A DNA stretch of 64,000 nt, taken from Microcaldota archaeon (GTDB lineage: Archaea > Micrarchaeota > Micrarchaeia > Micrarchaeales > Micrarchaeaceae). The stretch covers positions 1 to 64,000 of the forward strand of contig JAKARM010000003.1 in assembly GCA_021822165.1 (NCBI GenBank). The letters are read 5' to 3'. The first letter of the stretch is position 1. Each line of letters opens with the position of its first letter. The notes beneath the pieces were generated by a model that saw only the letters and a program-made list of their open reading frames with translations, did not search any database and was not told where the DNA came from. A program made the position numbers and the translations under genes. Shown piece by piece: positions 1 through 64,000 of this stretch.

Positions 1-11
1 AGGACAGGAAG

Positions 12-28
12 GCTGACGAAGCGTCAGC
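12..28. terminator. Hairpin at the 3' end of the Gly-rich protein gene
   Basis: A perfect 7-bp inverted repeat (GCTGACG/CGTCAGC) with a 3-nt loop spans the stop codon of the minus-strand surface protein gene. It could help define the transcript end. There is no strong T-run beside it, so the terminator call is inference from position and symmetry only. Confidence 0.3.
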
Positions 29-2705
29 ATTCGTTTAATATTGTTATGTTTTGGGAATATGAATCGGCTGTCTGGCCAGGAGGGACGCCCACGCCAAAAT
101 ATATGTTGTTGGAACTTGATGGCGGCAAGTATATCTCAGTATTCGAGGAAACCGGAAGAAGCTGGTTGCCTATCAGGGAACCAGATGTTGAAGGATTCCA
201 TAATGTGTTGGCCACATAGAAAGTGTTCGAGGAGGAGGTGCCAATCCAGTTTCCGCCGTACGCATACATATAGCCCCCGGCGGATCCCCCATTAGAATCG
301 ATTATCTCGTTGGATGTTGGCATGTCCGCATTCGGGTTTATATTGCCGAAATCTATCGAATTTGTGCTTAATGATATGGTGCATGATGGCTGCGTGAATG
401 TGATAGCCGTAGTATTGCCTGCGACGACGGAGCCGCTTGCAGGGCTAGGGACATAGACGCTGCCGCTTACCACTTGGTTTGCGACAGTGAAGGCATAGGA
501 TCCAGGCACGTTTAAAAACAGCACAGTGTTTGTAGAGCTGCTGTTCAATACGGAATTATAAATGACATTCCATGTTGTCGAGGCTGGCAATCCGGTCTCT
601 GTAAACAGGCTTGCAGGGATGATCGTGATAGGAGGAGTTGTCCACGAATAGGTCAACACGTTTCCATTCCCCCCTGCACCACCTGCGCCGCCATTACGTT
701 TGTTTACCGTTGTACCGACCCCCCCTGCACCACCTGCACCGCCTGCAAAATTATAAGTTCCGGAGGTATAGCCGCCAGGCCCGTAAGCGAGAAGGATGAT
801 TCCGCCGCCGCCTCCCCCTCCCCCGCCGCCGCCACGTTTGCCAGTAACCCCGGCAGCACCGGCGCCGCCTGATGCGACTATATTGCCGGCTATGATTTCA
901 TTCGCCTGTATATATATCCCGAACGAGCTTGCCCCGCCATTACCCCCAGAGTATGTAGGATATCCAGCCCCACCGCCACCGCCAGAAGCGGCGGCGATAT
1001 AGTTTTGGAAACCGCCCGTATACCATGTAATGATATTGGCGTTATCCAAAACCGCAGGGGATGAAGGAGTGCTGCCAGAGGAACCTGGATCACCCGGGGC
1101 TTTACTTACATCAAGACCGCCTGCACCTCCTGCAACCAAGGTATTACCACCAGGACCACCAGGAGCACCATTATTACCGGCTCCAGCACTGCCACCACCA
1201 CCCCCTCCGCCGCCGGAACCCCCGTAAGAAGAAGGATTATTCGCACCGACTGCCCCGGAGATGGTATTGACAGTGCTCCCGGCACCGCCTGCCAGATAAT
1301 CCCCTGCCTGCAACAGCCCGTCATTCGTAATGGTATTGATACAGAGGATGTTGAAACCGTTGGTTGTCAGCGCAACCCCCGAGTCGACTGTGAGATTCCC
1401 GCAGACCACATCGCTGCCCAGCTGCGTGTTTGCGGAATAGACCAGGTTGTTGTAGTTCGGGGAGACATAGACAACCGGGTCCAGGCTTGAATAGTTGGCA
1501 TTGCCCGAAGTGTCGAACGTGATTTTTATCATTTCATTTACAGGAATGCTACTGGGATTAAAAGTCTTTGAAATGCCCTGTGCATTTATGGAGCCGCTCC
1601 CGATGCTACTTGGCAATATATTGTAGGCAAGATTGGTGATATCTACACTGTAGGTAAAATCGGCGATATTGTTAGGGAGGAGGGCACTGCTTATCCCTAT
1701 CGGCAGGCTGTACGCCCCGTTTTTTATGTCGTTACGGGGGACCTGCACGAACACGTCTCCGTACTGCGGGTCGGTATAGGTTTTGCCATATACTGTTATC
1801 GATAAGTTAGGGATTGCCTTTACCACATGCACATGATATAGGGAATAGGTACTGCCGTTGAATAAAACGTAATAGCGGTTCGTATTGGCAGGGACGTTGA
1901 CGCCGTTGCTTTCGATAATGCCGTAAGGCACGTTTTCCGAGATGTTGATTGTGACGCGGTGGAGAACCGGCGTGACATTGAAAAATGGTTCTGTGTTTAA
2001 TTGGCTGTTGTTTAAAAAGGAGGAGTTGGTTAGTATGATTGACAAATTAGGCTCATTTGTAGTAGGTACCGTTGGGTAGGGCGAAGGAGAAGGGATGTTA
2101 GCCGTTGCGAAATTCGCCGTTATTACGACATTGCCGCTTATATTTACAAAGGTATTGGCGGCGGTAGCATTTGAAAATATCGCGTTGGCGCCTTCTGCAG
2201 TCCAGTTTGAGAAAACGAAACCCGGCCCGACGACGGCATTAACAGGATAATCGCCGTTTGGAATCGTGTTCGATGCCCCGTTAGGATACGAGGTGCCGTT
2301 CAGAAACACGCCGCCTTCTGCGCCGTTATGGGCGAAAACCACATTGCTTACCGCATCATATTCCCCTGTGAGGATCCCGTTCCCCGTTATGGTCGCTATC
2401 GCATTGGGCAAGGAAGGGGAAGAGAGGGATATATTGGTGGTTGCCGTCCATCCGGCGAAGGCGAAACCCGGTACGGCCGTCGCGTTTACAGAATAGTTTG
2501 CCTCCGCGGCCAATAACGTGTTGCTTACAAATAGCGTGTTGCTTGCATATGATATGCCGTTGAACGTCAATACGTTCGCCGTTATTTGAGTATTGGCATT
2601 CAGGACATTGGCATACAAGGTAACGCTGTATGCGGCGGGATTCGCTACGGGGAATAGCGCTATCGACAACATCGCCCATGCCACGAACTGCGTTATCCTA
2701 TCCAT
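24..2705 (-). CDS. Large secreted Gly-rich surface protein
   Basis: An 893-residue exported protein from its ATG; the ORF track starts three codons earlier at a GTG. A hydrophobic signal segment (FVAWAMLSIALFPVANPAA) is followed by two repeats of the form GW-TA...ITGN-I-T-Y/F, like bacterial FGF-type repeats, at about residues 50-205. A very Gly-rich stretch with runs of up to nine Gly lies at about 470-680. A FTETGLP domain follows (near 690), a type I know from surface proteins of acidophilic archaea, and then a C-terminal beta-rich domain. Asn, Ser and Thr are abundant and N-glycosylation sequons are many. There is no obvious C-terminal membrane anchor. It is last in an operon with MinD and another surface protein. 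An envelope or adhesin-like role is inferred; no enzymatic motif is visible. Confidence 0.75.
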   Translation of the reverse strand: MDRITQFVAWAMLSIALFPVANPAAYSVTLYANVLNANTQITANVLTFNGISYASNTLFVSNTLLAAEANYSVNATAVPGFAFAGWTATTNISLSSPSLPNAIATITGNGILTGEYDAVSNVVFAHNGAEGGVFLNGTSYPNGASNTIPNGDYPVNAVVGPGFVFSNWTAEGANAIFSNATAANTFVNISGNVVITANFATANIPSPSPYPTVPTTNEPNLSIILTNSSFLNNSQLNTEPFFNVTPVLHRVTINISENVPYGIIESNGVNVPANTNRYYVLFNGSTYSLYHVHVVKAIPNLSITVYGKTYTDPQYGDVFVQVPRNDIKNGAYSLPIGISSALLPNNIADFTYSVDITNLAYNILPSSIGSGSINAQGISKTFNPSSIPVNEMIKITFDTSGNANYSSLDPVVYVSPNYNNLVYSANTQLGSDVVCGNLTVDSGVALTTNGFNILCINTITNDGLLQAGDYLAGGAGSTVNTISGAVGANNPSSYGGSGGGGGGGGSAGAGNNGAPGGPGGNTLVAGGAGGLDVSKAPGDPGSSGSTPSSPAVLDNANIITWYTGGFQNYIAAASGGGGGAGYPTYSGGNGGASSFGIYIQANEIIAGNIVASGGAGAAGVTGKRGGGGGGGGGGGIILLAYGPGGYTSGTYNFAGGAGGAGGVGTTVNKRNGGAGGAGGNGNVLTYSWTTPPITIIPASLFTETGLPASTTWNVIYNSVLNSSSTNTVLFLNVPGSYAFTVANQVVSGSVYVPSPASGSVVAGNTTAITFTQPSCTISLSTNSIDFGNINPNADMPTSNEIIDSNGGSAGGYMYAYGGNWIGTSSSNTFYVANTLWNPSTSGSLIGNQLLPVSSNTEIYLPPSSSNNIYFGVGVPPGQTADSYSQNITILNEC

Positions 2706-2747
2706 ACCAACCACGAAAGATCGAAACGCGACATTGTTGTCCCATGT

Positions 2748-3515
2748 TTAACGCACCAGCAATTCCCTGATAAAACGCAACACCCCGCGCCTCCTGGTCG
2801 CATGCATTTTGGGTGGGGGGGCAATGGAGGGAATCATCTGGATTACAGACTTCGAGAACTTGCTCCTTTTGTTCAGCAATAGGGCGGGGATATGCTCCGC
2901 TATACTGATAGGCACGATCTCGTCTTCAGGGATGAAACCTGCCGCTTTCCCAGGAAACATCCTCTTGATCTCACCGGGATGTATTTCATAGCCCCTGTCG
3001 CGGACCCTGTTGACCACGATGAAGTTCTTCACACCTGCCTTATCGTAATCCAATGACATGCGCATGGCGCTCACGCAGCTGGGCATGTCCGGAGTGGTGA
3101 TTATGATCACTTCGTCAAAATAGGTCACGATGCCCATATTGTAGTACCCCGGCTGGGTGTCCACTATTATGAAGTCGTAGGGCATCTTGCGCATTGAAGA
3201 GATCATGCGGTAAGCCTCCTCTTTTGTCACTACGAAGGGCTTTGCGCCTATTACCCCATTTACGACATGGACTCCGGATGGCGCATGGACGGAAATCACC
3301 TCGTTGAAGGAGGCTTTCGACTGTGCGACGTTTTTGAACCCGCTGGCCGATTTCGTCATGCCTAGGTGAAAGCCGATGGAAGGGTTTGTAGAATCCGCAT
3401 CTATGAGCAGGACATCGTGCCCGGCGGACTGCAGGGCAAGCGCAAGGTTTACCGCGAATGTGGTCTTGCCCACGCCACCCTTTTGGGAGGATATCCGTAT
3501 TATGCAGGGAGCCAT
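2748..3515 (-). CDS. MinD/ParA-family P-loop ATPase
   Basis: A 255-residue SIMIBI-class ATPase. The deviant Walker A motif KGGVGKTT lies at residues 12-19, the switch I/A' region LLIDADSTNPS near 36-46, and Walker B FIIVDTQPG near 115. MinD/ParA proteins bind ATP, dimerise and position cell-division, chromosome or envelope machinery. The start has a GGCG core 5 nt upstream. The gene begins one base after the stop of the upstream surface protein gene and precedes another surface protein, so it is probably co-transcribed with both. The C-terminus has a basic stretch (ATRRRGVLRFIRELLVR) resembling a MinD membrane-targeting helix. Whether it serves division or surface-structure placement cannot be settled from sequence. 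Confidence 0.85.
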   Translation of the reverse strand: MAPCIIRISSQKGGVGKTTFAVNLALALQSAGHDVLLIDADSTNPSIGFHLGMTKSASGFKNVAQSKASFNEVISVHAPSGVHVVNGVIGAKPFVVTKEEAYRMISSMRKMPYDFIIVDTQPGYYNMGIVTYFDEVIIITTPDMPSCVSAMRMSLDYDKAGVKNFIVVNRVRDRGYEIHPGEIKRMFPGKAAGFIPEDEIVPISIAEHIPALLLNKRSKFSKSVIQMIPSIAPPPKMHATRRRGVLRFIRELLVR

Positions 3516-5549
3516 CTACTCGCCACGCCGCATGTGCTCCTCGGATTCTCGGAATTCATGCAATACCCTTTTGTTATGCTTAGCTCTAGAAAGGTTCTTG
3601 ATTATTACTGCCGCGAATGCGATTGCGATTATTGCGATAAGAAGCGCTTCCACATAGCGCTGCGCTGTTCCGGACAAGGTGATGTTCTGCCGGGGCGCCG
3701 TCTTGTTTTGGGATACTGCAGTGGAAGGAGGGGGAGATACCGGAGGGAGGGGCAAGACGATCATCGGGATGGAATAGGTATCGTTAATTCCGATTCCGTG
3801 AACTTTGAGGAACAACATGTATGTCCCGCTCGTACGCACGCCGGAGATGTTGAATTCCGGATTCATTCCCATGTTCGGATAGCTATGGAAACTCTCCGAC
3901 GGGTATTCGACAGGCACACTGGAGGGGGCGAGGAGCGTGAATGTGATGTTTTCAGGGTTGGGCCCGACATACATTGCTATTACGGATATCGTACCCGACC
4001 TGTTCACATATAAGGTAGGGGCATCGACGTCTATTATATTCAGGGTGCTTTGCGAGGCTTGTGATGGTTTTGCGAAGGTCATCGCTGATGATTGAAGATA
4101 GTTCGGAATCGCTATATTTGATATTGTATAGTAGACAAGATAGGTCTTGGCTGGAGGTATATCGGGGATATCCCATTGCAAGAGGTAATTCTTCTCGGAA
4201 ACGGTTATGTTCCCTTTCGACCCGGACAGGGTTATATCGCTGCTGTTTTTTACCGTCATAAGAGGCAAAAGGAGAGAGACGGTTGAATTGAAGATGGGGG
4301 AGTTATAGGGATTTACTACCTTAATCTGACCAGACGCCGATTTGGACCTGTTCAGAAGCACCACATTATTGAACAACATAGGGTAAGGCCTGGATTCGTT
4401 CCTGATAGATATCTCGAAGGGGATGCGCCCTGTTGAGGGTATGGAACCCGGAGACACATATGTGATATTCAGGGGAATTACATAGTCGCCCTCTTCGACC
4501 GTGCTGCCGGCCGATGCGAGGATGTCCTCCTGAACCCCTTGATGGCCCAAGAGGTACAGGTTTGGAGATAATGAGGAAAGGGTGATATTATCGATTGCAT
4601 AATTGCTCATGTTGACCCACATAGGGGCATCGCCGTTGTTGTAGAGCGCCAGAGGCAGGATATCGGACGAGCCATTCGCCATCGTGGAGAGGAGGGGGAA
4701 AACCGTGATCGAGATGTTCCCGATAGGGGTGGAGGGCAAGATGACGTGCACATGCGTATTCGGCGGAGGGGGTAATTGAGGTTGGGATACCGTATAGGGG
4801 ACCGAGAAATTAGGGGAGGATATAGGAGCGGATATGTAAAGGTAATTGCCTGAACGATAGGTGCTGTTATAAATGACATTGCCGTTTATCGTGTAGCTTC
4901 CGGTGGTTGGGGCGATCCCTGGCAGTGTAAGATAAATGCTTTCGTTGGATGCCGGCAATATCGGAGATAAGGCATATGAAAAATTCGCGACAGGGCCAGA
5001 TGGGCCGGATACGTACAGGCGGAGGATTGTGTCGTTTGAGGAGAGGCTGCCGTTGTTCGACACTACGAGTGAAAGGGAGATGTGCGAGCCGGCGAGGATA
5101 GGCTCCTGTACGAAGCTCGAGGATATAGAGAGGTTTGCATCGGTCATTATCTGGGTCTCCGCCACGGTATGGTTTCTGAAACCGGAATCCCGGAAGGACG
5201 CATTCAGGTAATATACCCCAGGGGCAAGTCCGGAGGTGTTGAACGCGACGTCGTTGCTCGCAGCGACCTGGTTGCTGGTGTATAATATGTTCCCGGAGAT
5301 GTTGGATAGGCTTACTGCCCCGAAAAGATTAGGGATGTTGCAATTGATACCGGATACGGAGTAATTCGCATATGCACGCTGGGGGCGGATATAGAGAGGA
5401 GAGGTGTTGAGGCCCACCTTGAAAGGGCAGGTGACAGTTATCGATGCCGAGACGTTCGAACTTGCAGAATTGGAGAAAACAACAGCAGGGAACAAAACGA
5501 CCAGGCAGAAAATCGATAAGTATATTGGTAAATTTTTGTCCTTGTACAC
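3516..5549 (-). CDS. Membrane-anchored S-layer/CARDB-type surface protein
   Basis: A 677-residue protein from a GTG codon chosen because GGTG lies exactly 5 nt upstream; the ORF track starts 21 nt earlier. A signal peptide (LPIYLSIFCLVVLFPAVVFS) is followed by a long Asn/Ser/Thr-rich ectodomain with beta-sandwich character. The segment near residues 155-240 (SHISLSLVVSNNGS) looks like a CARDB or COG1361-type domain. A C-terminal transmembrane helix (VEALLIAIIAIAFAAVII) ends in a charged cytoplasmic tail, so the bulk is outside the cell. It is first in the operon with MinD and the Gly-rich protein. A structural or adhesive envelope role is inferred. Confidence 0.75.
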   Translation of the reverse strand: MYKDKNLPIYLSIFCLVVLFPAVVFSNSASSNVSASITVTCPFKVGLNTSPLYIRPQRAYANYSVSGINCNIPNLFGAVSLSNISGNILYTSNQVAASNDVAFNTSGLAPGVYYLNASFRDSGFRNHTVAETQIMTDANLSISSSFVQEPILAGSHISLSLVVSNNGSLSSNDTILRLYVSGPSGPVANFSYALSPILPASNESIYLTLPGIAPTTGSYTINGNVIYNSTYRSGNYLYISAPISSPNFSVPYTVSQPQLPPPPNTHVHVILPSTPIGNISITVFPLLSTMANGSSDILPLALYNNGDAPMWVNMSNYAIDNITLSSLSPNLYLLGHQGVQEDILASAGSTVEEGDYVIPLNITYVSPGSIPSTGRIPFEISIRNESRPYPMLFNNVVLLNRSKSASGQIKVVNPYNSPIFNSTVSLLLPLMTVKNSSDITLSGSKGNITVSEKNYLLQWDIPDIPPAKTYLVYYTISNIAIPNYLQSSAMTFAKPSQASQSTLNIIDVDAPTLYVNRSGTISVIAMYVGPNPENITFTLLAPSSVPVEYPSESFHSYPNMGMNPEFNISGVRTSGTYMLFLKVHGIGINDTYSIPMIVLPLPPVSPPPSTAVSQNKTAPRQNITLSGTAQRYVEALLIAIIAIAFAAVIIKNLSRAKHNKRVLHEFRESEEHMRRGE

Positions 5550-5592
5550 CAACCCACCACTAAACTCCATGAATTGATATGTTGCGCTTTAG

Positions 5593-5608
5593 TTAAATAT
5601 CTTTATAT
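5593..5608 (-). promoter_or_regulatory. TATA-type promoter of the surface protein-MinD operon
   Basis: On the minus strand ATATAAAGATATTTAA lies about 45 nt upstream of the GTG start at 5549, which gives a short leader containing the GGTG ribosome site. It is the only clear TATA-like element upstream of this operon. Confidence 0.55.
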
Positions 5609-5900
5609 CCCCCTGTCGGAAACCCCCGCAGACCGACGGGTATTGGAAGTGGCTGTTTCCGGATCCGAACGGCATAGATATGCGCATGCCAAGGGGAAGC
5701 CGGCAGCCCTGGCGGGAGGATTGCAAACCGAAACTCCCGGAAAACCGCCATAACCATAAAGGGGCCGGCCCGGGGAAATCGCAAGGGAGAGTGCGGCGGT
5801 ATGTTTATTTTCCGGAAAACCGCCACAGGCTATGCCGGGAAGGAAACACTAATAACGTTAGGGGAAAAAGAGAGCTGTGGAATATCCAGGGAATGGGGGC
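5609..5900. other. Non-coding stretch between divergent surface operon and rsgA
   Basis: No convincing gene is seen; the short ORFs in the track here have no protein-like features. The stretch holds a 14-nt direct repeat (CCGGAAAACCGCCA at 5737-5750 and 5812-5825), a 12-nt palindrome TTTTCCGGAAAA, and a GGCGGT/ACCGCC inverted repeat (5795-5800 with 5819-5824). These could be an operator or a small RNA hairpin. Confidence 0.4.
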
Positions 5901-6953
5901 ATGAGCAGAAAACGGGGCGAGGGTGAAAGGGGAAGGGATGGGCGGCAAGCCCTAAGGGAACCGAAGCCCGGAAGAATTGGGCAGGGAAACAGGTACCGGA
6001 AATTCCAATCAGGGGGATTGCAGGGGTTAACCGTATACAATCCGGCGGAAGCCCCGAAACGCGGGAAAGTGGGGATCCTTGCGGAAACAAGCTACTCCAG
6101 ATACACCATCCTTTTCGGAAAGCGCCTCATACAGGGGACTGCAAAGACTGGCGAGCAGAAATCCGCGTTGAACCAGCTTGCAGTCGGCGACAATGTTCTG
6201 TTTGAATTATCGGGACGGGATCCAACCGTATTAGGCATCGTGGCGCGCCGGTCCAGGCTGGCTAGGCTGCGCGCAAGCGATCCAGGGGCCGCCATGCCGG
6301 GAGCGAGGGAGCACGTCATTGCGGCGAATATAGACATTGCGGTGATCGTCGCCTCCGTGAGCAGGCCGGCTTTCAGGCCAGGGCTGGTCGACAGGTACAT
6401 GGTGATATGCCAGTACGGAAACGTGAAGCCGCTGTTATGCATGACCAAAATGGATTTGGCGCCCCTCCCCGACCTATCGGCGTACAGGGATACGGACCTT
6501 CCTATCGTTGCGGTCTCGAACAAGACCGGCGAAGGCATCGATGGGCTCCTCTCCCTCCTAAAGGGAAAATGCTGCGTCTTTGTAGGCCATAGCGGGGTTG
6601 GAAAGTCTTCCCTGATAAATAGCATAATAGGGAACCGAGACATCGAGGTCGGGAATGTTGGGGCAAAGACAGGGAGGGGGAAACATACGACATCCACCAC
6701 CTCCCTTCACGTCATAGGCGGGTCGACGTTCCTCATCGACACTCCAGGGATCCGTTCGCTCGGGCTCTGGAACATAGATGCCGGTTCCCTGCGCCTCTAT
6801 TTTCCGGAATTCCAGGGATTTGCCGGTGGCTGCGAGTTTAAGGACTGCAGCCATTCGCACGAACCTAAATGCGCAGTCAAGGAGGCGGTCAGGAGGGGAG
6901 AGATAACGGAAGGGAGGTATGATGCCTATATCCGCTTATTAACGAAGAGGTAA
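5901..6953 (+). CDS. rsgA: RsgA/YjeQ circularly permuted ribosome-biogenesis GTPase
   Basis: About 350 residues. An OB-fold region is followed by a circularly permuted GTPase: G4 TKMDL, then a G1 P-loop GHSGVGKSS near residue 230, then G3 DTPG, and a C-terminal Cys/His zinc motif (CEFKDCSHSHEPKC). This order is diagnostic of RsgA, which tests or releases the late 30S subunit in bacteria. The family is uncommon in archaea, so lateral acquisition is likely. The N-terminus carries roughly 50 extra basic Gly/Arg-rich residues before the OB-fold. The ATG at 5901 was preferred over GTG at 5877; a start closer to the OB-fold remains possible. It stands alone beside an accessory patch. Confidence 0.9.
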   Translation: MSRKRGEGERGRDGRQALREPKPGRIGQGNRYRKFQSGGLQGLTVYNPAEAPKRGKVGILAETSYSRYTILFGKRLIQGTAKTGEQKSALNQLAVGDNVLFELSGRDPTVLGIVARRSRLARLRASDPGAAMPGAREHVIAANIDIAVIVASVSRPAFRPGLVDRYMVICQYGNVKPLLCMTKMDLAPLPDLSAYRDTDLPIVAVSNKTGEGIDGLLSLLKGKCCVFVGHSGVGKSSLINSIIGNRDIEVGNVGAKTGRGKHTTSTTSLHVIGGSTFLIDTPGIRSLGLWNIDAGSLRLYFPEFQGFAGGCEFKDCSHSHEPKCAVKEAVRRGEITEGRYDAYIRLLTKR

Positions 6954-7123
6954 AATCGTCACTGCAGAGCTTTAGAAATACTGGCAAAACAAAAGGCACG
7001 CTGCGCACAACGAAGCACGACTATAAAGAATTTGAGAAATACCTGAATACGTCAATATTTTACATTATTCCAATACACCAGCCATATTGAAACAGGTATA
7101 TCTGCCACTTCCCAAAAAAGCCA

Positions 7124-7139
7124 ATATTTAATATCTTAT
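7124..7139 (+). promoter_or_regulatory. TATA-type promoter of the nucleotidyltransferase gene
   Basis: An A+T-rich element (TTTAATATCTTATAAT) lies about 25-30 nt before the ATG at 7157, which fits a leaderless transcript. Confidence 0.5.
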
Positions 7140-7156
7140 AATCTCCAGAATTGATT

Positions 7157-7780
7157 ATGGAAATCAAGTTCTCCAAAAATGCCATAATTCTCGACCAGAA
7201 GGAACTTACCGCCCTGGACAAATTAGTAATCAAATTCACCAAGGCAATGGGCGATGTTGATTACGTAATAGTAAGTGGATACATAGCGATATTTTTTGGC
7301 AGGATAAGAGGCACTGAAGACATTGATATACTACTAAATAAAATGGACATAAAGGAAATCGGAGAATTACATGGAAGACTTCTCAAAAACAATTTTTATC
7401 CCGTAAACAACGTAGAAGATGCCAAAGATGCGTACGAGCTCCTTTCTGGGGGATCATCCTTAAGATACGCCGAAAATGGGACATGGGCGCCTAACTTCGA
7501 ATTGAAGTTCGTTAAAAAGCCTCTCGACAGGCATACAATAGATAACAAAATGGAAGTTACATTCGATACTAAATATTCTATGTACATATCCCCTATAGAA
7601 TTACAGGTTGCATTCAAGCTGTGGTTAGGTAGCGATAAGGATTACGAAGATGCCCGGTACCTTTATAATATTTTTAGAGGATATATGGATATCAAAAAAT
7701 TAAGCGGATTCATAACAGAACTCCATGTAAAGAAAGGGGTTGTTGACAGGATACTTGGCGGATTAGATGAAACGAAATAG
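7157..7780 (+). CDS. Nucleotidyltransferase-fold protein (AbiEii/MNT-like)
   Basis: About 207 residues. The segment VSGYIAIFFGRIRGTEDIDIL matches the core of small nucleotidyltransferases: a Gly-containing helix N-cap followed by a D-x-D metal site. Members of this superfamily often act in toxin-antitoxin modules by adding nucleotides to tRNA or to a partner. The ATG at 7157 was preferred to the TTG two codons earlier because a TATA element sits at leaderless spacing. Codon use is visibly more A+T-rich than in flanking genes, which suggests transfer. A small gene starts 14 nt before its end. Exact substrate and activity are unknown. Confidence 0.7.
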   Translation: MEIKFSKNAIILDQKELTALDKLVIKFTKAMGDVDYVIVSGYIAIFFGRIRGTEDIDILLNKMDIKEIGELHGRLLKNNFYPVNNVEDAKDAYELLSGGSSLRYAENGTWAPNFELKFVKKPLDRHTIDNKMEVTFDTKYSMYISPIELQVAFKLWLGSDKDYEDARYLYNIFRGYMDIKKLSGFITELHVKKGVVDRILGGLDETK

Positions 7781-7955
7781 CCTCCTTACAGGGCTGAAAG
7801 AGGCAAAGGAGCTTAATCTAAGGAACAACTTGGAGTACATAGATGCATATTCCAAGTATGTAATGAACACAGGCAACAGGACATGGAGCAGAGGGCAGAA
7901 AAGATTCTTGGATATCCTATACAGTAGAAAAAGGAGGCGGTTCTCGAAGAGCTGA
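7767..7955 (+). CDS. Small basic protein overlapping the nucleotidyltransferase gene
   Basis: A 62-residue basic protein (first residues MKRNSLLTGLKEAKE) overlaps the upstream gene by 14 nt and has a GGCG core 6 nt before its ATG, so translation is plausible. It looks helical and ends in an Arg/Lys-rich tail (YSRKRRRFSKS). I do not recognise a family. Overlap with a nucleotidyltransferase suggests a two-gene module, perhaps toxin-antitoxin-like, but nothing in the protein proves this. Confidence 0.55.
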   Translation: MKRNSLLTGLKEAKELNLRNNLEYIDAYSKYVMNTGNRTWSRGQKRFLDILYSRKRRRFSKS

Positions 7956-8006
7956 GAACCGGTAGGGATCCTTTGCGGGATACGGTGATTAAATGACGCA
8001 GGGGGT

Positions 8007-8040
8007 CCCCGATCGTTTACTGGCGGGGGATGCCACAAAA
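8007..8040 (+). mobile_element. IS200/IS605-type transposon end (relic)
   Basis: A hairpin CCCCG...TTTA...CGGGG is followed by GGATGCCACAAAA. The arrangement (5-bp stem, TTTA in the loop, GGATG-YCAC tail) matches a second copy at 19724-19758 and resembles right ends of IS200/IS605 elements. No tnpA or tnpB is present nearby, so it is a remnant or a non-autonomous end. The G+C-rich flanks (7956-8106) contain no gene. Confidence 0.45.
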
Positions 8041-8106
8041 CTCCGCAGTGAATTTGCATCATCCCGGGCGTCAGCCACGCCCCGGAAGGAAGAACATGGC
8101 ACCATG

Positions 8107-10410
8107 TCAGGCCTCGGTCGCCATCGTGGGGCCGTTCGACGCCTTGTCCCTGTCGAGCTGGTAGACCTTAGCTGATACGATCTGCTTCATGCTCTCGTCG
8201 TGGGTTATGATGAATATCTGCTCCACTATCTTGGGCAGGGAATCGCCGAGCATGGCGATCATCTTGGATATGCCGTTGCTGTCGAGGTTGTGCGTCGGCT
8301 CGTCCAGTATCAGCCACTTCAGGTTCGGCACCACGACCATGGCGAGGGCTATCCTCATGGTAAGGGAGGCTATGCTCCTCTCGCCTCCGCTCGCCACTGA
8401 GTCCACGGAGACCCATTCCTCCCCGCCGTCGAGCGAGGTGTTCGCCTCGAGCAGGTAGTCGTCCTTCCTGGCGGTGAGCTTCAGGTTCGAGTAGTCCTCA
8501 TAGGGGTAGAGCTCGCCCCAGAGGGCATACATGAGCCCGTTTATCGAGGATACAAGCCTGTTCCTGAGGGCGGCCTGCGTATCGGCCAATGCGCCCTTGA
8601 ACTTGTTCATGTTGCTGAGCTGGTCCCTGCGCCGCTCTATCGCCCTCTTGATCGCGGCAAGCTTCTGCGCCTCCTTCTCCTTGTCGGCCAGCTGCTTCGC
8701 AAGGCTGGAGGCATACCTGTCCATAGAGGAAATTTTCGAGGACAGTTCGGCGAGGGCGGCGCTCTCGCTTCTCAGCAGCTCCTGCTTTTCGTAGAGGGTT
8801 TTCTCGTCGACAGGGAGGGCGGCAAGCTCCGCGCCCTTCCTGGCGAGAGCCTCTTCCTCGGCTTTGATTTTCGCAGCATACCCATTCATGCGCGATATCG
8901 CCTCCCCTTTGGCCCGTAGGGATTCGAGGGATTTCCTCGCGGCGGAAAGCTCGGCATCCACCCCTTTCGATTCGGCGGCGGCGCTTTCCAGTTCCGACCT
9001 CGCGGAAGAGATGGCCCTGTTCTTCTCCGCGGTTGCCTTCTCGAGGTCCCTGTATTCTAAAAGCCTTGAGGCAAGCATCGACACCCTTGCCGCCTGCGCG
9101 GATATCTCCTTTATCCTCGACTTTGAAGCTGACGATTCTTTTTCCAGCGCCGCGAGATCAGACTTCAGTCTTGCAATGGCTGCCTCCTTCTCGCGCTGCA
9201 GTGATGCCCTGTGCTGCTCGTCAAGGTCCCTGTCGCAGACAGGGCACTTCCCATCGCTCTTCTCCAGGTTGTGCAGGGCCTCCGACAGGTCGGCCGCCCG
9301 CGATTTCGCCTCTCCGATTTTCGCCTCGATCGCATGGAGGGATTCCTGTTCCCTCTCCAGCCCCGACTTTATCTCTTCCTCTTTCCTTCCTGAAAGTTCT
9401 GACACTATCGCATCCCTCTCCGCGGCTTTCGAGCGCAGCCCCTTTATCTCCGCCTCGATGGATGAATGGGCCTTCACCAGGGCCCTCTCTCTTGAAAGGA
9501 TGGAGGCGGATTTCCGGGAAAGCTCCTGCTCGTTCGCCTCTGCTTCCGCCAACTCCTTCGCGAACAGCTCCTCCTTGATGCCGAGCGCTCTTATTTTATT
9601 GATCTCCTCCGTGAGGGCGCTTACCCTGCCGCGTATCTGGGTCACTTCCTGGGAGAGTGAGACCTTCCTCGAATAGTCAGCCTTTAGCTTGTCCACAACC
9701 GCCATCAACGACCTCACGGACTCCGATCTCCCCTTCTCCCCTGATTTTACCGAGGCGAGCTCCCTCTCGAGCCCCTCCCTCTCCAGCCTCAGGGAGCGGA
9801 GCTGGCCGTCCAGGGCGGCGGCATCGACATTGGAGAGCATCTGCTCCTCGTCGGCTATGAGCGATCTTATGCTGTTCACGAGCGCAGTGGCGTTCTCCTC
9901 GGCCGCCGCGAACTTGTCGAGGCCGAGCATCTCGTCTATCTGCCTCTTCCTCTCGCCCTTGCGGATGTCCAGGAAATAGTCCAGCCCGTTCTGCTCGGAA
10001 TAGACCACCCTGGAAAACGTATCGTAGTCTATGCCGAGGATGCGCGCTATCTCCTCGTTGACGCGCTCCGACTGGGTCTGGAGGTGGACGCCGTCCCGCT
10101 CCAGCGAAGAGGTGGTGCTGCTTCCCGGCATGACCCTTCTTGTAACGGAATAGTTCGACCCGCCTATGGAGAATTCCAGTTTAATCTCGGCATCCTGTTC
10201 GGGCTTCGGCCTGTTCGTCACGAGGCCGCCCAGAGAAACCCTCTTGTGGTTCAAGGAAGGGAATGTCCCGAACAGCGCAAAGGATATCGCATCCATCACC
10301 GAGCTCTTTCCGGCGCCCATCACACCGACTACTACGTTTATCCCGCGCTTGAACTCCATCCTGGTGTTCTTGTGGGTCTTCCAGTTCCGTAATTCCACCG
10401 CAGTTATCAT
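8107..10410 (-). CDS. rad50: DNA double-strand break repair ATPase Rad50
   Basis: A 767-residue ABC/SMC-like ATPase. Walker A is GVMGAGKSS near residue 32. Two long coiled coils flank a zinc hook CPVCDRDLDEQH near residue 390. The C-terminal lobe has a signature SGGERSI and Walker B LILDEPTHNLD with a downstream H-loop. With Mre11, Rad50 tethers and processes DNA ends. GGTG lies 5 nt before the ATG. Mre11, HerA and NurA usually sit next to Rad50 in archaea, but none is in this window. Length is slightly below the usual archaeal 850-900 residues because the coiled coil is shorter. Confidence 0.95.
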   Translation of the reverse strand: MITAVELRNWKTHKNTRMEFKRGINVVVGVMGAGKSSVMDAISFALFGTFPSLNHKRVSLGGLVTNRPKPEQDAEIKLEFSIGGSNYSVTRRVMPGSSTTSSLERDGVHLQTQSERVNEEIARILGIDYDTFSRVVYSEQNGLDYFLDIRKGERKRQIDEMLGLDKFAAAEENATALVNSIRSLIADEEQMLSNVDAAALDGQLRSLRLEREGLERELASVKSGEKGRSESVRSLMAVVDKLKADYSRKVSLSQEVTQIRGRVSALTEEINKIRALGIKEELFAKELAEAEANEQELSRKSASILSRERALVKAHSSIEAEIKGLRSKAAERDAIVSELSGRKEEEIKSGLEREQESLHAIEAKIGEAKSRAADLSEALHNLEKSDGKCPVCDRDLDEQHRASLQREKEAAIARLKSDLAALEKESSASKSRIKEISAQAARVSMLASRLLEYRDLEKATAEKNRAISSARSELESAAAESKGVDAELSAARKSLESLRAKGEAISRMNGYAAKIKAEEEALARKGAELAALPVDEKTLYEKQELLRSESAALAELSSKISSMDRYASSLAKQLADKEKEAQKLAAIKRAIERRRDQLSNMNKFKGALADTQAALRNRLVSSINGLMYALWGELYPYEDYSNLKLTARKDDYLLEANTSLDGGEEWVSVDSVASGGERSIASLTMRIALAMVVVPNLKWLILDEPTHNLDSNGISKMIAMLGDSLPKIVEQIFIITHDESMKQIVSAKVYQLDRDKASNGPTMATEA

Positions 10411-10561
10411 AGAGCCACCAATGGGAAAAAGGCGAATTGTATGGATTGCTCCGGGAGATTATATATTAGTAACTGGGAGGAGCCTGCGCAGTGCCGCGGG
10501 GAAAGGGGCAGGGCCAGCGGCACGGGCGGAAAGGCCGGCGCGCTTCGGAAGGATGGAGATG

Positions 10562-10810
10562 TCAAAGAAGGCTCTCCTCGAGAACCTCCACCTCGCTCAC
10601 ATGTTCGAGAGCCTTCAGGCTGTCCTCCAGAACGGAGGAGGTGGTCTTTTCATCGTCGAACTTGAAGAAGAGCTTTATGACCTTGATCCCGAAGGCAAAG
10701 TCCTCTACGGATGCATTGGCTGGCTTAAGCGGCTTCACCTCTTCCAGGACTGCGTCTGCATCGTTGTCCTTCGCGAAGACCTTGAACACTATACCTACAT
10801 CGGACATCAT
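10562..10810 (-). CDS. ef1b: Translation elongation factor aEF-1 beta
   Basis: An 82-residue ferredoxin-like nucleotide-exchange factor for EF-1alpha. It shows the family pattern: an N-terminal beta strand (VGIVFKVFA), the central IAFG-like segment (VEDFAFGIKVIKLFFKF) and the terminal EHVSEVEVLEESLL strand. The ORF track begins six codons too early. ATG at 10810 overlaps the TGA of the upstream Zn-ribbon gene (ATGA), so the two are translationally coupled, as in many archaea. ATG at 10807 is an alternative. Confidence 0.9.
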   Translation of the reverse strand: MMSDVGIVFKVFAKDNDADAVLEEVKPLKPANASVEDFAFGIKVIKLFFKFDDEKTTSSVLEDSLKALEHVSEVEVLEESLL

Positions 10811-10971
10811 GGACCACTGAAATTGCATTCATCGCAGGCGAAGACGTTCGTTATCTTTCTGCAATGATAGCATCTGATTATCCTGTTCTTCCCGCAAGCA
10901 GGGCATTCGAACTCCGTATAATCATGGGTAAGCCTGCCGCATGATACGCATTTCTTTCCTGGCAATGTCAT
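10807..10971 (-). CDS. Small Zn-ribbon RNA-binding protein upstream of EF-1 beta (not in ORF track)
   Basis: A 54-residue protein with four CxxC knuckles: CVSCGR, CPACGK, CYHCRK and CDECN. This is the pattern of the archaeal COG2888-type Zn-ribbon protein thought to bind RNA, which usually directly precedes aEF-1 beta. It starts at ATG 10971 and ends in TGA overlapping the EF-1 beta start by 4 nt. It is under the length limit of the ORF track. A role in translation is inferred from conserved gene order. Confidence 0.85.
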   Translation of the reverse strand: MTLPGKKCVSCGRLTHDYTEFECPACGKNRIIRCYHCRKITNVFACDECNFSGP

Positions 10972-11041
10972 AATATCTAACCTCGTTCGTTTTTATTTTT
11001 ATTTTTATTTTGTGTTTTTGGATTATCCGATACAGGGAGGA

Positions 11042-12859
11042 TCATCTCCGCCTTCCTCTTTTCGCATTGTCCCCTTTTAGGCCCATCCTCAACACAAGAA
11101 TGAGCACAACTACATTTATGCCCAGCAGTATTATAATTGCTGCGGCCAACTTGTATATAATGCTATACATCGTAGCTATGGCGCTGTCGGTCTTCGTTAT
11201 CGATGAAATGAGCGAGGAATACTCGTCCGCGGTTATCGCAGGGGCCGCAGTCATGCTGCCGTATATGAGTTTTGTGTCGTTCGAGATCCTGCCCGCAAGC
11301 ACCGATGAGGAATATGCCTGCACAGCATAGGTATGCGCAACCGTCGAGTTATGCGCCATCTGCGACTCCTGTATGTAGAATTCCGCCTCATTGGCGAACT
11401 GCGTGGCCCATATGCCGTAGGTGGCGTTCGACGCAATCGCGTTTGCAGAGGCCGTGAGGTTCGCCGTGCTCCCATTGAAGGAGGTGTTGTATATGGAGAC
11501 CGCATAATCGGAATCGATTATCGCCAGCGGGTAGTTGCCTGCCTTGTATGCCTGGAGCGCTGTCACGGAATAGAGGTTCGGCCCGGTAAGGGAAGCCTGC
11601 CTTATCCTGCTTGCGGCGACGGCGCGAAGGGAGGGGGAGAAGGAAACAGGGGTGCCGCCGACGCCGGCGGAGGCGTTATACAGGAACCCGGAGGCTGAAC
11701 ACCATGCGTTAGCCTCGCCGGCCGTGAATAGGAAGTCGAGCACCTGGTCGGTATCTATGTTCGTAGTGTTGTAGTGCTTGAACTCCTGCGAGAGGGTGTA
11801 CGATCCCCACGACTGCCTAAGCTCGGCGCCTATCACATACTCGTAATTCGCCCTTGTCACCTGCGGGGGGGCGAGCGAGGAGCAAGAGGCGTTTATGTTG
11901 TCCATCGTGGCCAGCGCGCTGTCGGCGGTCGCCAGATGGTTTGCGAAATAGAAGGAATTGAGATAGTCCAGGAATGCGATGTCGGCCGCCGTATACTGGT
12001 ACCCTTTCCCGGATATCTGGACGCTCTGGTTCAGCACCCTCGTGAAGTTTGCGGAGATTCCGCCGAAACCGGGATAGCTGCTCACGTTCGCTATCTCGGC
12101 GCTGGTGAGGTTGAAGGTGAATGCCGTCAGCTGCTGGAATATCGAGTAATTGCAGTTTGTGCATGCAAGCGGAGCCTGAGAGAGGTTGGATGCATGGTAA
12201 TCCGTGAAGGGGTTATAGGATGATGAAATTCCGCTTACGCTGGAATTATAGAGGGCAAAATGGAGGGCCCCTGTTATGTTTGCCACCTGTATGAGCGGGA
12301 TGTTGAAGGTCTGCTGCACCAGGAGGTACAGCTCGTCCTCTTGGCTCCCGTTGGGGACTTCAGGGACGAGGATGAAATTGAAACCGTCGTTGCGGGCGGC
12401 GCTTGCCTTGTCGTAGACCCCGCCTATCTCCCCGAGCGTGCCGTCGGGAGATATCGTCCCGGTGATGGTGAAATCGGTACGGAGCGGCTTCCCTGAAAGG
12501 GCGGAGACTGCGAGCAGCGTCATTGCCGCCCCGGCGCTCGGCCCCGAGACGGAGGCGTTGCGATCGGCTATCGTATAGGTGAAATTGTACTTGTTGAAGT
12601 CCATTCCGAGATAGGAGGATGCATACTCTGCCGCCATCCTCGCCGACTGCAGCGTGGAGTTCCCAACGGAAGAGGGGCCCAGTATCACGACATTCCCGGT
12701 GCCGGTCGAGACCGTGAGGTCTACCTGCGTTATGCTGCCGCTGTTGTTGCTGAGGATCACCGCGGGCGCATGTATTGCGGAAGTGCCCACGACCTGCGCC
12801 CCTGAGAGCGCAACTAGCGCCATAAAAGCCAGGATATAATAAGAGATATTTCCTTTCAT
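11042..12859 (-). CDS. Membrane-anchored extracellular Lon-type (S16) serine protease
   Basis: A 605-residue protein starting at ATG 12859, which has AAGGTGGG just upstream and begins directly with a signal peptide (YYILAFMALVALSGAQVV); the 48 residues before it in the ORF track are not credible. The S16 protease domain holds catalytic Ser in GPSAGAAM (Ser108) and Lys in GGVYDKAS (Lys151). A long glycosylation-site-rich helical region follows, then a C-terminal transmembrane helix (AAAIIILLGINVVVLILVL) and a basic tail. There is no AAA+ domain, as in the COG1750 type of secreted archaeal Lon-like proteins. It probably degrades or processes proteins on the outer face of the membrane. Confidence 0.85.
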   Translation of the reverse strand: MKGNISYYILAFMALVALSGAQVVGTSAIHAPAVILSNNSGSITQVDLTVSTGTGNVVILGPSSVGNSTLQSARMAAEYASSYLGMDFNKYNFTYTIADRNASVSGPSAGAAMTLLAVSALSGKPLRTDFTITGTISPDGTLGEIGGVYDKASAARNDGFNFILVPEVPNGSQEDELYLLVQQTFNIPLIQVANITGALHFALYNSSVSGISSSYNPFTDYHASNLSQAPLACTNCNYSIFQQLTAFTFNLTSAEIANVSSYPGFGGISANFTRVLNQSVQISGKGYQYTAADIAFLDYLNSFYFANHLATADSALATMDNINASCSSLAPPQVTRANYEYVIGAELRQSWGSYTLSQEFKHYNTTNIDTDQVLDFLFTAGEANAWCSASGFLYNASAGVGGTPVSFSPSLRAVAASRIRQASLTGPNLYSVTALQAYKAGNYPLAIIDSDYAVSIYNTSFNGSTANLTASANAIASNATYGIWATQFANEAEFYIQESQMAHNSTVAHTYAVQAYSSSVLAGRISNDTKLIYGSMTAAPAITADEYSSLISSITKTDSAIATMYSIIYKLAAAIIILLGINVVVLILVLRMGLKGDNAKRGRRR

Positions 12860-13100
12860 CCGACCCACCTTGAGATAGTCCGATTGATCGCAAGCCCGCG
12901 TCATTCCCCGGCTCTGAAAACGGACCGGCAAGACATTATGGATTGCGGCGCGGCGGCGAAATGGCGGCGGCGCATAGCGGACTGGATATCTTTCAGGCAG
13001 CAAGGTTTATGTATATTTGCCTTGTGCGGCTGGTAGGGGATTGTAGGTTCTGACCGATGGCGGCCTGCCGGAAACAGGGCGATAGAGCGGCAGGATGGCG

Positions 13101-14090
13101 CTATAGGACAAGATAGTATATCGCCAAAGCCACGAGTATGCCGAACAGTATAGGGGGTATCGCGGGGAGGGCGCGCTTGTACTTGCGCAGTATCAGCATG
13201 GTAAGCGCCAGGCCGAAAGAGGCGCCAGCCACTATCACGAAGCTGAGGACGAAGTTATGGTGCACGGAATAGGCGGAGACTGCCAGCATGAGGGGGGTTC
13301 CGAGGTCGCCGGTGCCGAGCGCCACCCTTGCGGCAACTGGGACAAGCCCCTCGCTCTTCAGCCTCTCCGCCAGTGGCGAACTGGCGGAGTTCGGAGGGTT
13401 TGCGTTCCTGTACTCGAGGCGGTCGGCCTTTGAGAGGGCGGAATAGGGGATCGCCTCTATCTCGTTGACGTCTATCATGAAGGAGAGGTTCTTCTTCGTC
13501 ACCGCATCCGCCAGGGTCAGCATGTGCTTAGTTATGAAGACCGCTATGAAGTCGTATATCGCCAGGAGGAACATGAAGAGCATCGCGGCTGCGAAGCTGA
13601 AGCTTATCCCGAGGATTACGCCAACGCCGGCGCTGGAGAGCAGGGCGGTGAAGTTCCTCAGGCCTGGGCGGAGGTTCTTGGCGGCGACGAGGGCGAGGGC
13701 AGAAAGGGCCGCGAAGGCGAAAGGGAGGAGGGGGCCGTTGCCGAAGACGAGGAGGGCGGCGGATCCGGAGAGGGAGCCGAAGAGTATCAGGAAGACCATA
13801 TATGAGGATATGAATATCACGAGCCCCTCGAGTACGACGAAGAGCTTGTCGCCCTTGTATATCTTGAACACCATGCTCAATATGACCGCGAAGGCCACGA
13901 TGTATAGTATATAGTATATCACGCCGGATCCGGAGGAGGCGATGGTCGACCCCTTCAGGGTCGAATAGGAAACCCCGCTGAAAAGCATTGTCGCGAGGAG
14001 GAGCCCGAAAAACTGCACCAAAAGGAACATGACGACTATCTGGAAGAGCTGCCTGTATTCTATAACTCGTAACCCCAAGATACCACTCAT
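13101..14090 (-). CDS. Presenilin/signal-peptide-peptidase-type intramembrane aspartyl protease
   Basis: A 329-residue protein with about nine hydrophobic segments. The catalytic pair is visible: YD (Asp180, AIYDFIAV) and GxGD (Asp262, LGTGDLGTP). A PAL-like motif is represented by LPAIPPILFG near 308-317. These are the hallmarks of presenilin-homologue GxGD proteases, which cut transmembrane helices. Its ATG overlaps the MCM stop (ATGA), so the two genes are translationally coupled. This pairing with a replicative helicase is probably just operon packing; substrates are unknown. Confidence 0.88.
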   Translation of the reverse strand: MSGILGLRVIEYRQLFQIVVMFLLVQFFGLLLATMLFSGVSYSTLKGSTIASSGSGVIYYILYIVAFAVILSMVFKIYKGDKLFVVLEGLVIFISSYMVFLILFGSLSGSAALLVFGNGPLLPFAFAALSALALVAAKNLRPGLRNFTALLSSAGVGVILGISFSFAAAMLFMFLLAIYDFIAVFITKHMLTLADAVTKKNLSFMIDVNEIEAIPYSALSKADRLEYRNANPPNSASSPLAERLKSEGLVPVAARVALGTGDLGTPLMLAVSAYSVHHNFVLSFVIVAGASFGLALTMLILRKYKRALPAIPPILFGILVALAIYYLVL

Positions 14091-16150
14091 TCGCTGTCGT
14101 GCTTCACTATCTTGATGATCCCCGGCTTGGGGCTGAATATGTCCCCGCTCCTCTCGAGCTCGTTTATGTATTTGTTTGCCGTAGTGGAATCTATGCCGGC
14201 CCTTTCGGCCTCCTCCATTATCCGCTGCATCTTGGCGAACCCTTCCTCTGCCTCGAGCTTCCTGACTATCGATATTATCGAATTTATCTTGTCCACCTTC
14301 TCCCTCGGCATGCCCGTGAGTATGGTATCTATGTCCCTCCTCCCGCCCCTGTCCACCGCGAGGGTGCGGAGCATGAATTCGCTGAGGACTATGGCCCTTT
14401 CGGCGTCAAAGAGCTGCACTGTCTCTGAGAGCCTCGTCTTTGCGCTCGCCTCGGCCATCCTGACCAGCCCCTCTATCTGCCTAGGGGTTATAGGGACGGC
14501 GCCCTGCCTTGCCCCTATCTTCCTCAGCCCGACGTAGTAGCCCTCTATGCGCTCGGCCGCCTCCTTGCCAAGCTTCGGCATGATGTTCTTGCGCGCATAT
14601 GCGACGTACTTCTTGAGAAGTTCCTCAGGTATGGGGGCGAGATCGACCTGCTCGTACCCCGTCATGGAGGCGAGCTTCGCCCCTGACGCAGCATGCTGGA
14701 TCAGGATATGCTTCGCTATCTTCCTGTCCGTCTCTTCGTCGAGCGTGTCCGTTATCGGGAATATCAGGTCGAACCTTGAAAGGAGGGTCGGGGGTATGTT
14801 GAACTGCTCCGAGGGATATATGTTCTTATCGAACCTTCCGTACTTCGGGTTCGCCGCGGCGAGGACCGCTGCGCGCGCAGTGAATGTCGCGATTATCCCA
14901 GCCTTCGCCACGCTTATGGTCTGCGACTCCAGCGCCTCGTGGAGCGCGGCCCTGTCCTCGTCCCCGATCTTGTCGAACTCGTCTATCGCGACGACGCCGC
15001 CGCTGCCGAGCACCAATGCCCCGGCCTTGAGCGTCCATCCCCCCTCGGAGAGCTCATCCCTCTCCGCAACGGCCGTCATACCGCCGCCGGTGACGGACTT
15101 CCCGCTCACGTATATCCCCTTGGGCACGAGCCGTATGACGGACTGTAGGATCCTGGTCTTTGCGCTTCCAGGGTCCCCTATGAGCAGTATGTGCATATCG
15201 CCCCTTATCAGCCCGCCGTCGACCAGCGTCTTGTTCGGAGTGCCGCCGAAAAGCTGCAGCGTTATCGCCTGCTTTATCTCGTCGTGGCCGAATATCGACG
15301 GTGCTATGGAGCGGGAAATCTTGTCGAATATGTTAGGGTCCTTCGACGCCTCGGCTATCGCCCTCTCCTCCTCGTCGCTGATCTTTATGTCCGCGAACTC
15401 CTTCTGCTTTGGGACTATGGAGACCGTCTCGAGGAACATGGTGAAAAGGTTCGTCTCCGTCTTCCCACGTTGGCTCTTCCTGAGCCTCACCCTCAGGATT
15501 CCGGAGAGCTCTATCCTGTCGCCCGGTATCACGGTATTCACCAGGTCGTCCTCCATCCAGACCTCAAGCTGCCATGTCGGAGTGTTGCCCTTCAGCCTTT
15601 CCAGCGGATCCTGCACGGCTATCTTCTGGAGGTTTATGAATGTCGACTCCTCAGGGACCTGCTTCACCGACTTCCTCTTGCACTGGACGCATGTCTCCGG
15701 AATCTCGTCCTTGTCCACGCGGAGCCTATACACCTCGCCGCAGTAGGTGCACTTGAACATCCCTATCTTCACCTTCGGTATTATCTCCGATCTCTTGACT
15801 ATGAGGCTGTCCAGCTGGATCATCTTCCCTATCAGGGAGGAACCGACGTCCTGCACCAGGGGGTTGTTGACGTTCTGGCCGAAGAACCTCGCATGTATGA
15901 CGTCGTCGCCCAGGACCTCCACGTTGACCTTGCCCTTCAACGACTCCTCCGCCATGGGTATTATGGTGTCCGGCCTGTCCATGAGCTCGTTCGCAAGCTC
16001 GGGGTCGAATTTCTCAAGGCTTTTGACGTCTATCATGACGCTCCTCTTCTCGGGATAGTAGATGTTCACGGCGTCAAGCTCCTCCCGGCAGTACTCCTCG
16101 AGGAAATCGTCGAATTTTGATTTTATTGCTTCGAGCTCCGCATCAGCCAT
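14087..16150 (-). CDS. mcm: Replicative DNA helicase MCM
   Basis: A 687-residue MCM. The N-terminal domain has a zinc motif (CTYCGE...CVQCKR) near residues 134-160. The AAA+ domain has Walker A GDPGSAKT near 330, Walker B AIDEFDKI near 393, the arginine finger LSRFDLIF near 460, and a winged-helix C-terminus. The hexamer unwinds DNA ahead of the replication fork. It has no intein. The start at 16150 is followed upstream by a TATA element shared with the divergent MetRS promoter region. It ends overlapping the presenilin-type protease gene. Confidence 0.97.
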   Translation of the reverse strand: MADAELEAIKSKFDDFLEEYCREELDAVNIYYPEKRSVMIDVKSLEKFDPELANELMDRPDTIIPMAEESLKGKVNVEVLGDDVIHARFFGQNVNNPLVQDVGSSLIGKMIQLDSLIVKRSEIIPKVKIGMFKCTYCGEVYRLRVDKDEIPETCVQCKRKSVKQVPEESTFINLQKIAVQDPLERLKGNTPTWQLEVWMEDDLVNTVIPGDRIELSGILRVRLRKSQRGKTETNLFTMFLETVSIVPKQKEFADIKISDEEERAIAEASKDPNIFDKISRSIAPSIFGHDEIKQAITLQLFGGTPNKTLVDGGLIRGDMHILLIGDPGSAKTRILQSVIRLVPKGIYVSGKSVTGGGMTAVAERDELSEGGWTLKAGALVLGSGGVVAIDEFDKIGDEDRAALHEALESQTISVAKAGIIATFTARAAVLAAANPKYGRFDKNIYPSEQFNIPPTLLSRFDLIFPITDTLDEETDRKIAKHILIQHAASGAKLASMTGYEQVDLAPIPEELLKKYVAYARKNIMPKLGKEAAERIEGYYVGLRKIGARQGAVPITPRQIEGLVRMAEASAKTRLSETVQLFDAERAIVLSEFMLRTLAVDRGGRRDIDTILTGMPREKVDKINSIISIVRKLEAEEGFAKMQRIMEEAERAGIDSTTANKYINELERSGDIFSPKPGIIKIVKHDSE

Positions 16151-16197
16151 ACGATCAGACCCAGCCCCCCAACACGATAAGAGAAGATGAAAGAAGG

Positions 16198-16234
16198 TTT
16201 ATATTATATTTGTGAGGAATTTTATTATACTTTG
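16198..16234. promoter_or_regulatory. Divergent promoter region mcm / metG
   Basis: Two A+T-rich TATA-like elements lie in this gap: TTTATATTATATTTG (16198-16212), suited to mcm on the minus strand, and TTTATTATACTTT (16220-16232), about 45-50 nt before the MetRS ATG. Confidence 0.5.
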
Positions 16235-16277
16235 CTTTCCAAGAAGAGAACCGGAAACGGTGTGGGGGTTGTAGCAT

Positions 16278-17939
16278 ATGGCGGAAGAAAGGATAATAGT
16301 GACCTCGGCGCTGCCCTACGCCTACTCGGTGCCCCACATCGGCAACTTCGTAGGGTCGGTGCTCCCGGCCGACATATACTTCAAGCACCTCATGATGGAG
16401 GGCAAGGATGCTATATTCATATGCGGTTCGGACCAGCACGGCACTCCGATAGAGCTGATGGCTATCAAGAAGGGGATCGAGCCGGAGGCGCTGGCCGACG
16501 GGATGCACCATAAGATTAAAGGGCTGTTCGGGAAGTTCGGCTGCACATTCACCCATTACGGCAAGACGCACTCTGAAGCAAACAGGGCAACCGTATACGA
16601 GATATTCAGGGAACTGCAGCGGAAGGGGCACATAACCGAGACCGAAAGCATGCTCGCATACTGCAACACCGACAGGCGATTCCTAGTAGACAGGCTGGTG
16701 GAGGGAACCTGTCCCTATTGCGGCGGCAAGAAAGCGAGAGGGGACCAATGCGACGACTGCGGGCGCCTGCTGGAGAGCAGCCAGATAATCGAGCCCCACT
16801 GCACATTGTGCGGAGGGACGGACATAGAGTTCAGGAAGGTGAAAAACCTGGCGCTTGACCTTCCCGGGCTGCAACAAAAGGTAGAGGATTACATAAAAAG
16901 CGCATCGGGAAACGGGTGGAGCAAGAACGCGGTGCACAAGTCCCTGAGCTACATAGAGGAGGGGCTCAAGGCGAGGGACATAACCAGGAGGCTGAAATGG
17001 GGGTTTCCGGTGGCGGAGGAAGGGTACGGCGACTCCGTCTTCTACGTATGGTTCGACGCGCTGATAGGGTATATAGGGATAACCAGGGAATGGGACGGAT
17101 CGCGATGGGAGGAGTACTGGAAAAAGAGCGGTGTGAAACTCATCCAATTCATGGGCAAGGACAACCTGGAATTCCACACCCTCGTATGGCCGGCAACGCT
17201 CATCGGGGCGGATAGCGGGTTCATCCTTCCGCACACCATATACGTGCTGGAATACCTTACTTCGAGGTCGATTAAGTTCTCGAAAAGCAGGGGGGTCGGG
17301 CTGAACATGGAGAATGCGCTCGAGATAATGCCTTCCGATTACTGGAGGTTCGCGCTGGCGCACCTGATGCCCGAGACCGCAGACAGCGAATTCTCCGTAG
17401 AGGCGCTGGTTGAGGTGGTCAACAACATAATGAATGACAAGATAGGGAACTTCGTGCACAGGGTCCTTACAATAGCGAGGGCGCACAGGGAACTCCTGCA
17501 AAGCGAGATAACGATAGAGGAAAGGGAGATGGAGGAGATGAAGCGCATCCTCCACGGATACAGGGACAACTTCGATAAGATAAGGATGAGGGAGGCCCTA
17601 CATTCCGTTGTCGAGCTCGCTGACATGGGGAACGCCCTGATAAGCGCAAGGGCGCCATGGGTCACGGCAAAGGAAGCCGCTGGGAACAGCAAGAAGGAAG
17701 AAGAGTTCTCGAAGACGATGGGGACGCTTTTGGGCATAGCCCGATGGGTCGGCATCTTGATATGGCCTTTCGCCCCGGATTCCGGCAGGGAGATATCGCG
17801 GCATTTCGGCATGGCGTCGGATCCAAAGATATCGGATCTCTATGAAAAGGGGGTGGTTGACTGGGGTGTCGAGCTGAAGCCAGTATTCAGCAAAATGGCG
17901 GACAAAGAGAGAGAGGCACTCGGTGCATTCTCCAGATAG
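16278..17939 (+). CDS. metG: Methionyl-tRNA synthetase
   Basis: A 553-residue class I synthetase. The HIGH-type motif is VPHIGN near residue 14. Zinc knuckles CPYCGG, CDDCGR and CTLCGG lie in the connective domain, the KMSKS-type motif is KFSKS near 333, and a helical anticodon-binding domain follows. It charges tRNA-Met with methionine. The C-terminal EMAP/Trbp111 domain is absent but is encoded separately 3.2 kb away (21119-21445). Its last few codons lie in a 104-bp sequence repeated at 19788-19891, where the reading frame of the tail (GAF-PA-stop) is also kept. Confidence 0.97.
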   Translation: MAEERIIVTSALPYAYSVPHIGNFVGSVLPADIYFKHLMMEGKDAIFICGSDQHGTPIELMAIKKGIEPEALADGMHHKIKGLFGKFGCTFTHYGKTHSEANRATVYEIFRELQRKGHITETESMLAYCNTDRRFLVDRLVEGTCPYCGGKKARGDQCDDCGRLLESSQIIEPHCTLCGGTDIEFRKVKNLALDLPGLQQKVEDYIKSASGNGWSKNAVHKSLSYIEEGLKARDITRRLKWGFPVAEEGYGDSVFYVWFDALIGYIGITREWDGSRWEEYWKKSGVKLIQFMGKDNLEFHTLVWPATLIGADSGFILPHTIYVLEYLTSRSIKFSKSRGVGLNMENALEIMPSDYWRFALAHLMPETADSEFSVEALVEVVNNIMNDKIGNFVHRVLTIARAHRELLQSEITIEEREMEEMKRILHGYRDNFDKIRMREALHSVVELADMGNALISARAPWVTAKEAAGNSKKEEEFSKTMGTLLGIARWVGILIWPFAPDSGREISRHFGMASDPKISDLYEKGVVDWGVELKPVFSKMADKEREALGAFSR

Positions 17940-18023
17940 GGGAAGGGAAACCTATCCGATAGACTTGGAGCGCTTGGCCGCAGGGGCCTCACGCCTGTCG
18001 GCCGCCGAATGCCATCTTTCCGA
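17920..18023. repeat. 104-bp direct repeat, left copy
   Basis: This copy is identical to 19788-19891 except for 4 of 104 positions, with no gaps. It contains the last codons and stop of MetRS followed by a second copy of the 3' end of the carbonic anhydrase gene in antisense. The two copies flank a 1.76-kb segment carrying one gene. Confidence 0.95.
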
Positions 18024-18172
18024 AGGCATTAGCTGCGTAGACAGCTCCCGCGGATAAATTTTACGGCTCCCCAACGTTTGCAGGTAAAAAGTTTAGCGTC
18101 TTCAGGAGGGAGGCAAAAGCACCTGCGTTTTGGCAAAGGCATAATTATTAAATATCCTATTATATAGAATAG

Positions 18173-18185
18173 TTAATAAATAATC
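18173..18185 (+). promoter_or_regulatory. TATA-type promoter of the AlbA_2 gene
   Basis: TTAATAAATAATC lies about 25-30 nt before the ATG at 18209, in an unusually A+T-rich tract. The gene is probably leaderless. Confidence 0.5.
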
Positions 18186-18208
18186 AATATTACATTATAA
18201 GTGATAGG

Positions 18209-19630
18209 ATGGCCTATGTCGAGGACAGTTTACATGAACTGAAGGAGAATGTCGGGGAATACCTACCAAAAGTGGTTGCCGCGTTCGCGAACACTGAAGG
18301 CGGAGAGTTGATAATAGGGGTAAGGGGGGACGGCACGATAAGGGGGGTTGAAGGGAAGGGCATCGATGTTGCGCAACGGAAGATTGAGGAGTACATAAAG
18401 AGCATCGTGCCTGTCCCGGGCCATTCGATCAGGAGGCATGACGAAGGCGGCAAGACAATCATCGTAGTGAAAGTGCACCAGCTTAGCGATGGATTCTGCA
18501 CGTTCAGGGGCGTGTTCTATTATAGATATGGGAGTGAAACGGAAAAGCTAGAGGGCGGACAGCTGAAGGAGTTTCTCATATCCAAAAACATGATGTACTT
18601 CGATAAGCTGACGGCCCATGACGCTTCGGTACAGGGGGATATAGACCACGCAAAAGTAAAGGCCTTCTTAAAAAGACGTTCGCCTGCCGCCGGAGAAGGC
18701 GGTATTGAAGAGGCGCTCAGGAGCCTTGGCCTTCTTGCAGTCTCCAATGGCAAACAGGCATTGAACAATGCGGCGATACTGTTCTTTGGGAAGGAACCGT
18801 GGAAATTCATCAAGCAGAACGAGGTGCGTTTGGTCAGCTTCTCCGGATATGATTCATCGAGCCGCGTACTGGACAAAAAGGACATCCATCTTACGATACC
18901 GCAGAATCTCGAGGAGGCGGGCAGATTCATAAAAATGAATACCAGGACATCCTACAGGATTGAGGGGCTTAAGCACGTAGAGATACCGGAATATCCTGAG
19001 AGGGTGGTCAGGGAGGCGCTTGTGAATGCGCTTGCACACAGGGATTACTTCAGCGCCGATGCGGTGCAGATACGCATATTCGGCAATAGGATTGAATTTA
19101 TCAATCCTGGTATCCCGCCGGGAGGAGTGGGCATAAAGGACATCGGCAGGATATCGGTAAAAAGGAACCCGGTAGTCTACCAGCTCATGAGGGACATGGG
19201 ATATATGGAAGGCCTCGCAACAGGGATACCCATGATGCGGCAGGAGATGGAAATGGCAGGGATGCAGGAGCCGGAATTCAACATAATAGGGAGCTTCTTT
19301 GCCACGACATTATATAATGAACTGGGCAAGAGGGCCGATTTGAATATGTTGAACGAAAGGCAGAGGCGAGGCATAGAGTTTGCCAAGGGTAAAGGTCGTA
19401 TCACCTCTTCGGAGTACGCAAAGATTAACAGCGTCGCCACCCCGACGGCGGTAGCAGACCTTAAGGGCATGGTAGATAACGGGATATTGGAAAAAATAGG
19501 CATAACGAGAGGTTCATTTTACGTAATCGCCAGGGAGGGGCGATCCAGGCCCATTACGCACCACCCCTTTAACAAAGTGAGCGGGAAACCCCACACTCTC
19601 CAGGAGGATGAGAGAGAACCGGAGAAATAA
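18209..19630 (+). CDS. AlbA_2 (Schlafen-type) / HATPase_c_4 domain protein, COG2865-like
   Basis: A 473-residue protein. The N-terminal AlbA_2 domain (residues 1-115) has the FANTEGGELIIGV signature. A linker and a GHKL-like HATPase_c_4 region follow near 255-380 (YPERVVREALVNALAHRDY and FINPGIPPGGV), then a C-terminal winged-helix-like region (KGRITSSEYAKINSVATPTAVADLK). This architecture is annotated as a transcriptional regulator, and relatives appear in defence islands. It is alone on a segment between 104-bp direct repeats, with its own promoter, so it is probably mobile. A regulatory or defence role is inference. Confidence 0.85.
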   Translation: MAYVEDSLHELKENVGEYLPKVVAAFANTEGGELIIGVRGDGTIRGVEGKGIDVAQRKIEEYIKSIVPVPGHSIRRHDEGGKTIIVVKVHQLSDGFCTFRGVFYYRYGSETEKLEGGQLKEFLISKNMMYFDKLTAHDASVQGDIDHAKVKAFLKRRSPAAGEGGIEEALRSLGLLAVSNGKQALNNAAILFFGKEPWKFIKQNEVRLVSFSGYDSSSRVLDKKDIHLTIPQNLEEAGRFIKMNTRTSYRIEGLKHVEIPEYPERVVREALVNALAHRDYFSADAVQIRIFGNRIEFINPGIPPGGVGIKDIGRISVKRNPVVYQLMRDMGYMEGLATGIPMMRQEMEMAGMQEPEFNIIGSFFATTLYNELGKRADLNMLNERQRRGIEFAKGKGRITSSEYAKINSVATPTAVADLKGMVDNGILEKIGITRGSFYVIAREGRSRPITHHPFNKVSGKPHTLQEDEREPEK

Positions 19631-19723
19631 GCGAGCATTTGCCCCATAGGTTAGTGACCTCCGCGCCCTATTCCCTTTTCCATTCGGGATAAATGATTCC
19701 ATACCGTTCTTCGCTTTGGTAAG

Positions 19724-19758
19724 CCCACACGCTTTAGCAGTGGGAGGATGTCACAAAA
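19724..19758 (+). mobile_element. IS200/IS605-type transposon end (relic)
   Basis: A hairpin CCCAC...GCTTTAGC...GTGGG is followed by AGGATGTCACAAAA. This closely resembles IS200/IS605 right ends, and the copy at 8007-8040 shares the TTTA loop and GGATG-YCACAAAA tail. It sits just inside the right 104-bp repeat. No transposase gene is present. Confidence 0.55.
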
Positions 19759-19787
19759 GGATTCCAGGAATAATGCAAAAGCGGTGT

Positions 19788-19891
19788 TCGGTGCATTCCC
19801 CGCATAGGGGAAGGGAAACCTATCCGATAGACTTGGAGCGCTTGGCCGCAGGGGCCTCCCGCCTGTCGGCCGCCGAATGCCATCTTTCCGA
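19788..19891. repeat. 104-bp direct repeat, right copy
   Basis: The partner of 17920-18023. This copy provides the real 3' end of the carbonic anhydrase gene on the minus strand and, upstream of it, a relic of the MetRS tail in which GAFPA-stop is still readable. Confidence 0.95.
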
Positions 19892-20464
19892 GAGCTCGAG
19901 GCTCCCCCTCTCCAAATTGTACACCATGACATAGAGCCTCATGCCTTTCGACATTGCATTCACGACAGCCTGATTGTTGATGAGGGTCATGGCCTGGGCG
20001 CGGGCATTGTCCATCACGGCGGTATCTAGATTGGATAGGTTCTCCGGGTTCTTTGAGATATTCGAGGCTATCGAAGATACCAGATCGCAGAACGCCGGAC
20101 CCCGCGAATCCCTCTGCTCGTCCATCCTTATCGACCCGTTAAGCATCTTCTGGGCCGCGCTCACAGCACTGCATTTGGAATGCCCCAGGACTACCAAGTT
20201 CTCGATGTTGAAACCGCTCACCGCGAACTCGACGGAGGCGAGGGATTCCCTGCCGAGATGGCCGCCTATCATCCTTACGTCGAATATCTCGCCTATGCCC
20301 GACTTAGTTATCAGCTCAGGGGAGACCCTGGAATCAGAACAGGCCACAAAGACATGCTTTGGGCTCTGCGAATATGCGAACCTCTCTATTTCGCGGGAAT
20401 GCATCACCTGGAAGTCGGAATTCCCGCGCAATAGCGGGCTGAGCCTTTCTATATCGTCGATCAT
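19820..20464 (-). CDS. Beta-class carbonic anhydrase (second of tandem pair)
   Basis: A 214-residue enzyme from ATG 20464, which overlaps the upstream stop (ATGA) and has GGCG 5 nt before it; the ORF track starts 12 codons earlier. Zinc ligands are Cys42 in CSDSR, His95 and Cys98 in GHSKC, with the Asp44-Arg46 dyad intact. It interconverts CO2 and bicarbonate. The residue after the last zinc Cys is Ser instead of the usual Gly. It is a diverged paralogue of the gene directly upstream. Its C-terminal codons lie in the 104-bp repeat. Confidence 0.9.
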   Translation of the reverse strand: MIDDIERLSPLLRGNSDFQVMHSREIERFAYSQSPKHVFVACSDSRVSPELITKSGIGEIFDVRMIGGHLGRESLASVEFAVSGFNIENLVVLGHSKCSAVSAAQKMLNGSIRMDEQRDSRGPAFCDLVSSIASNISKNPENLSNLDTAVMDNARAQAMTLINNQAVVNAMSKGMRLYVMVYNLERGSLELSERWHSAADRREAPAAKRSKSIG

Positions 20465-21114
20465 TTCAACGCCAATGCAGTGAATATATTGGAAACCCAA
20501 CTCGGCACCCTGTCCACAATCGGATGGAGGGACTTTGCACGGTTGGTGGAAGGCGTGCGATGGAGGAACCTCAATGAGCCGATTTCGACATCATAGACCG
20601 CGACCCTTATCTTGAGCCCCCTCTTTTCGGCTTTCTTTATTATGGGGCTGTTCTTCAGCACAGAAACCTGCGCACATGCGTTGTCGATTATTGCATGCGT
20701 AAGGTCGTCCATGTTGCGGGGATCTTTCGATATGGTAGCTGCTATCCTGCTTATGTCCCGGTAGAGCGCCGATCTCCTATCCAGGTCTCCCTTATAGGTC
20801 TTATTGAGAAGGCGCTGTGCGGCTGTGACGGCGCCGCACTTGGTGTGGCAGATGACGATTACACTCATCACCCCGAGTTCCTTTACTGCGAACTCGACCG
20901 ACGCCATTGAACTGGTCCCAATCACCTCGCCGGCCACCCTTATCACAAAAAGGTCGCCGAACTTGGAGTTCATCGTCGCTTCGGGCTCCACCCTGGAATC
21001 AGAGCAGGCGATAACCACATGTTTGGGATGCTGTCCATTTGCAAGAGCCCTGAATTCGCTGTTTGTGCGCCTGAAACGGCGGTTTCCCTCGATTATCTCA
21101 GAATATGTGTCCAT
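20461..21114 (-). CDS. Beta-class carbonic anhydrase (first of tandem pair)
   Basis: A 217-residue enzyme. Zinc ligands are Cys37 in CSDSR, His90 and Cys93 in CHTKCGAV, with the Asp39-Arg41 pair preserved. It hydrates CO2 reversibly. GGTG lies 5 nt before the ATG. It is 4 nt downstream of the tRNA-binding-domain gene and overlaps the second carbonic anhydrase by 4 nt, so the three form one transcription unit. The pair probably arose by tandem duplication and then diverged strongly. Confidence 0.92.
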   Translation of the reverse strand: MDTYSEIIEGNRRFRRTNSEFRALANGQHPKHVVIACSDSRVEPEATMNSKFGDLFVIRVAGEVIGTSSMASVEFAVKELGVMSVIVICHTKCGAVTAAQRLLNKTYKGDLDRRSALYRDISRIAATISKDPRNMDDLTHAIIDNACAQVSVLKNSPIIKKAEKRGLKIRVAVYDVEIGSLRFLHRTPSTNRAKSLHPIVDRVPSWVSNIFTALALK

Positions 21115-21118
21115 GAGT

Positions 21119-21445
21119 TCACCTTACTATGCTGCCGGGCTTCAGGCCACGGTCGACGGTTATAATAGAAACAGCATGGTCGTCTTCGGCTGCAAGGAGC
21201 ATACCCTCGGAGACAAAACTGCCCACGGGCTTCGGATCGAGGTTGGCTACGACAACTATGGCTTTGCCGAGCAATTCCTCCTTGGAATACCTGTCTTTTA
21301 TGCCGGCGGCTATATTGCGGAAACCCATGTCGCCGAGATCGACCTTGAGTTTGTACAACGGCTTTCTTGCGCCCTCCAGCTCCTCGACAGAAACGATTAT
21401 GCCGACCCTGAGGTCGATCTCGGAAAATTGTTTGAAGGAAACCAT
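21119..21445 (-). CDS. Free-standing tRNA-binding domain (MetRS beta / Trbp111-like)
   Basis: A 108-residue OB-fold protein of the EMAP/Trbp111/CsaA type, with the sequence SEIDLRVGIIVSVEELEGA at the N-terminus and GFRNIAAGIKDRYSKEELLGK in the middle. In many organisms this domain is fused to the C-terminus of MetRS, where it improves tRNA binding. Here MetRS lacks it and this gene is only 3.2 kb away, so it probably acts as a MetRS subunit. GGCG lies 5 nt before the ATG. CsaA-like chaperone function is an alternative. Confidence 0.88.
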   Translation of the reverse strand: MVSFKQFSEIDLRVGIIVSVEELEGARKPLYKLKVDLGDMGFRNIAAGIKDRYSKEELLGKAIVVVANLDPKPVGSFVSEGMLLAAEDDHAVSIITVDRGLKPGSIVR

Positions 21446-21664
21446 CCAACCGCCAACATGTTGATTGCCTAAATGGTCAGGAGCAACTAACGTCAGTAGC
21501 CGGAGTTACGCTTGGCACATTCAGAATAGAAAATCATTATACCCTAACTGATTTATAAATCTTTCTGGGGAAACGGGTTTGTGGTTTGCCAGTCATTGCA
21601 GTTGCTGCATTTGCAAATTGATGCGGGTTCAAAGAGAGAAGGTTACGTTATGCGGCGGCTAGGA

Positions 21665-21674
21665 TTTATATATA
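21665..21674 (+). promoter_or_regulatory. TATA box of the dsrE-tusA pair
   Basis: TTTATATATA lies about 40 nt before the chosen ATG at 21712. The rest of the 266-nt gap (21446-21711) has a second A+T element (ATTTATAAAT near 21551) suited to the minus-strand tRNA-binding protein operon. Confidence 0.5.
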
Positions 21675-21711
21675 TCGATATCACATTAATCCTTGCTTTG
21701 ATTTGGTGTTG

Positions 21712-22119
21712 ATGATGGCGAAGAATAGGCTTTCGATAATAATATTCAGCGGCACATTAGATAAGTTCATACCCCTCGGGGCACTTGCGATAGCGGGGAC
21801 AGCCATGGGGATGGAGGTAAACGTATTCGTAACGGGGTTCGCCGTACTTGCCTTTAGGAAATCCCATATGGAGCTCCCATTCCCGTCTGACTTCGAGAAC
21901 CTCAAGGACCTCCTCCTCAAGGGGATGGAGAAGAACAACATATCATGGAGGGAGATGCTGGAGCACGCAAAGGTATTGGGAATGAAGGTCTATGCATGCT
22001 CGATGATGTCGGCCGCCCTTGACCTGACAGAGAAGGACTACGACCCAATCATAGACGGCATATCCGGAGCCGCTTCATTCCTCGCAGACGCGGCAGGGAG
22101 CCAGACGATATTCATATAG
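21712..22119 (+). CDS. DsrE/DsrF-family sulfur relay protein
   Basis: About 135 residues. The ATG at 21712 is preferred over TTG/GTG codons in the ORF track because GGTG sits just upstream. The fold pattern fits DsrE-like proteins: an N-terminal strand LSIIIFSG, an amphipathic Met/Gly-rich helix, and a Cys in the VYACSMMSAAL segment near residue 97 that could carry persulfide. It is followed directly by a TusA-like gene, a pairing known from persulfide transfer systems. The sulfur acceptor (tRNA thiolation or another pathway) is unknown. Confidence 0.8.
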   Translation: MMAKNRLSIIIFSGTLDKFIPLGALAIAGTAMGMEVNVFVTGFAVLAFRKSHMELPFPSDFENLKDLLLKGMEKNNISWREMLEHAKVLGMKVYACSMMSAALDLTEKDYDPIIDGISGAASFLADAAGSQTIFI

Positions 22120-22127
22120 TGGTCGGC

Positions 22128-22379
22128 ATGGACGCAAGAGAGGATCAGAAGGAGAGCAAGGTAGTGGACTGCAGAGGACAGGTATGCCCGATGCCTATAG
22201 GGAACCTTGCCATGGCGTGCAGGAATGTTGCCAACGGAGGCATGGTGGTGTTTATCGCTTCGGACCTGGGCGCGTGCTCCGATGTCAAGGCATGGGCAAG
22301 GATGACTGGCAACAAGATCGTCTCGATAGAGGAGGGAAAGGGCAACGAGATTACCGTGACCATACAGGTTATCAAGTAG
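22128..22379 (+). CDS. TusA/SirA-like sulfurtransferase
   Basis: An 83-residue protein from ATG 22128, which has GTGG 5 nt upstream; the GTG in the ORF track overlaps the previous stop. It has the family motif CRGQVCPMPIG, in which the CPxP Cys carries persulfide, and ends in a beta strand ITVTIQVIK. It forms a two-gene operon with the DsrE-like gene and probably passes sulfur between protein partners. Confidence 0.9.
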   Translation: MDAREDQKESKVVDCRGQVCPMPIGNLAMACRNVANGGMVVFIASDLGACSDVKAWARMTGNKIVSIEEGKGNEITVTIQVIK

Positions 22380-22483
22380 TATTTTCATGCAGGCCATCAA
22401 GTAGTATTTTATATCTTTGGCGTTGAATCTATAATCGTCTAAATATTTCAATGTAATTTTAATGTATAATGCAAGGTGTATCG

Positions 22484-22882
22484 ATGAGCCAGTTTGGAAA
22501 GCAATTCAACCGCAAGTCAAAAACCAAGGGAGCAGGCAACGGAAAGAGGAAGATAAACTCCAGGGACAAGAGGAGGAGCGAGACGGGCAACTATTTTTCG
22601 GCCACAAAGATAGGCAACGAGGATTCGAAGGCCAGAATGAGGAGAAGGGGAGGCCTTAGGGACAACAGGCTCAAGCAGGGAGCCTTCGCAAATCTCGTCA
22701 CGGAGGGAGGCATGAAGAAAGTAAAGATAAAGACCGTACTCGGGTCCGCCGACAACAGGAACTTTGCAAGGCAGAAGATCATAACAAAGGGAGCGGTGAT
22801 AGACACCGACTCGGGGAAGGCGGTCGTCACAAACAGGCCGGGAAGGGAGGGATTTGTAAACGCAAAGCTTTTGAAGGAATGA
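22484..22882 (+). CDS. rps8e: Ribosomal protein S8e
   Basis: A 132-residue basic protein of the small subunit. It matches S8e in the RRRGGLRDNRLKQGAFAN segment and in the C-terminal ARQKIITKGAVIDTDSGKA and TNRPGREGFVNAKLL segments. ATG 22484 is preferred to 22469 because GGTG lies 5 nt upstream and the protein then begins MSQFGK. Its stop overlaps ATG 22879, just ahead of the next gene. Confidence 0.93.
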   Translation: MSQFGKQFNRKSKTKGAGNGKRKINSRDKRRSETGNYFSATKIGNEDSKARMRRRGGLRDNRLKQGAFANLVTEGGMKKVKIKTVLGSADNRNFARQKIITKGAVIDTDSGKAVVTNRPGREGFVNAKLLKE

Positions 22883-22884
22883 AC

Positions 22885-23262
22885 ATGCAGGAGCGCGTAT
22901 ACGAATTCAGCATCAAGGATAGGGAGAGGCTGAAGGCGGTGCTCTCCTATGACCCATATGCAGATTCATCTCTCGACCAGTCCAAGTTGGAGGAGATAAA
23001 AAAGGACAAACATGCGAATATAATATTCGCAAGGCACAATTGCGCCCTGAGGGATGGGTTGCAGCTGGGGCTGGACAGGGAAAAATGCTACCTCCACATA
23101 AAGGCGAATGAGGGATTCTTCCACGACGCAGAAGAGAAGCTAAGGAAGGAATTCCCGCACATGGAAAAGGCACCGGCGGAGGTGGAGGAGAAGGTGAAGA
23201 GGCTCCTCGAGGAGGAGGAATCACGTTCCAACCACGGAGTCGGGCTGATATTCGGAGATTGA
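22885..23262 (+). CDS. Conserved-looking protein of unknown function between S8e and argF
   Basis: A 125-residue acidic, mostly helical protein that I do not recognise. ATG 22885 follows AAGGA at good distance; ATG 22879 overlapping the S8e stop is the alternative. A central segment IIFARHNCALRDGLQLGLD and a charged C-terminal helix (EVEEKVKRLLEEEES) are visible. It abuts argF without a gap, so it is translated from the same message as S8e and ArgF. No catalytic motif or membrane segment is apparent. Confidence 0.7.
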   Translation: MQERVYEFSIKDRERLKAVLSYDPYADSSLDQSKLEEIKKDKHANIIFARHNCALRDGLQLGLDREKCYLHIKANEGFFHDAEEKLRKEFPHMEKAPAEVEEKVKRLLEEEESRSNHGVGLIFGD

Positions 23263-24162
23263 ATGAACCTGATTAGTTCCGACCAGCTTTCGAAGGACCA
23301 GATAAACAGGATAATGGATATTGCAGACTCCCTAAAATCCAACAAGGAAGAAATCGCGATAAAGGAGCATTCAATCCTCGCCCTGTTTTTCGAAGAGCCA
23401 TCCACAAGGACAAGGGTGTCCTTGGAGGTAGCCATGGCGCAGCTGGGCGGGCATGCGATCTATCTCGACGCCCAGGAGACGCAGGCGAAGAGAGGGGAGA
23501 CGATAGAGGACATTTCAAAAGTCGTCAGCGGATACTGCGACTTCATAGCTGCTAGGATGAGGAAGCACAAGGACCTCGTAAGATTCGCGGACAACTCAAC
23601 AGTGCCGGTCATAAACGCACTGACGGAGCTGGAGCATCCGACCCAGGCGCTCGCGGATGTATACACGATAAAAGAGTACAAGAATGGGCTGAAGGGGGTG
23701 AAGATAGCGTTCGTGGGCGACATAACGACGAACACCGCGAACTCGCTGATGTTGACCGCATCGAAGCTCGGGGCGGACATATCGCTTGTCGGGCCGAAGG
23801 ATTTGGCCCCGAACATGGTGTACTTCAACAGGGCCAGGGAATACGGGAAGGTGAAGGTCTTCAGCGACATCAGCGAGGGGGTGGAGGATGCAGATGTGAT
23901 ATACACCGATACGTTCGTCAGCATGGGAAAGGAGGGCGAGGCTGAGGAGAGGGAGAGGATTTTCGCCCCATACCAGGTGAACAATGCCATGCTCGAATAT
24001 GCCAAACCCGAAGCCGTGGTGATGCACTGCCTCCCAGCGCACAGGGGCAGGGAGATAACGGCCGATGTCATAGACGGTCCGAAGAGCATCGTGTTCAGGC
24101 AGGCAAAGAACAAGCTCCTTATCAACAAAGCCATTCTTCTTTACATATCGCAGAGGGAATAG
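23263..24162 (+). CDS. argF: Ornithine carbamoyltransferase
   Basis: A 299-residue transcarbamylase. The carbamoyl-phosphate motif is EPSTRTR at residues 45-51, HPTQALAD lies near 126, and the ornithine-specific HCLPAHRG near 254 separates it from aspartate carbamoyltransferase. It makes citrulline from ornithine and carbamoyl phosphate, or runs in reverse in arginine fermentation. GGAG lies 5 nt before the ATG. No other arginine gene is in the window; it is placed after a ribosomal protein gene, so its pathway role is uncertain. Confidence 0.92.
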   Translation: MNLISSDQLSKDQINRIMDIADSLKSNKEEIAIKEHSILALFFEEPSTRTRVSLEVAMAQLGGHAIYLDAQETQAKRGETIEDISKVVSGYCDFIAARMRKHKDLVRFADNSTVPVINALTELEHPTQALADVYTIKEYKNGLKGVKIAFVGDITTNTANSLMLTASKLGADISLVGPKDLAPNMVYFNRAREYGKVKVFSDISEGVEDADVIYTDTFVSMGKEGEAEERERIFAPYQVNNAMLEYAKPEAVVMHCLPAHRGREITADVIDGPKSIVFRQAKNKLLINKAILLYISQRE

Positions 24163-24270
24163 CGGAAAGTGCATATGCCGGAATTCTTCCGAAGACAATA
24201 GGTAGGGAAAGATACCGGCACCCCTATGCATGCATCCATGAAGGCGATGCAATCCGGGATGCAAAAGATA

Positions 24271-24280
24271 GTATAAAATA
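24271..24280 (+). promoter_or_regulatory. TATA box of the secreted protein-pilin pair
   Basis: GTATAAAATA lies about 25-30 nt before the ATG at 24303. Confidence 0.5.
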
Positions 24281-24302
24281 CTTATCATGACAAGGTTTGG
24301 AT

Positions 24303-24926
24303 ATGGACTTATTCGGGAAGGTGGTGGTCGGAGTCGTGGTTGTCATAGTTTTCGCCATGATCATCTTTACGGCGATTACCCATGTGTCCTCTGCCAAAAA
24401 GCTAACGGCACAACAGGCAGAAACCTTCATCTCCAACTATCTCAAGCAGCTATCTCCCGGCGCGGAGGTGGACATCATAAATGTGACGCCGTCGAAGCTG
24501 GTGAACGGAAGCTGGGACGTCTTCGCAGGAGTAATCTATAACCAGACAACGCCATGCCCCACCGTCGTAATCGAGGATTTCGACTACCCTGCGACGAACA
24601 TGCTGCCGAGGACGGACAATGTCTATGCCAGCAACTGCACGATATACGGAAATACATCTATCGCTACGGTCAGGCTTCCTGCGATAGCAATCGCCACCTC
24701 ATACCAGGAATCCGACGCCGCAAAGGCATATGTGGAAAGTTTTGGATATAACGGCACCGCCGTGCATGCTAGATTCTTCCAGAATCTTACCGGCTCGCCA
24801 TACAATCCGAAAAACGGCACCGACATATGGATCGTCAACTACACGGCAGCCAGATCCAACTACTCCCTCTATGTCACCCTCAACGTATCGGGAAACGTCC
24901 TTAGCAACATACGCGTACAAAAATGA
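24303..24926 (+). CDS. Exported single-pass membrane protein, unknown function
   Basis: About 207 residues; ATG 24303 has GGTT 5 nt upstream (the ORF track uses a TTG two codons earlier). An N-terminal transmembrane helix (VVVGVVVVIVFAMIIFTAI) precedes an extracellular domain with many N-x-S/T sequons and a few Cys. I recognise no family. It is 15 nt upstream of a pilin-like gene and shares its promoter, so it may be an accessory part of a pilus-like structure. Confidence 0.7.
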   Translation: MDLFGKVVVGVVVVIVFAMIIFTAITHVSSAKKLTAQQAETFISNYLKQLSPGAEVDIINVTPSKLVNGSWDVFAGVIYNQTTPCPTVVIEDFDYPATNMLPRTDNVYASNCTIYGNTSIATVRLPAIAIATSYQESDAAKAYVESFGYNGTAVHARFFQNLTGSPYNPKNGTDIWIVNYTAARSNYSLYVTLNVSGNVLSNIRVQK

Positions 24927-24941
24927 AAAAAAGGCGTGGTG

Positions 24942-25415
24942 ATGGCGGGTAGGAAAAACGGAGAAGCCCAAATCGCCATGGAGTACCAGGTATTCCTGAC
25001 ATACGGGGTCGCGCTGATCATAGTCGTAGCGGCTACGATTATAATGTTCAAGGCAGGGATATTCAACTCCGTATCGGGGATGAGCAACGAATGCTTTCCG
25101 CAGATGGATTTCCTGTGCGGGAATCCGGTGCTGAATCAAAACGGCATGCTGAACGTCACTTTCGGCGTGATAGGCAGCAGCATAGTCGTCACCGCCACAA
25201 AATGCACGATAATATCGGCTCCGCCGAACACCTTCACGGCGGTCGACATAGGGGTGCCATCGGGATACACCACGACATTGTCGTTCAAATGCCCGATGGT
25301 GTCCGACAGAATAGGCGCGCCGTTCTCCGGCTACCTGTGGATAACCTATAACACGCAGGGAGGCACGAACCAAAGCGTAATGCTGGCGAGAGTGAATGCC
25401 AAGGTAGAAGGATAG
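24942..25415 (+). CDS. Type IV pilin-like protein with class III signal peptide
   Basis: A 157-residue protein from ATG 24942. It has the archaeal class III pattern: a short basic leader ending in Gly (AGRKNG), a Glu soon after the likely cleavage site, and then a long hydrophobic helix (AMEYQVFLTYGVALIIVVAATIIMF). The MEY-TYG form is common among archaeal pilins. Prepilin peptidase (PibD/FlaK type) would cut after the Gly and the helix would pack into a filament. Four Cys in the ectodomain may form disulfides. The ATPase and platform genes are not in this window. Confidence 0.82.
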   Translation: MAGRKNGEAQIAMEYQVFLTYGVALIIVVAATIIMFKAGIFNSVSGMSNECFPQMDFLCGNPVLNQNGMLNVTFGVIGSSIVVTATKCTIISAPPNTFTAVDIGVPSGYTTTLSFKCPMVSDRIGAPFSGYLWITYNTQGGTNQSVMLARVNAKVEG

Positions 25416-25590
25416 TGACGGGATCAAACCGGCTGGAATCGTATATCGTAATATAGTTTTATATACTTAAATAAAATTTATATATTATGGTAAAATATAT
25501 TGCCCTGTTCCGCTGATTTATCGTGGGGTTTGGCCAAAATATACGTCGCTGGGAATTCAAACGGTTACTAACAGATTCTTTGACAGAAGC
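25416..25590. other. A+T-rich intergenic region upstream of ftsZ1
   Basis: No gene is seen. Several overlapping TATA-like tracts (for example TTTATATACTTAAATAAAAT near 25459) are present, more than a single promoter needs. Confidence 0.4.
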
Positions 25591-25598
25591 TTTAAAAA
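25591..25598 (+). promoter_or_regulatory. TATA box of ftsZ1-ftsZ2
   Basis: TTTAAAAA within the palindrome AAGCTTTAAAAAGCTT lies about 35 nt before the FtsZ1 ATG. A GGCGAT ribosome site follows before the start. Confidence 0.5.
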
Positions 25599-25628
25599 GC
25601 TTATTATAGAAATAAACTCGGCGATACC

Positions 25629-26693
25629 ATGAGCGACCTATTGATGAATGAGATGTTGGGATCTAGCAGCAGTTCTTCGGGAAATTCCGATGACGTTTTC
25701 AGTTCGGCAGAGATAAAGATTGTCACTGCAGGACTCGGAGGTGCGGGATGTAACATAGTGAACAGGCTTATAAAGGCAGGGGTAAAGGGCACGGAGTTCG
25801 TTGCGATAAACACGGATGCGCAGCATTTCAAGATAATAGACGAAAGGATAAAGAAGATAATGATAGGGAAGAGCCTGACCAGGGGGCTCGGGGCAGGCGG
25901 CGCTCCTGAAGTGGGAGCAAAGGCCGCGGAAATCGACAGGCCGATACTGGACGAGGTATTCTCCGGGGCACACATAGTCTTCCTGTGCGCAGGCATGGGA
26001 GGGGGCACGGGCACAGGGAGCGCGCCGGTAGTCGCGCAGATCGCGAAACAGCAGGGCGCGATAGTGGTATCTTTCGTAACCTACCCGTTCGACCTTGAGA
26101 GGGTCAGGAAGGTAAAGGCGAAGGAGGGGATACAGGCCCTGAGGAAATACAGCGACAGCGTCATCATACTAGACAACAACAGGCTGGTAAAGCTTGTGCC
26201 GAACCTTCCGATGAACGACGCGTTCGCATTGGCGGACGAGGTTGTGGCGAAGGCGATAGGGGGGCTTGTATGGACGATAACGCAGCCGAGCCTGATAAAC
26301 ATAGACTTCGCCGACGTCAGGGCGATAATGAACAATTCAAGCGTCGGATTCATCGCAGTAGGATCGGGGAAGGGGACCGACAAGGTAGGCAACGCTGCCG
26401 AATCCGTGCTCAAGAACAAACTGCTTGAGGTGGACTACGAGGATGCAAGCGGCGCACTGGTGCACATAACAGGAGGGCAGGCACTCTCGATAGGGGATGC
26501 CATAAAGGCGGGAGAGTTGATAACTGACAGGATGGACCCGCAGGCAAACATCAAGTGGGGCGCCAGGATAATCCCAGGCTACGACGACCAGATCGAGATA
26601 GTGGCAATAGTCGTAGGAGTGAAGGGATCGAGCATCCTTGGAAAGTTCGAAGAGGAGAAGCATGCATACCCCGCTGACCTGGAAATGATATAA
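25629..26693 (+). CDS. ftsZ1: Cell division GTPase FtsZ (first copy)
   Basis: A 354-residue tubulin-family GTPase. It has GLGGAGCNIVNRL at the N-terminus, the tubulin signature GMGGGTGTGSAP near residues 119-130, and a T7-loop region (NIDFADVRAIM) that completes the GTPase site of the next subunit. It polymerises into the division ring. A flexible N-terminal extension rich in Ser (SSSSSGNSDD) precedes the GTPase domain. It is 14 nt upstream of the second FtsZ gene. SepF, the archaeal FtsZ anchor, lies 3.5 kb downstream. Confidence 0.96.
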   Translation: MSDLLMNEMLGSSSSSSGNSDDVFSSAEIKIVTAGLGGAGCNIVNRLIKAGVKGTEFVAINTDAQHFKIIDERIKKIMIGKSLTRGLGAGGAPEVGAKAAEIDRPILDEVFSGAHIVFLCAGMGGGTGTGSAPVVAQIAKQQGAIVVSFVTYPFDLERVRKVKAKEGIQALRKYSDSVIILDNNRLVKLVPNLPMNDAFALADEVVAKAIGGLVWTITQPSLINIDFADVRAIMNNSSVGFIAVGSGKGTDKVGNAAESVLKNKLLEVDYEDASGALVHITGGQALSIGDAIKAGELITDRMDPQANIKWGARIIPGYDDQIEIVAIVVGVKGSSILGKFEEEKHAYPADLEMI

Positions 26694-26707
26694 CAAGGAG
26701 GATTGGC

Positions 26708-27739
26708 ATGACCGACATCGATTATAAGGATTTTGTTGCGAGATTAGCAGTAGTCGGTGCCGGCGGCCAAGGAAGCAACCTTGTTAACAGGCTTTATTCC
26801 AGCAGGATAAAGAGCGCGACCACCATAGCCGTCAATACCGATGCCAAGCACCTGAACATGATAGGCGCGGACAAGAAGATACTGATAGGAAAGACCACCA
26901 CGAAGGGGATGGGAGCAGGAGGATTCCCCGAAGTGGCGGCCAAGGCTGCCTCTGCAGACATAGAGGAGATAAGGGATGCGATAAGGGGTTATGACATGAT
27001 CTTCCTATGCGCAGGCATGGGAGGGGGCACGGGCACAGGGAGCGCGCCGGTAATCGCGAAGGCGGCAAAGGAGGAAGGCGCACTGGTCGTCGCATTCGTC
27101 ACATACCCCTTCTCGCTGGAGAGAAGCAGGAAGCTCAAGGCTGATTGGGGGATAGAGCAGCTCGGCAAGAATGCAGATACCACGATAATCATAGAGAACG
27201 ACAGAATCCTATCGTACGCGCCGAACCTCCAGATGGAAAAGGCGTTCGAACTCATAGACAGCATAGCGGCAAACGCCATAAAGGGCATATCCGACACGCT
27301 TACATTCCCCAGCCTGATAAACCTGGATTTTGCCGACGTGAAGAGCGTCATGCGCAATGCCGGGACCGCGGTCATAAACCTCGGGATCGGAAGCGGCCAT
27401 GACAAGGTGAACAAGGCGATAAGGTCAACGCTGGACCACCCGCTGCTCGAGGTAGGGACATCGGGAGGGAAGAACGCATTGATACACGTGTCAGGAGGAG
27501 CATCCCTTACGATAGAGGAGGCGACAAGGATAGGAGGAGGGGTCACGGAAAATCTCGATGAAAATGCGAATGTCATCTTCGGCGCAAGGCTGTCGCCAGA
27601 TGCAGGAGACCAGATAAAGGTGATGTCCATAATAACAGGGGTAAAGCCCATGCTGGGAAAGGGCTCGAGATTGTCGGGGCGCAGCAGCAATAACCTCGAA
27701 AGCAATCTTGACTCCTTGGCCGGACTTGATGGGTTCTGA
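26708..27739 (+). CDS. ftsZ2: Cell division GTPase FtsZ (second copy)
   Basis: A 343-residue FtsZ paralogue. It has VVGAGGQGSNLVNRL, GMGGGTGTGSAP and the T7 loop NLDFADVKSVM. The ribosome site is the strongest in the window (AAGGAGG before ATTGGCATG). Archaea with FtsZ usually keep two paralogues, one mainly assembling the ring and one driving constriction. Here they are adjacent and co-transcribed. A 52-nt segment over the tubulin signature differs from ftsZ1 at only one base. The C-terminal tail (RLSGRSSNNLESNLDSLAGLDGF) may contact partners such as SepF. Confidence 0.96.
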   Translation: MTDIDYKDFVARLAVVGAGGQGSNLVNRLYSSRIKSATTIAVNTDAKHLNMIGADKKILIGKTTTKGMGAGGFPEVAAKAASADIEEIRDAIRGYDMIFLCAGMGGGTGTGSAPVIAKAAKEEGALVVAFVTYPFSLERSRKLKADWGIEQLGKNADTTIIIENDRILSYAPNLQMEKAFELIDSIAANAIKGISDTLTFPSLINLDFADVKSVMRNAGTAVINLGIGSGHDKVNKAIRSTLDHPLLEVGTSGGKNALIHVSGGASLTIEEATRIGGGVTENLDENANVIFGARLSPDAGDQIKVMSIITGVKPMLGKGSRLSGRSSNNLESNLDSLAGLDGF

Positions 27740-27866
27740 ACCCTTCCGCCTTGCCGGCAACCAAAGCCCGGCGTGCCGGATCCTGGAGAGTGGCAGGTCC
27801 GAACTACGAAGTTAAGTTATAATAAGCTTCTCTGTTTTATTATCTAAAAACTGTAGGGTATTTTCC

Positions 27867-28268
27867 ATGAGCGGAGATATAGAGCACGAGATAATAAAGA
27901 ACCTGAAGTCTGGAAGGTTCATCATAATAGATGGAGTAGCCTGCAGGATCGTAGACATGGAGACGAGCTCCCCCGGGAAGCACGGAACCGCAAAGGTGAG
28001 GCTGACAGGCATAGGGGTGTTCGACGGGCAGAAAAAGACATTGCTGAAGCCGGGAGACGCGGATGTGGAGGTTCCGATAGTCAAGAAGAAAAAGGGGCAG
28101 ATAGTTTCGATAAACGGAAGCAATGTGCAAATCATGGATACTGAAAATTACGAGGTCTACGAATTGCCCATACCGGAAGAGTTCACAAACAAGCTTAAGG
28201 CAGGCGCGATCGTGGAGGTAATGGAAATACTGGAGAGGCGGATGCTTTCAAGGGTTATAGGAGAGTAG
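27867..28268 (+). CDS. eif5A: Translation factor aIF5A
   Basis: A 133-residue protein with an N-terminal SH3-like domain and C-terminal OB domain. The hypusine loop is SSPGKHGTAK, with Lys38 as the residue normally modified by deoxyhypusine synthase. It helps peptide-bond formation at difficult sequences. The modifying enzyme is not in this window. It precedes S24e with its stop overlapping an upstream GTG of that gene. Confidence 0.96.
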   Translation: MSGDIEHEIIKNLKSGRFIIIDGVACRIVDMETSSPGKHGTAKVRLTGIGVFDGQKKTLLKPGDADVEVPIVKKKKGQIVSINGSNVQIMDTENYEVYELPIPEEFTNKLKAGAIVEVMEILERRMLSRVIGE

Positions 28269-28276
28269 TGGTTTTT

Positions 28277-28591
28277 ATGGATCTTAAGATTATAGAGGAA
28301 AGGATAAATGCGCCGATAGGGAAGAGGAGGGAGATCACCTTTACGGCATCGTATGAGGGCAAGACGGCCACAAACGAAGAGCTGAAGGTCGCGCTTTGCA
28401 AGAAGCTGAACATAAGCCCGGCCAGCACGATGATAATAAAGATAGACCAGCAGTACGGCTCCAGGAACTGCACTGGGATAGCCCATTCCTATGAGAGCGA
28501 GGAGGAGATGAAGCGCATCGAGCCGAAGCACTTGCTGAAGAGGGCGGAAAAGAGGGAGCAGAAGGAGGCGAGTGCCGAGGACAAGGGTTGA
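28277..28591 (+). CDS. rps24e: Ribosomal protein S24e
   Basis: A 104-residue small-subunit protein starting at ATG 28277, with GTGG 5 nt before it. It has the family pattern [20 protein letters not shown] at the start, the central strand [22 protein letters not shown], and a charged Lys/Glu-rich tail. It is followed closely by S27ae, the usual archaeal order. Confidence 0.93.
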
Positions 28592-28608
28592 ATTATCTGG
28601 CTGGTTTT

Positions 28609-28752
28609 ATGGGAGATAAGAAAGAGGGGAAAAAGGGCAGGGCGTACAGGGCCGGGAAGTTTTGCCCGAAGTGCGGTTCGCGCCTTGGGGAGCACAAGGA
28701 GAGAATGGCTTGCGGGAAGTGCGGTTACACCGAATTCAAGGCGAAGGGCTGA
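28609..28752 (+). CDS. rps27ae: Ribosomal protein S27ae (not in ORF track)
   Basis: A 47-residue zinc-ribbon protein with [22 protein letters not shown], i.e. two CxxC knuckles 12 residues apart, flanked by basic residues. It matches the S27ae zinc ribbon of archaea, which is not fused to ubiquitin. It starts at ATG 28609, 17 nt after S24e ends, and is too short for the ORF track. It completes the aIF5A-S24e-S27ae operon. Confidence 0.92.
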
Positions 28753-28761
28753 TTTTGCAAC

Positions 28762-29457
28762 ATGGCGTATCTGATGGCCGCCGTGAAGAGGAAGGTTAGA
28801 AGCAGGAAGAAAGGGGGAAGGAGCTGGAGGCTTGCATTATACGCGGCCCCTTTCATTGCGATCATGCTGATTGTCCTTTCCGGACTTATGTACGGGAAGG
28901 GGGAGATCAGCACGCATATACTTGATGCGAATGCGACAATAGGGCTGTCGCTCATATTCCCGCTTGCCGTTTTTGCATATCTGGCGGCGAAGGGCGACAC
29001 GCCGAAAGACATAATAGCGGGATTGCGGCTGGAAAGGGGCAAGGCGAACAGGAATGCCATAAAGGTAGGGGCTCTCCTTTTCCTATTCATATTTGCGCTC
29101 GAGATAGGCGGGGGGATTATACAGAGCGTCACGGGAATCAGCCTCCCCACCAACGCATCCCTGGTGATAGACGGCATGCCGCTGTACTTCCTGGCATTTA
29201 CCGTCCTTATAGCTCCGATCAACGAAGAGATATTCTTTAGGGGGTTCCTTGTGCCGCGTTTAGGGATCTTTTTAAGCGCCGCGATTTTTGCTGCAATGCA
29301 TATAGGATATGGGTCAGTGATGGAGATTGCTGGCGCGTTCATCTTCGGCGTCGCCGCAGGGTATGTGCTTGAAAGGACCGATTCGCTTTATCCCTCTATA
29401 ATCGCCCACATGCTGGTAAACCTGCTGACAGTGGTGCTGATAGCTTCGGTTTTATAG
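28762..29457 (+). CDS. CPBP-family (CAAX-type) intramembrane metalloprotease
   Basis: A 231-residue protein with about six to seven membrane segments. It has the CPBP motifs NEEIFFRG (EExxxR), FAAMHIG (FxxxH) and HMLVN (HxxxN), all metal or catalytic positions. These enzymes cut within membranes, processing prenylated or peptide substrates, and some serve in bacteriocin self-immunity. A basic N-terminus (RKVRSRKKGG) precedes the first helix. It lies 9 nt after S27ae in the same direction, probably in the same operon by packing. Confidence 0.9.
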   Translation: MAYLMAAVKRKVRSRKKGGRSWRLALYAAPFIAIMLIVLSGLMYGKGEISTHILDANATIGLSLIFPLAVFAYLAAKGDTPKDIIAGLRLERGKANRNAIKVGALLFLFIFALEIGGGIIQSVTGISLPTNASLVIDGMPLYFLAFTVLIAPINEEIFFRGFLVPRLGIFLSAAIFAAMHIGYGSVMEIAGAFIFGVAAGYVLERTDSLYPSIIAHMLVNLLTVVLIASVL

Positions 29458-29467
29458 GAAGATATGC

Positions 29468-30196
29468 ATGGAGTTGAGAGTGGTGTTTGTAGAACCGCTA
29501 TACCCCATCAATGTCGGGTACGTCGCAAGGATCTGCGGGAACTTCGGGGTCGAGGAGCTATATCTTGTGAAGCCGAGATGCGACATCGGGAGCATGGATG
29601 CCATAAAGTATTCGAAGCACTCGCGGAGGATATTGGAAGGCGCCAAGGTATGCGAAAGCCTGGGCGATGCCGTAAGCGGGACATTCTCCATAGGCACAAG
29701 CGGGATATGGCATAAGTCCCATGGCTCCTTCTACGACGTCTATACGCCCGACAAGCTTTCTGGGATGATAAGGAAGAACGGGCACAAGAAAGTCTCCCTC
29801 GTGATCGGCAGAGAGGATGAGGGGCTCAGCAAGGAGGAGTTGAGAGCGTGCGACGCGATGTCGTTCATACCTTCTAGTGATGGCTATCCTGTGCTCAACG
29901 TTTCGCATGCGCTTGCCATCCTGCTCTATGAACTATACGACAAGGGAGCCGTCAAGGAGAAGTTCAACGGAATCTACGCCGCAGGGGAAGACGAGAAATC
30001 TTTTGCCAGGCAGTTCAAGAAGTTCTTGGCGGGCAGGAAAGGCATACGGGACAAAAAAAGCGTGGCTATGGCGCTGGAACATATCATAAGGAGGGCAAAC
30101 CCCACGAAGAAGGAGATCAATGCCCTCAACTCGGCATTCTCCACCTCGAAAAAAGAGCATGTGGGAGAGCGCATCAAGCGCTCTTCCTCGTCTTGA
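29468..30196 (+). CDS. trmJ: SPOUT tRNA/rRNA 2'-O-methyltransferase, TrmJ-like
   Basis: A 242-residue TrmH/TrmJ-type enzyme. It shows the class N-terminus VVFVEPLYPINVGYVARIC, motif 2 SLVIGREDEGLS, and motif 3 VLNVSHALAILLYELYD that forms the trefoil-knot SAM site. Archaeal TrmJ methylates ribose 32 of tRNAs. A C-terminal helical extension of about 80 residues follows. Its end overlaps the convergent SepF gene by 23 nt. Confidence 0.88.
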   Translation: MELRVVFVEPLYPINVGYVARICGNFGVEELYLVKPRCDIGSMDAIKYSKHSRRILEGAKVCESLGDAVSGTFSIGTSGIWHKSHGSFYDVYTPDKLSGMIRKNGHKKVSLVIGREDEGLSKEELRACDAMSFIPSSDGYPVLNVSHALAILLYELYDKGAVKEKFNGIYAAGEDEKSFARQFKKFLAGRKGIRDKKSVAMALEHIIRRANPTKKEINALNSAFSTSKKEHVGERIKRSSSS

Positions 30197-30542
30197 TTAT
30201 CTTTACCTTAGAAGGAGTAAGAAGTATCTTTTCCTCGTCTATCCTTGCTATGTCCCCGTTCGTCTTCCTTGAGTACATCTTGAGCCTCTCAACCATCGTC
30301 TTGAGGGTCGTTGGCCTCTTCACGAGGGCGGATATGTTCAGGAGGATGATGTTCTTCTTCTTCAGCTCCGCTTCGATCAATACCAAATCCGACTCCTGCT
30401 GGAGAGCGACCGGCTTTATATAGAAGTCCGCAGGCTCGTTCATCACGTCCACATTCTCAAGCTCCGCAGAATTCATATACTCTTCTACGTCTATCTCTTT
30501 GGATACCCCTAAAGCCTTCCCAAGTCTATCAAATACGCCCAT
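30174..30542 (-). CDS. sepF: Archaeal SepF (FtsZ membrane anchor)
   Basis: A 122-residue DUF552 protein. The short N-terminal amphipathic helix (MGVFDRLGKALG) is the expected membrane anchor. The globular core runs from FYIKPVALQQESDLVLIEAEL through NIILLNISALV to DIARIDEEKILLTPSKVKII. In archaea SepF links FtsZ to the membrane and the division genes are often linked. Here it lies 2.4 kb from ftsZ2. GGTG lies 5 nt before the ATG. It overlaps the convergent TrmJ gene at its 3' end. Confidence 0.93.
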   Translation of the reverse strand: MGVFDRLGKALGVSKEIDVEEYMNSAELENVDVMNEPADFYIKPVALQQESDLVLIEAELKKKNIILLNISALVKRPTTLKTMVERLKMYSRKTNGDIARIDEEKILLTPSKVKIIKTRKSA

Positions 30543-30713
30543 AATTACACCGGTTCACCTTATACACGTAGTAATAATATGAAATTAGTTTTATAATACT
30601 TTGTATTTTTACGACAGGGATATGTATAAAGGGGATTTTGCAGTATATATATGAAGTTATGACAAACATCTAAAAAGATTATAAAATAAGTGAAAGAGAG
30701 GGTGAGCGTTTTC

Positions 30714-31082
30714 ATGACGACGATAAATGTGAAGCGCATATATGACCGATGGGACATCAAGGACGGGCTCCGCATCCTTGTAGACAGGCTGTGGCCGAGG
30801 GGGGTCAGGCATAGCACGGCGAATATAGACATATGGATGAAGAACGTCGCGCCCACAAAAGAGCTCAGGAAATGGTATTCGCACGATCCGGAGAAATGGG
30901 TCGAGTTCAAAGAGAGATATAAAAAGGAGCTGAAGGATAACGGAGCGTTCGAAAAGCTCGTCAAGCTTACAACCACGACGGAAACCATAACCTTGATATA
31001 CGCGTCGAAGGATGACAGCCACAACAACGCAGTGGTATTGAAGGGCTACCTTGAAAAGAGGCTTGCTAAGGCGGAGGGTTAG
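30714..31082 (+). CDS. DUF488/YeaO-family protein
   Basis: A 122-residue protein from ATG 30714; the ORF track starts 8 codons earlier at a GTG. The family motif RILVDRLWPRGV is present near residue 17, followed by an aromatic/charged core (RKWYSHDPEKW). YeaO-like proteins are widespread but lack a firm biochemical role. A TATA-like tract (AAAAGATTATAAAATA) precedes it. The next gene continues in the same reading frame after its stop. Confidence 0.85.
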   Translation: MTTINVKRIYDRWDIKDGLRILVDRLWPRGVRHSTANIDIWMKNVAPTKELRKWYSHDPEKWVEFKERYKKELKDNGAFEKLVKLTTTTETITLIYASKDDSHNNAVVLKGYLEKRLAKAEG

Positions 31083-31100
31083 AGGATTGCAGGTGTTCTG

Positions 31101-31475
31101 ATTCCTGGCTACTTGATAATAGATACAAGCTCCCTCGTATTCGGATTCGCGAATGGCAAAAACATCATAGAGGCCGCCTTGCAGAGGTTTCCGAAGATGG
31201 AGCTCCTGGTATCGAGGTCCCTTATCGGCGAACTCGAAGGCATATCCACAAATAAGGGAAAGAGGGGGGATGCCGCGAGGTTGGCGCTTTTATCCATAAA
31301 AGCTAAAAAGGTTAAAGTGGATAATAAAAGAGGTAACGTTGACGATTGGGTGCTTGAAACCGCAGCCAACAACCGCGGGAGCATTGTCGTGACAAACGAT
31401 ACACAGCTCATCAGGAGGCTCGATGGGGCAGGCGTCAGGTCTTATAGGGCCAGGGAAAGCGGTACCATCGGATAA
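31101..31475 (+). CDS. PIN-domain nuclease
   Basis: A PIN-domain protein of about 124 residues. Acidic residues at the expected places are visible: Asp in LIIDTSSLVFG, Glu in SLIGELEG, Asp in VDDWVLETA and Asp in VVTNDTQL. PIN domains are metal-dependent RNases; without a paired antitoxin gene it more resembles Fcf1/Utp24-type or single-PIN archaeal proteins. No ATG fits. I place the start at ATT 31101 because GGTG lies exactly 5 nt upstream; TTG 31113 is the conventional alternative. It lies between DUF488 and Rpo7. Confidence 0.8.
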   Translation: MPGYLIIDTSSLVFGFANGKNIIEAALQRFPKMELLVSRSLIGELEGISTNKGKRGDAARLALLSIKAKKVKVDNKRGNVDDWVLETAANNRGSIVVTNDTQLIRRLDGAGVRSYRARESGTIG

Positions 31476-31498
31476 TCATATTTTTATGGTGTATTAGC

Positions 31499-32092
31499 AT
31501 GTACTATATTTATACAGTAAGAGACACATTCAAGATGCCCCCTGACAAGTTCGGCGGGGATATCGTGGAGGTCGCTTCCGAGATGCTGCAGAAGAAATAC
31601 GAGGGATCCATAGACAAGGACATGGGTGTCATCGTATGCGTATTCAACGTCAGGGACATAGGGGATGGGAACATATACCCTGGAGACCCCTCCACACATC
31701 ATGATGCAGAATTCGACGTTGTGACCTATGCCCCGCATGTTGACGAGTTGGTCGTAGGGGATGTCACCGAACTTGCGGAATTCGGGGCATTCATGAGAAT
31801 CGGCCCTATGGACGGGCTCGTACATGTATCGCAGATAGCGAACGATTTCCTTTCGTTGGACAGGAAGATACCGGCATTTCTTTCGAAGAAAACCAGCCTT
31901 TCGCTCAAGAAGGGAGATATCGCCTATGCCAAGATATCCACCGTAAGCATGAAGAGCTCGGTGAAGGATTCGAAGATTGCCCTCACAATGAGGCCTACCG
32001 GGCTTGGTAAATCGGAATGGGCCGGGATCCAAGAACAAAGCCAGAGAGGAGGGAACATAAGAAGGCCGCAGAAAAAGCCGTCGAAAAAATAG
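31499..32092 (+). CDS. rpoE1: RNA polymerase subunit Rpo7 (RpoE')
   Basis: A 197-residue subunit with an N-terminal RNP-like domain (YIYTVRDTFKMPPDKFGGDI) and a C-terminal S1/OB domain (GDVTELAEFGAFMRIGPMDGLVHVSQI). With Rpo4 it forms the polymerase stalk that binds emerging RNA. It ends in a basic tail (RRPQKKPSKK). It is followed immediately by Spt4, the usual archaeal neighbour. Confidence 0.95.
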   Translation: MYYIYTVRDTFKMPPDKFGGDIVEVASEMLQKKYEGSIDKDMGVIVCVFNVRDIGDGNIYPGDPSTHHDAEFDVVTYAPHVDELVVGDVTELAEFGAFMRIGPMDGLVHVSQIANDFLSLDRKIPAFLSKKTSLSLKKGDIAYAKISTVSMKSSVKDSKIALTMRPTGLGKSEWAGIQEQSQRGGNIRRPQKKPSKK

Positions 32093-32103
32093 AAGGTGAT
32101 TGA

Positions 32104-32295
32104 ATAGATGAAAAGGTCTGCAAAAATTGTAGGATTATAATAAGTTATGGCGATAAGTGCCCGATATGCGAATCTACCGACCTGACGACAAAATGGAGCG
32201 GTTTCGTGATAGTGCTCAATGTCGACAAATCGGAGATAGCAAAGAGGCTCGGATTGAAAGTGAACAGCACATTCGCCCTCAATATAAAGGGTTAG
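32104..32295 (+). CDS. spt4: Transcription elongation factor Spt4 (RpoE''), ATA start (not in ORF track)
   Basis: A 63-residue zinc protein: CKNC and CPIC knuckles, then STDLTTKWSGFVIVLNVDKSEIAKRLG, matching archaeal Spt4 end to end. It pairs with Spt5 to keep RNA polymerase processive. A stop (TGA) immediately precedes ATA 32104 in frame, and the first in-frame GTG or TTG lies after both zinc knuckles, so no standard start can give a complete protein. GGTG lies exactly 5 nt before the ATA. It follows Rpo7 and overlaps the end of the convergent FKBP gene by 4 nt. Confidence 0.88.
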   Translation: MDEKVCKNCRIIISYGDKCPICESTDLTTKWSGFVIVLNVDKSEIAKRLGLKVNSTFALNIKG

Positions 32296-33020
32296 GCAGG
32301 GGCAGCATGGCTGTGCCCTTGTCCAGCATTCTCCCCTTTCCTTGGTTCGTCCCTCTTATACTCCTCTATTACCCTGACATTTGAAACAGAATTTATGTAT
32401 TTCAATATGTCGCTCACTGTCCCTGAAAGCCTTGCGTAATAATTCGGGTTGTTTACGGCGTTGTGCCCTATTTCGAGTTCCGCAGAATCTTTGGACATCG
32501 AAACCTTGTTGTAAGAGATCCTGTGTGTTTTGAGTATAGAGCCTATCTTTCCTTCGTCCGTAGTTATGGACTTCACTATTTTTATCTCATAGGTAATGCT
32601 GTTGCCTGCCTCCGGCGGATTCGCATCGACGACCACCCTTCCGGAATTAACACTCTTGACAACGGCCCTGACGCCATCCAGGTTTATCTGCATGCCCGGA
32701 TGCGGATTCAGGTCATGCTTTTTGAACTCTGATAAGGGCATTACCCGGATAAGATCCTCATTCCTGTTCCCGAACGCCTCTTCCGGCTTTAACGTAAAGC
32801 GCTTCACGTCCCCCTCTTTCATTGCTTTCAGCTCCTTTTCTACGTTTGGGAGCATGTCCCCAGAGCCAAGGACGACCAACGATGCGCCATACCGTGCTTC
32901 GGACTCATATATGCCTGCCTCCTTTGCTTTGGCTTCGTCGGTAGTGGATAACAGCTCATTGTCCACCGACCTCCATATGCTGAACTCAACTTCCAAAAAC
33001 TCTCCATTCTCAAATCCCAT
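32292..33020 (-). CDS. FKBP-type peptidyl-prolyl isomerase, SlyD-like
   Basis: A 242-residue protein from ATG 33020 (GTGG 5 nt upstream). The FKBP domain is split by an insert-in-flap region typical of archaeal FKBP/SlyD (GDVKRFTLKPEEAFGNRNEDLI), with VVVDANPPEAGNSITYEIKIV closing the domain. A C-terminal extension of about 80 residues ends in an Ala/His tail (GQGHSHAAPA). It catalyses proline isomerisation and acts as a chaperone in the cytoplasm; no signal peptide is seen. Confidence 0.88.
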   Translation of the reverse strand: MGFENGEFLEVEFSIWRSVDNELLSTTDEAKAKEAGIYESEARYGASLVVLGSGDMLPNVEKELKAMKEGDVKRFTLKPEEAFGNRNEDLIRVMPLSEFKKHDLNPHPGMQINLDGVRAVVKSVNSGRVVVDANPPEAGNSITYEIKIVKSITTDEGKIGSILKTHRISYNKVSMSKDSAELEIGHNAVNNPNYYARLSGTVSDILKYINSVSNVRVIEEYKRDEPRKGENAGQGHSHAAPA

Positions 33021-33157
33021 TGGAACCACTAGTATCTATTTTAGCCTACATACAGAATGTGCCTATATGCCTCGCAGAATAATCGGCTTGCCGCCGTCGG
33101 TTTGCCGGCAACAGTAGGATATAGGAGAATATATAGCTTAAAAGATAAATACTTTAC

Positions 33158-33165
33158 TATAAAAG
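33158..33165 (+). promoter_or_regulatory. TATA box ahead of the structured leader
   Basis: TATAAAAG lies about 25 nt before a G+C-rich structured stretch and about 180 nt before the next start codon, so the transcript would have a leader of about 155-160 nt. Confidence 0.55.
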
Positions 33166-33182
33166 TTTAAATGTTAGGCTAT

Positions 33183-33341
33183 GCCAGCCCAAAACCCGAT
33201 AGAACCAACGGGGAGGTACCGGAAGGATTGGATACCCCGCCTAGAGAGTTAATGCGGAAGGAAAAACGAGGCCCCAGGACAGGAAAGCAGGGGCGTGGAT
33301 GGCTTACAGCATAAGACGAAACCCCAGTACGTTGTGATAGC
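33183..33341 (+). ncRNA. Candidate structured leader or small RNA
   Basis: About 160 nt with no ORF, just downstream of a good TATA box. A long-range helix is possible (TATGC...AGCC near its 5' end with GGCT...GCATA about 120 nt on). Two internal hairpins with 5-bp G+C stems are visible: CGGGG/CCCCG, and GCCCC/GGGGC around AGGACAGGAAAGCA. Long leaders are unusual where most transcripts appear short-leadered. It does not match RNase P RNA or the SRP GNAR hairpin. Confidence 0.4.
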
Positions 33342-33977
33342 ATGAATAGCAAAAGCAAGAAAACGTTGATGTTCCTATTTTCCATATTCGTAGGGGTTGT
33401 CTTCATAACCTCGCTTGCGACCCTTGGCTTAAGCAGCCCGAACCAGCAGACGCCTGCCAATAAAACAGCGGTGAAACAGCCGTCAGTGGCCACCATAGTG
33501 GCTTCGGGGGAAGTCAACGCCACAATTGTCGGATACAGCAAGATATTTGATATCTCGCTGGATAACGCAAGCTCTCAATCGGGCACAGAGGTATCAAACG
33601 GCCTTGAAACCCTATCGGCAAGCGGGGCGGTAAGCAATTTTGCCCCGACGGGCAGCGGTTTTATAGTCTATAGCGGCAACCGGAGCGCAGACTATATCGT
33701 TGCATATCTCTATAATACGACCGGTTCGAACAGCACGTTTGCAGTTAACGCGACCGCCAAGGTCGGACTCCCGTACAACGTGACGCTATATAACCAAAGG
33801 AATGCTTTTAACGTGGTCATGGACAACGGGACAGAATCGGTCAAGATGGACTCTGTACCGCCTATCGGATCAAAGATGAAGGTCGATGTCCTTGCTTCGA
33901 TATTCCAAAGCTCCTCGGGAATCTTTAACACGTACCAGATATACAACAACACGATATACCTAAACCAGGTAAGATGA
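33342..33977 (+). CDS. Exported membrane-anchored protein, unknown function
   Basis: A 211-residue protein. An N-terminal transmembrane anchor or signal (TLMFLFSIFVGVVFITSLATLGL) follows a basic start (MNSKSKK). The ectodomain is Ser/Asn/Thr-rich with many glycosylation sequons, and no Cys is seen. I recognise no family. It has a long structured leader and overlaps the GluRS gene by 4 nt (ATGA), so it is the first gene of that operon. Confidence 0.7.
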   Translation: MNSKSKKTLMFLFSIFVGVVFITSLATLGLSSPNQQTPANKTAVKQPSVATIVASGEVNATIVGYSKIFDISLDNASSQSGTEVSNGLETLSASGAVSNFAPTGSGFIVYSGNRSADYIVAYLYNTTGSNSTFAVNATAKVGLPYNVTLYNQRNAFNVVMDNGTESVKMDSVPPIGSKMKVDVLASIFQSSSGIFNTYQIYNNTIYLNQVR

Positions 33978-35710
33978 TGGAGGAGAGGGAAGTCACGGGA
34001 CTGATAAGGAAATACGTGCTCAAAAACGCCATGGAATACGGAGGTACTGCAAATGTCGCCAGCGTGCTTGGGAAGGTGCTATCGAAGGAACCGGAATTGA
34101 AGGGCGACATACCCGGCCTTAAGGAGAAGATAGGTGCGGAGATTGCCAGGGTGGCGGGGATAGGAAAGGGAGAGGCAGAAAGGGAATATAGGGAATACGT
34201 AGCGGAGTTCGAAAGCGAGGACAAAGCAAGGGCGGATGCTTCAGCAAGGCATAATTTCGAGCTTGAGGGGGCGGTAAGAGGAGACTTCGCGATACGCTTT
34301 GCCCCAGAACCGAGCTCCTTCATGCATATCGGGCATGCGAAAGCCGCTTTCTTGGCAAGGGAGGTGGCAAACCAGTATGGCGGCAGGAATTACCTTTATT
34401 TTGACGATACCAACCCTGAAAAAGAGAGCCAGGAATTCGTAGACTCGATAAAGGATAGCCTTTCATGGCTTGGCATAACATTTGATGACGAATACTACGC
34501 AAGCGACTATATAGAGGATATGTACGGATACGCCAGAAGGCTCATAGAGGAGAGAAAAGCCTATATGTGCATGTGCAATGCGGATAGGATAAAGGAGCTG
34601 AGGTTCAAGGGAGAGGCATGCAGCCATAGGTCGGAAACCCCAGCAGAGAACCTCGAAGGATTCGAGAAGATGGTAAGGGGCGATTTTGACGAGGGGGAAG
34701 CCATACTTAGATTCGTCGGGAAAATGGAATCGGATAATACATCAATGAGGGATCCGATGATCATGCGTATAAAAAAAACTGGTCATTACAGGAAGGGGAA
34801 AAAGTATGTCGTCTGGCCGTCTTATGACTTTAACACGCCGATTATGGACTCCACCCACGGGATAACTGACATACTGCGCACAAAAGAATACGAATTGAGG
34901 GATGAACTGTACGTTGCTATGCTCGAGGCGCTGCGGCTTAGGATTCCAAGAACACACATACAGGCGAGACTCAAGATAAAAAACAATGTCACGTCGAAAC
35001 GGGAGATAAAGGGGATGATAGAGAGAGGGGAGATAGAGGGGTATTCGGATCCCAGGCTTGTCACGATATCAGCGTTAAGAGCAAGAGGGATATCACCGAT
35101 CGCCATAAAGAATTTTGTGCTGCGGTTCGGGATAAACAGGACAGATAGCATTGTCGACATATCGCTGCTGCTTTCCGAAAACAAGAAGGTTGTCGACCCC
35201 ACATCAAAAAGGCTCTTCTATGTGGAGGATCCGGTCAAGGTGGTTGTTGAGGGATTGAAAAATTCAGAGATAAAGCTGAAACTGCATCCAACCCAGGAGA
35301 TAGGTTACAGAAGCTATATTGTTGGGGAGACGTTCTATATCAGCAGTTCCGATGCCAGACAGCTGAAAAAAGGAGACATGTTAAGATTGAAGGAGGCAGC
35401 GGCCATAAAAATAACGGACATCAGGAGTGGTACGATATTCGCAGAAAAGATAGATGGCGCAGGGGAGGGAATCATGAATGTACAGTGGGTATCGGAAGGG
35501 AATCTGGTAGATTGTACAATCAAAATCCCGGGAGATCTTCTGGACAGCGAGGGCAAGTTCAACGCAAATAGCATGAAGATAAGCACAGGATATGTTGAGT
35601 CGTACGCCAAAGAATTGGGAGAGGGGGAGGTGGTACAGTTTGAGAGGTTTGGGTTCTCCACCTTCCACAGGAAGTCGGACCCCCTTGTCTTCATATACCT
35701 ATCCAAATGA
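33974..35710 (+). CDS. gltX: Glutamyl-tRNA synthetase, archaeal type
   Basis: A 578-residue class I synthetase of the archaeal/GlnRS-like family. An N-terminal helical extension precedes the catalytic domain. The HIGH-type motif is SSFMHIGHAKAA near residue 115 and the KMSKS-type region is NNVTSKREIKG near 337. A beta-barrel anticodon-binding domain forms the C-terminus. It charges tRNA-Glu, and in most archaea also tRNA-Gln for later amidation. The start is at ATG 33974 overlapping the upstream stop; the next codon (33977) is also ATG and fits the usual 5-nt spacing. Confidence 0.96.
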   Translation: MMEEREVTGLIRKYVLKNAMEYGGTANVASVLGKVLSKEPELKGDIPGLKEKIGAEIARVAGIGKGEAEREYREYVAEFESEDKARADASARHNFELEGAVRGDFAIRFAPEPSSFMHIGHAKAAFLAREVANQYGGRNYLYFDDTNPEKESQEFVDSIKDSLSWLGITFDDEYYASDYIEDMYGYARRLIEERKAYMCMCNADRIKELRFKGEACSHRSETPAENLEGFEKMVRGDFDEGEAILRFVGKMESDNTSMRDPMIMRIKKTGHYRKGKKYVVWPSYDFNTPIMDSTHGITDILRTKEYELRDELYVAMLEALRLRIPRTHIQARLKIKNNVTSKREIKGMIERGEIEGYSDPRLVTISALRARGISPIAIKNFVLRFGINRTDSIVDISLLLSENKKVVDPTSKRLFYVEDPVKVVVEGLKNSEIKLKLHPTQEIGYRSYIVGETFYISSSDARQLKKGDMLRLKEAAAIKITDIRSGTIFAEKIDGAGEGIMNVQWVSEGNLVDCTIKIPGDLLDSEGKFNANSMKISTGYVESYAKELGEGEVVQFERFGFSTFHRKSDPLVFIYLSK

Positions 35711-35713
35711 ATG

Positions 35714-36523
35714 TCATATCGGACCAATCTCTGTTTGAAGGTATTTTGACGAATCGCTATCCACATACTTGAGGAATTCTCCCGATAATATCTTGGCGTT
35801 GGAATAGTGCCCGTTTTTGAACAGTGCAAGGATTATGTAATGGATAGTGGCTAACGGAATATTCTCAGATCCGGCAGATTCTGATGAAGAGGAAAGAACG
35901 CCGCCGAAATCACCAATCATTGAGTAAAATACCATCCTTGCATAATAATAGAGCGCACCCCCTTTCATCTCTTTGAGTTTTTCCAGCGATTTCTCTGCGG
36001 GCCTCACCTTGCCGGACTTTACGTATAAAAGGAAAAGTAGGTAAATGGTAGATATGGATGCGGAACCATTGGAAATTTCCGCTTCGCATATGCTTATTGC
36101 CTTATTAAGCTTCAATTTCGCAGAAGAGAACATTTTAGCCGAGGCATCCCTATGCAGTATATTCTCCTCCATAAAGCCTTTCAGGTTATAGGTTATCAGG
36201 GAAACTTCCTTGTTGGAACTGGATATATATGCAAGTGCGTTTATATAGAACCTCTCTGGTGTAGGCGATTTAGCCACCGCGTTTTCCGACAATTCTACAG
36301 CCCCGGCGCAATTACCCGCCTGCAACAGGGACCTGAAAGCCGAGGGGAATGAGACATCGTCTGCGCTTAAGTCGTCATAAGAAAAGGTTACTGGGAGTTC
36401 GCACCATGAACAAATGCCCGGTGCCGAAAGGGATAACGTTTCAGTACCGCAATTGGTGCAGAATAGGTGCCTGCTGTTTTTACCAGCCATTGCGAGCAAC
36501 TTCACATACTTGGAGATATCCAT
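35714..36523 (-). CDS. Zn-ribbon plus helical-repeat protein of unknown function
   Basis: A 269-residue protein from ATG 36523 (GGCG 5 nt upstream; the ORF track starts 12 codons earlier). A zinc ribbon FCTNCG...CSWCEL lies near residues 21-43. The rest is helical with TPR-like pairs (for example AGNCAGAVELSENAVAKSP and SGKVRPAEKSLEKLKEMKG). No transmembrane helix or catalytic motif is seen. It is convergent with GluRS and upstream of nothing obvious. A scaffold or RNA/protein-binding role is inference. Confidence 0.7.
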   Translation of the reverse strand: MDISKYVKLLAMAGKNSRHLFCTNCGTETLSLSAPGICSWCELPVTFSYDDLSADDVSFPSAFRSLLQAGNCAGAVELSENAVAKSPTPERFYINALAYISSSNKEVSLITYNLKGFMEENILHRDASAKMFSSAKLKLNKAISICEAEISNGSASISTIYLLFLLYVKSGKVRPAEKSLEKLKEMKGGALYYYARMVFYSMIGDFGGVLSSSSESAGSENIPLATIHYIILALFKNGHYSNAKILSGEFLKYVDSDSSKYLQTEIGPI

Positions 36524-36700
36524 CAAACCGCCATCAAACATCAATAATCGAGGCACCACTCATGCCGGACAACCACCATGGCAGGCATCGGAACGGCAAG
36601 CCGTCCCAAGAACATTCCCGGCATCCGCATGCCACCAGTCATAAAATATTACACCAACAACGTTTATATTTTACTGTCATGCCCTACCGCGCGGGAAATA

Positions 36701-37363
36701 TCATAAATCCTTCTTCCTTAAGACGGTGAACAGATGCAGACTGTCGAAAGGCTCTAGATCAATCCTTTCCAGTATCTCGAAATCCTTGGAAAGCTTGGCA
36801 AGCTCCTCTGCATAAATATTTTCCGGGTTTCTGGATATATCTATGCTTTGCGACTTTATGATAAAATATGCGATGCCTCCCGCCTTCAGGAACTTCGAAT
36901 TTTTATTCAGAATCTCGGCCTGGTCCTTGGAGGATATGTCTTGGTATATCACGTCGCAAACGGGAAGGTACTTGGAGTATCTTTCAGTAAGGCGTGCATC
37001 TGAAAGTATGGGTAGCATGTTGGTGCGTTTCCCGCATACGTTGAGCAGATCCCTCATGTTCCTTTCGGAAAGCTCGACACAAAAGACCTTCCCCCCTTTT
37101 GTTATGTCGCTCACGTGGCTCGCCGTCGTCCCGGTAGCTGCACCGAGGTATAACACATTGTCGGTCTCGAGCAGGGATATGTTCTTCATCCCGTTAATTA
37201 TGGCTGCTGCCAATTTGCTCCTGTAGGGATTCCAAAGCCTGTACTCTTTACCGTCGACCATAACTAAATCCTCGCCATAGACCTTTGCCCCCTTTACAGA
37301 ATTTTCCGTAGCGAGCTTTCCGTCTATCTTGTATATGCCGTGGGAAATATCGATTATTTTCAT
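36701..37363 (-). CDS. flpA: Fibrillarin-like rRNA/tRNA 2'-O-methyltransferase
   Basis: A 220-residue SAM-dependent enzyme. It has the N-terminal beta domain typical of fibrillarin, then the Rossmann motif VLYLGAATGTTASHVSDI near residue 70, the acidic VFCVELSERNMRDLL, and VIYQDISSKDQAEIL. It works in C/D-box sRNPs with Nop5 and L7Ae. Nop5 is usually adjacent in archaea but is not present here. GGTA lies 5 nt before the ATG. Confidence 0.95.
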   Translation of the reverse strand: MKIIDISHGIYKIDGKLATENSVKGAKVYGEDLVMVDGKEYRLWNPYRSKLAAAIINGMKNISLLETDNVLYLGAATGTTASHVSDITKGGKVFCVELSERNMRDLLNVCGKRTNMLPILSDARLTERYSKYLPVCDVIYQDISSKDQAEILNKNSKFLKAGGIAYFIIKSQSIDISRNPENIYAEELAKLSKDFEILERIDLEPFDSLHLFTVLRKKDL

Positions 37364-37433
37364 AAGATTACCTTATAGCACGTTCCACATAATGTTGGGA
37401 AACGGCACGTTACAAGATTAGAAATCTCTCGTG

Positions 37434-37446
37434 ATTATATAAATAC
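37434..37446. promoter_or_regulatory. Divergent TATA region flpA / histidine kinase
   Basis: ATTATATAAATAC lies about 50-60 nt from the histidine kinase ATG on the plus strand and 70 nt from the fibrillarin start on the minus strand. It is nearly symmetric and may serve either gene. Confidence 0.4.
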
Positions 37447-37493
37447 TTTTGTAGCAATCAATAATTAAGCGCTCGCCCAGCACCGGTGTTGCC

Positions 37494-39722
37494 ATGGTTT
37501 CAGAGATACTCCTTAACAAATTGATAAACGACATCATGACCATATCCTCCATCTCTTCTGACGAGGAGGAGGTGAAGCTCCAGCTTGGAAAAGCGATATC
37601 CGCGATATTCGGATTGGATAAGGCGACATTCAAGACATTGAATAAAGACCGCAGGGAGGCAAATTCCTTAAACGATTACCTGATAAACACGAAGGAGCCA
37701 TATGTCGACAACCAGCTGAGCGAATATTCGGCATTTAAGGAACTGATAGAATACAAGAACCAGGGGTATAAAAGCTGCGCCATGATACCCATCACAACAA
37801 ATAATGATGTTGTCGTGATACTCGAAACCCTGTCGCAAGAGGAAAACCGGTTCGCCCCGAACGTGCTGGAAGGACTGCGCATATCGTCGTTTATAGTTGG
37901 TTCCCAGCTGGCATATGCCGTAGAAAGAAAGAGGAATCTCAGGCTTGCCAATTATTTTGACGCCGCGTTTAATTCTACCGATCCTCAGTTGTTGGTATCG
38001 AAAAACGGATCGGTGGTAAAAGCGAACAAGGCGGCCATGGCGATATTCAGGTCGTCGGGGATGCAGGGGCGTAACGTCAACGGGATCATACCGCTGAAAG
38101 AGAGCATGTTCGTACAGAATAGCAAAAGCACCGGGATGCTCATTCTCCGGTCAAGCAAGAACCAACGAAAGGTATACAGGGTGTCATACAGCGCAATCAA
38201 CGAGAATATGATACATGTCTCGGCGGCAGACATGACAAACGCCATGTATCTTGACGACGTCATGAACTCCATCAACAAAAGCAGGGACATATGCGCCATT
38301 ACAATCAACGGTTCCCTTGTTATAGAAAACATTACGGAAAATTTCGACAAGGTATTCAAATGCAGTAAGGAACTTGTATGCGGCAATAGCATAATCGATT
38401 TTCTTGACGTCAAGGAAAGGGAGATGTTTTCAGGCATGGCAAAGGAGGGAGGAAGGGAATTTATAAGCGGAGAGATGTACATGCTGCTCGCCGATGAACG
38501 GCCGTTCGTGCATTTTGTAATAGTAAAATCAATCGAGGGATACCTGATGCTGCTTATAAAGGCGGATATGCAAAAACGTGTAGACGACATGGAAGAGGGG
38601 ATAGAGGATTTCATATCCGGGACTTCTGACACCGTGCTTAGGGTCGATACCTTCGGATATATTAAGGGATGCAACATGTCAGCAGAGGAACTGCTAGGGT
38701 ATAAGAAGGATGAATTCATAGGCAGGGAGCTGAAATCGATATACTCGACGATGGAGATACTTGACAGGGATATATCGTATGCCAGGAAGGGGATGAAAGT
38801 CAACAATTCGTACATAAACATCATCAAGAAGGACGGGAATCCGGTACCGGCGATCCACTCCATATATTCGCTCGCAGGGGATGGCGGGGAACCTGATTAT
38901 ATGGTCATAATAAGGGAGCTCGAAACAAAGGCCAAACTGGAGGAGAAGGATAGGATGATAGAAAACCAGGCGAACCAGATAAAGAAACTCTCCACCGCCT
39001 CGGATCTCAAATCCCAGTTCATAAACAACATATCACACGAGCTCAAAACCCCGCTCACCAGCATAAAGGGTTTTACGAAACTGATGCACGATGGGGAATT
39101 CGGAGAGCTCAACAACGAACAGAGGGGCTATCTTGACACGATACTGGAGGAATCGGATAGGCTGTTGCTCATAATACAACAGGTGCTTGATGCGTCAAGG
39201 TTGGAAGCAAACAAGGTTAAGCTTGACATGAGGGGGGTGGACATGAAAAGCCTTAAGGACAGCCCGAGCATAAAGGCATTGGAGGAAGCGGCAAGGAACA
39301 AAGGGTTGAAGTTTTCATGGACCGTGGATTATAACGTACCAGAGATAGTGGTCGATACCAATAGGCTAATACAGGTATTTGTGAACCTCATAGGCAACTC
39401 CATAAAGTTTACAGAACATGGTGGGATAAAAATCCGCGTAACGCGGAAAAGCAAGAAAACGGTGCAGGTCGATGTCGAGGATACGGGGATAGGGATAAAC
39501 GACGACGACAAAAGGAAGATATTCAAGAAATTTTATGAGGCTCCGAAGAAGGGGCTGACGAAACAGGACGGTGCCGGCACGGGACTTGGATTGTCGATAA
39601 CCAGGAGCATAATAAACCTGCACGGCGGAAGGATATCCTTCGATTCGCAACAGGGCAAGGGCACCAGATTTTACTTCACATTGCCTGTCAGCCCGAAGCA
39701 GAAGAAGAAAGAGCCGGTATGA
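37494..39722 (+). CDS. Soluble GAF/PAS sensor histidine kinase
   Basis: A 742-residue cytoplasmic kinase with no transmembrane segment. The N-terminus (about 1-160) looks like a GAF domain, followed by about three PAS-type segments (roughly 165-275, 280-370 and 375-490). HisKA follows with NNISHELKTPLTSIKGF near residue 514. The ATPase has the N box NLIGNSIKFT near 630, G1 EDTGIGIN near 662 and G2 GAGTGLGLSI near 696. It would sense an intracellular signal and phosphorylate a response regulator. No regulator is in the window, so it is an orphan. GGTG lies 5 nt before the ATG. Two-component kinases are sparse in reduced archaeal genomes. Confidence 0.93.
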   Translation: MVSEILLNKLINDIMTISSISSDEEEVKLQLGKAISAIFGLDKATFKTLNKDRREANSLNDYLINTKEPYVDNQLSEYSAFKELIEYKNQGYKSCAMIPITTNNDVVVILETLSQEENRFAPNVLEGLRISSFIVGSQLAYAVERKRNLRLANYFDAAFNSTDPQLLVSKNGSVVKANKAAMAIFRSSGMQGRNVNGIIPLKESMFVQNSKSTGMLILRSSKNQRKVYRVSYSAINENMIHVSAADMTNAMYLDDVMNSINKSRDICAITINGSLVIENITENFDKVFKCSKELVCGNSIIDFLDVKEREMFSGMAKEGGREFISGEMYMLLADERPFVHFVIVKSIEGYLMLLIKADMQKRVDDMEEGIEDFISGTSDTVLRVDTFGYIKGCNMSAEELLGYKKDEFIGRELKSIYSTMEILDRDISYARKGMKVNNSYINIIKKDGNPVPAIHSIYSLAGDGGEPDYMVIIRELETKAKLEEKDRMIENQANQIKKLSTASDLKSQFINNISHELKTPLTSIKGFTKLMHDGEFGELNNEQRGYLDTILEESDRLLLIIQQVLDASRLEANKVKLDMRGVDMKSLKDSPSIKALEEAARNKGLKFSWTVDYNVPEIVVDTNRLIQVFVNLIGNSIKFTEHGGIKIRVTRKSKKTVQVDVEDTGIGINDDDKRKIFKKFYEAPKKGLTKQDGAGTGLGLSITRSIINLHGGRISFDSQQGKGTRFYFTLPVSPKQKKKEPV

Positions 39723-39726
39723 CAGG

Positions 39727-41427
39727 TCAATAGGAGAGGTCAGGTTTCCTGCCCCTTATCTCTTCAACCACGGTGCCCATAAAATCCTCCATCGACAGGC
39801 CGTGCACCTGTTTTCCAGACCTGCTCCTTACAGTTATCTTCCCCTCATCGGCCTCTCTCTTGCCCAGTATCACCATATAGGGTATCCTCTGCTTCTGCGC
39901 CTCCCTTATCTTGTACTCCAAGGTCCTGTCGGATAGGTCGATCGATGAACGGATTCCTGACTCTTTTATTGCTGAATACACCTTGCCTGCATACTCGTTG
40001 GCCTGCTCGGATATCGGTATCACTACTGTTTGGACAGGAGCAAGCCATGTCGGGAACTTGCCCTGGTAGTGCTCTATCAACACCCCTATGAACCTTTCCA
40101 GGGTCCCAAGCAGGGCCCTGTGCATTATGACGGGCGTATGCTGCTTCCCGTCAGCTCCCGTATATTCCAACCCGAACCTTATAGGAAGCTGGTAGTCAAG
40201 CTGGATGGTGGCGCATTGCCACTTTCTGTCCATGGAATCGATGACGTCGAAATCTATCTTCGGCCCGTAGAATGCCCCTTCCTTTTCCTTCACTTCATAG
40301 GGGATCTTGTGGGATTCCAGCGCCTGTTTCAGGCCGTCCGTGGCTTGGGCCCATAACTCGTCGCTGCCTAGATGATTGTCTGGCATCGTCGAAAGCTTGA
40401 CAGCATAAGCCATGCCGATGGTAGAGTATACGCTTTTTATCATCCCTATAACCGAATGTATCTCGGCTGGCACCTGCTCCTCCGCCATGAATATGTGGGC
40501 ATCGTCCTGTGTCATTTCCCGGACCCTGAACAGGCCGGACAGCGCGCCGCTTATCTCGTTCCTATATAGTTTATCGAACGTCGCAACCTTGAACGGCAGC
40601 TCCCTGTAGCTCCACTTCCTTGATTTATAGATCATCACCGTCGACGGGCAGTTCATGGGTTTCAGCCCCATCGACTCGTTGCCGACATCGAGCATGAACA
40701 TGTTTTCCTTGTAATGGTCGTAATGGCCGCTCACATGCCACAGTGCAAGATTGTTCAGCGTCGGAGTGCTTGTCTCCTCATACCCATAAGCGGAAAGCTT
40801 TCCCCGTATGAAACTTATCAGTTCACGGAATATTATGTGCCCGTTGTTGTGCCAGTACACATTGCCGGGAGAAACCTCCTGGAAGCTGAACAGGTTCATC
40901 CGTTCGCCTATTATCCTATGGTCGGTTTCCGGGATTCCGGAGAAATCGCTTTTCTTCACTATAGAGGTGTTTACGCTTTCCGGCTTCGCCTTCTTGTATG
41001 TCTTTTCCTGTTGGCCGGAAGGAGAATAGGTACGGGACTGCTCCGCCAATGGGTGCGCCTTTATGGAGAGCTCCAGTTTCTTGTTCCACCCGAAAGGCGC
41101 CTTTGTCGTTTCGAACCTGTCAGAAGAGAGCTTATACATATAATTTACAAGCTGCAGCGCCTCGCCCGGTGCCGCCAGGTTGCTGCTTAGGTGCGCAAAG
41201 GGGTAAATGACAAGCTTCTCCCTCTTCTGCTGATGCATGAACGATTCGATATCGCCGAATGCCTTGTCCACGATGGAGTTGGTATCTCCCTTTTCTATGC
41301 TCAGGAGTATCACAATGGCGTCCGACACAGTTGAAACGTCCCCGGCAACCGCGTCCTCGTATATGGAAGCTTCGGGCCTTACTGGGTAGAATGTGATCTT
41401 GTCGACATCTAATTGTAGGATCTTCAT
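39727..41427 (-). CDS. thrS: Threonyl-tRNA synthetase, archaeal type
   Basis: A 566-residue class II synthetase from ATG 41427 (GGTG 6 nt upstream; the ORF track adds 14 unlikely residues). The N-terminal domain (MKILQLDVDKITF...YPFAHLSSNLA) is the archaeal D-aminoacyl-tRNA-deacylase-like editing domain, different from bacterial ThrRS. The catalytic core has the motif 2 region FRVREMTQDDAHIF, MNCPSTVMI and motif 3 ALLGTLERFIGVLIE, and the anticodon-binding domain forms the C-terminus. It charges tRNA-Thr and edits Ser-tRNA-Thr. It is the last gene of a long minus-strand run. Confidence 0.96.
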   Translation of the reverse strand: MKILQLDVDKITFYPVRPEASIYEDAVAGDVSTVSDAIVILLSIEKGDTNSIVDKAFGDIESFMHQQKREKLVIYPFAHLSSNLAAPGEALQLVNYMYKLSSDRFETTKAPFGWNKKLELSIKAHPLAEQSRTYSPSGQQEKTYKKAKPESVNTSIVKKSDFSGIPETDHRIIGERMNLFSFQEVSPGNVYWHNNGHIIFRELISFIRGKLSAYGYEETSTPTLNNLALWHVSGHYDHYKENMFMLDVGNESMGLKPMNCPSTVMIYKSRKWSYRELPFKVATFDKLYRNEISGALSGLFRVREMTQDDAHIFMAEEQVPAEIHSVIGMIKSVYSTIGMAYAVKLSTMPDNHLGSDELWAQATDGLKQALESHKIPYEVKEKEGAFYGPKIDFDVIDSMDRKWQCATIQLDYQLPIRFGLEYTGADGKQHTPVIMHRALLGTLERFIGVLIEHYQGKFPTWLAPVQTVVIPISEQANEYAGKVYSAIKESGIRSSIDLSDRTLEYKIREAQKQRIPYMVILGKREADEGKITVRSRSGKQVHGLSMEDFMGTVVEEIRGRKPDLSY

Positions 41428-41540
41428 GCAAAACACCATGATAAGAAATAACGATAGATAGTACCGCAAACTTGAACCGCGTATTTATTTGTGGCGCATA
41501 ATTTTAATACCTTCCCGGGAACCGTTAGGCAGGAGTTCTG

Positions 41541-42572
41541 CTATGCCCCGCCGTGAATTACCGTTGTATTGCATCCGGCAGGCTGGGTCAGTTGATTGCT
41601 AAATGCAAGTTTCAAATATCCGATATAAGGAATCGTAGCGACGACCTGCCCCTGCACCTGGCTCATGTTGGGAGGGACATTAAGGAACTGCATGTCTAGC
41701 CCGGGGTTATTGTCCCCTTTTGTCAGGAAATAATAGCTCCCGGTTACGTTTATTATTGCATAGACCCTGTGCACTATATATGAGTCTCCTTCCCTATAAA
41801 ATAGATCCTGGGGTAAGGTATGATAGACGATTATGGAATTGTTCTGGTCTCCGGTGATGGTGGTATTCCCTATTGTTATCGACCTTATGTAAGCCTCTTC
41901 CGCTATTGTACCGTTTTGGAGCCTGACGCTTTGCTCCCCGCAAAGGTACCTTATCGGATTCGATGCTTGCGAGCCGTTGGAAATTATGCTGCCCCCGTCG
42001 ATCCCGGGACGATATAGGCCGATTGAGTAGCCTGGGGCTATGAACTGGTTGACGCTTATGCCGGAACCAGTTACCTTATATGCGACGCATTCCAACGACT
42101 CCAGGCTTGGATTTTGCAAGATAGCGGCCATGGCCGATTTGCTCATGTCGACCATAGGGGCATGTATGTCGCTGGCATTCGCCACCCCCTTTATGATTAT
42201 CATATCACCCCTCGAAAGGACAGGGAGCATGCTGCAGCTCGGCACGACATCAAGGGGATGGCTGGTGCCTAGCAGCGAAGTCAGAACCACCCATATGAAG
42301 GCTATGATTATGACGGTCGTGAATAATTCCATGATGCCTTTCTTGGTGCCCTGTTCTGCAAGGCTATTAAAAACCTCCAGGACGACGAGGGACCCCAGGG
42401 AGATGAGGATAGCCGCACCGAATAGCAGGGAAAGGGAGCCATTCCCCTGATAATGGATATAGAGTATGAAAAAGGCCGCAAGCAACAGGTATAGGGGCAA
42501 CGTAGATATCTGTTTTTTCTTCTTTGCCCTGCTGGACTTCGCCCGGGCATTTCTAGTAGTCTTGGTTTTGAT
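41541..42572 (-). CDS. Signal peptidase I, probable ATC start
   Basis: About 343 residues. A Lys-rich N-terminus is followed by two hydrophobic hairpin segments and a third helix, then the catalytic ectodomain. The serine motif is PSCSMLPVLSRGDMIII, the His motif IVHRVYAI and the Asp motif TKGDNNPGLD, as in ER/archaeal-type enzymes that use Ser-His-Asp instead of Ser-Lys. It removes signal peptides. The ORF track starts at TTG 42500, but 24 more in-frame codons (KTKTTRNARAKSSRAKKKKQ) extend to ATC 42572 just after the SMC stop. The only nearby ATG (42580) is in another frame. Start choice is inference. Confidence 0.85.
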   Translation of the reverse strand: MKTKTTRNARAKSSRAKKKKQISTLPLYLLLAAFFILYIHYQGNGSLSLLFGAAILISLGSLVVLEVFNSLAEQGTKKGIMELFTTVIIIAFIWVVLTSLLGTSHPLDVVPSCSMLPVLSRGDMIIIKGVANASDIHAPMVDMSKSAMAAILQNPSLESLECVAYKVTGSGISVNQFIAPGYSIGLYRPGIDGGSIISNGSQASNPIRYLCGEQSVRLQNGTIAEEAYIRSITIGNTTITGDQNNSIIVYHTLPQDLFYREGDSYIVHRVYAIINVTGSYYFLTKGDNNPGLDMQFLNVPPNMSQVQGQVVATIPYIGYLKLAFSNQLTQPAGCNTTVIHGGA

Positions 42573-42580
42573 AGGATCAT

Positions 42581-45500
42581 CTAGTTATATACGCTGCGCG
42601 AGGCCATCTCAATGCCAACAGGCTTGGATTCCCCTGCCTGTTTCGTGATGCCTATCGCCGTGTCAGCCGCGGTTATCAAAGCGTCATTATGGCTGACCAC
42701 TATGAACTGGGATTTGGCGCTAAGCTCCTTTATCAGTTTGGAAAGCTTCTTCGAATTTTCCTTGTCAAGTGCAGAATCGATCTCGTCGAAAATGTAGAAA
42801 GACTTCGGTGACATCATCTGTATCGAAAATACCAGCACGAGGGAGATCAAGGATTTTTCCCCACCTGACATTGTCTCCATAGTGACCGCCTTCCCGGATC
42901 CGGAACGCACGTTTACAAGCAGGCCGGAACTGAATGGTTCATGCGGGCTGGACAGCTTGAGGGTAGCCGATCCATCGAATATATAACCGTACAGTTTCTC
43001 GAAATTCTTGTTTACCGCGGTGAAGGTCTCGTTGAATACATTTAATTTCTTGGATTCGATCTCCTCGACCATGGAGAGTATGGAATTCTTTTCACTTTCC
43101 AAAGTCAATATCTTTTGCTTGGCCTCGTCTGCCTCCTCCTTCCGCACCCCGTACATCTCCGGGGCCTTCAGGTTGACATTGCCCATCTTCGACAAATTCG
43201 CCTTGGATACTGCAAGGATGTCCTCCATCTCCTTTATGCTGGCGTATTTTATTTCGGACGCGTCGGTATAGGAGGGAAGTTCCGCCTTTATGTCCCCCAT
43301 GCGTATCTGAAGCTGTGCTATTGTCCCCTCAAGGAGCATGAGCTCCCTTCTTGACCTTTCGGCTTCGGCTTCCAAACGGCCCTTATCCTGTCCAAGCCTA
43401 GAAAGGAGTTCCTCCGAGGCGCTTAATTTCTGGTACAGTTCTGTGGTCTTGCCGCCGTGGCCAGTTATCTTGGCTTCGAGTTCCGATTTCTTTCCGGCGA
43501 AAGAGGATATTTCGCTGCCTATTTCCTCTTGTCTGGCCTTTAATGATTTCCTTTCGGCTTCCATCTGGTTCATTTCGGATGCCACGACGACAAGCCGTTG
43601 CGACAATATTTCATTCTCTTTTGAAAGGGAGGCCACCGAGGCGACAAGCCCGTTCAGTTCGGAATTGAGCGCTTTCAACCTCTCCTTGTTTACCTTTCCC
43701 TGCGCCCCTCCACGGTTCGAGACGATACTGCTTATCTTCGTGTACAGTATGGAATTTTCGGATCGCAAGCCATCCATTTTTGAACCGTAATCAGAAAGCC
43801 TTTTCAGCAGTTCGGAATGCCTTTGCGTAAGGGAAGCCATAGATGTTTCGCAGTCATTTATTGCCCTCTTTATCGACCTCTCCCTTTCCGCCAGCATGCC
43901 CATGTAGGACATTCCCATTTCCGCTTCCATAGTATTGGCAATCCTTCTTGCCTCTATATTGGATAATTCCCTTTTCAACGACTCTATTTTTCCTTCCGCC
44001 ACGGATATGGCTTCCATCTTCCTTTGCTTTTCAGAGGTCATGGTGGCAAGCCTCTTTTCGAGGGAGGAAAGGAGGATTGGGGGTTTGATGTTGCCTCCGG
44101 TTATTATTCCTGCCGGCTCTACCAGGTTGCCGTCGATGGTCACAAACCTGTAGGAACCGAACCCTATCTTTTTCGCATCCTCCAGGCTATCCACCAAATA
44201 GGTATTGGAGAAAACGTATCGGAATGCCTTCTCATACCTCTTATCGAAGGAAACAAGGGATATTACAGGCACCATCCTTGTTTTTTGGGCAGGGGGGATT
44301 TCCTGCCTTACCACTATGTCCTCCAAGGGTATGAAAGAGGCCCTCCCAAGGCCCTTTGATTTGAGCGCAGTTATGGCGCTCTTTGCCGTCTCGATCCTGT
44401 CAACGACAAGATAGTTAAGCCTGCTTGTGGCCGCCGCATTGATGGCCATCATGTGCTTTTCATCATACTCCATCAAGTCATGCACCCTGCCGTAAAACCC
44501 TGTCTTTATGCTCGGCTTTATGGCATTCACTATGCGATCCTGCCCACCCGAAGCAAATATCGCCTCCCTCACCCTCAGCAGCTCTTCATCCAGCTTGCCG
44601 ATTTCTGACCTTATATCAGTGATTGCCACGTTCGCCTGGGAGATCTTTTGCGAGATGCTCGACGATTCCGCCCTTAGCCCTTCGGCGTCAGATGCAAGCT
44701 TTAACTTCTCGGAGCCTTTGGATGCCATCTCCGAGGCTATAGAGGAGAGCGCCTCATTATTGGCGTTTGTGTTTCTTTTCTGTTCCTCGATGGAGGCGGA
44801 GCAGACCGCAAGGTCGTGCGACACCCTCTCAACCTCCCTGGATATTTCCGACATTGCCGCCTGGTTTGCCTCATACTTCTCGGTTATGTCTGTTGGCCCA
44901 TGATCTTCGCCATCGCTGGTATCGTATGAGCCCAGCATCTTTTCAATATCCGATATCTTCGGTCTTTTGAAGGATATCTCTTCCTCGTTTGAGGCGATTT
45001 TCTTTTTGGCTTCTGACACCTCTACAGACAGTATATCCATCCGTCCTTTTATGCTGTCCAACCTTTCTAGGATTGTTGCCTGCTGCGATTTCCTTACGGC
45101 AACCTCTTTTGACACCTCGTCTATCTGTCGGTTGATAGAGTTGGCCTCCATCGACCTCTCATTAAGCTGTTTTGAGAGTGCATCTCGTTCCGATGAGGCC
45201 GCGGCCAGCCTGGATCTTGTGCTTTCTATAGAGAGTTCAACCTCCTTGAGAAACTCCGATTTCGCTTGGAGGGCGGAGAGGGATTTCGAATGCTCTTCCT
45301 GAAGCTGCTTCTCCCTAGCTTTCAGTATAGTATAGCTTGTGTCTCTTATTGTCTTGGAAAGCTGCTGGTAGGTCTCGGCATCGGCCTTCTCGGCCTCGAG
45401 CTCCTTGAGGAACCCCTCCCGTTCCCCCAGCATTATCTTGGCCCCGCCAAGCTTGTCCTCGACTTTCGAAAGCTCTTTTATTGCGGCGTTCTTCTTGTCG

Positions 45501-45994
45501 TCGAACTCGCGTATTCCGGCGGCAACGTCTATCAGCTCCCTCCTCTCCTTTGGATTGAGAGAGATTATCCGCGATATCTCCCCTTGTGTTATGGTGTTGG
45601 TCTCGTCAATCCCGCACCTGTTGGCATTAAGGAGATCCATGATTTTCTGGCGGTCTGCCCTGTTGCCGTCAAGGCGGTAGCTTATCCCCTTGTTGGATCG
45701 GACCGCCCTGGAAATCTCGAATGGGTTCTGGCCAAGGAAAGAAACGGAAACTCTCGCGGTCTTTGCCTTGTCTTCAGGGTTCGGTTTGGCCATAGAACTG
45801 ATAAGCTGAGATGATGAAAGGACCCTCATGCGCCTTAAGGATGTTTCGCCGAGAGCGAAAAGGAGCGAATCGCATATGTTTGACTTGCCGGACCCATTTG
45901 GTCCGACTATGCAATTGAACCCCTTGCCGAACCTTATCGTGGACTGCTTAAAGGATTTGAAATTGTGCAAAACCAATTTGTCTATGACAGCCAT
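42581..45994 (-). CDS. smc: Chromosome segregation protein SMC
   Basis: A 1137-residue SMC ATPase. Walker A is GPNGSGKSN at about 32-40. Long coiled coils surround a hinge domain near 500-650 (GFYGRVHDLMEYDEKH). The C-terminal lobe has signature MSGGEKSLISL and Walker B FYIFDEIDSALD. A homodimer organises and separates chromosomes, normally with ScpA/ScpB kleisin partners, which are not seen here. Length is normal for archaea. GGTG lies upstream of the ATG. Confidence 0.97.
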   Translation of the reverse strand: MAVIDKLVLHNFKSFKQSTIRFGKGFNCIVGPNGSGKSNICDSLLFALGETSLRRMRVLSSSQLISSMAKPNPEDKAKTARVSVSFLGQNPFEISRAVRSNKGISYRLDGNRADRQKIMDLLNANRCGIDETNTITQGEISRIISLNPKERRELIDVAAGIREFDDKKNAAIKELSKVEDKLGGAKIMLGEREGFLKELEAEKADAETYQQLSKTIRDTSYTILKAREKQLQEEHSKSLSALQAKSEFLKEVELSIESTRSRLAAASSERDALSKQLNERSMEANSINRQIDEVSKEVAVRKSQQATILERLDSIKGRMDILSVEVSEAKKKIASNEEEISFKRPKISDIEKMLGSYDTSDGEDHGPTDITEKYEANQAAMSEISREVERVSHDLAVCSASIEEQKRNTNANNEALSSIASEMASKGSEKLKLASDAEGLRAESSSISQKISQANVAITDIRSEIGKLDEELLRVREAIFASGGQDRIVNAIKPSIKTGFYGRVHDLMEYDEKHMMAINAAATSRLNYLVVDRIETAKSAITALKSKGLGRASFIPLEDIVVRQEIPPAQKTRMVPVISLVSFDKRYEKAFRYVFSNTYLVDSLEDAKKIGFGSYRFVTIDGNLVEPAGIITGGNIKPPILLSSLEKRLATMTSEKQRKMEAISVAEGKIESLKRELSNIEARRIANTMEAEMGMSYMGMLAERERSIKRAINDCETSMASLTQRHSELLKRLSDYGSKMDGLRSENSILYTKISSIVSNRGGAQGKVNKERLKALNSELNGLVASVASLSKENEILSQRLVVVASEMNQMEAERKSLKARQEEIGSEISSFAGKKSELEAKITGHGGKTTELYQKLSASEELLSRLGQDKGRLEAEAERSRRELMLLEGTIAQLQIRMGDIKAELPSYTDASEIKYASIKEMEDILAVSKANLSKMGNVNLKAPEMYGVRKEEADEAKQKILTLESEKNSILSMVEEIESKKLNVFNETFTAVNKNFEKLYGYIFDGSATLKLSSPHEPFSSGLLVNVRSGSGKAVTMETMSGGEKSLISLVLVFSIQMMSPKSFYIFDEIDSALDKENSKKLSKLIKELSAKSQFIVVSHNDALITAADTAIGITKQAGESKPVGIEMASRSVYN

Positions 45995-46117
45995 AGTATT
46001 CCACCAGGGTCGCTCGCCGGGAGGATAAAAATCCTGACGTATCTTTTGATTATTTGTATATTTTATACCTTTCCCCGTGCAACTTGCATCGCAGTCTGCC
46101 GCATGGCAGGATTGCCG

Positions 46118-47197
46118 CTAGGCATGGGATTTGTTTGAGAGATGCAGCGCTATCACGGAATCTGCATGCTGTGATGTCACCACTCCGATGATCTTTCCGG
46201 CTTTCACCACGGCAGCCATTCCGGAGTTGGCATGCTGCATCTTCTCCATCGCCCTGAGAAGGCGGGATCCGGCAGCTACCGAGGGTATGTCCACCCCTAT
46301 CTCTTTTACCAACCCCACGCCATCGCCATTGCTGCGTCGGAACTGGCCATTGACGGGCAGGCGCGCCACCGCCTTCACGGAGGTCCCATCCTTATAGAGG
46401 ACAATGTAAGTATGCGCCTTAACCATCTTCGGATACAGGTCTGGAAGCCTGGTGTTTTTATCCACAAGGATAAAGTTGGTAGAGGTGGCGCTGCCCACCC
46501 CGATACCGGAGGCATTCTTCTTTATATAAGCGGACCTCAGCTCCGCCTGCGCGCCGTCATAGAGAAATAGCGCTATTATGGCATCGTATATTATCAGGAA
46601 TTCCCTGTAGCCCGGACTATATCCCTTCCACAGAAGAGCGAAGGCCGTTGCAGCGGTTATGAATATAACAAGGGCTATCTCGCTCACCTTTACTGCGATT
46701 TGCGTAGCCCTGAAGAAATCCATCTTCTGCTGCAGGTAGCTGCGCAATATCCTTCCGCCGTCGACAGGGAAGCCGGGGATCAGGTTGAAAAACCCGAGCA
46801 CCAGGTTTATCTCTAGTATGAGGAACACTGCATCATGCAGGGGCGTGGCTCCGGGAAGGAATAGGAGGAGGACAAGGGAGATGAACCCCATTACGATATT
46901 CGACATCGGCCCTGCCAATGCTATGACGGCCTCGTCGTGGGGTTTTGTCCCGTCCAAGTCCATCACGGACATGCCGCCGATAGGAAGCAGTATGATTTTA
47001 GTCACTTTCACATGATAGCGTTTGGCAGTCAAGGAATGGGAAAGCTCGTGTATCAGCACGAAGAGGAATATCACGATCCAGAAAAAGAGATACGCGGGAC
47101 TAAGCAGCATAAAAACCAGAAGAAGGAGGACAAAAGACCAATGGAGTTCTACGTCTATCCCGAATAACCTGCCGATTGTAGGGGATAGGCCGGACAT
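46118..47197 (-). CDS. Site-2 protease family (M50) intramembrane metalloprotease
   Basis: A 359-residue protein with about six membrane segments. The zinc site is HELSH (His50, Glu51, His54) and the third ligand is Asp146 in NLIPGFPVDGGRI. Archaeal members cleave membrane-bound regulators. The cytoplasmic C-terminal part (about 240-359) resembles a diverged CBS-pair region (AGKIIGVVTSQHADSVIAL). It lies between RpoK and SMC in a co-directional run. Confidence 0.9.
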   Translation of the reverse strand: MSGLSPTIGRLFGIDVELHWSFVLLLLVFMLLSPAYLFFWIVIFLFVLIHELSHSLTAKRYHVKVTKIILLPIGGMSVMDLDGTKPHDEAVIALAGPMSNIVMGFISLVLLLFLPGATPLHDAVFLILEINLVLGFFNLIPGFPVDGGRILRSYLQQKMDFFRATQIAVKVSEIALVIFITAATAFALLWKGYSPGYREFLIIYDAIIALFLYDGAQAELRSAYIKKNASGIGVGSATSTNFILVDKNTRLPDLYPKMVKAHTYIVLYKDGTSVKAVARLPVNGQFRRSNGDGVGLVKEIGVDIPSVAAGSRLLRAMEKMQHANSGMAAVVKAGKIIGVVTSQHADSVIALHLSNKSHA

Positions 47198-47251
47198 TGA
47201 GACACTATAGCATTAGGGAACCGCACCCCTATAAACCATATGGGCAGGAAG

Positions 47252-47431
47252 TCATCCCGTCTCCTTGATTATGGTTATGGGGATTATGTCCTTGTCGAAC
47301 TCCATTTCCGCAAGATCAAGGGGGTTTATAATTCCTGCAGGGACCTTTATCAGCGGCGGGGCCCCGTAAGCAAGCTGCAGCGCCCTCGCGCCTATGATGC
47401 GCGCTTTCTCGTATTTCGTATATTCTTCCAT
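47252..47431 (-). CDS. rpoK: RNA polymerase subunit RpoK (Rpo6)
   Basis: A 59-residue subunit from ATG 47431; the ORF track starts 41 codons too early inside the upstream gene. It matches Rpo6 across its length: TKYEKARIIGARALQLAYGAPPLI and LAEMEFDKDIIPITI. It helps clamp stability in the polymerase core. GGTG lies 6 nt before the ATG. It is 10 nt after the geranylgeranyl reductase gene. Confidence 0.95.
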   Translation of the reverse strand: MEEYTKYEKARIIGARALQLAYGAPPLIKVPAGIINPLDLAEMEFDKDIIPITIIKETG

Positions 47432-47441
47432 TGATAACACC

Positions 47442-48887
47442 TTATATCGGGTTGGGCTTGAACTTCTCCTTGACATCGGCCATCTCCCTGGAGACAATCC
47501 CCTTCCAGGCCATAAACTCCTTTGGCGACTGTGGATATCTGGAATATAATTCATTGAGCTGCTTCATCTTTTTCACTACGTGGAGCAAGTTGGTGAAGGC
47601 CGAAAGATTCGATGCCCCTTTGAGTATCATCTTGAACTTGGATGCCAGCCCCAATTCCGGAACGTTGCCGTAGCTCAATGACTCTGCCTCGCTCGGAGAA
47701 AGGAAATTCTTCATCCCGTAGTTTATGACATCGTTGTTGAGGGACTGCAGATATATCCTGAATACCTCCAGCGCCGCGGTCTTCTTGCCGTAGAGATTGT
47801 TGAACTCCAGATTATACTTCCACAACGAATCTATGCCAACATCGCCTTTCGAAACAGCGTATGCCGCGTTCTCTCCCGCAAGTATCCCTGACACCATCGC
47901 CGGCCCTATGCCTCCGGCGCTTATCGGGTTCGGCATTGCCATGCTGTCTCCGGCCCCGAGATAGCCATTGAATACAAGGCTCTCCATTTGACGCCTCACG
48001 GCCACGGACCAGTACCCCTTGCTGCCGTTATGCCCTTCGGTGAAGGGTTTGATGTTCTTCACCACTGGATTTGTCCTGACATATTCGTCCATGAGGCTGT
48101 GAAGGTTGTCGTTCTTCTTGAGCTTTTCATTGCGTATGCCGAGGCTCCTCCTCTGCACGCCTATCCCTATATTCACCTTGTTGTCGCCTTTTGGGAAAAC
48201 CCATCCATAACCGCCAGGGGCTATCTCCTGGTTAAGGTGTATTATCGCATTCTTGGGGTCATAGAAATTAAGGTCCTCGTGGTCGAGCTCGAACTCGTAG
48301 AGGAATCTGCCGGTGGACTCGATATCGTCTATGTCGATATCGCGCTCGACATAGGGGTTCTCGGGAAGCTTTCTCCTTATCGTTGTCGCTATGCCAAGGG
48401 CATCTATGACTACCTTTGCCTTGAACTCCTTATGCTCCTTGCCGGCATCTTTCCCTGCGACACCAACGACAAAATTGTTCTCTATCAATGGGCGTTCTAC
48501 TTCAAAATTCGGGAGGTATTCCACCCCGCTCTTCAAGGCGAACTCGAGGAGCTTCGTCTCGAACTTGGGCCTGTTCAGGATATACCCCTCGCCTTCGAAA
48601 AGAAACTTCGACTTGAGGTCCGGTGAAAGGGCATAGACCCCGTCCACCTTGTTGTTCAGCTCCGGATGCGAAAAATCCAGCCCTGTTCTAGAAGTTATGA
48701 ATTGAAGGTGGGAGCTTGCCACCGCATCCCCGCATACCCAGCCCCAGTTGGTCTTCTTCCCGACCTCCGTGCGGTCGTTCCTATCAAGGAGGAGGACCTT
48801 CGCGCCGCCTTTTGAGGCGGTGGCTGCGGCGAGCAGACCAGCCATACCTGCACCTGCAACTATCACATCATACATGTTCTCGGTCAT
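47442..48887 (-). CDS. Geranylgeranyl reductase-family flavoprotein
   Basis: A 481-residue FAD enzyme from ATG 48887 (AGTG 5 nt upstream; ATG 48875 also possible). It has an N-terminal Rossmann GAGMAGLLAAATASKGG, then LLDRNDRTEVGKKTNWGWVCGD (family-typical region with Cys), and a GYGWVFPKGDNKVNIGIG segment. Archaeal members saturate the geranylgeranyl chains of membrane lipids. A C-terminal helical part extends beyond the core. Substrate (digeranylgeranylglycerophospholipid or another polyprenyl) cannot be proven. Confidence 0.9.
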   Translation of the reverse strand: MTENMYDVIVAGAGMAGLLAAATASKGGAKVLLLDRNDRTEVGKKTNWGWVCGDAVASSHLQFITSRTGLDFSHPELNNKVDGVYALSPDLKSKFLFEGEGYILNRPKFETKLLEFALKSGVEYLPNFEVERPLIENNFVVGVAGKDAGKEHKEFKAKVVIDALGIATTIRRKLPENPYVERDIDIDDIESTGRFLYEFELDHEDLNFYDPKNAIIHLNQEIAPGGYGWVFPKGDNKVNIGIGVQRRSLGIRNEKLKKNDNLHSLMDEYVRTNPVVKNIKPFTEGHNGSKGYWSVAVRRQMESLVFNGYLGAGDSMAMPNPISAGGIGPAMVSGILAGENAAYAVSKGDVGIDSLWKYNLEFNNLYGKKTAALEVFRIYLQSLNNDVINYGMKNFLSPSEAESLSYGNVPELGLASKFKMILKGASNLSAFTNLLHVVKKMKQLNELYSRYPQSPKEFMAWKGIVSREMADVKEKFKPNPI

Positions 48888-49051
48888 AAAAACACTTATG
48901 CATAAGCACGCGCTGTTCCAGCGGATAAAGGATAAATATGGATAGAAGGGTTTTGGGGACAAGATATTTAAAGGCTTTTAGGCATATTGTGCCCGTTGGG
49001 CCCATTACCGATGCGCTGTCTGTACTCGCCCTGGGAAGGAAAGACGCCGAT

Positions 49052-50077
49052 TCAGACAGATGCCACATCCTTGAATGCATGGAGCCGGACCCCTGCCTCG
49101 TCAGAGGAGCTGAATACCTCTATGCGCACGCCCATCCTTTCAGCCATCTCCAGCAACCGCTGTATCTCAGGGACGCCAAGGACGCTATCGTTCACAAGAA
49201 CGATTCTTGCCTCGTAATTATCTATGGATTCTTCCACCCCGGGAATGCCGTAATGGGATTTCCCAGAGACTAAGCCGCTCAGGAATTCCTCCAGATTCTG
49301 GAATTCGGACCTTAGGCGTTCCCGGGATAGCAGGGAGGAGAGGCTGCCGCTCTTTATCAGCTCGTACACCCCGGGCTTTTCGGCACTGCTTGTGCTCTCG
49401 AAGATCATGCGCTTGGTCAGCTTGCCCGAAAGGCCTGATTCGGAAATGAACTTCGAGATGTTGTCTTTTGTGAACCCGGGCCCGGCCAATACCACGACGC
49501 CGGTATCCATGCTCTCTGAAACCTCTATTATCTTCCTGAAGTACTTCTTTTGGGCATCGTCGAAATCCTTCGGCTTCATCCTCTTGCTCAGCCTGCTGTA
49601 TATGTGGTCCAGGAATTCGATGCCATACCCGAGCAGATAGGCGGGCAGCGCCTTCTCATCGTCAATCACGATTATCCCGAGCCTTGGCCTGCGCGTGCTG
49701 GACACCGCCTCGCCCACAATCTTCCGCAGATAGTTAGGCCATGAGGATTTCGTCAATTCTAGTATGTCCCCGACCCCTATGTTTATCGTATGATAGCTGT
49801 TCAGCCTTACGTAATCGAGAGGCCGGCCTTCGACTATCTTTCCCATCACCCTCAGGTGCTGTGCATTCCTGTCGAGCTCGGTCTTCTCCACCCTCACGGC
49901 CACGACGACCTCTTTAAGTTCGCCGACGTCGCTATCGCTGGCCCTGAACCTGCGCATGCTCTGGGATTTTACAATATCGTTGGCGAATGTCAGCCTCTGC
50001 ACCGTCCAAAGGTCCTCGAAGGTGTCGACCTTAAGCTTTATCCGGCCATCGAATTCGTAGAATTTTATAACCTCCAT
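49052..50077 (-). CDS. pelA: Archaeal Pelota (mRNA surveillance)
   Basis: A 341-residue protein from ATG 50077; the ORF track adds 39 unlikely residues. The three eRF1-like domains are recognisable: an N-terminal Sm-like domain (VIKFYEFDGRIKLKVDTFEDLWTVQRL), a central domain with GVVVLAGPGFTKDNISKFI, and a C-terminal domain with GIPGVEESIDNYEARIVLVNDS. With aEF1A or ABCE1 it rescues stalled ribosomes. There is no GGQ motif, as expected. A divergent promoter lies between it and the next gene. Confidence 0.95.
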   Translation of the reverse strand: MEVIKFYEFDGRIKLKVDTFEDLWTVQRLTFANDIVKSQSMRRFRASDSDVGELKEVVVAVRVEKTELDRNAQHLRVMGKIVEGRPLDYVRLNSYHTINIGVGDILELTKSSWPNYLRKIVGEAVSSTRRPRLGIIVIDDEKALPAYLLGYGIEFLDHIYSRLSKRMKPKDFDDAQKKYFRKIIEVSESMDTGVVVLAGPGFTKDNISKFISESGLSGKLTKRMIFESTSSAEKPGVYELIKSGSLSSLLSRERLRSEFQNLEEFLSGLVSGKSHYGIPGVEESIDNYEARIVLVNDSVLGVPEIQRLLEMAERMGVRIEVFSSSDEAGVRLHAFKDVASV

Positions 50078-50105
50078 ACGGCACAATGCATATGGGTGGC
50101 TGGAG

Positions 50106-50160
50106 GATATAAAAGTTTTGTTGTATATGCGCCATGCAAAGCCTTTTAAGTTTTTTATGA
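50106..50160. promoter_or_regulatory. Divergent promoter pelA / surface protein-pheST
   Basis: GATATAAAAG (50108-50117) suits pelA on the minus strand at about 35 nt. TTTTAAGTTTTTTAT (50145-50159) lies about 35 nt before the plus-strand ATG at 50189. Confidence 0.45.
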
Positions 50161-50188
50161 AAGAGAGTAGTGGTAGGCGGGGCTTTGC

Positions 50189-50965
50189 ATGCATAAAAAC
50201 GGTATTTTGTTCTTGGCAGTCATATTTACCTTTTCATTCGTCCTACTGGCCGGAACGGCGCACTCCTCATATACGGTCACTGCAATCAATACCACGGTGA
50301 CGCTCAACACCAATACGAGCGCCGAAGTCATAGAGGTGCTCAACGTAAGCATCAGCAATACTTCGGTGAAGCAATACTCTTCCGACAGGGTCGCATTGAA
50401 CCTTTCATTAAGCGACTGGCAGTCGTTGATAGGACCGTCGCTGGTCCAGCACATAATAAACCCGCATACGGGAGTTTCTGATTTCAAGTTCCTCCCGGGG
50501 CCGCTGGAGAACGAGCAGTATGGCGGCAGGGCAGACATAATAATGAGCTATGTGGTCAAGAACGTAACCACGGTCTCCGAGCCCTCTCCGAGGAAATTCT
50601 TATACTCGTTCAACCCCTCCGTGTTCAATTTCGAGCATGGGGTAAGCGGCGAGATACTGCCGCAAAACTCTACGCTCAACATAGTGCTGCCTCCAGGGGC
50701 GCAGATCCTCTCAGTATACCCGATACCCGATTCGCCGGTGTACGGGTTCGCAAAGAACTACCAGAACGTCTCCGAATTTTCGTGGTTTTATGGGGAACCG
50801 CTGTCGAAATTCACCCTGAACTTCGTAGTGACAGAAGGGCTTGAAGAGGAGGTATTCGGATTCCTATCGGCAATATACCAAAGGCTGGGGGTGCTCGCAT
50901 ACATAATAATAGCCATCGCCATAATATCGTTCGTGGCATACACGTATTATAGAGCGACCAAATAA
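50189..50965 (+). CDS. Exported membrane-anchored protein upstream of pheS
   Basis: A 258-residue protein. A signal peptide (ILFLAVIFTFSFVLLAGTAHSS), an Asn/Ser-rich beta-type ectodomain, and a C-terminal transmembrane helix (LAYIIIAIAIISFVAYTYY) with a very short basic tail are seen. It loosely recalls DUF2207-type exported proteins but I do not assign a family. Its stop overlaps the pheS ribosome site, so it is co-transcribed with pheST. Function unknown. Confidence 0.7.
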   Translation: MHKNGILFLAVIFTFSFVLLAGTAHSSYTVTAINTTVTLNTNTSAEVIEVLNVSISNTSVKQYSSDRVALNLSLSDWQSLIGPSLVQHIINPHTGVSDFKFLPGPLENEQYGGRADIIMSYVVKNVTTVSEPSPRKFLYSFNPSVFNFEHGVSGEILPQNSTLNIVLPPGAQILSVYPIPDSPVYGFAKNYQNVSEFSWFYGEPLSKFTLNFVVTEGLEEEVFGFLSAIYQRLGVLAYIIIAIAIISFVAYTYYRATK

Positions 50966-50975
50966 GGTGAGGGTC

Positions 50976-52445
50976 TTGCACGAATATGAGAGAAAACTTC
51001 TATCCGTACTTTCGGGTGCGGCTTCCGGGAACATCGAATCCATAGCGAAAGCCACGTCAATGGAAAGGGATCAGATAATGTGGGCGGCGGAATCCCTCGC
51101 CGCGCTCGGGGCGGTCAATGTATCCAAAAGCAGGACAGAGGAAGCAACGCTCACAGAGGAGGGGAGAAGATACCTGGGCGAATTCCCGGAGGAGAGGGTA
51201 ATCAAGGAAATGGGAGGGAAGAGCGCAATACTCGACAAACTGGACAACATAGGGCTGCTGTGGGCTAAGAAGAATGGATGGATAGCGATAAACGATAAAT
51301 CAGCCCATGCGACAGAGGAAGGAAAGAGGGCGGCGTCGGGGAAAGAGTACATGCCACGTACCGTACTTAACCTGCTGGACAAGAAGGGGGATGCTGCCGG
51401 TTCCGATCCCGACATTATAGAGACGCTCGTAAAAAGGAAACTCGTCAGAATAAAGGAGCATACGATAATAACAAGGATAGAGATCACGGCTGCCGGAAGG
51501 AAGATGCTCGCCAACGACGGCAGTGGCGGGGGGGGGATAGGGCAACTCACCAGGGAAATCATCACAGGGGGAGGGTGGAGGAATTCAGGATTCAGGAAGT
51601 ATGACGTAAGCAGCCCGGCGGAGGCAAGATACCCTTCCCGCATGCACCCCATGCGCGAGTTCACAAACAAGATGAGGCAAGTCTGGTTCAACATGGGGTT
51701 CACGGAAACGCTTGGGCCGATGATAGAGCCGGCTTTCTGGAGCTTCGATGCGCTTTTTTCCCCACAGGACCATCCGACAAGGGAGATGCAGGACACCTTC
51801 TTCCTGTCGAACCCCGAAACCATCGATGTTGAAGACATGGCACTTTTCAGGAGGGTTAAGGCGATGCATGTCAAGGGAGGGGGCAGGGAATGGAGGGAGG
51901 AAGTCGCGAAGCAGGCGCTCCTGCGTGTACATACAACCAGCGTCTCGGCAAGGAGCATATACAAGCATGCCAAGGAAGATGAGGGAAATTTCCCGATGAA
52001 GCTTTTCTCGATAGGAAGGACATTCAGGAATGAGAGCATAGACTACAAGCACCTTGCGGAATTTCACCAATCCGACGGCATAGTGATCGGCAACAGGCTC
52101 GGCATCTCCAACCTCCTGTACATATTGAAATCTTTTTACAGGGAGATGGGGCTGGATGTCGAGGGGAAGGGCAAGCTTAAGATAAAGCCCTCTTACTTCC
52201 CATTCGTGGAGCCCGGTCTGGAGGTAAATTATTTCGACGAGAACAGGGGCGAATGGATAGAGCTCTGCGGGGGAGGGATAATAAGGAAGGAGATAACAAA
52301 GGCGCTCGGCACGAACAAGACGGTCCTGGCGTGGGGCATGTCGGTAGAGAGGCTGATGTTCGATACGCTTGGGATAGAGACCCTTATGGAACTCTACAGG
52401 AACGAAGTGGGATGGCTGAGAAAGAGAAAACCCATTGAGAGGTAA
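50976..52445 (+). CDS. pheS: Phenylalanyl-tRNA synthetase alpha subunit
   Basis: About 489 residues. I place the start at TTG 50976 because GGTG lies 6 nt upstream and the protein begins HEYERKLLSVL; GTG 50967 overlaps that ribosome site. N-terminal winged-helix DNA-binding-like domains (archaeal type) precede the class II catalytic core: RYPSRMHPMREF, FRNESIDYKHLAEFHQSDG (motif 2) and VLAWGMSVERLMF (motif 3). With PheT it forms the alpha2-beta2 enzyme. Confidence 0.95.
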   Translation: MHEYERKLLSVLSGAASGNIESIAKATSMERDQIMWAAESLAALGAVNVSKSRTEEATLTEEGRRYLGEFPEERVIKEMGGKSAILDKLDNIGLLWAKKNGWIAINDKSAHATEEGKRAASGKEYMPRTVLNLLDKKGDAAGSDPDIIETLVKRKLVRIKEHTIITRIEITAAGRKMLANDGSGGGGIGQLTREIITGGGWRNSGFRKYDVSSPAEARYPSRMHPMREFTNKMRQVWFNMGFTETLGPMIEPAFWSFDALFSPQDHPTREMQDTFFLSNPETIDVEDMALFRRVKAMHVKGGGREWREEVAKQALLRVHTTSVSARSIYKHAKEDEGNFPMKLFSIGRTFRNESIDYKHLAEFHQSDGIVIGNRLGISNLLYILKSFYREMGLDVEGKGKLKIKPSYFPFVEPGLEVNYFDENRGEWIELCGGGIIRKEITKALGTNKTVLAWGMSVERLMFDTLGIETLMELYRNEVGWLRKRKPIER

Positions 52446-52450
52446 TCCGC

Positions 52451-54100
52451 ATGGCAACGATAACTTTTGATACCAAGGACCTTGTTGAGGAGTCGGGGGT
52501 CGGGGACCTCGATAGCGCGATAAACAAGATAGGGATGGAGATAAAGAGCGAGGAGATGGGCGAGATCTCGATAGACATAACGCCCAACAGGCCCGACCTC
52601 CTGGACATCACCGGGCTCGGGAGGGCGTTGGGCAACATTACGGGGAAAAGGATAAGGGAGGGGGGGCGATACGTTGTCAGGAAGGAACCGATAACGGAAG
52701 TGAAAGTTGGCAGGGGCGTAAAGGACGTCAGGCCGTTCATATCCGCAGTGGTGGCGAAAGGGATCGACCTTAAAGGCAACAGGCTCAGGTATCTCATAAA
52801 TTTCACGAACAAGATTGCAGACACTTATGGAAGAAGAAGGAAAAAGATAGCGGTCGGCATCCATGATTTCGACAAGATCAAGGGGCCATTGGTCTATGAC
52901 GCCAGGGCCGAAGGGAAGATCATACCGCTCGGAGACAGTGAAGAGATGGGATTCGGCAATGTCATGTCGATGCACGCGAAGGGGCGGGAATACCATGATG
53001 CGATAGCAATGGAGGGCAAAAAACCGAACAGGTACCCGATGATAAGCGATGCGGAGAAAACGATTGCACTGGTGCCGATAATAAATTCGGCAGGCACGGC
53101 GGTGACCGAGAGTACGCGCAATATACTGGTGGAGGTGACAGGGACATCGGAAAAGGGGATAGGCGAGATAGCGGACCTTCTGGCGTGCTCGTTCATGGAT
53201 GGCGGGGCCGAGGTGTATCCCGTAAACATCTCATATGAAGGAAGGAACAAGACAATTACTCCCGGGCTCAAGTACAGGGAGGTTACGATCAGGATGTCCG
53301 CCATAGATAAGACGGTCGGCCTGCACATCGATGGAAACGAGATAGTCAGATATGCGAACATGACGGGATACACCGCATCAAAACATGGAAAGGCCGTCAC
53401 ACTCAACGTCCCGCCATACAGGACGGATTTTCTGAACGAACAGGATGCAATTGACGACATAGTGATGGCCTATGGGTATGAGAATATAAACCCGGCGCCG
53501 ATCGCGGGCCACAGCATAGGGGTGCCCCACAGGGAAATGGAAAGATCCAACTCATTGGCTGAATTTGCCATAGGGCTTGGGTTTACGGAGGCGTTCAACC
53601 AATACCTTACCAATGAGAACAACGAATTTGTGAAGATGAGGAGGAAATACGACGAAAAAAAGGCCATAAGGACCGCTTACTCGAAAACGGAGTCGCTCAA
53701 TATGCTCAGGAGCTCGGTCCTCCCGTCGCTGCTCCAGAACCTGGGGATATCATCGCATGAAAAGCTGCCGCAGATGCTGTTTGAGATAGGCAGCGTTTTC
53801 AGCATCGATGGCGGGAAGGTATCGGAAAAGACAAGTATGGCATTGGTCAGCGAGCATGCGAAGGCCGATTTCTCGGAAATCAAGGGATATGTCGTCTCGC
53901 TTCTGGAGAGGTTGGAAATCAATGCAATGATAAAAGAGCACCAGGACGGTGCATTCATAGAAGGAAGATGCGCTGCGGTCGTCCGGAATGGGGCTGTTAT
54001 AGGGGTATTCGGCGAGGTGCATCCGGAGGTCCTGGCAAATTTCAAACTTGAGGAACCCGTAGTGGCAGGGGAAATAAGCTTCGGCAAGGCAGGGATATAG
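52451..54100 (+). CDS. pheT: Phenylalanyl-tRNA synthetase beta subunit
   Basis: A 549-residue archaeal-type beta subunit. It shows the B1/B5 region ISIDITPNRPDLLDITGLGRALG, the B3/B4 editing domain (RPFISAVVAKGIDL and FDKIKGPLVYDARAEG), and the catalytic-like core with PPYRTDFLNEQDAIDDIVMAYGY. It edits Tyr-tRNA-Phe and binds tRNA. It is 5 nt after pheS, with GGTA 6 nt before the ATG. The bacterial EMAP and FDX domains are absent, as is usual in archaea. Confidence 0.96.
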   Translation: MATITFDTKDLVEESGVGDLDSAINKIGMEIKSEEMGEISIDITPNRPDLLDITGLGRALGNITGKRIREGGRYVVRKEPITEVKVGRGVKDVRPFISAVVAKGIDLKGNRLRYLINFTNKIADTYGRRRKKIAVGIHDFDKIKGPLVYDARAEGKIIPLGDSEEMGFGNVMSMHAKGREYHDAIAMEGKKPNRYPMISDAEKTIALVPIINSAGTAVTESTRNILVEVTGTSEKGIGEIADLLACSFMDGGAEVYPVNISYEGRNKTITPGLKYREVTIRMSAIDKTVGLHIDGNEIVRYANMTGYTASKHGKAVTLNVPPYRTDFLNEQDAIDDIVMAYGYENINPAPIAGHSIGVPHREMERSNSLAEFAIGLGFTEAFNQYLTNENNEFVKMRRKYDEKKAIRTAYSKTESLNMLRSSVLPSLLQNLGISSHEKLPQMLFEIGSVFSIDGGKVSEKTSMALVSEHAKADFSEIKGYVVSLLERLEINAMIKEHQDGAFIEGRCAAVVRNGAVIGVFGEVHPEVLANFKLEEPVVAGEISFGKAGI

Positions 54101-54189
54101 TTATAGCGTGCTGACGCACGGAAAGGCGGCAGGTTTTTTATGGCAGAAGCCGTAACAGGTATTGATTAACATAGATATAGGGCATCAGC

Positions 54190-55626
54190 ATGGTGGATAA
54201 GATTAACGATTTTGTATGGGAGGTAAAAAGGGACGCTGACGCAGAGATGAATGTCCCTGTCAGGATATACGCCAATGAGACCATAATCAAGGCGATGCAG
54301 AGGGACAGGACCCTTAAGCAGGCGGTCAACGCAGCAAAACTGCCAGGAATCGAAAGGCAAATGCTGGTCATGCCCGACGGCCACGAAGGATATGGGTTCC
54401 CGGTAGGGGGGGTTGCAGCGTTTGGCGCGGATGACGGAATAATATCCCCGGGGGCCATAGGGTTTGACATAAATTGCGGAGTGCGTTTGATAAGAACGGA
54501 GCTGAAGGCGAGCGAGATACGGGGCAAGATGGGCCGCCTGATGGATGCGCTGTTCAAGAACATACCCAGCGGGGTCGGCAGCAAACTGAATACGGGATTT
54601 ACCTACAGGGACCTTGAAGGGGTATCGGTGGAAGGGGCATCGTACGTGATAGGGAAAGGGTACGGGTCAAAGGAGGATATAAACCGCATAGAGGAAAACG
54701 GCAGGATGGAAGGGGCAAACCCGGACGACGTAAGCGCAATGGCCAAAAAGCGGGGAGTGAAACAGCTTGGCACACTTGGCGCAGGAAACCATTTCCTAGA
54801 GATCCAGAGGGTGGAAAGCGTAAACGACGAAATGACCGCAAAGGCATACGGGATCGAGAAGGATTCAGTGGTGGTGATGCTCCATACGGGGTCCAGGGGA
54901 TATGGCCACCAGGTATGCAGCGATTACCTCAAGGTGCTGTCCGACTACCAGAGGAGCAAGAACATCAAGCTGCCGGATCCTGAACTGAGCTATGCGGAGG
55001 TCGGATCGAAGGAGGCCGAAAGCTATCTCGGCGCCATGCGGTGCGCAGTTAATTTCGCATTCGCGAACAGGCAGATGATGACCCACCTGGTGAGGAAGAG
55101 CTTCGAGGAGGTGATGGGAAGGAAGGCGGAGGATATGGGGATGGATCTCGTATACGATGTCGCCCATAATATCGCAAAGCTCGAGGAGCACGAAGTGGAC
55201 GGGAGGAGAAAGAAGCTCTACGTGCATAGGAAGGGGGCAACAAGGGCATTCGGGCCAGGGAGAAAGGAGGTACCGGACATATACAGGAAGTACGGGCAGC
55301 CAGTATTGATACCCGGAAGCATGGGAACAGCAAGCTACGTGCTTGCCGGGAGGGAGGAGGCGATGGAAAACACGTTCGGGTCGTCGTGCCATGGGTCGGG
55401 GCGGGTCATGTCAAGGCACCAAGCCATCAGGGAGATACCGGCATCGAAGACGCTGGAGGACCTGAAGAGGAAATCTATCGAGATAAGGATAAGGAACAAG
55501 CAGCTCGTCAGCGAGGAGGCGGAAGGGGCATACAAGAATGTGGACGACGTCGTATCGACAATAGAAAATGCAAGGATATCAAACATAATCGCAAGGCTCG
55601 TGCCGCTCGGAGTCGCGAAAGGATGA
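54190..55626 (+). CDS. rtcB: RNA-splicing ligase RtcB
   Basis: A 478-residue GTP- and Mn-dependent ligase that joins 2',3'-cyclic phosphate or 3'-phosphate ends to 5'-OH. Visible landmarks are DGHEGYGFPVGGVAAFG, DINCGVRLI (metal Cys), GAGNHFLEIQ, LHTGSRGYGHQVC, and SCHGSGRVMSRHQA around the guanylated-His region. It seals tRNA exons after intron cutting, which fits with the tRNA-Ser insert in this window. It has no intein and no Archease neighbour. Confidence 0.96.
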   Translation: MVDKINDFVWEVKRDADAEMNVPVRIYANETIIKAMQRDRTLKQAVNAAKLPGIERQMLVMPDGHEGYGFPVGGVAAFGADDGIISPGAIGFDINCGVRLIRTELKASEIRGKMGRLMDALFKNIPSGVGSKLNTGFTYRDLEGVSVEGASYVIGKGYGSKEDINRIEENGRMEGANPDDVSAMAKKRGVKQLGTLGAGNHFLEIQRVESVNDEMTAKAYGIEKDSVVVMLHTGSRGYGHQVCSDYLKVLSDYQRSKNIKLPDPELSYAEVGSKEAESYLGAMRCAVNFAFANRQMMTHLVRKSFEEVMGRKAEDMGMDLVYDVAHNIAKLEEHEVDGRRKKLYVHRKGATRAFGPGRKEVPDIYRKYGQPVLIPGSMGTASYVLAGREEAMENTFGSSCHGSGRVMSRHQAIREIPASKTLEDLKRKSIEIRIRNKQLVSEEAEGAYKNVDDVVSTIENARISNIIARLVPLGVAKG

Positions 55627-55765
55627 GGGTTATAGCGTCACCTAAAAGTTTTACAATAGATCATGGAGTTCCGTTATTAGAAGAGAGGATCCAAAAACAG
55701 TCAGAAGTATGGCGGTGTTGCTGCCGGCAGGGGCATTTTTACCTGCCTATGCGGTTATTGGGCTT
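55627..55765. other. Convergent intergenic gap
   Basis: No gene or clear terminator is seen between the RtcB and Pop5 genes. Confidence 0.4.
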
Positions 55766-56104
55766 TCAAAGGGCATTATGACCGTCTAAGGTTGGGATTT
55801 TCTTCACCAATGCCTTTATCGTTCCCGAGCTCTTCAGCGTCCAAAAGGCAGTATCGGCATTGTCGAACCGCTTCATGAGCGCGAGGGCGAGGATGGAATC
55901 CTCCAGCCCCTCAAAATTCACCTTGAGGATTAACCTCTTCGGATCGAGAAAACGCATTATCCGCGGGTTCACCCTGTGGTAATTCATCTCTCCGACAAGG
56001 AACCTTATCTTCCTGTAGAACTCGCGTTCCAGGTTGGATACCGACTCAATGTTCGTCTCCCTGCTTGTCTCGACAAGAAGGTATCTCGACTTTTTTCTCA
56101 TCAT
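55766..56104 (-). CDS. rnp2: Ribonuclease P protein Pop5 (Rnp2)
   Basis: A 112-residue alpha/beta protein with the Pop5 opening RKKSRYLLVETS and the core NPRIMRFLDPKRLILKVNFEGLEDSILALALM. With Rpp30 it supports the catalytic RNA in pre-tRNA 5' processing. The ATG immediately follows the Rpp30 stop and has GGTA 5 nt upstream, so the two subunits are made from one message, the usual archaeal order. Confidence 0.88.
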   Translation of the reverse strand: MMRKKSRYLLVETSRETNIESVSNLEREFYRKIRFLVGEMNYHRVNPRIMRFLDPKRLILKVNFEGLEDSILALALMKRFDNADTAFWTLKSSGTIKALVKKIPTLDGHNAL

Positions 56105-56623
56105 TCAGATACCGATAATTTTTTTATTCAGCGTGTTGAGGCTGTACTTTGCATATTGCCTGTCTGCGCCAATCATCCTTGAAACCTCTATCATCTGCGG
56201 TGCGGAAAGAAGCTGGTCGATGGAACTTGCCATGCTTGCGAATGAGACCTCGATATCCAGCGAGCGGGCATGCTTCATGATATTTCCGGCACGGTATACG
56301 TTCTTAGAGCGCTCGCCTGCTTCGGTGAGTGTTATTGCGCCGAGGGGGATCACCAGCATGCAGTGGTTGACCCTCATCGCCTCCATGAGCTTTTTGTCTA
56401 TGTAGAGATCGGCGATTGCGACCGCCCCCACCCCCCTGCGGACATGCTCGAGCAGTTTGTCCTTTTTGGTCCCGTATGCCAGCCGTGCGCCATAGTTGTT
56501 CTTCTCGTCGGCATATGCGACCTCGAAATCGGCCCCGGAAATGGATATCCTCTTGAAGCCAAGGCGACGGGCCAGGCCGTCCGTCAATTCGCATCCCCGT
56601 CCGGCTATGTCATAGAAATCCAA
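56105..56623 (-). CDS. rnp3: Ribonuclease P protein Rpp30 (Rnp3)
   Basis: A 172-residue protein with a PHP-like TIM-barrel pattern; MRVNHCMLVIPLGAITLTEAGERSKNVYRAGNIMKHARSL covers the conserved Rpp30 core. It partners Pop5 in RNase P. The start is TTG 56623 with GGTG exactly 5 nt upstream. It is slightly short for the family (usually 200-230 residues), with a reduced C-terminus. Confidence 0.9.
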   Translation of the reverse strand: MDFYDIAGRGCELTDGLARRLGFKRISISGADFEVAYADEKNNYGARLAYGTKKDKLLEHVRRGVGAVAIADLYIDKKLMEAMRVNHCMLVIPLGAITLTEAGERSKNVYRAGNIMKHARSLDIEVSFASMASSIDQLLSAPQMIEVSRMIGADRQYAKYSLNTLNKKIIGI

Positions 56624-56632
56624 TGCAACACC

Positions 56633-57841
56633 TCAAGCGACATCCTGTTTTGCCGTGCCGAATATCTCCCTCTCAAGCACCTCCTTCGTCTTTTTCTGCG
56701 GAATCAGGAGCTTGACGAGCTTTGTATGCCCCCGTATGCCCTTCCCGGATTCGTACGAAGCTATGAGCCCTTGCAGCTGCAGCTCTGAAAGGTACTTGCG
56801 GTACCACCTTTCGCTCTTCGCCTCCTTGTGCAGGCTGTCCGAGATCGACTTGTACCTGTTGTATATCTCGCCGCTGAATAGGTATGTATCGACCCCGTCA
56901 GTCAGCTTCTTGTATGTGCCTCCGCTCAAGGTCAGCAGCACTATCGAGTAGAGAACCATCTTCTGATGCTCTGGGAGCGTCGATATCAGGTCGTATATGA
57001 TCTCGTTCTCCGATATGCGGAGGGCTTCCTCCGCCTCTTTCATGCCTATGGTCGTGGATCCGGAATCTTCGGCAAGCTCTCCCGCCTTCGAGAGGATCTT
57101 GAGCGAAAACCTTGCATCCCCGCCCTCCCTCGCCGCACCTGCTGCGACATAGTGCAATATGTCGTCCCCGATCACGCCCGCCTTGAAACAGGCCATGGCC
57201 CTGTCCTTTATTATAGCATATACCTCGTTGGCGTTGTATGGGGAGAAGACGAGCTCGGACTCGTACAGGGTCGACAGGCTTCTGGGATCGAGATCCTCTT
57301 TGAAGGTGATCTTGTTGGCGACACCGATGAGAGCGACCCCGCCTGCGCGGATGTCGCTGTTTATCCTAGTAAGCGTATATATCAAGTCGTCAAGATCCTT
57401 GACTATGTCTACCTCGTCCAATATTATTATCAGGGTCTTGTTGTCCTCCTCTATCCAGTTGGTGAGCTTCTCGTACAGGTCGACGGTCCCATACCCCCTT
57501 CTGGCATATGTAGGCATGTGATCGTTTATCACCTTGTTCAATACCCTGAACCTGGAGTTGTATATCCTGCAATTAACATAGGATATCCTTGCAGAGGTAT
57601 TGGGTATGCTCCTTATCTCCCCAGCAACATAGAGGACACAGGAGGTCTTGCCTGTCCCCGTCTTGCCGTAGAGGAACAGGTTCCTGCCCTTTTCCCCTTT
57701 TAGCGCAGGGGCTATGGCCTTTTCTATGTTGCCTATCTCCGCCTCCCTGAACAGCAGCCGCTTAGGCATATAATGAGGGGACAGTATCTCCCTGTTGGAA
57801 AAAATGTTGGATTCTACAAGGAGATCTTTTAATGGGGGCAT
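56633..57841 (-). CDS. cdc6: Origin recognition/replication initiator Orc1/Cdc6
   Basis: A 402-residue AAA+ initiator. Walker A is YGKTGTGKTS near residue 58, Walker B IIILDEVDIVKDLDDLIYTL near 143, sensor 1 VALIGVANKI near 175, and a C-terminal winged helix (from about 320) binds origin repeats. Archaeal origins often lie beside this gene. The 102 nt upstream (57842-57943) show no recognisable ORB repeats, so an origin is not called. It stands directly upstream of the RNase P genes. Confidence 0.95.
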   Translation of the reverse strand: MPPLKDLLVESNIFSNREILSPHYMPKRLLFREAEIGNIEKAIAPALKGEKGRNLFLYGKTGTGKTSCVLYVAGEIRSIPNTSARISYVNCRIYNSRFRVLNKVINDHMPTYARRGYGTVDLYEKLTNWIEEDNKTLIIILDEVDIVKDLDDLIYTLTRINSDIRAGGVALIGVANKITFKEDLDPRSLSTLYESELVFSPYNANEVYAIIKDRAMACFKAGVIGDDILHYVAAGAAREGGDARFSLKILSKAGELAEDSGSTTIGMKEAEEALRISENEIIYDLISTLPEHQKMVLYSIVLLTLSGGTYKKLTDGVDTYLFSGEIYNRYKSISDSLHKEAKSERWYRKYLSELQLQGLIASYESGKGIRGHTKLVKLLIPQKKTKEVLEREIFGTAKQDVA

Positions 57842-57943
57842 GTTAACACGCAGAGAGAACGTTTAGGATAATGTCCTTTACATCTTTAAAGCGTTTATCC
57901 TTTTTGGACGGATTATAGACTCCATAACGCAACAGGTCATGCC

Positions 57944-58489
57944 TCAGTGCACCGATAGGTACTCCTTCAGTTTGAGCAACGCCTCTGCCCTGGCAGGGAG
58001 TGGCGTTTGGCTGTCGCGCGACAGTTCCGCCATGGTGCGCGTGCTCCCGTCGGGCACGAATATTGGGTTCCATCCAAACCCCTCGGGGCCCCGGGGTTTG
58101 GCAGTTATGGTGCCCGTAGTCTTTCCGATGAACGGCTTTATGCCGCTTTCGTCGCAAAAACAGACGGCCACCTTTACGTACGCAGTCCTGTCGTCGAAGG
58201 CGTCCAATATCCTGCAAAGTCCGTCGGTCCCGATCGAATCGTACGCCCATTTTATGAAGGCTCCCGGAAATCCGTTAAGTGCGTTGAAAAAAAGCCCCGT
58301 GTCCTCTACGAACAGGGGCTTGTTGACATGGGCGTATGCCCTTGCAGCCTTGTCCATGGCCACCGCCATAGGGTCAAGGGATTGGATCTCTTTTATGTCT
58401 ACAGAGACATTGGAGAGCTCCATGCCCATTATCGACTCTGCCTCTGCAAGTTTGGACAGGTTGGAAGTCACGAAAAGGGGAAGCGCCAT
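57944..58489 (-). CDS. rdgB: RdgB/HAM1-type XTP/dITP pyrophosphatase
   Basis: A 181-residue house-cleaning nucleotidase. It has the N-terminal VTSNLSKLAEAESI, PLFVEDTGLFFNALNGFPG around the catalytic Asp, and GFGWNPIFVPDGSTRTMAEL. It hydrolyses non-canonical purine triphosphates before they enter DNA or RNA. The larger part of the overlapping 135-residue ORF in another frame is a shadow. It sits between the initiation-factor genes and cdc6. Confidence 0.93.
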   Translation of the reverse strand: MALPLFVTSNLSKLAEAESIMGMELSNVSVDIKEIQSLDPMAVAMDKAARAYAHVNKPLFVEDTGLFFNALNGFPGAFIKWAYDSIGTDGLCRILDAFDDRTAYVKVAVCFCDESGIKPFIGKTTGTITAKPRGPEGFGWNPIFVPDGSTRTMAELSRDSQTPLPARAEALLKLKEYLSVH

Positions 58490-58498
58490 GCTGCCACA

Positions 58499-58837
58499 TC
58501 ATATATGTTCCAGGAGCCCCGACTTCTTCAGTACGTCGGAATCCATCTTGCTGTACCTCCACACTATATCCCCCTTCTTGTCGCTCTGCACGACCCATGG
58601 CCGGACTATCACGAGATCGTCCATCTTTATCCAGAACATCCTCTTGTACTTCACAGGTATCGTGCACACGCGTTCGTTCCCGTCATTGCACCGGACTAGG
58701 AAGTTGGTTGCCCCTCCGGCCTTGGCTACAAGCCCGACCACCTCGCCCTTCGCCGGCATCCTGGTCCTGTGCTCGGCCCCTTCCGACTCGCCCCGGCGGG
58801 AATAGCCTCCCGGTTTTTTGCCCTTATACCACCCCAT
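58499..58837 (-). CDS. eif1A: Translation initiation factor aIF1A
   Basis: A 112-residue OB-fold factor from ATG 58837 (GGTG 5 nt upstream; the ORF track adds 14 residues from within the upstream gene). It matches aIF1A: GEVVGLVAKAGGATNFLVRCNDGNERVCTIPVKYKRMFWIKMDDLVIV. It promotes start-site selection on the 30S subunit. Placed 8 nt after the aIF2-beta gene, as part of an initiation-factor operon. Confidence 0.95.
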   Translation of the reverse strand: MGWYKGKKPGGYSRRGESEGAEHRTRMPAKGEVVGLVAKAGGATNFLVRCNDGNERVCTIPVKYKRMFWIKMDDLVIVRPWVVQSDKKGDIVWRYSKMDSDVLKKSGLLEHI

Positions 58838-58845
58838 TGACACAC

Positions 58846-59262
58846 CTAATAACTCTTGACCCCGTACCTTGCACCGCATGCCTCGCAGACGAATATGGAC
58901 ATGCCGCGTCCTGCCGCTTCGAGATGCGAATCCGGCTTATGGCACTCCTTGCAGATAACATAGACCTCGAAGAACCGCTTTATCCTGTGGTCTATTTCTG
59001 CATTCGTGAACCTGCCGTTGATTATGAACCTCTGGTCCTCGACGTCTATCGGCACGCCAAGCTCCCCGCTGAGGTACCTCGCTATTTCCTGCAGCTTCCT
59101 CCTCGCCTTGTCGGCTATGAGCGCCGCATTCCTAACCACTGTCTTGCTCCCTTGGATCAGAACGTCGGCCTCAGGTATCACGAAATCGGACTTTTCCGCA
59201 GACCTTTGGGGCATCTTTGAAAATGCCGCATCTAGAAGTTCATTATACTCATCGTCACTCAA
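58846..59262 (-). CDS. eif2b: Translation initiation factor aIF2 beta subunit
   Basis: About 138 residues. I favour TTG 59262 (protein begins SDDEYNELLDAAF) because GGTG lies 6 nt upstream; the ORF track uses GTG 59274. The alpha/beta core (KLQEIARYLSGELGVPIDVEDQRFIINGRFTNAEIDHRI) and the C-terminal zinc motif CKECHKPDSH...CEACGARY are typical. It is part of the factor that delivers initiator tRNA. With aIF1A it heads the minus-strand cluster down to Pop5. Confidence 0.94.
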   Translation of the reverse strand: MSDDEYNELLDAAFSKMPQRSAEKSDFVIPEADVLIQGSKTVVRNAALIADKARRKLQEIARYLSGELGVPIDVEDQRFIINGRFTNAEIDHRIKRFFEVYVICKECHKPDSHLEAAGRGMSIFVCEACGARYGVKSY

Positions 59263-59359
59263 AAGAAACACCACGTACAGGAAGATTGCGGATTATGCGG
59301 ATGCCGTCAATAACAATCCGGCGCCGGAGCGCAATCCAATATAGTATATTTTAATAGGG

Positions 59360-59376
59360 GGCTTATTATATTTTTT
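59360..59376 (+). promoter_or_regulatory. TATA-like element ahead of candidate ncRNA 1
   Basis: GCTTATTATATTTTTTG lies about 25 nt before a G+C-rich structured stretch. On the minus strand it could also serve the aIF2-beta gene (about 100 nt away). Confidence 0.4.
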
Positions 59377-59387
59377 GCTGTGAAGGG

Positions 59388-59560
59388 GCGGGGTGAGGGA
59401 ACGGTTCCGGAAAAGGGTTCCAGAATGGGACCGCCTGCCAGGGCAGTGTCGGAATGCGCTTTGGCGTATTGCGGCGCACCCCGTTCTGCCGGAAGCAAAA
59501 CCATATGGACCGAAAGCAGTTTGCACAGTTTACGGAGGAATGCCGCATTAGAACTCCGGC
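59388..59560 (+). ncRNA. Candidate structured ncRNA 1
   Basis: No ORF has protein-like features. The stretch can fold: CGGGGTG near its 5' end pairs with CACCCCG about 85 nt downstream, enclosing a CTGC/GCAG hairpin and a GCGC/GCGC stem. It follows a TATA-like element and is part of a cluster with the SRP RNA. I checked for RNase P core sequences and did not find them. Ends are approximate. Confidence 0.35.
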
Positions 59561-59570
59561 AGATGCAAAA

Positions 59571-59580
59571 GGTATATATA
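59571..59580 (+). promoter_or_regulatory. TATA box ahead of candidate ncRNA 2
   Basis: GGTATATATA lies about 25 nt before a second structured, non-coding stretch. Confidence 0.45.
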
Positions 59581-59599
59581 CAGAGGTAGCAGCATATTA

Positions 59600-59755
59600 G
59601 GGTAGAATATCCCGACGTGCATCGAAGGCAGATGGCCGCATCCAGGCAGATGCAGGGCCCATCACTTTACAACAAAGGCAGAGGCATCCAAGGCCGCAAG
59701 GAAATTGCTGGCTGGAGGAGCCATATTCTGCCGCAACTCCGCATACCGTGTACAA
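59600..59755 (+). ncRNA. Candidate structured ncRNA 2, possibly H/ACA-like
   Basis: Two successive hairpin units can be drawn. The first includes GGGTA/TATCCC and GCATC/GATGC stems and ends before ACAACA (59669-59674). The second is closed by GGCAGA/TCTGCC (59677-59682 with 59727-59732) and followed by ACA (59752-59754). Two hairpins each trailed by ACA recall an archaeal H/ACA guide RNA. I see no clear kink-turn, so this is tentative. Confidence 0.3.
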
Positions 59756-59764
59756 GGAGAATTA

Positions 59765-59777
59765 TTTTATAATATAG
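59765..59777 (+). promoter_or_regulatory. TATA box of the SRP RNA gene
   Basis: TTTTATAATATAG lies about 25 nt before the inferred 5' end of the 7S RNA, which is the canonical spacing. Confidence 0.65.
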
Positions 59778-59792
59778 CAGATAAACCAAGTT

Positions 59793-60055
59793 GTGGCGGA
59801 TAGGCCGGGAAGCTAAGGGTTTCCCATACGCAGATCCCTTTATGGCGGGCCAATGCCTGGGGCGTATCATGCGGGGACGCGAGCCCTGGACTGAAGCGAT
59901 GTGGCTTTGCCCTGGGGGATGGTTAATTATGTGAATCGGGCCAGGCCGGAAGGAGCAACCCTAAGCATAACTTCGCCATGCTTCCAGGATACAGGGCTGA
60001 GCAGAGGACCAGCAAAGCTTTCATCCCCGGATGATGCAATACTGGCTTCCGCCAC
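59793..60055 (+). ncRNA. ffs: Signal recognition particle 7S RNA
   Basis: About 263 nt. The SRP54-binding hairpin of helix 8 is intact: CCAGGCCGGAAGGAGCAA, with the GGAA tetraloop at 59948-59951. The 5' end GTGGCGG pairs perfectly with the 3' end CCGCCAC, giving the archaeal helix 1 that closes the Alu domain. The 5' Alu motif region (TAGGCCGGG) follows. The RNA with SRP19 and SRP54 targets ribosomes making membrane and secreted proteins, which are numerous in this window. It is preceded by a well-placed TATA box and followed 10 nt later by tRNA-Ser. Confidence 0.9.
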
Positions 60056-60065
60056 ATCCAGATAT

Positions 60066-60164
60066 GCCGGAGTCGCCTAGAGGTACCATATGGCTCTAAA
60101 GGGCGGCGGCTTGCTAAGCCGTTTGGCTTTACAGCCTACGTGGGTTCGATTCCCACCTCCGGCG
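60066..60164 (+). tRNA. tRNA-Ser (GCU) with extra ~13 nt in the D-loop
   Basis: A type II tRNA. The acceptor stem GCCGGAG/CTCCGGC, anticodon stem-loop GCGGC-TTGCTAA-GCCGT (anticodon GCT), long variable arm with GGCT/AGCC, and T-arm GTGGG-TTCGATT-CCCAC are all sound. The discriminator is G and CCA is not encoded. The D-stem (GCCT with GGGC) encloses 22 nt, where 8-10 is normal. Removing about 13 nt (for example CCATATGGCTCTA) restores AGAGGTAAA and the usual length of 86 nt. The insert is self-complementary with its flank (TAGAG/CTCTA). It is probably a small non-canonical intron; RtcB is encoded nearby. Confidence 0.9.
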
Positions 60165-60296
60165 TCTTGTTTGACGAAGCAGTAGGGAACTAGCGAGCAG
60201 TCAATTCGGAGATCTACTGAACCCCTATATCTCCAAGGCACACATGCTAATCCTTCAACAACTACGACACAGCCCTCTTGGACTCCTTCGCAGGAT

Positions 60297-60671
60297 GTGG
60301 GCGCACTTTCCCCACAGACCATCGCAACAGATAATATGCCGTTAGCACTACCCACGCCAGGAACGGCAGGGCAATCGATGATGCCACTTGCTGGGCAGAA
60401 TAATGTAGGGAATATTGGTCAAATGTACCCACTAACAACCACACAAGGAACAAACCAATATACAAATACAGCTCAAACTTCTTCAAACAATCAACCATTC
60501 TTTCTATTTAATCCAGCTTTCTATGAAGCTGTGCCAGGCGATATTGCCTCCACCGCAGCCAACCTCGCCAAATCTCTTGGCTCAATACCAGGCTACACGC
60601 CAGGCGGTGCGCCGACAGCGGGAGGGCAGTTCCCTTATAATTATCCTTATGGACAGACAAGTATAAAATAA
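60297..60671 (+). CDS. Low-complexity Asn/Gln/Thr/Pro-rich ORF, possibly a gene fragment
   Basis: A 124-residue ORF from a GTG; the frame is open further upstream to about 60186 without a good start, so it may be the 3' part of a larger gene cut by recombination beside tRNA-Ser. Composition (Asn, Gln, Thr, Pro, Gly; ending FPYNYPYGQTSIK) and A-rich codons are unlike neighbouring genes, suggesting foreign origin, perhaps viral. The minus-strand ORF 60262-60498 looks like a two-helix membrane protein but is probably its antisense shadow. No family is recognised. Confidence 0.4.
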   Translation: MGALSPQTIATDNMPLALPTPGTAGQSMMPLAGQNNVGNIGQMYPLTTTQGTNQYTNTAQTSSNNQPFFLFNPAFYEAVPGDIASTAANLAKSLGSIPGYTPGGAPTAGGQFPYNYPYGQTSIK

Positions 60672-60690
60672 GATATAATAACCGTACCGG

Positions 60691-61545
60691 CTAATTACTG
60701 GTCTGTTTTGGAGAGTCCTGCCGCAACATATACATCACGGAATCGGGGATATCGGATACATCAAGGTAGCGAACCCTGCTCTTGTACATCGCATAATAAC
60801 CAAGGACCATGTCGGCATAATTGCCGGATGGGGACTTCTCCCTGAAATTGATTGCCTGAATCACGGCACCCGGGCCTGCATTGTAAGATGCGAGCGCGAG
60901 GCGGACCTGTTCGGCGGCAGGATACTGCTTATACATGTCCAGGAGGAGCGCCAGGTAATGTGTCCCTCCCATTATATTTTGCCTGGGGTTTGTCAGGTCT
61001 GTTATTCCGATGCCTTCCGACTTGGCGGTTTCCGGCTCCAACTGCATCAACCCCACCGCGCCCCTGTTGGATATCACGTTAGGATTGCCATGGGATTCTA
61101 TCGAGATGACAGATCTGATCAGGTTCGCAAAGTCCGACTGGCCCATCCCGCTCAACCCGGAATACCTCCGGGATGCCTCTATGATGATGGGATCGTAATT
61201 CAGGACTGCCCTCATCGTGTTGGTGATATTCCCCTCCTTCACGAATACTGCGGAATTCTCCCCGGCAGAATAATCGAACTTGAACGAAGATATTGGGCTG
61301 CCGGCGAAGGGCAGCGGGTTATAATCCACCTGCCTTGGCAGGGATTTAACGCTTGCGGTAACTTCGGCCATTTGAGGGTTTGTGCTTGTCGCGTGCGCCA
61401 ACGCCAGGAAGCCCACAAGCAGTACAGGGGTACGGGTCGCTACATTCTGCAGCCATGTCCTATGGTGCTTCGCCCTGTTGGAAGAAGTAGCTGACTGGAC
61501 TTTTTGGATTTCGACCTGTTTGGCCTTGCGCTTTTCTACGTTGAT
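60691..61545 (-). CDS. SLT-domain (lytic transglycosylase-like) exported protein, probable ATC start
   Basis: About 284 residues. The SLT/lysozyme-like domain shows SVISIESHGNPNVIS with the catalytic Glu, then GAVGLMQLEPETA, NIMGGTHYLALLLDMY and LALASYNAGPGAV, in the right order. Such enzymes cut peptidoglycan, which archaea lack. The ORF track starts at GTG 61416 in the middle of the hydrophobic segment. Reading back gives a basic N-terminus and full signal helix (PVLLVGFLALAHA) from ATC 61545, with GGTG exactly 5 nt upstream. Action on bacterial walls, a viral relic, or another glycan substrate are all possible. Confidence 0.8.
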   Translation of the reverse strand: MNVEKRKAKQVEIQKVQSATSSNRAKHHRTWLQNVATRTPVLLVGFLALAHATSTNPQMAEVTASVKSLPRQVDYNPLPFAGSPISSFKFDYSAGENSAVFVKEGNITNTMRAVLNYDPIIIEASRRYSGLSGMGQSDFANLIRSVISIESHGNPNVISNRGAVGLMQLEPETAKSEGIGITDLTNPRQNIMGGTHYLALLLDMYKQYPAAEQVRLALASYNAGPGAVIQAINFREKSPSGNYADMVLGYYAMYKSRVRYLDVSDIPDSVMYMLRQDSPKQTSN

Positions 61546-61742
61546 AGTATCACCATTATATCAAAGGGGTCCGGCATGCCAATGGCATGGGGAAGGGAGA
61601 TGCATACGTCGCTTTATGCTTCGCCCTTATGGTTCTCAACCATCCGTTAAAGTATAGACTCTATTTAGATATAAAAGCCTTCACGAACAGTTTTAGGTAA
61701 GAGAAGTGCAGAAATGCCAAAAGCACCCGGCCAGGGAAAGGG

Positions 61743-62261
61743 TCACTTCTCCCCTTTCCGCGCTATGGCGCGCTTTATTATGAGCTTCGCCCCCTCCGCA
61801 CCTTCCCAGCCGGTCACTTCCACCCATTTGCCCGGCTCCAGCGTCTTATAATAGGAAAAGAAGTGGCCTATCTTGCCCTTTATCGCCTCATCGAGGTCGT
61901 TGATATCTGTTATGTGCTTGAAGCTGTGGTCGGCCTTTTCCGTCGGTGTTGCTATTATCTTGCTGTCCACCCCCTCCTCGTCCTTCATCAGCAGCACGCC
62001 TATCGGCCTTGCCTCCAGGAACGACCCTGGGAAGAAGGCTGTATTGCTCAATACTACGATGTCCAACGGATCTCCATCCTCGCCGAGAGTTCCGGTCACG
62101 AACCCGTAATTGAAGGGATATACCATCGAGGTATAGAGCACCCTGTCGACTTTTATGAGCCCTTTTTCCATGTCGTATTCATACTTGACATTTCCGTCTT
62201 TAGGTATCTCTATTATCACGTTGACAATGTCTGGCGCTCTTTTCCCTGCATCCGATATCAT
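61743..62261 (-). CDS. ppa: Inorganic pyrophosphatase (family I)
   Basis: A 172-residue soluble pyrophosphatase. It has the N-terminal [16 protein letters not shown], active-site [24 protein letters not shown] with the D-x-D-P-x-D metal cluster, and [17 protein letters not shown]. It hydrolyses the pyrophosphate released by synthetases and polymerases, pulling those reactions forward. GTGG lies 4 nt before the ATG. It is divergent from the IPP isomerase gene. Confidence 0.95.
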
Positions 62262-62402
62262 AAAACCACAATGGTTGGATTGGGATGGAAAGTATTTATC
62301 CTTTTCAGTTCTACAGGGGTTCCGGTTTCCATATATCTGTCAATCGACGTATGCAGCAAAACATCTAATATTGATTCTGCGCCTATCTTCTCGTGTGATT
62401 TT

Positions 62403-62927
62403 ATGGATCAGAAAGTAATCCTTGTAGATGAAAACGACAGAGAGATAGGTCTTGAGGAAAAACTGAAGGCCCACCAGGACGGCGGCAGGCTGCACAGGGC
62501 CGTATCCGTTTTCGTATTCAATAAAAAGGGAGAGGTGATGATGCAGAAGAGAGCCCTTGGAAAGTACCATGAAGGTGGGAAGTGGTCGAGCACCTGCTGC
62601 AGCCACCCGATGCCTGGGGAAATGCCGATTGACGCAGCGCACAGGAGGCTTAGGGAAGAGATGGGGTTCGATTGCGAGCTGAAGGAGGTTGGAAGTTTCA
62701 TATACAAGGCTGTGCTGGGCAAGGGGCTTGTCGAATGGGAATACGATCATTTTTTCAAAGGGGTGCATGAATCCGATCCGAGACCCAGCAAGGAGGAGGT
62801 GGAAGACTGGAGATGGGAATCGGTTGAGGGCATAAGGGAAAGGATAAAAAAGAACCCTAAAGAATATGCTGGCTTTTTCCTTGCATTCTTTGAGAGGGCG
62901 GTAGAGGCCATGGAATCGCATCGATAA
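62403..62927 (+). CDS. idi: Isopentenyl-diphosphate isomerase, type 1 (Nudix)
   Basis: A 174-residue enzyme from ATG 62403; the ORF track joins 180 unrelated codons in front. It has the active-site Cys/His region SSTCCSHPMPGE, the Nudix-type helix MPIDAAHRRLREEMGFDCEL, and VEWEYDHFF near the C-terminal catalytic Glu. It interconverts IPP and DMAPP for isoprenoid lipids. Most archaea use the unrelated type 2 enzyme, so type 1 hints at lateral origin, though haloarchaea and some others also have it. Functional link: the geranylgeranyl reductase gene in the same window. Confidence 0.93.
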   Translation: MDQKVILVDENDREIGLEEKLKAHQDGGRLHRAVSVFVFNKKGEVMMQKRALGKYHEGGKWSSTCCSHPMPGEMPIDAAHRRLREEMGFDCELKEVGSFIYKAVLGKGLVEWEYDHFFKGVHESDPRPSKEEVEDWRWESVEGIRERIKKNPKEYAGFFLAFFERAVEAMESHR

Positions 62928-63092
62928 CCACCTGCAATTTGTAATGTTGCCTGGTTCATGGTCGGGGTGAATGTTTAAAAACCTTGCAACAGATTATTGA
63001 AAACAGGGTTGGCTGGATTCTGAAAACCATGCCAAGCCGGGAGATAAGCAAAACCCGAAAGGATTTGCTGTTTGTTCTAGAACGTGATAGAT

Positions 63093-64000
63093 ATGGTAGA
63101 GGAGTTGGATTCATTTAAGATAGCGCAAAGACAGCTGGATGATGCCGCGGAGATTATGAAGCTCGACAAGCAGGCCCACCAGATACTAAGGGAGCCGATG
63201 AGGACCCTTGTGGTGAACATACCGGTGAGGATGGACAACGGCAGCACCCGCCTGTTCAACGGGTTCAGGGTACAGTATAACAACGCCAGGGGGCCAGGGA
63301 AAGGCGGGATCAGGTACCACCCGGAGGAGAACCTGAACACTGTAAAGGCGCTCTCCGCATGGATGACATGGAAGACCTCGCTGGCGGACATCCCTTACGG
63401 CGGAGCGAAGGGGGGGGTGATATGCGACCCGAAGAAGATGAGCATAAGGGAGCTCGAAGCGGTTTCGCGCGGGTACATAAGGGCGCTCAAGGGCTACATA
63501 GGTCCGGATATCGATATCCCAGCCCCCGACGTAAACACGACGCCGCAGATAATGGGGTGGATGGTCGACGAATACAGCAAGATGGAGGGATACGATGCGT
63601 TCTCCGTCATAACGGGGAAGCCCTTGGAGGTATGGGGCTCAGAAGGCAGGAATGACGCTACGGGAGTCGGAGGCATGATGGTGCTCAGGGAAGCTGCGAA
63701 AACGATGAAGCTCGACCTCAAAAAGGCAAAGATAGCGATACAGGGATTCGGAAATGTCGGGATGAATGCTGCATTTGCGGCAAGAAACATGTTTGGGGCG
63801 AAGATCGTCGCCATCAGCGATTCGAAGGGAGGGATATACAGCGACAAAGGCATCGACATCGACAAAGCTGCAGCTGTGAAGGCTGCCGGGAAGGAACTCC
63901 AGGAATATGGAAAGGTGGAGGAGGTGACCAACAAAGAGCTTCTTGAAAGCGATGTTGATGTGCTCATACCGGCCGCGATGGAGAACCAGATAAAGAAGGA
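63093..64000 (+). CDS. gdhA: Glutamate dehydrogenase (3' end beyond the window)
   Basis: The first 302 codons of an NAD(P)-dependent Glu/Leu/Phe/Val-type dehydrogenase; it runs off the window, so it is missing from the ORF track. The ATG at 63093 has CGTG 6 nt upstream. Landmarks are FRVQYNNARGPGKGGIRYHP, the catalytic Lys region YGGAKGGVICDP, DIPAPDVNTTPQIMGWMVDEY and the Rossmann motif IQGFGNVGMNAAF. It interconverts glutamate and 2-oxoglutarate plus ammonia. Cofactor preference cannot be read from the partial sequence. Confidence 0.93.
   Translation, partial: MVEELDSFKIAQRQLDDAAEIMKLDKQAHQILREPMRTLVVNIPVRMDNGSTRLFNGFRVQYNNARGPGKGGIRYHPEENLNTVKALSAWMTWKTSLADIPYGGAKGGVICDPKKMSIRELEAVSRGYIRALKGYIGPDIDIPAPDVNTTPQIMGWMVDEYSKMEGYDAFSVITGKPLEVWGSEGRNDATGVGGMMVLREAAKTMKLDLKKAKIAIQGFGNVGMNAAFAARNMFGAKIVAISDSKGGIYSDKGIDIDKAAAVKAAGKELQEYGKVEEVTNKELLESDVDVLIPAAMENQIKK

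Follow-up and report, generated by a model that had tools for sequence, protein, structure and literature searches.

AUA as the probable start codon of spt4 in a Micrarchaeota genome with recurrent putative near-cognate starts

The spt4 locus and its homologues

The window, that is, the whole stretch of 64,000 nucleotides analysed here, comes from a genome (G000; 784 kb, 37 contigs, 89% complete) whose genus is represented by one genome and whose nearest named relatives are Micrarchaeota metagenome-assembled genomes (MAGs). Near the middle of the window, a short gene encoding the transcription elongation factor Spt4 follows rpo7, with the following features:

31499–32092, + strand: rpo7 (RpoE1; PF03876 and PF00575), the 5′ neighbour, ending 11 nt before spt4
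32095–32098, + strand: GGTG Shine-Dalgarno (SD) core, exactly 5 nt before the spt4 ATA
32101–32103, + strand: in-frame TGA, abutting the spt4 ATA
32104–32106, + strand: ATA, the putative spt4 start codon, aligned with ATG in 33 of 33 homologues
32104–32295, + strand: spt4 (RpoE2 zinc-ribbon elongation factor), 63 codons read from ATA; PF06093, E 1.3e-11; 33 homologues align
32108–32110, + strand: out-of-frame ATG opening 10 codons, a rival start only if a base is missing in the A-run

The preliminary description had read a complete archaeal Spt4 here, and the profile search agreed: the product is full-length, matching positions 1–76 of the 77 in PF06093 with a score over the cut-off, and its translation contains both halves of the zinc ribbon (CKNC and CPIC), which are kept in relatives. 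The frame closes at TAG (32293–32295), and a search of the G000 genome for a second Spt4 found none, leaving 32104–32295 as the sole copy. The 5′ frame reads ...GGT GAT TGA ATA GAT GAA AAG GTC TGC AAA AAT TGT..., with the TGA directly upstream as described, and the first in-frame GTG downstream lies at about 32206, past both CxxC knuckles; a start at ATG, GTG or TTG is thus impossible without loss of both knuckles. The 5-nt interval between GGTG and ATA, previously called usual, is indeed the commonest SD-ATG spacing in G000 (5 nt, n=32; 6 nt, n=20).

An ATG is aligned exactly with the spt4 ATA in all 33 other Micrarchaeota homologues compared (loci L002–L034), and the layout is matched in L032, where GGTGAATGA is followed by ATG. 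A standard start codon in relatives had been set beforehand as evidence against AUA initiation. The ATG is there, and its retention in every compared relative counts against our preferred reading, yet it fixes the position of the start rather than an error in the G000 base, because about 20–50% of Spt4 residues differ between G000 and these relatives (best identity, 81%). The same alignments bear on the possibility that an A is missing from the run at 32111–32114, or that programmed −1 slippage occurs, so that a start at ATG 32108 (giving MKKVCKNC) is hidden. Although this ATG is only one base out of frame and the short form MEKVC occurs in order-level relatives, it stands 9 nt from the SD, off the 5–6 nt mode, and the Asp-Glu-Lys of the ATA frame matches the Glu-Glu-Lys of same-family homologues (compare IDEKVCKNC with the MEEKVCKNC of the nearest relative), which argues against a start at 32108 and makes this explanation very unlikely. 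Gene decay, in which the start codon has been lost relative to all relatives and the protein is no longer made, is likewise highly unlikely: the frame is intact, both zinc knuckles and the SD are kept, no other Spt4 was found in the genome, and the differences from the nearest relative are distributed 7/5/30 over codon positions 1/2/3, indicating that the gene is maintained under purifying selection.

Putative near-cognate starts in G000 and related genomes

The start scan took in the window and further G000 stretches, 383 kb in all with 326 putative genes, or roughly half of the genome. In these 383 kb, at least seven genes in which a standard start is impossible carry AUA, AUC, AUU (together, AUH) or ACG 5 nt after a GGTG-type SD. 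In addition to spt4, the firm set comprises the first six features below; the last is a candidate that was set aside.

G000 contig C13 (L087): rpl29, ATA start, without a possible standard start
60691–61545, − strand: SLT transglycosylase-domain protein (PF01464, E 2.4e-23), ATC start at 61545 after GGTGATACT
41541–42572, − strand: membrane protein, resembling a signal peptidase by eye, ATC start at 42572 after a weaker SD (GATGATCCT)
G000: OGG-like glycosylase, ACG start, aligned with ATG in G007
G000: adenosine-specific kinase (PF04008), ATC start
G000, L138: membrane protein, ATT start
31101–31475, + strand: PIN-domain gene (PF18477, E 1e-9), possible ATT start at 31101, GGTG at 31092–31095

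The earliest standard start codon in the SLT protein is its codon 44, and that in the membrane protein at 41541–42572, for which a Pfam search returned no match, is a TTG at the first transmembrane helix. In this archaeon, the SLT protein carries a membrane segment at its N-terminus; homologues sought in 40 relatives yielded one partial match only, which does not inform the start position, and the gene was possibly acquired. The PIN-domain gene was rejected as a firm case because TTG 31113 is an alternative start and its homologues start with TTG, ATG or CTG near ATT 31101, leaving it ambiguous. An epimerase, the G000 rnhB, a C39-like gene and two candidates in L134 each have an alternative standard start and were placed outside the seven.

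At an SD spacing of 5 nt, G000 shows ATG 32 times, ATA 4, ATC 4, ATT 3 and ACG 2, and the 54 other codons total 23. The 13 AUH/ACG codons compare with 1.7 expected from the other codons, a 7- to 8-fold excess (Poisson, 3e-8; this and the following P values serve as guides, as no independent set of starts was used to calibrate the scan). They account for about one-third of the non-standard codons at this spacing versus less than one-tenth at control spacings (Fisher, 1.3e-4), and relative to ATG they are commoner in G000 than in the rest of the family (Fisher, 3.5e-4), where the excess at this spacing was absent (5 observed versus 3.6 expected), a point against our preferred reading.

Judged from the alignments, rnhB (RNase HII; PF01351 match) appears to hold the cleanest near-cognate start common to relatives. 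Its aligned start codon in 30 family genomes is ATA in 18, ATT in 4, ATC in 1 and ATG in 7; nearly half of these genomes (14, of which 13 have ATA and 1 has ATC, in seven genera) lack an in-frame standard start within 30 codons. A stop codon lies directly 5′ of the rnhB ATA in G010, G033, G017, G101 and G071, and a start further downstream would delete the DEAGRG motif. Among the rnhB loci (L285–L314), a PRC-barrel-like gene precedes rnhB in G000 and G021. Other near-cognate examples are ACG starts of DAHP synthase in G017 and of a prefoldin-like gene in G007, and an apparent ACG start after GGTG in a nuoK-like gene of the f2 genome G039 (L152, 969–1277).

The preliminary description had offered genuine AUA initiation and assembly error side by side. 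A consensus error in the MAG, or a strain polymorphism, would make the true base at 32106 a G and start spt4 with ATG, in line with the ATG of all 33 relatives and with the fragmented, incomplete state of the assembly. However, several independent errors would be required, each striking a start codon that sits 5 nt beyond an SD, in at least seven genes, along with similar errors in the rnhB of 14 other assemblies, and we consider this improbable. Genuine initiation is favoured because AUH/ACG codons recur 5 nt after an SD genome-wide and because rnhB begins with AUA or AUC in seven genera. The remaining alternative is that AUA means methionine throughout the organism, as in animal mitochondria, and would therefore be a cognate start codon. 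AUA is the commonest AUH start in relatives, but where ATA occurs internally, relatives have Ile (RIIIS in Spt4), a UAU-anticodon tRNA-Ile is predicted, and AUC, AUU and ACG are also used, making such a reassignment extremely improbable.

Initiator tRNA, initiation factors and the rpl29-aIF1 arrangement

Inspection of the initiator tRNA and of aIF1, aIF1A and aIF2, proposed in the preliminary description, gave an ordinary tRNA and substituted factors. The G000 initiator tRNA has A1-U72 and anticodon CAU, and the mismatch would therefore have to be tolerated in the P site. For AUA, the genome has a tRNA-Ile predicted to carry an intron and the anticodon UAU (L078, contig C36), in place of the usual modified CAU form. 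Two of the factor genes adjoin within the window:

58499–58837, − strand: aIF1A (PF01176, E 4.3e-16), its IPG motif reading IPV
58846–59262, − strand: aIF2-beta (PF01873, E 3e-27), TTG start with GGTG 5 nt upstream

The glycine of the aIF1A IPG motif, present in 23 of 23 relatives, is valine in G000, and aIF2-beta has glycine where lysine occupies the position in all 23. Around the basic loop of aIF1, G000 carries Ser, Val and Ile where relatives mostly have Tyr, Thr and Glu. Substitutions unique to G000 are not clearly more numerous than those elsewhere (in aIF1A, three in G014, three in G043 and one in G000), and such sequence differences are suggested here as leads, being correlations only. 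Work cited in PMC6237735 reports that Saccharolobus aIF1 selects against non-canonical start codons, and yeast initiates more often at non-AUG codons when t6A is lost (PMC4717488). In G000, aIF1 is followed by TsaD/Kae1, a t6A gene, and by a gene for a Bud32-like kinase; with rpl29 (AUA) in front, these genes form an operon-like group linked to start-codon fidelity (L087, 272–2426). Kae1 is close to aIF1 in several but not all family genomes, and this proximity was not seen in the f2 loci.

At the corresponding codon of rpl29, 73 of the 75 family genomes have AUH; the sister family mostly has ATG. To call AUH its start in all 73 would be over-strong, as a GTG inside GGTG lies in frame three codons upstream in 62 genomes and class-level homologues begin with ATG there. 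In ten genomes from seven genera, no standard start occurs in frame within 30 codons; one of these firm cases (G084) has TGA immediately before the ATA. In most genomes of the family, rpl29 ends within or right next to the ATG of aIF1. A weak start on rpl29 could, in this arrangement, adjust aIF1 output as AUU does for IF3, an idea weakened by the alternative GTG start (62 of 75). A broader scenario, in which the family (f1) normally uses AUA, AUC, AUU and ACG (fixed in rnhB and rpl29), has an infC-like feedback on aIF1 through translational coupling to the rpl29 AUH start, and has gone further in G000 through changes in aIF1, aIF1A and aIF2-beta, is tentative and rather doubtful.

Interpretation and comparison with known systems

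Taken from sequence evidence, spt4 is most probably translated from AUA 32104 by genuine near-cognate initiation with Met-tRNAi, under start-codon selection that is relaxed in this lineage. The GGTG SD would place the 30S subunit at the AUA, and Met-tRNAi (CAU) would be accepted in the P site despite the third-position mismatch, giving a predicted N-terminus of Met-Asp-Glu-Lys-Val-Cys. The spt4 AUA would then be one member of the G000 near-cognate set (AUA, AUC, AUU, ACG), reflecting less stringent discrimination between start codons in this Micrarchaeota family, perhaps most marked in G000. Output would probably be lower than with an AUG start; a lower level may be suitable for Spt4 or simply tolerated. 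We infer, rather than observe, the use of AUA in cells, the insertion of methionine and the contribution of the aIF1, aIF1A and aIF2-beta changes.

The preliminary description covered one gene, and the wider near-cognate pattern is new. Archaeal genome annotation presumes AUG, GUG or UUG starts. If AUH/ACG starts are natural here, gene finders restricted to these three codons would overlook or shorten genes such as spt4, rpl29 and rnhB, and the lineage would offer a natural setting in which to study how aIF1, aIF1A and aIF2 control start stringency without scanning. In the literature searched, with incomplete coverage, AUA starts have not been described for Micrarchaeota. AUH starts are already known in bacteria; their recurrent use across archaeal genera would be new.

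The closest bacterial counterpart is infC, the IF3 gene, which starts with AUU in E. coli, where this codon tunes IF3, and with AUC in Streptomyces; another non-AUG case is sigR, with a GUC start (PMC5472188). The likeness lies in an AUH start with an SD and in start-codon strength tied to an initiation-fidelity factor. However, infC and sigR are single bacterial genes, with feedback proven for IF3, whereas many unrelated genes are involved in this archaeon, and spt4, unlike infC, encodes no initiation factor; infC-type feedback does not apply to it. Within archaea, for which a review of initiation lists only AUG, GUG and UUG (PMC7531240), GUG and UUG starts similarly involve SD-led placement of Met-tRNAi on a mismatched codon; their mismatch is at codon position 1, whereas that of AUA, AUC and AUU is at position 3 and that of ACG at position 2. 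Near-cognate initiation in yeast is comparable in that relaxed stringency, involving homologous factors, admits near-cognate codons, but it concerns scanning eukaryotic systems and mutants (PMC4717488), whereas the initiation proposed here would be SD-led and is apparently natural.
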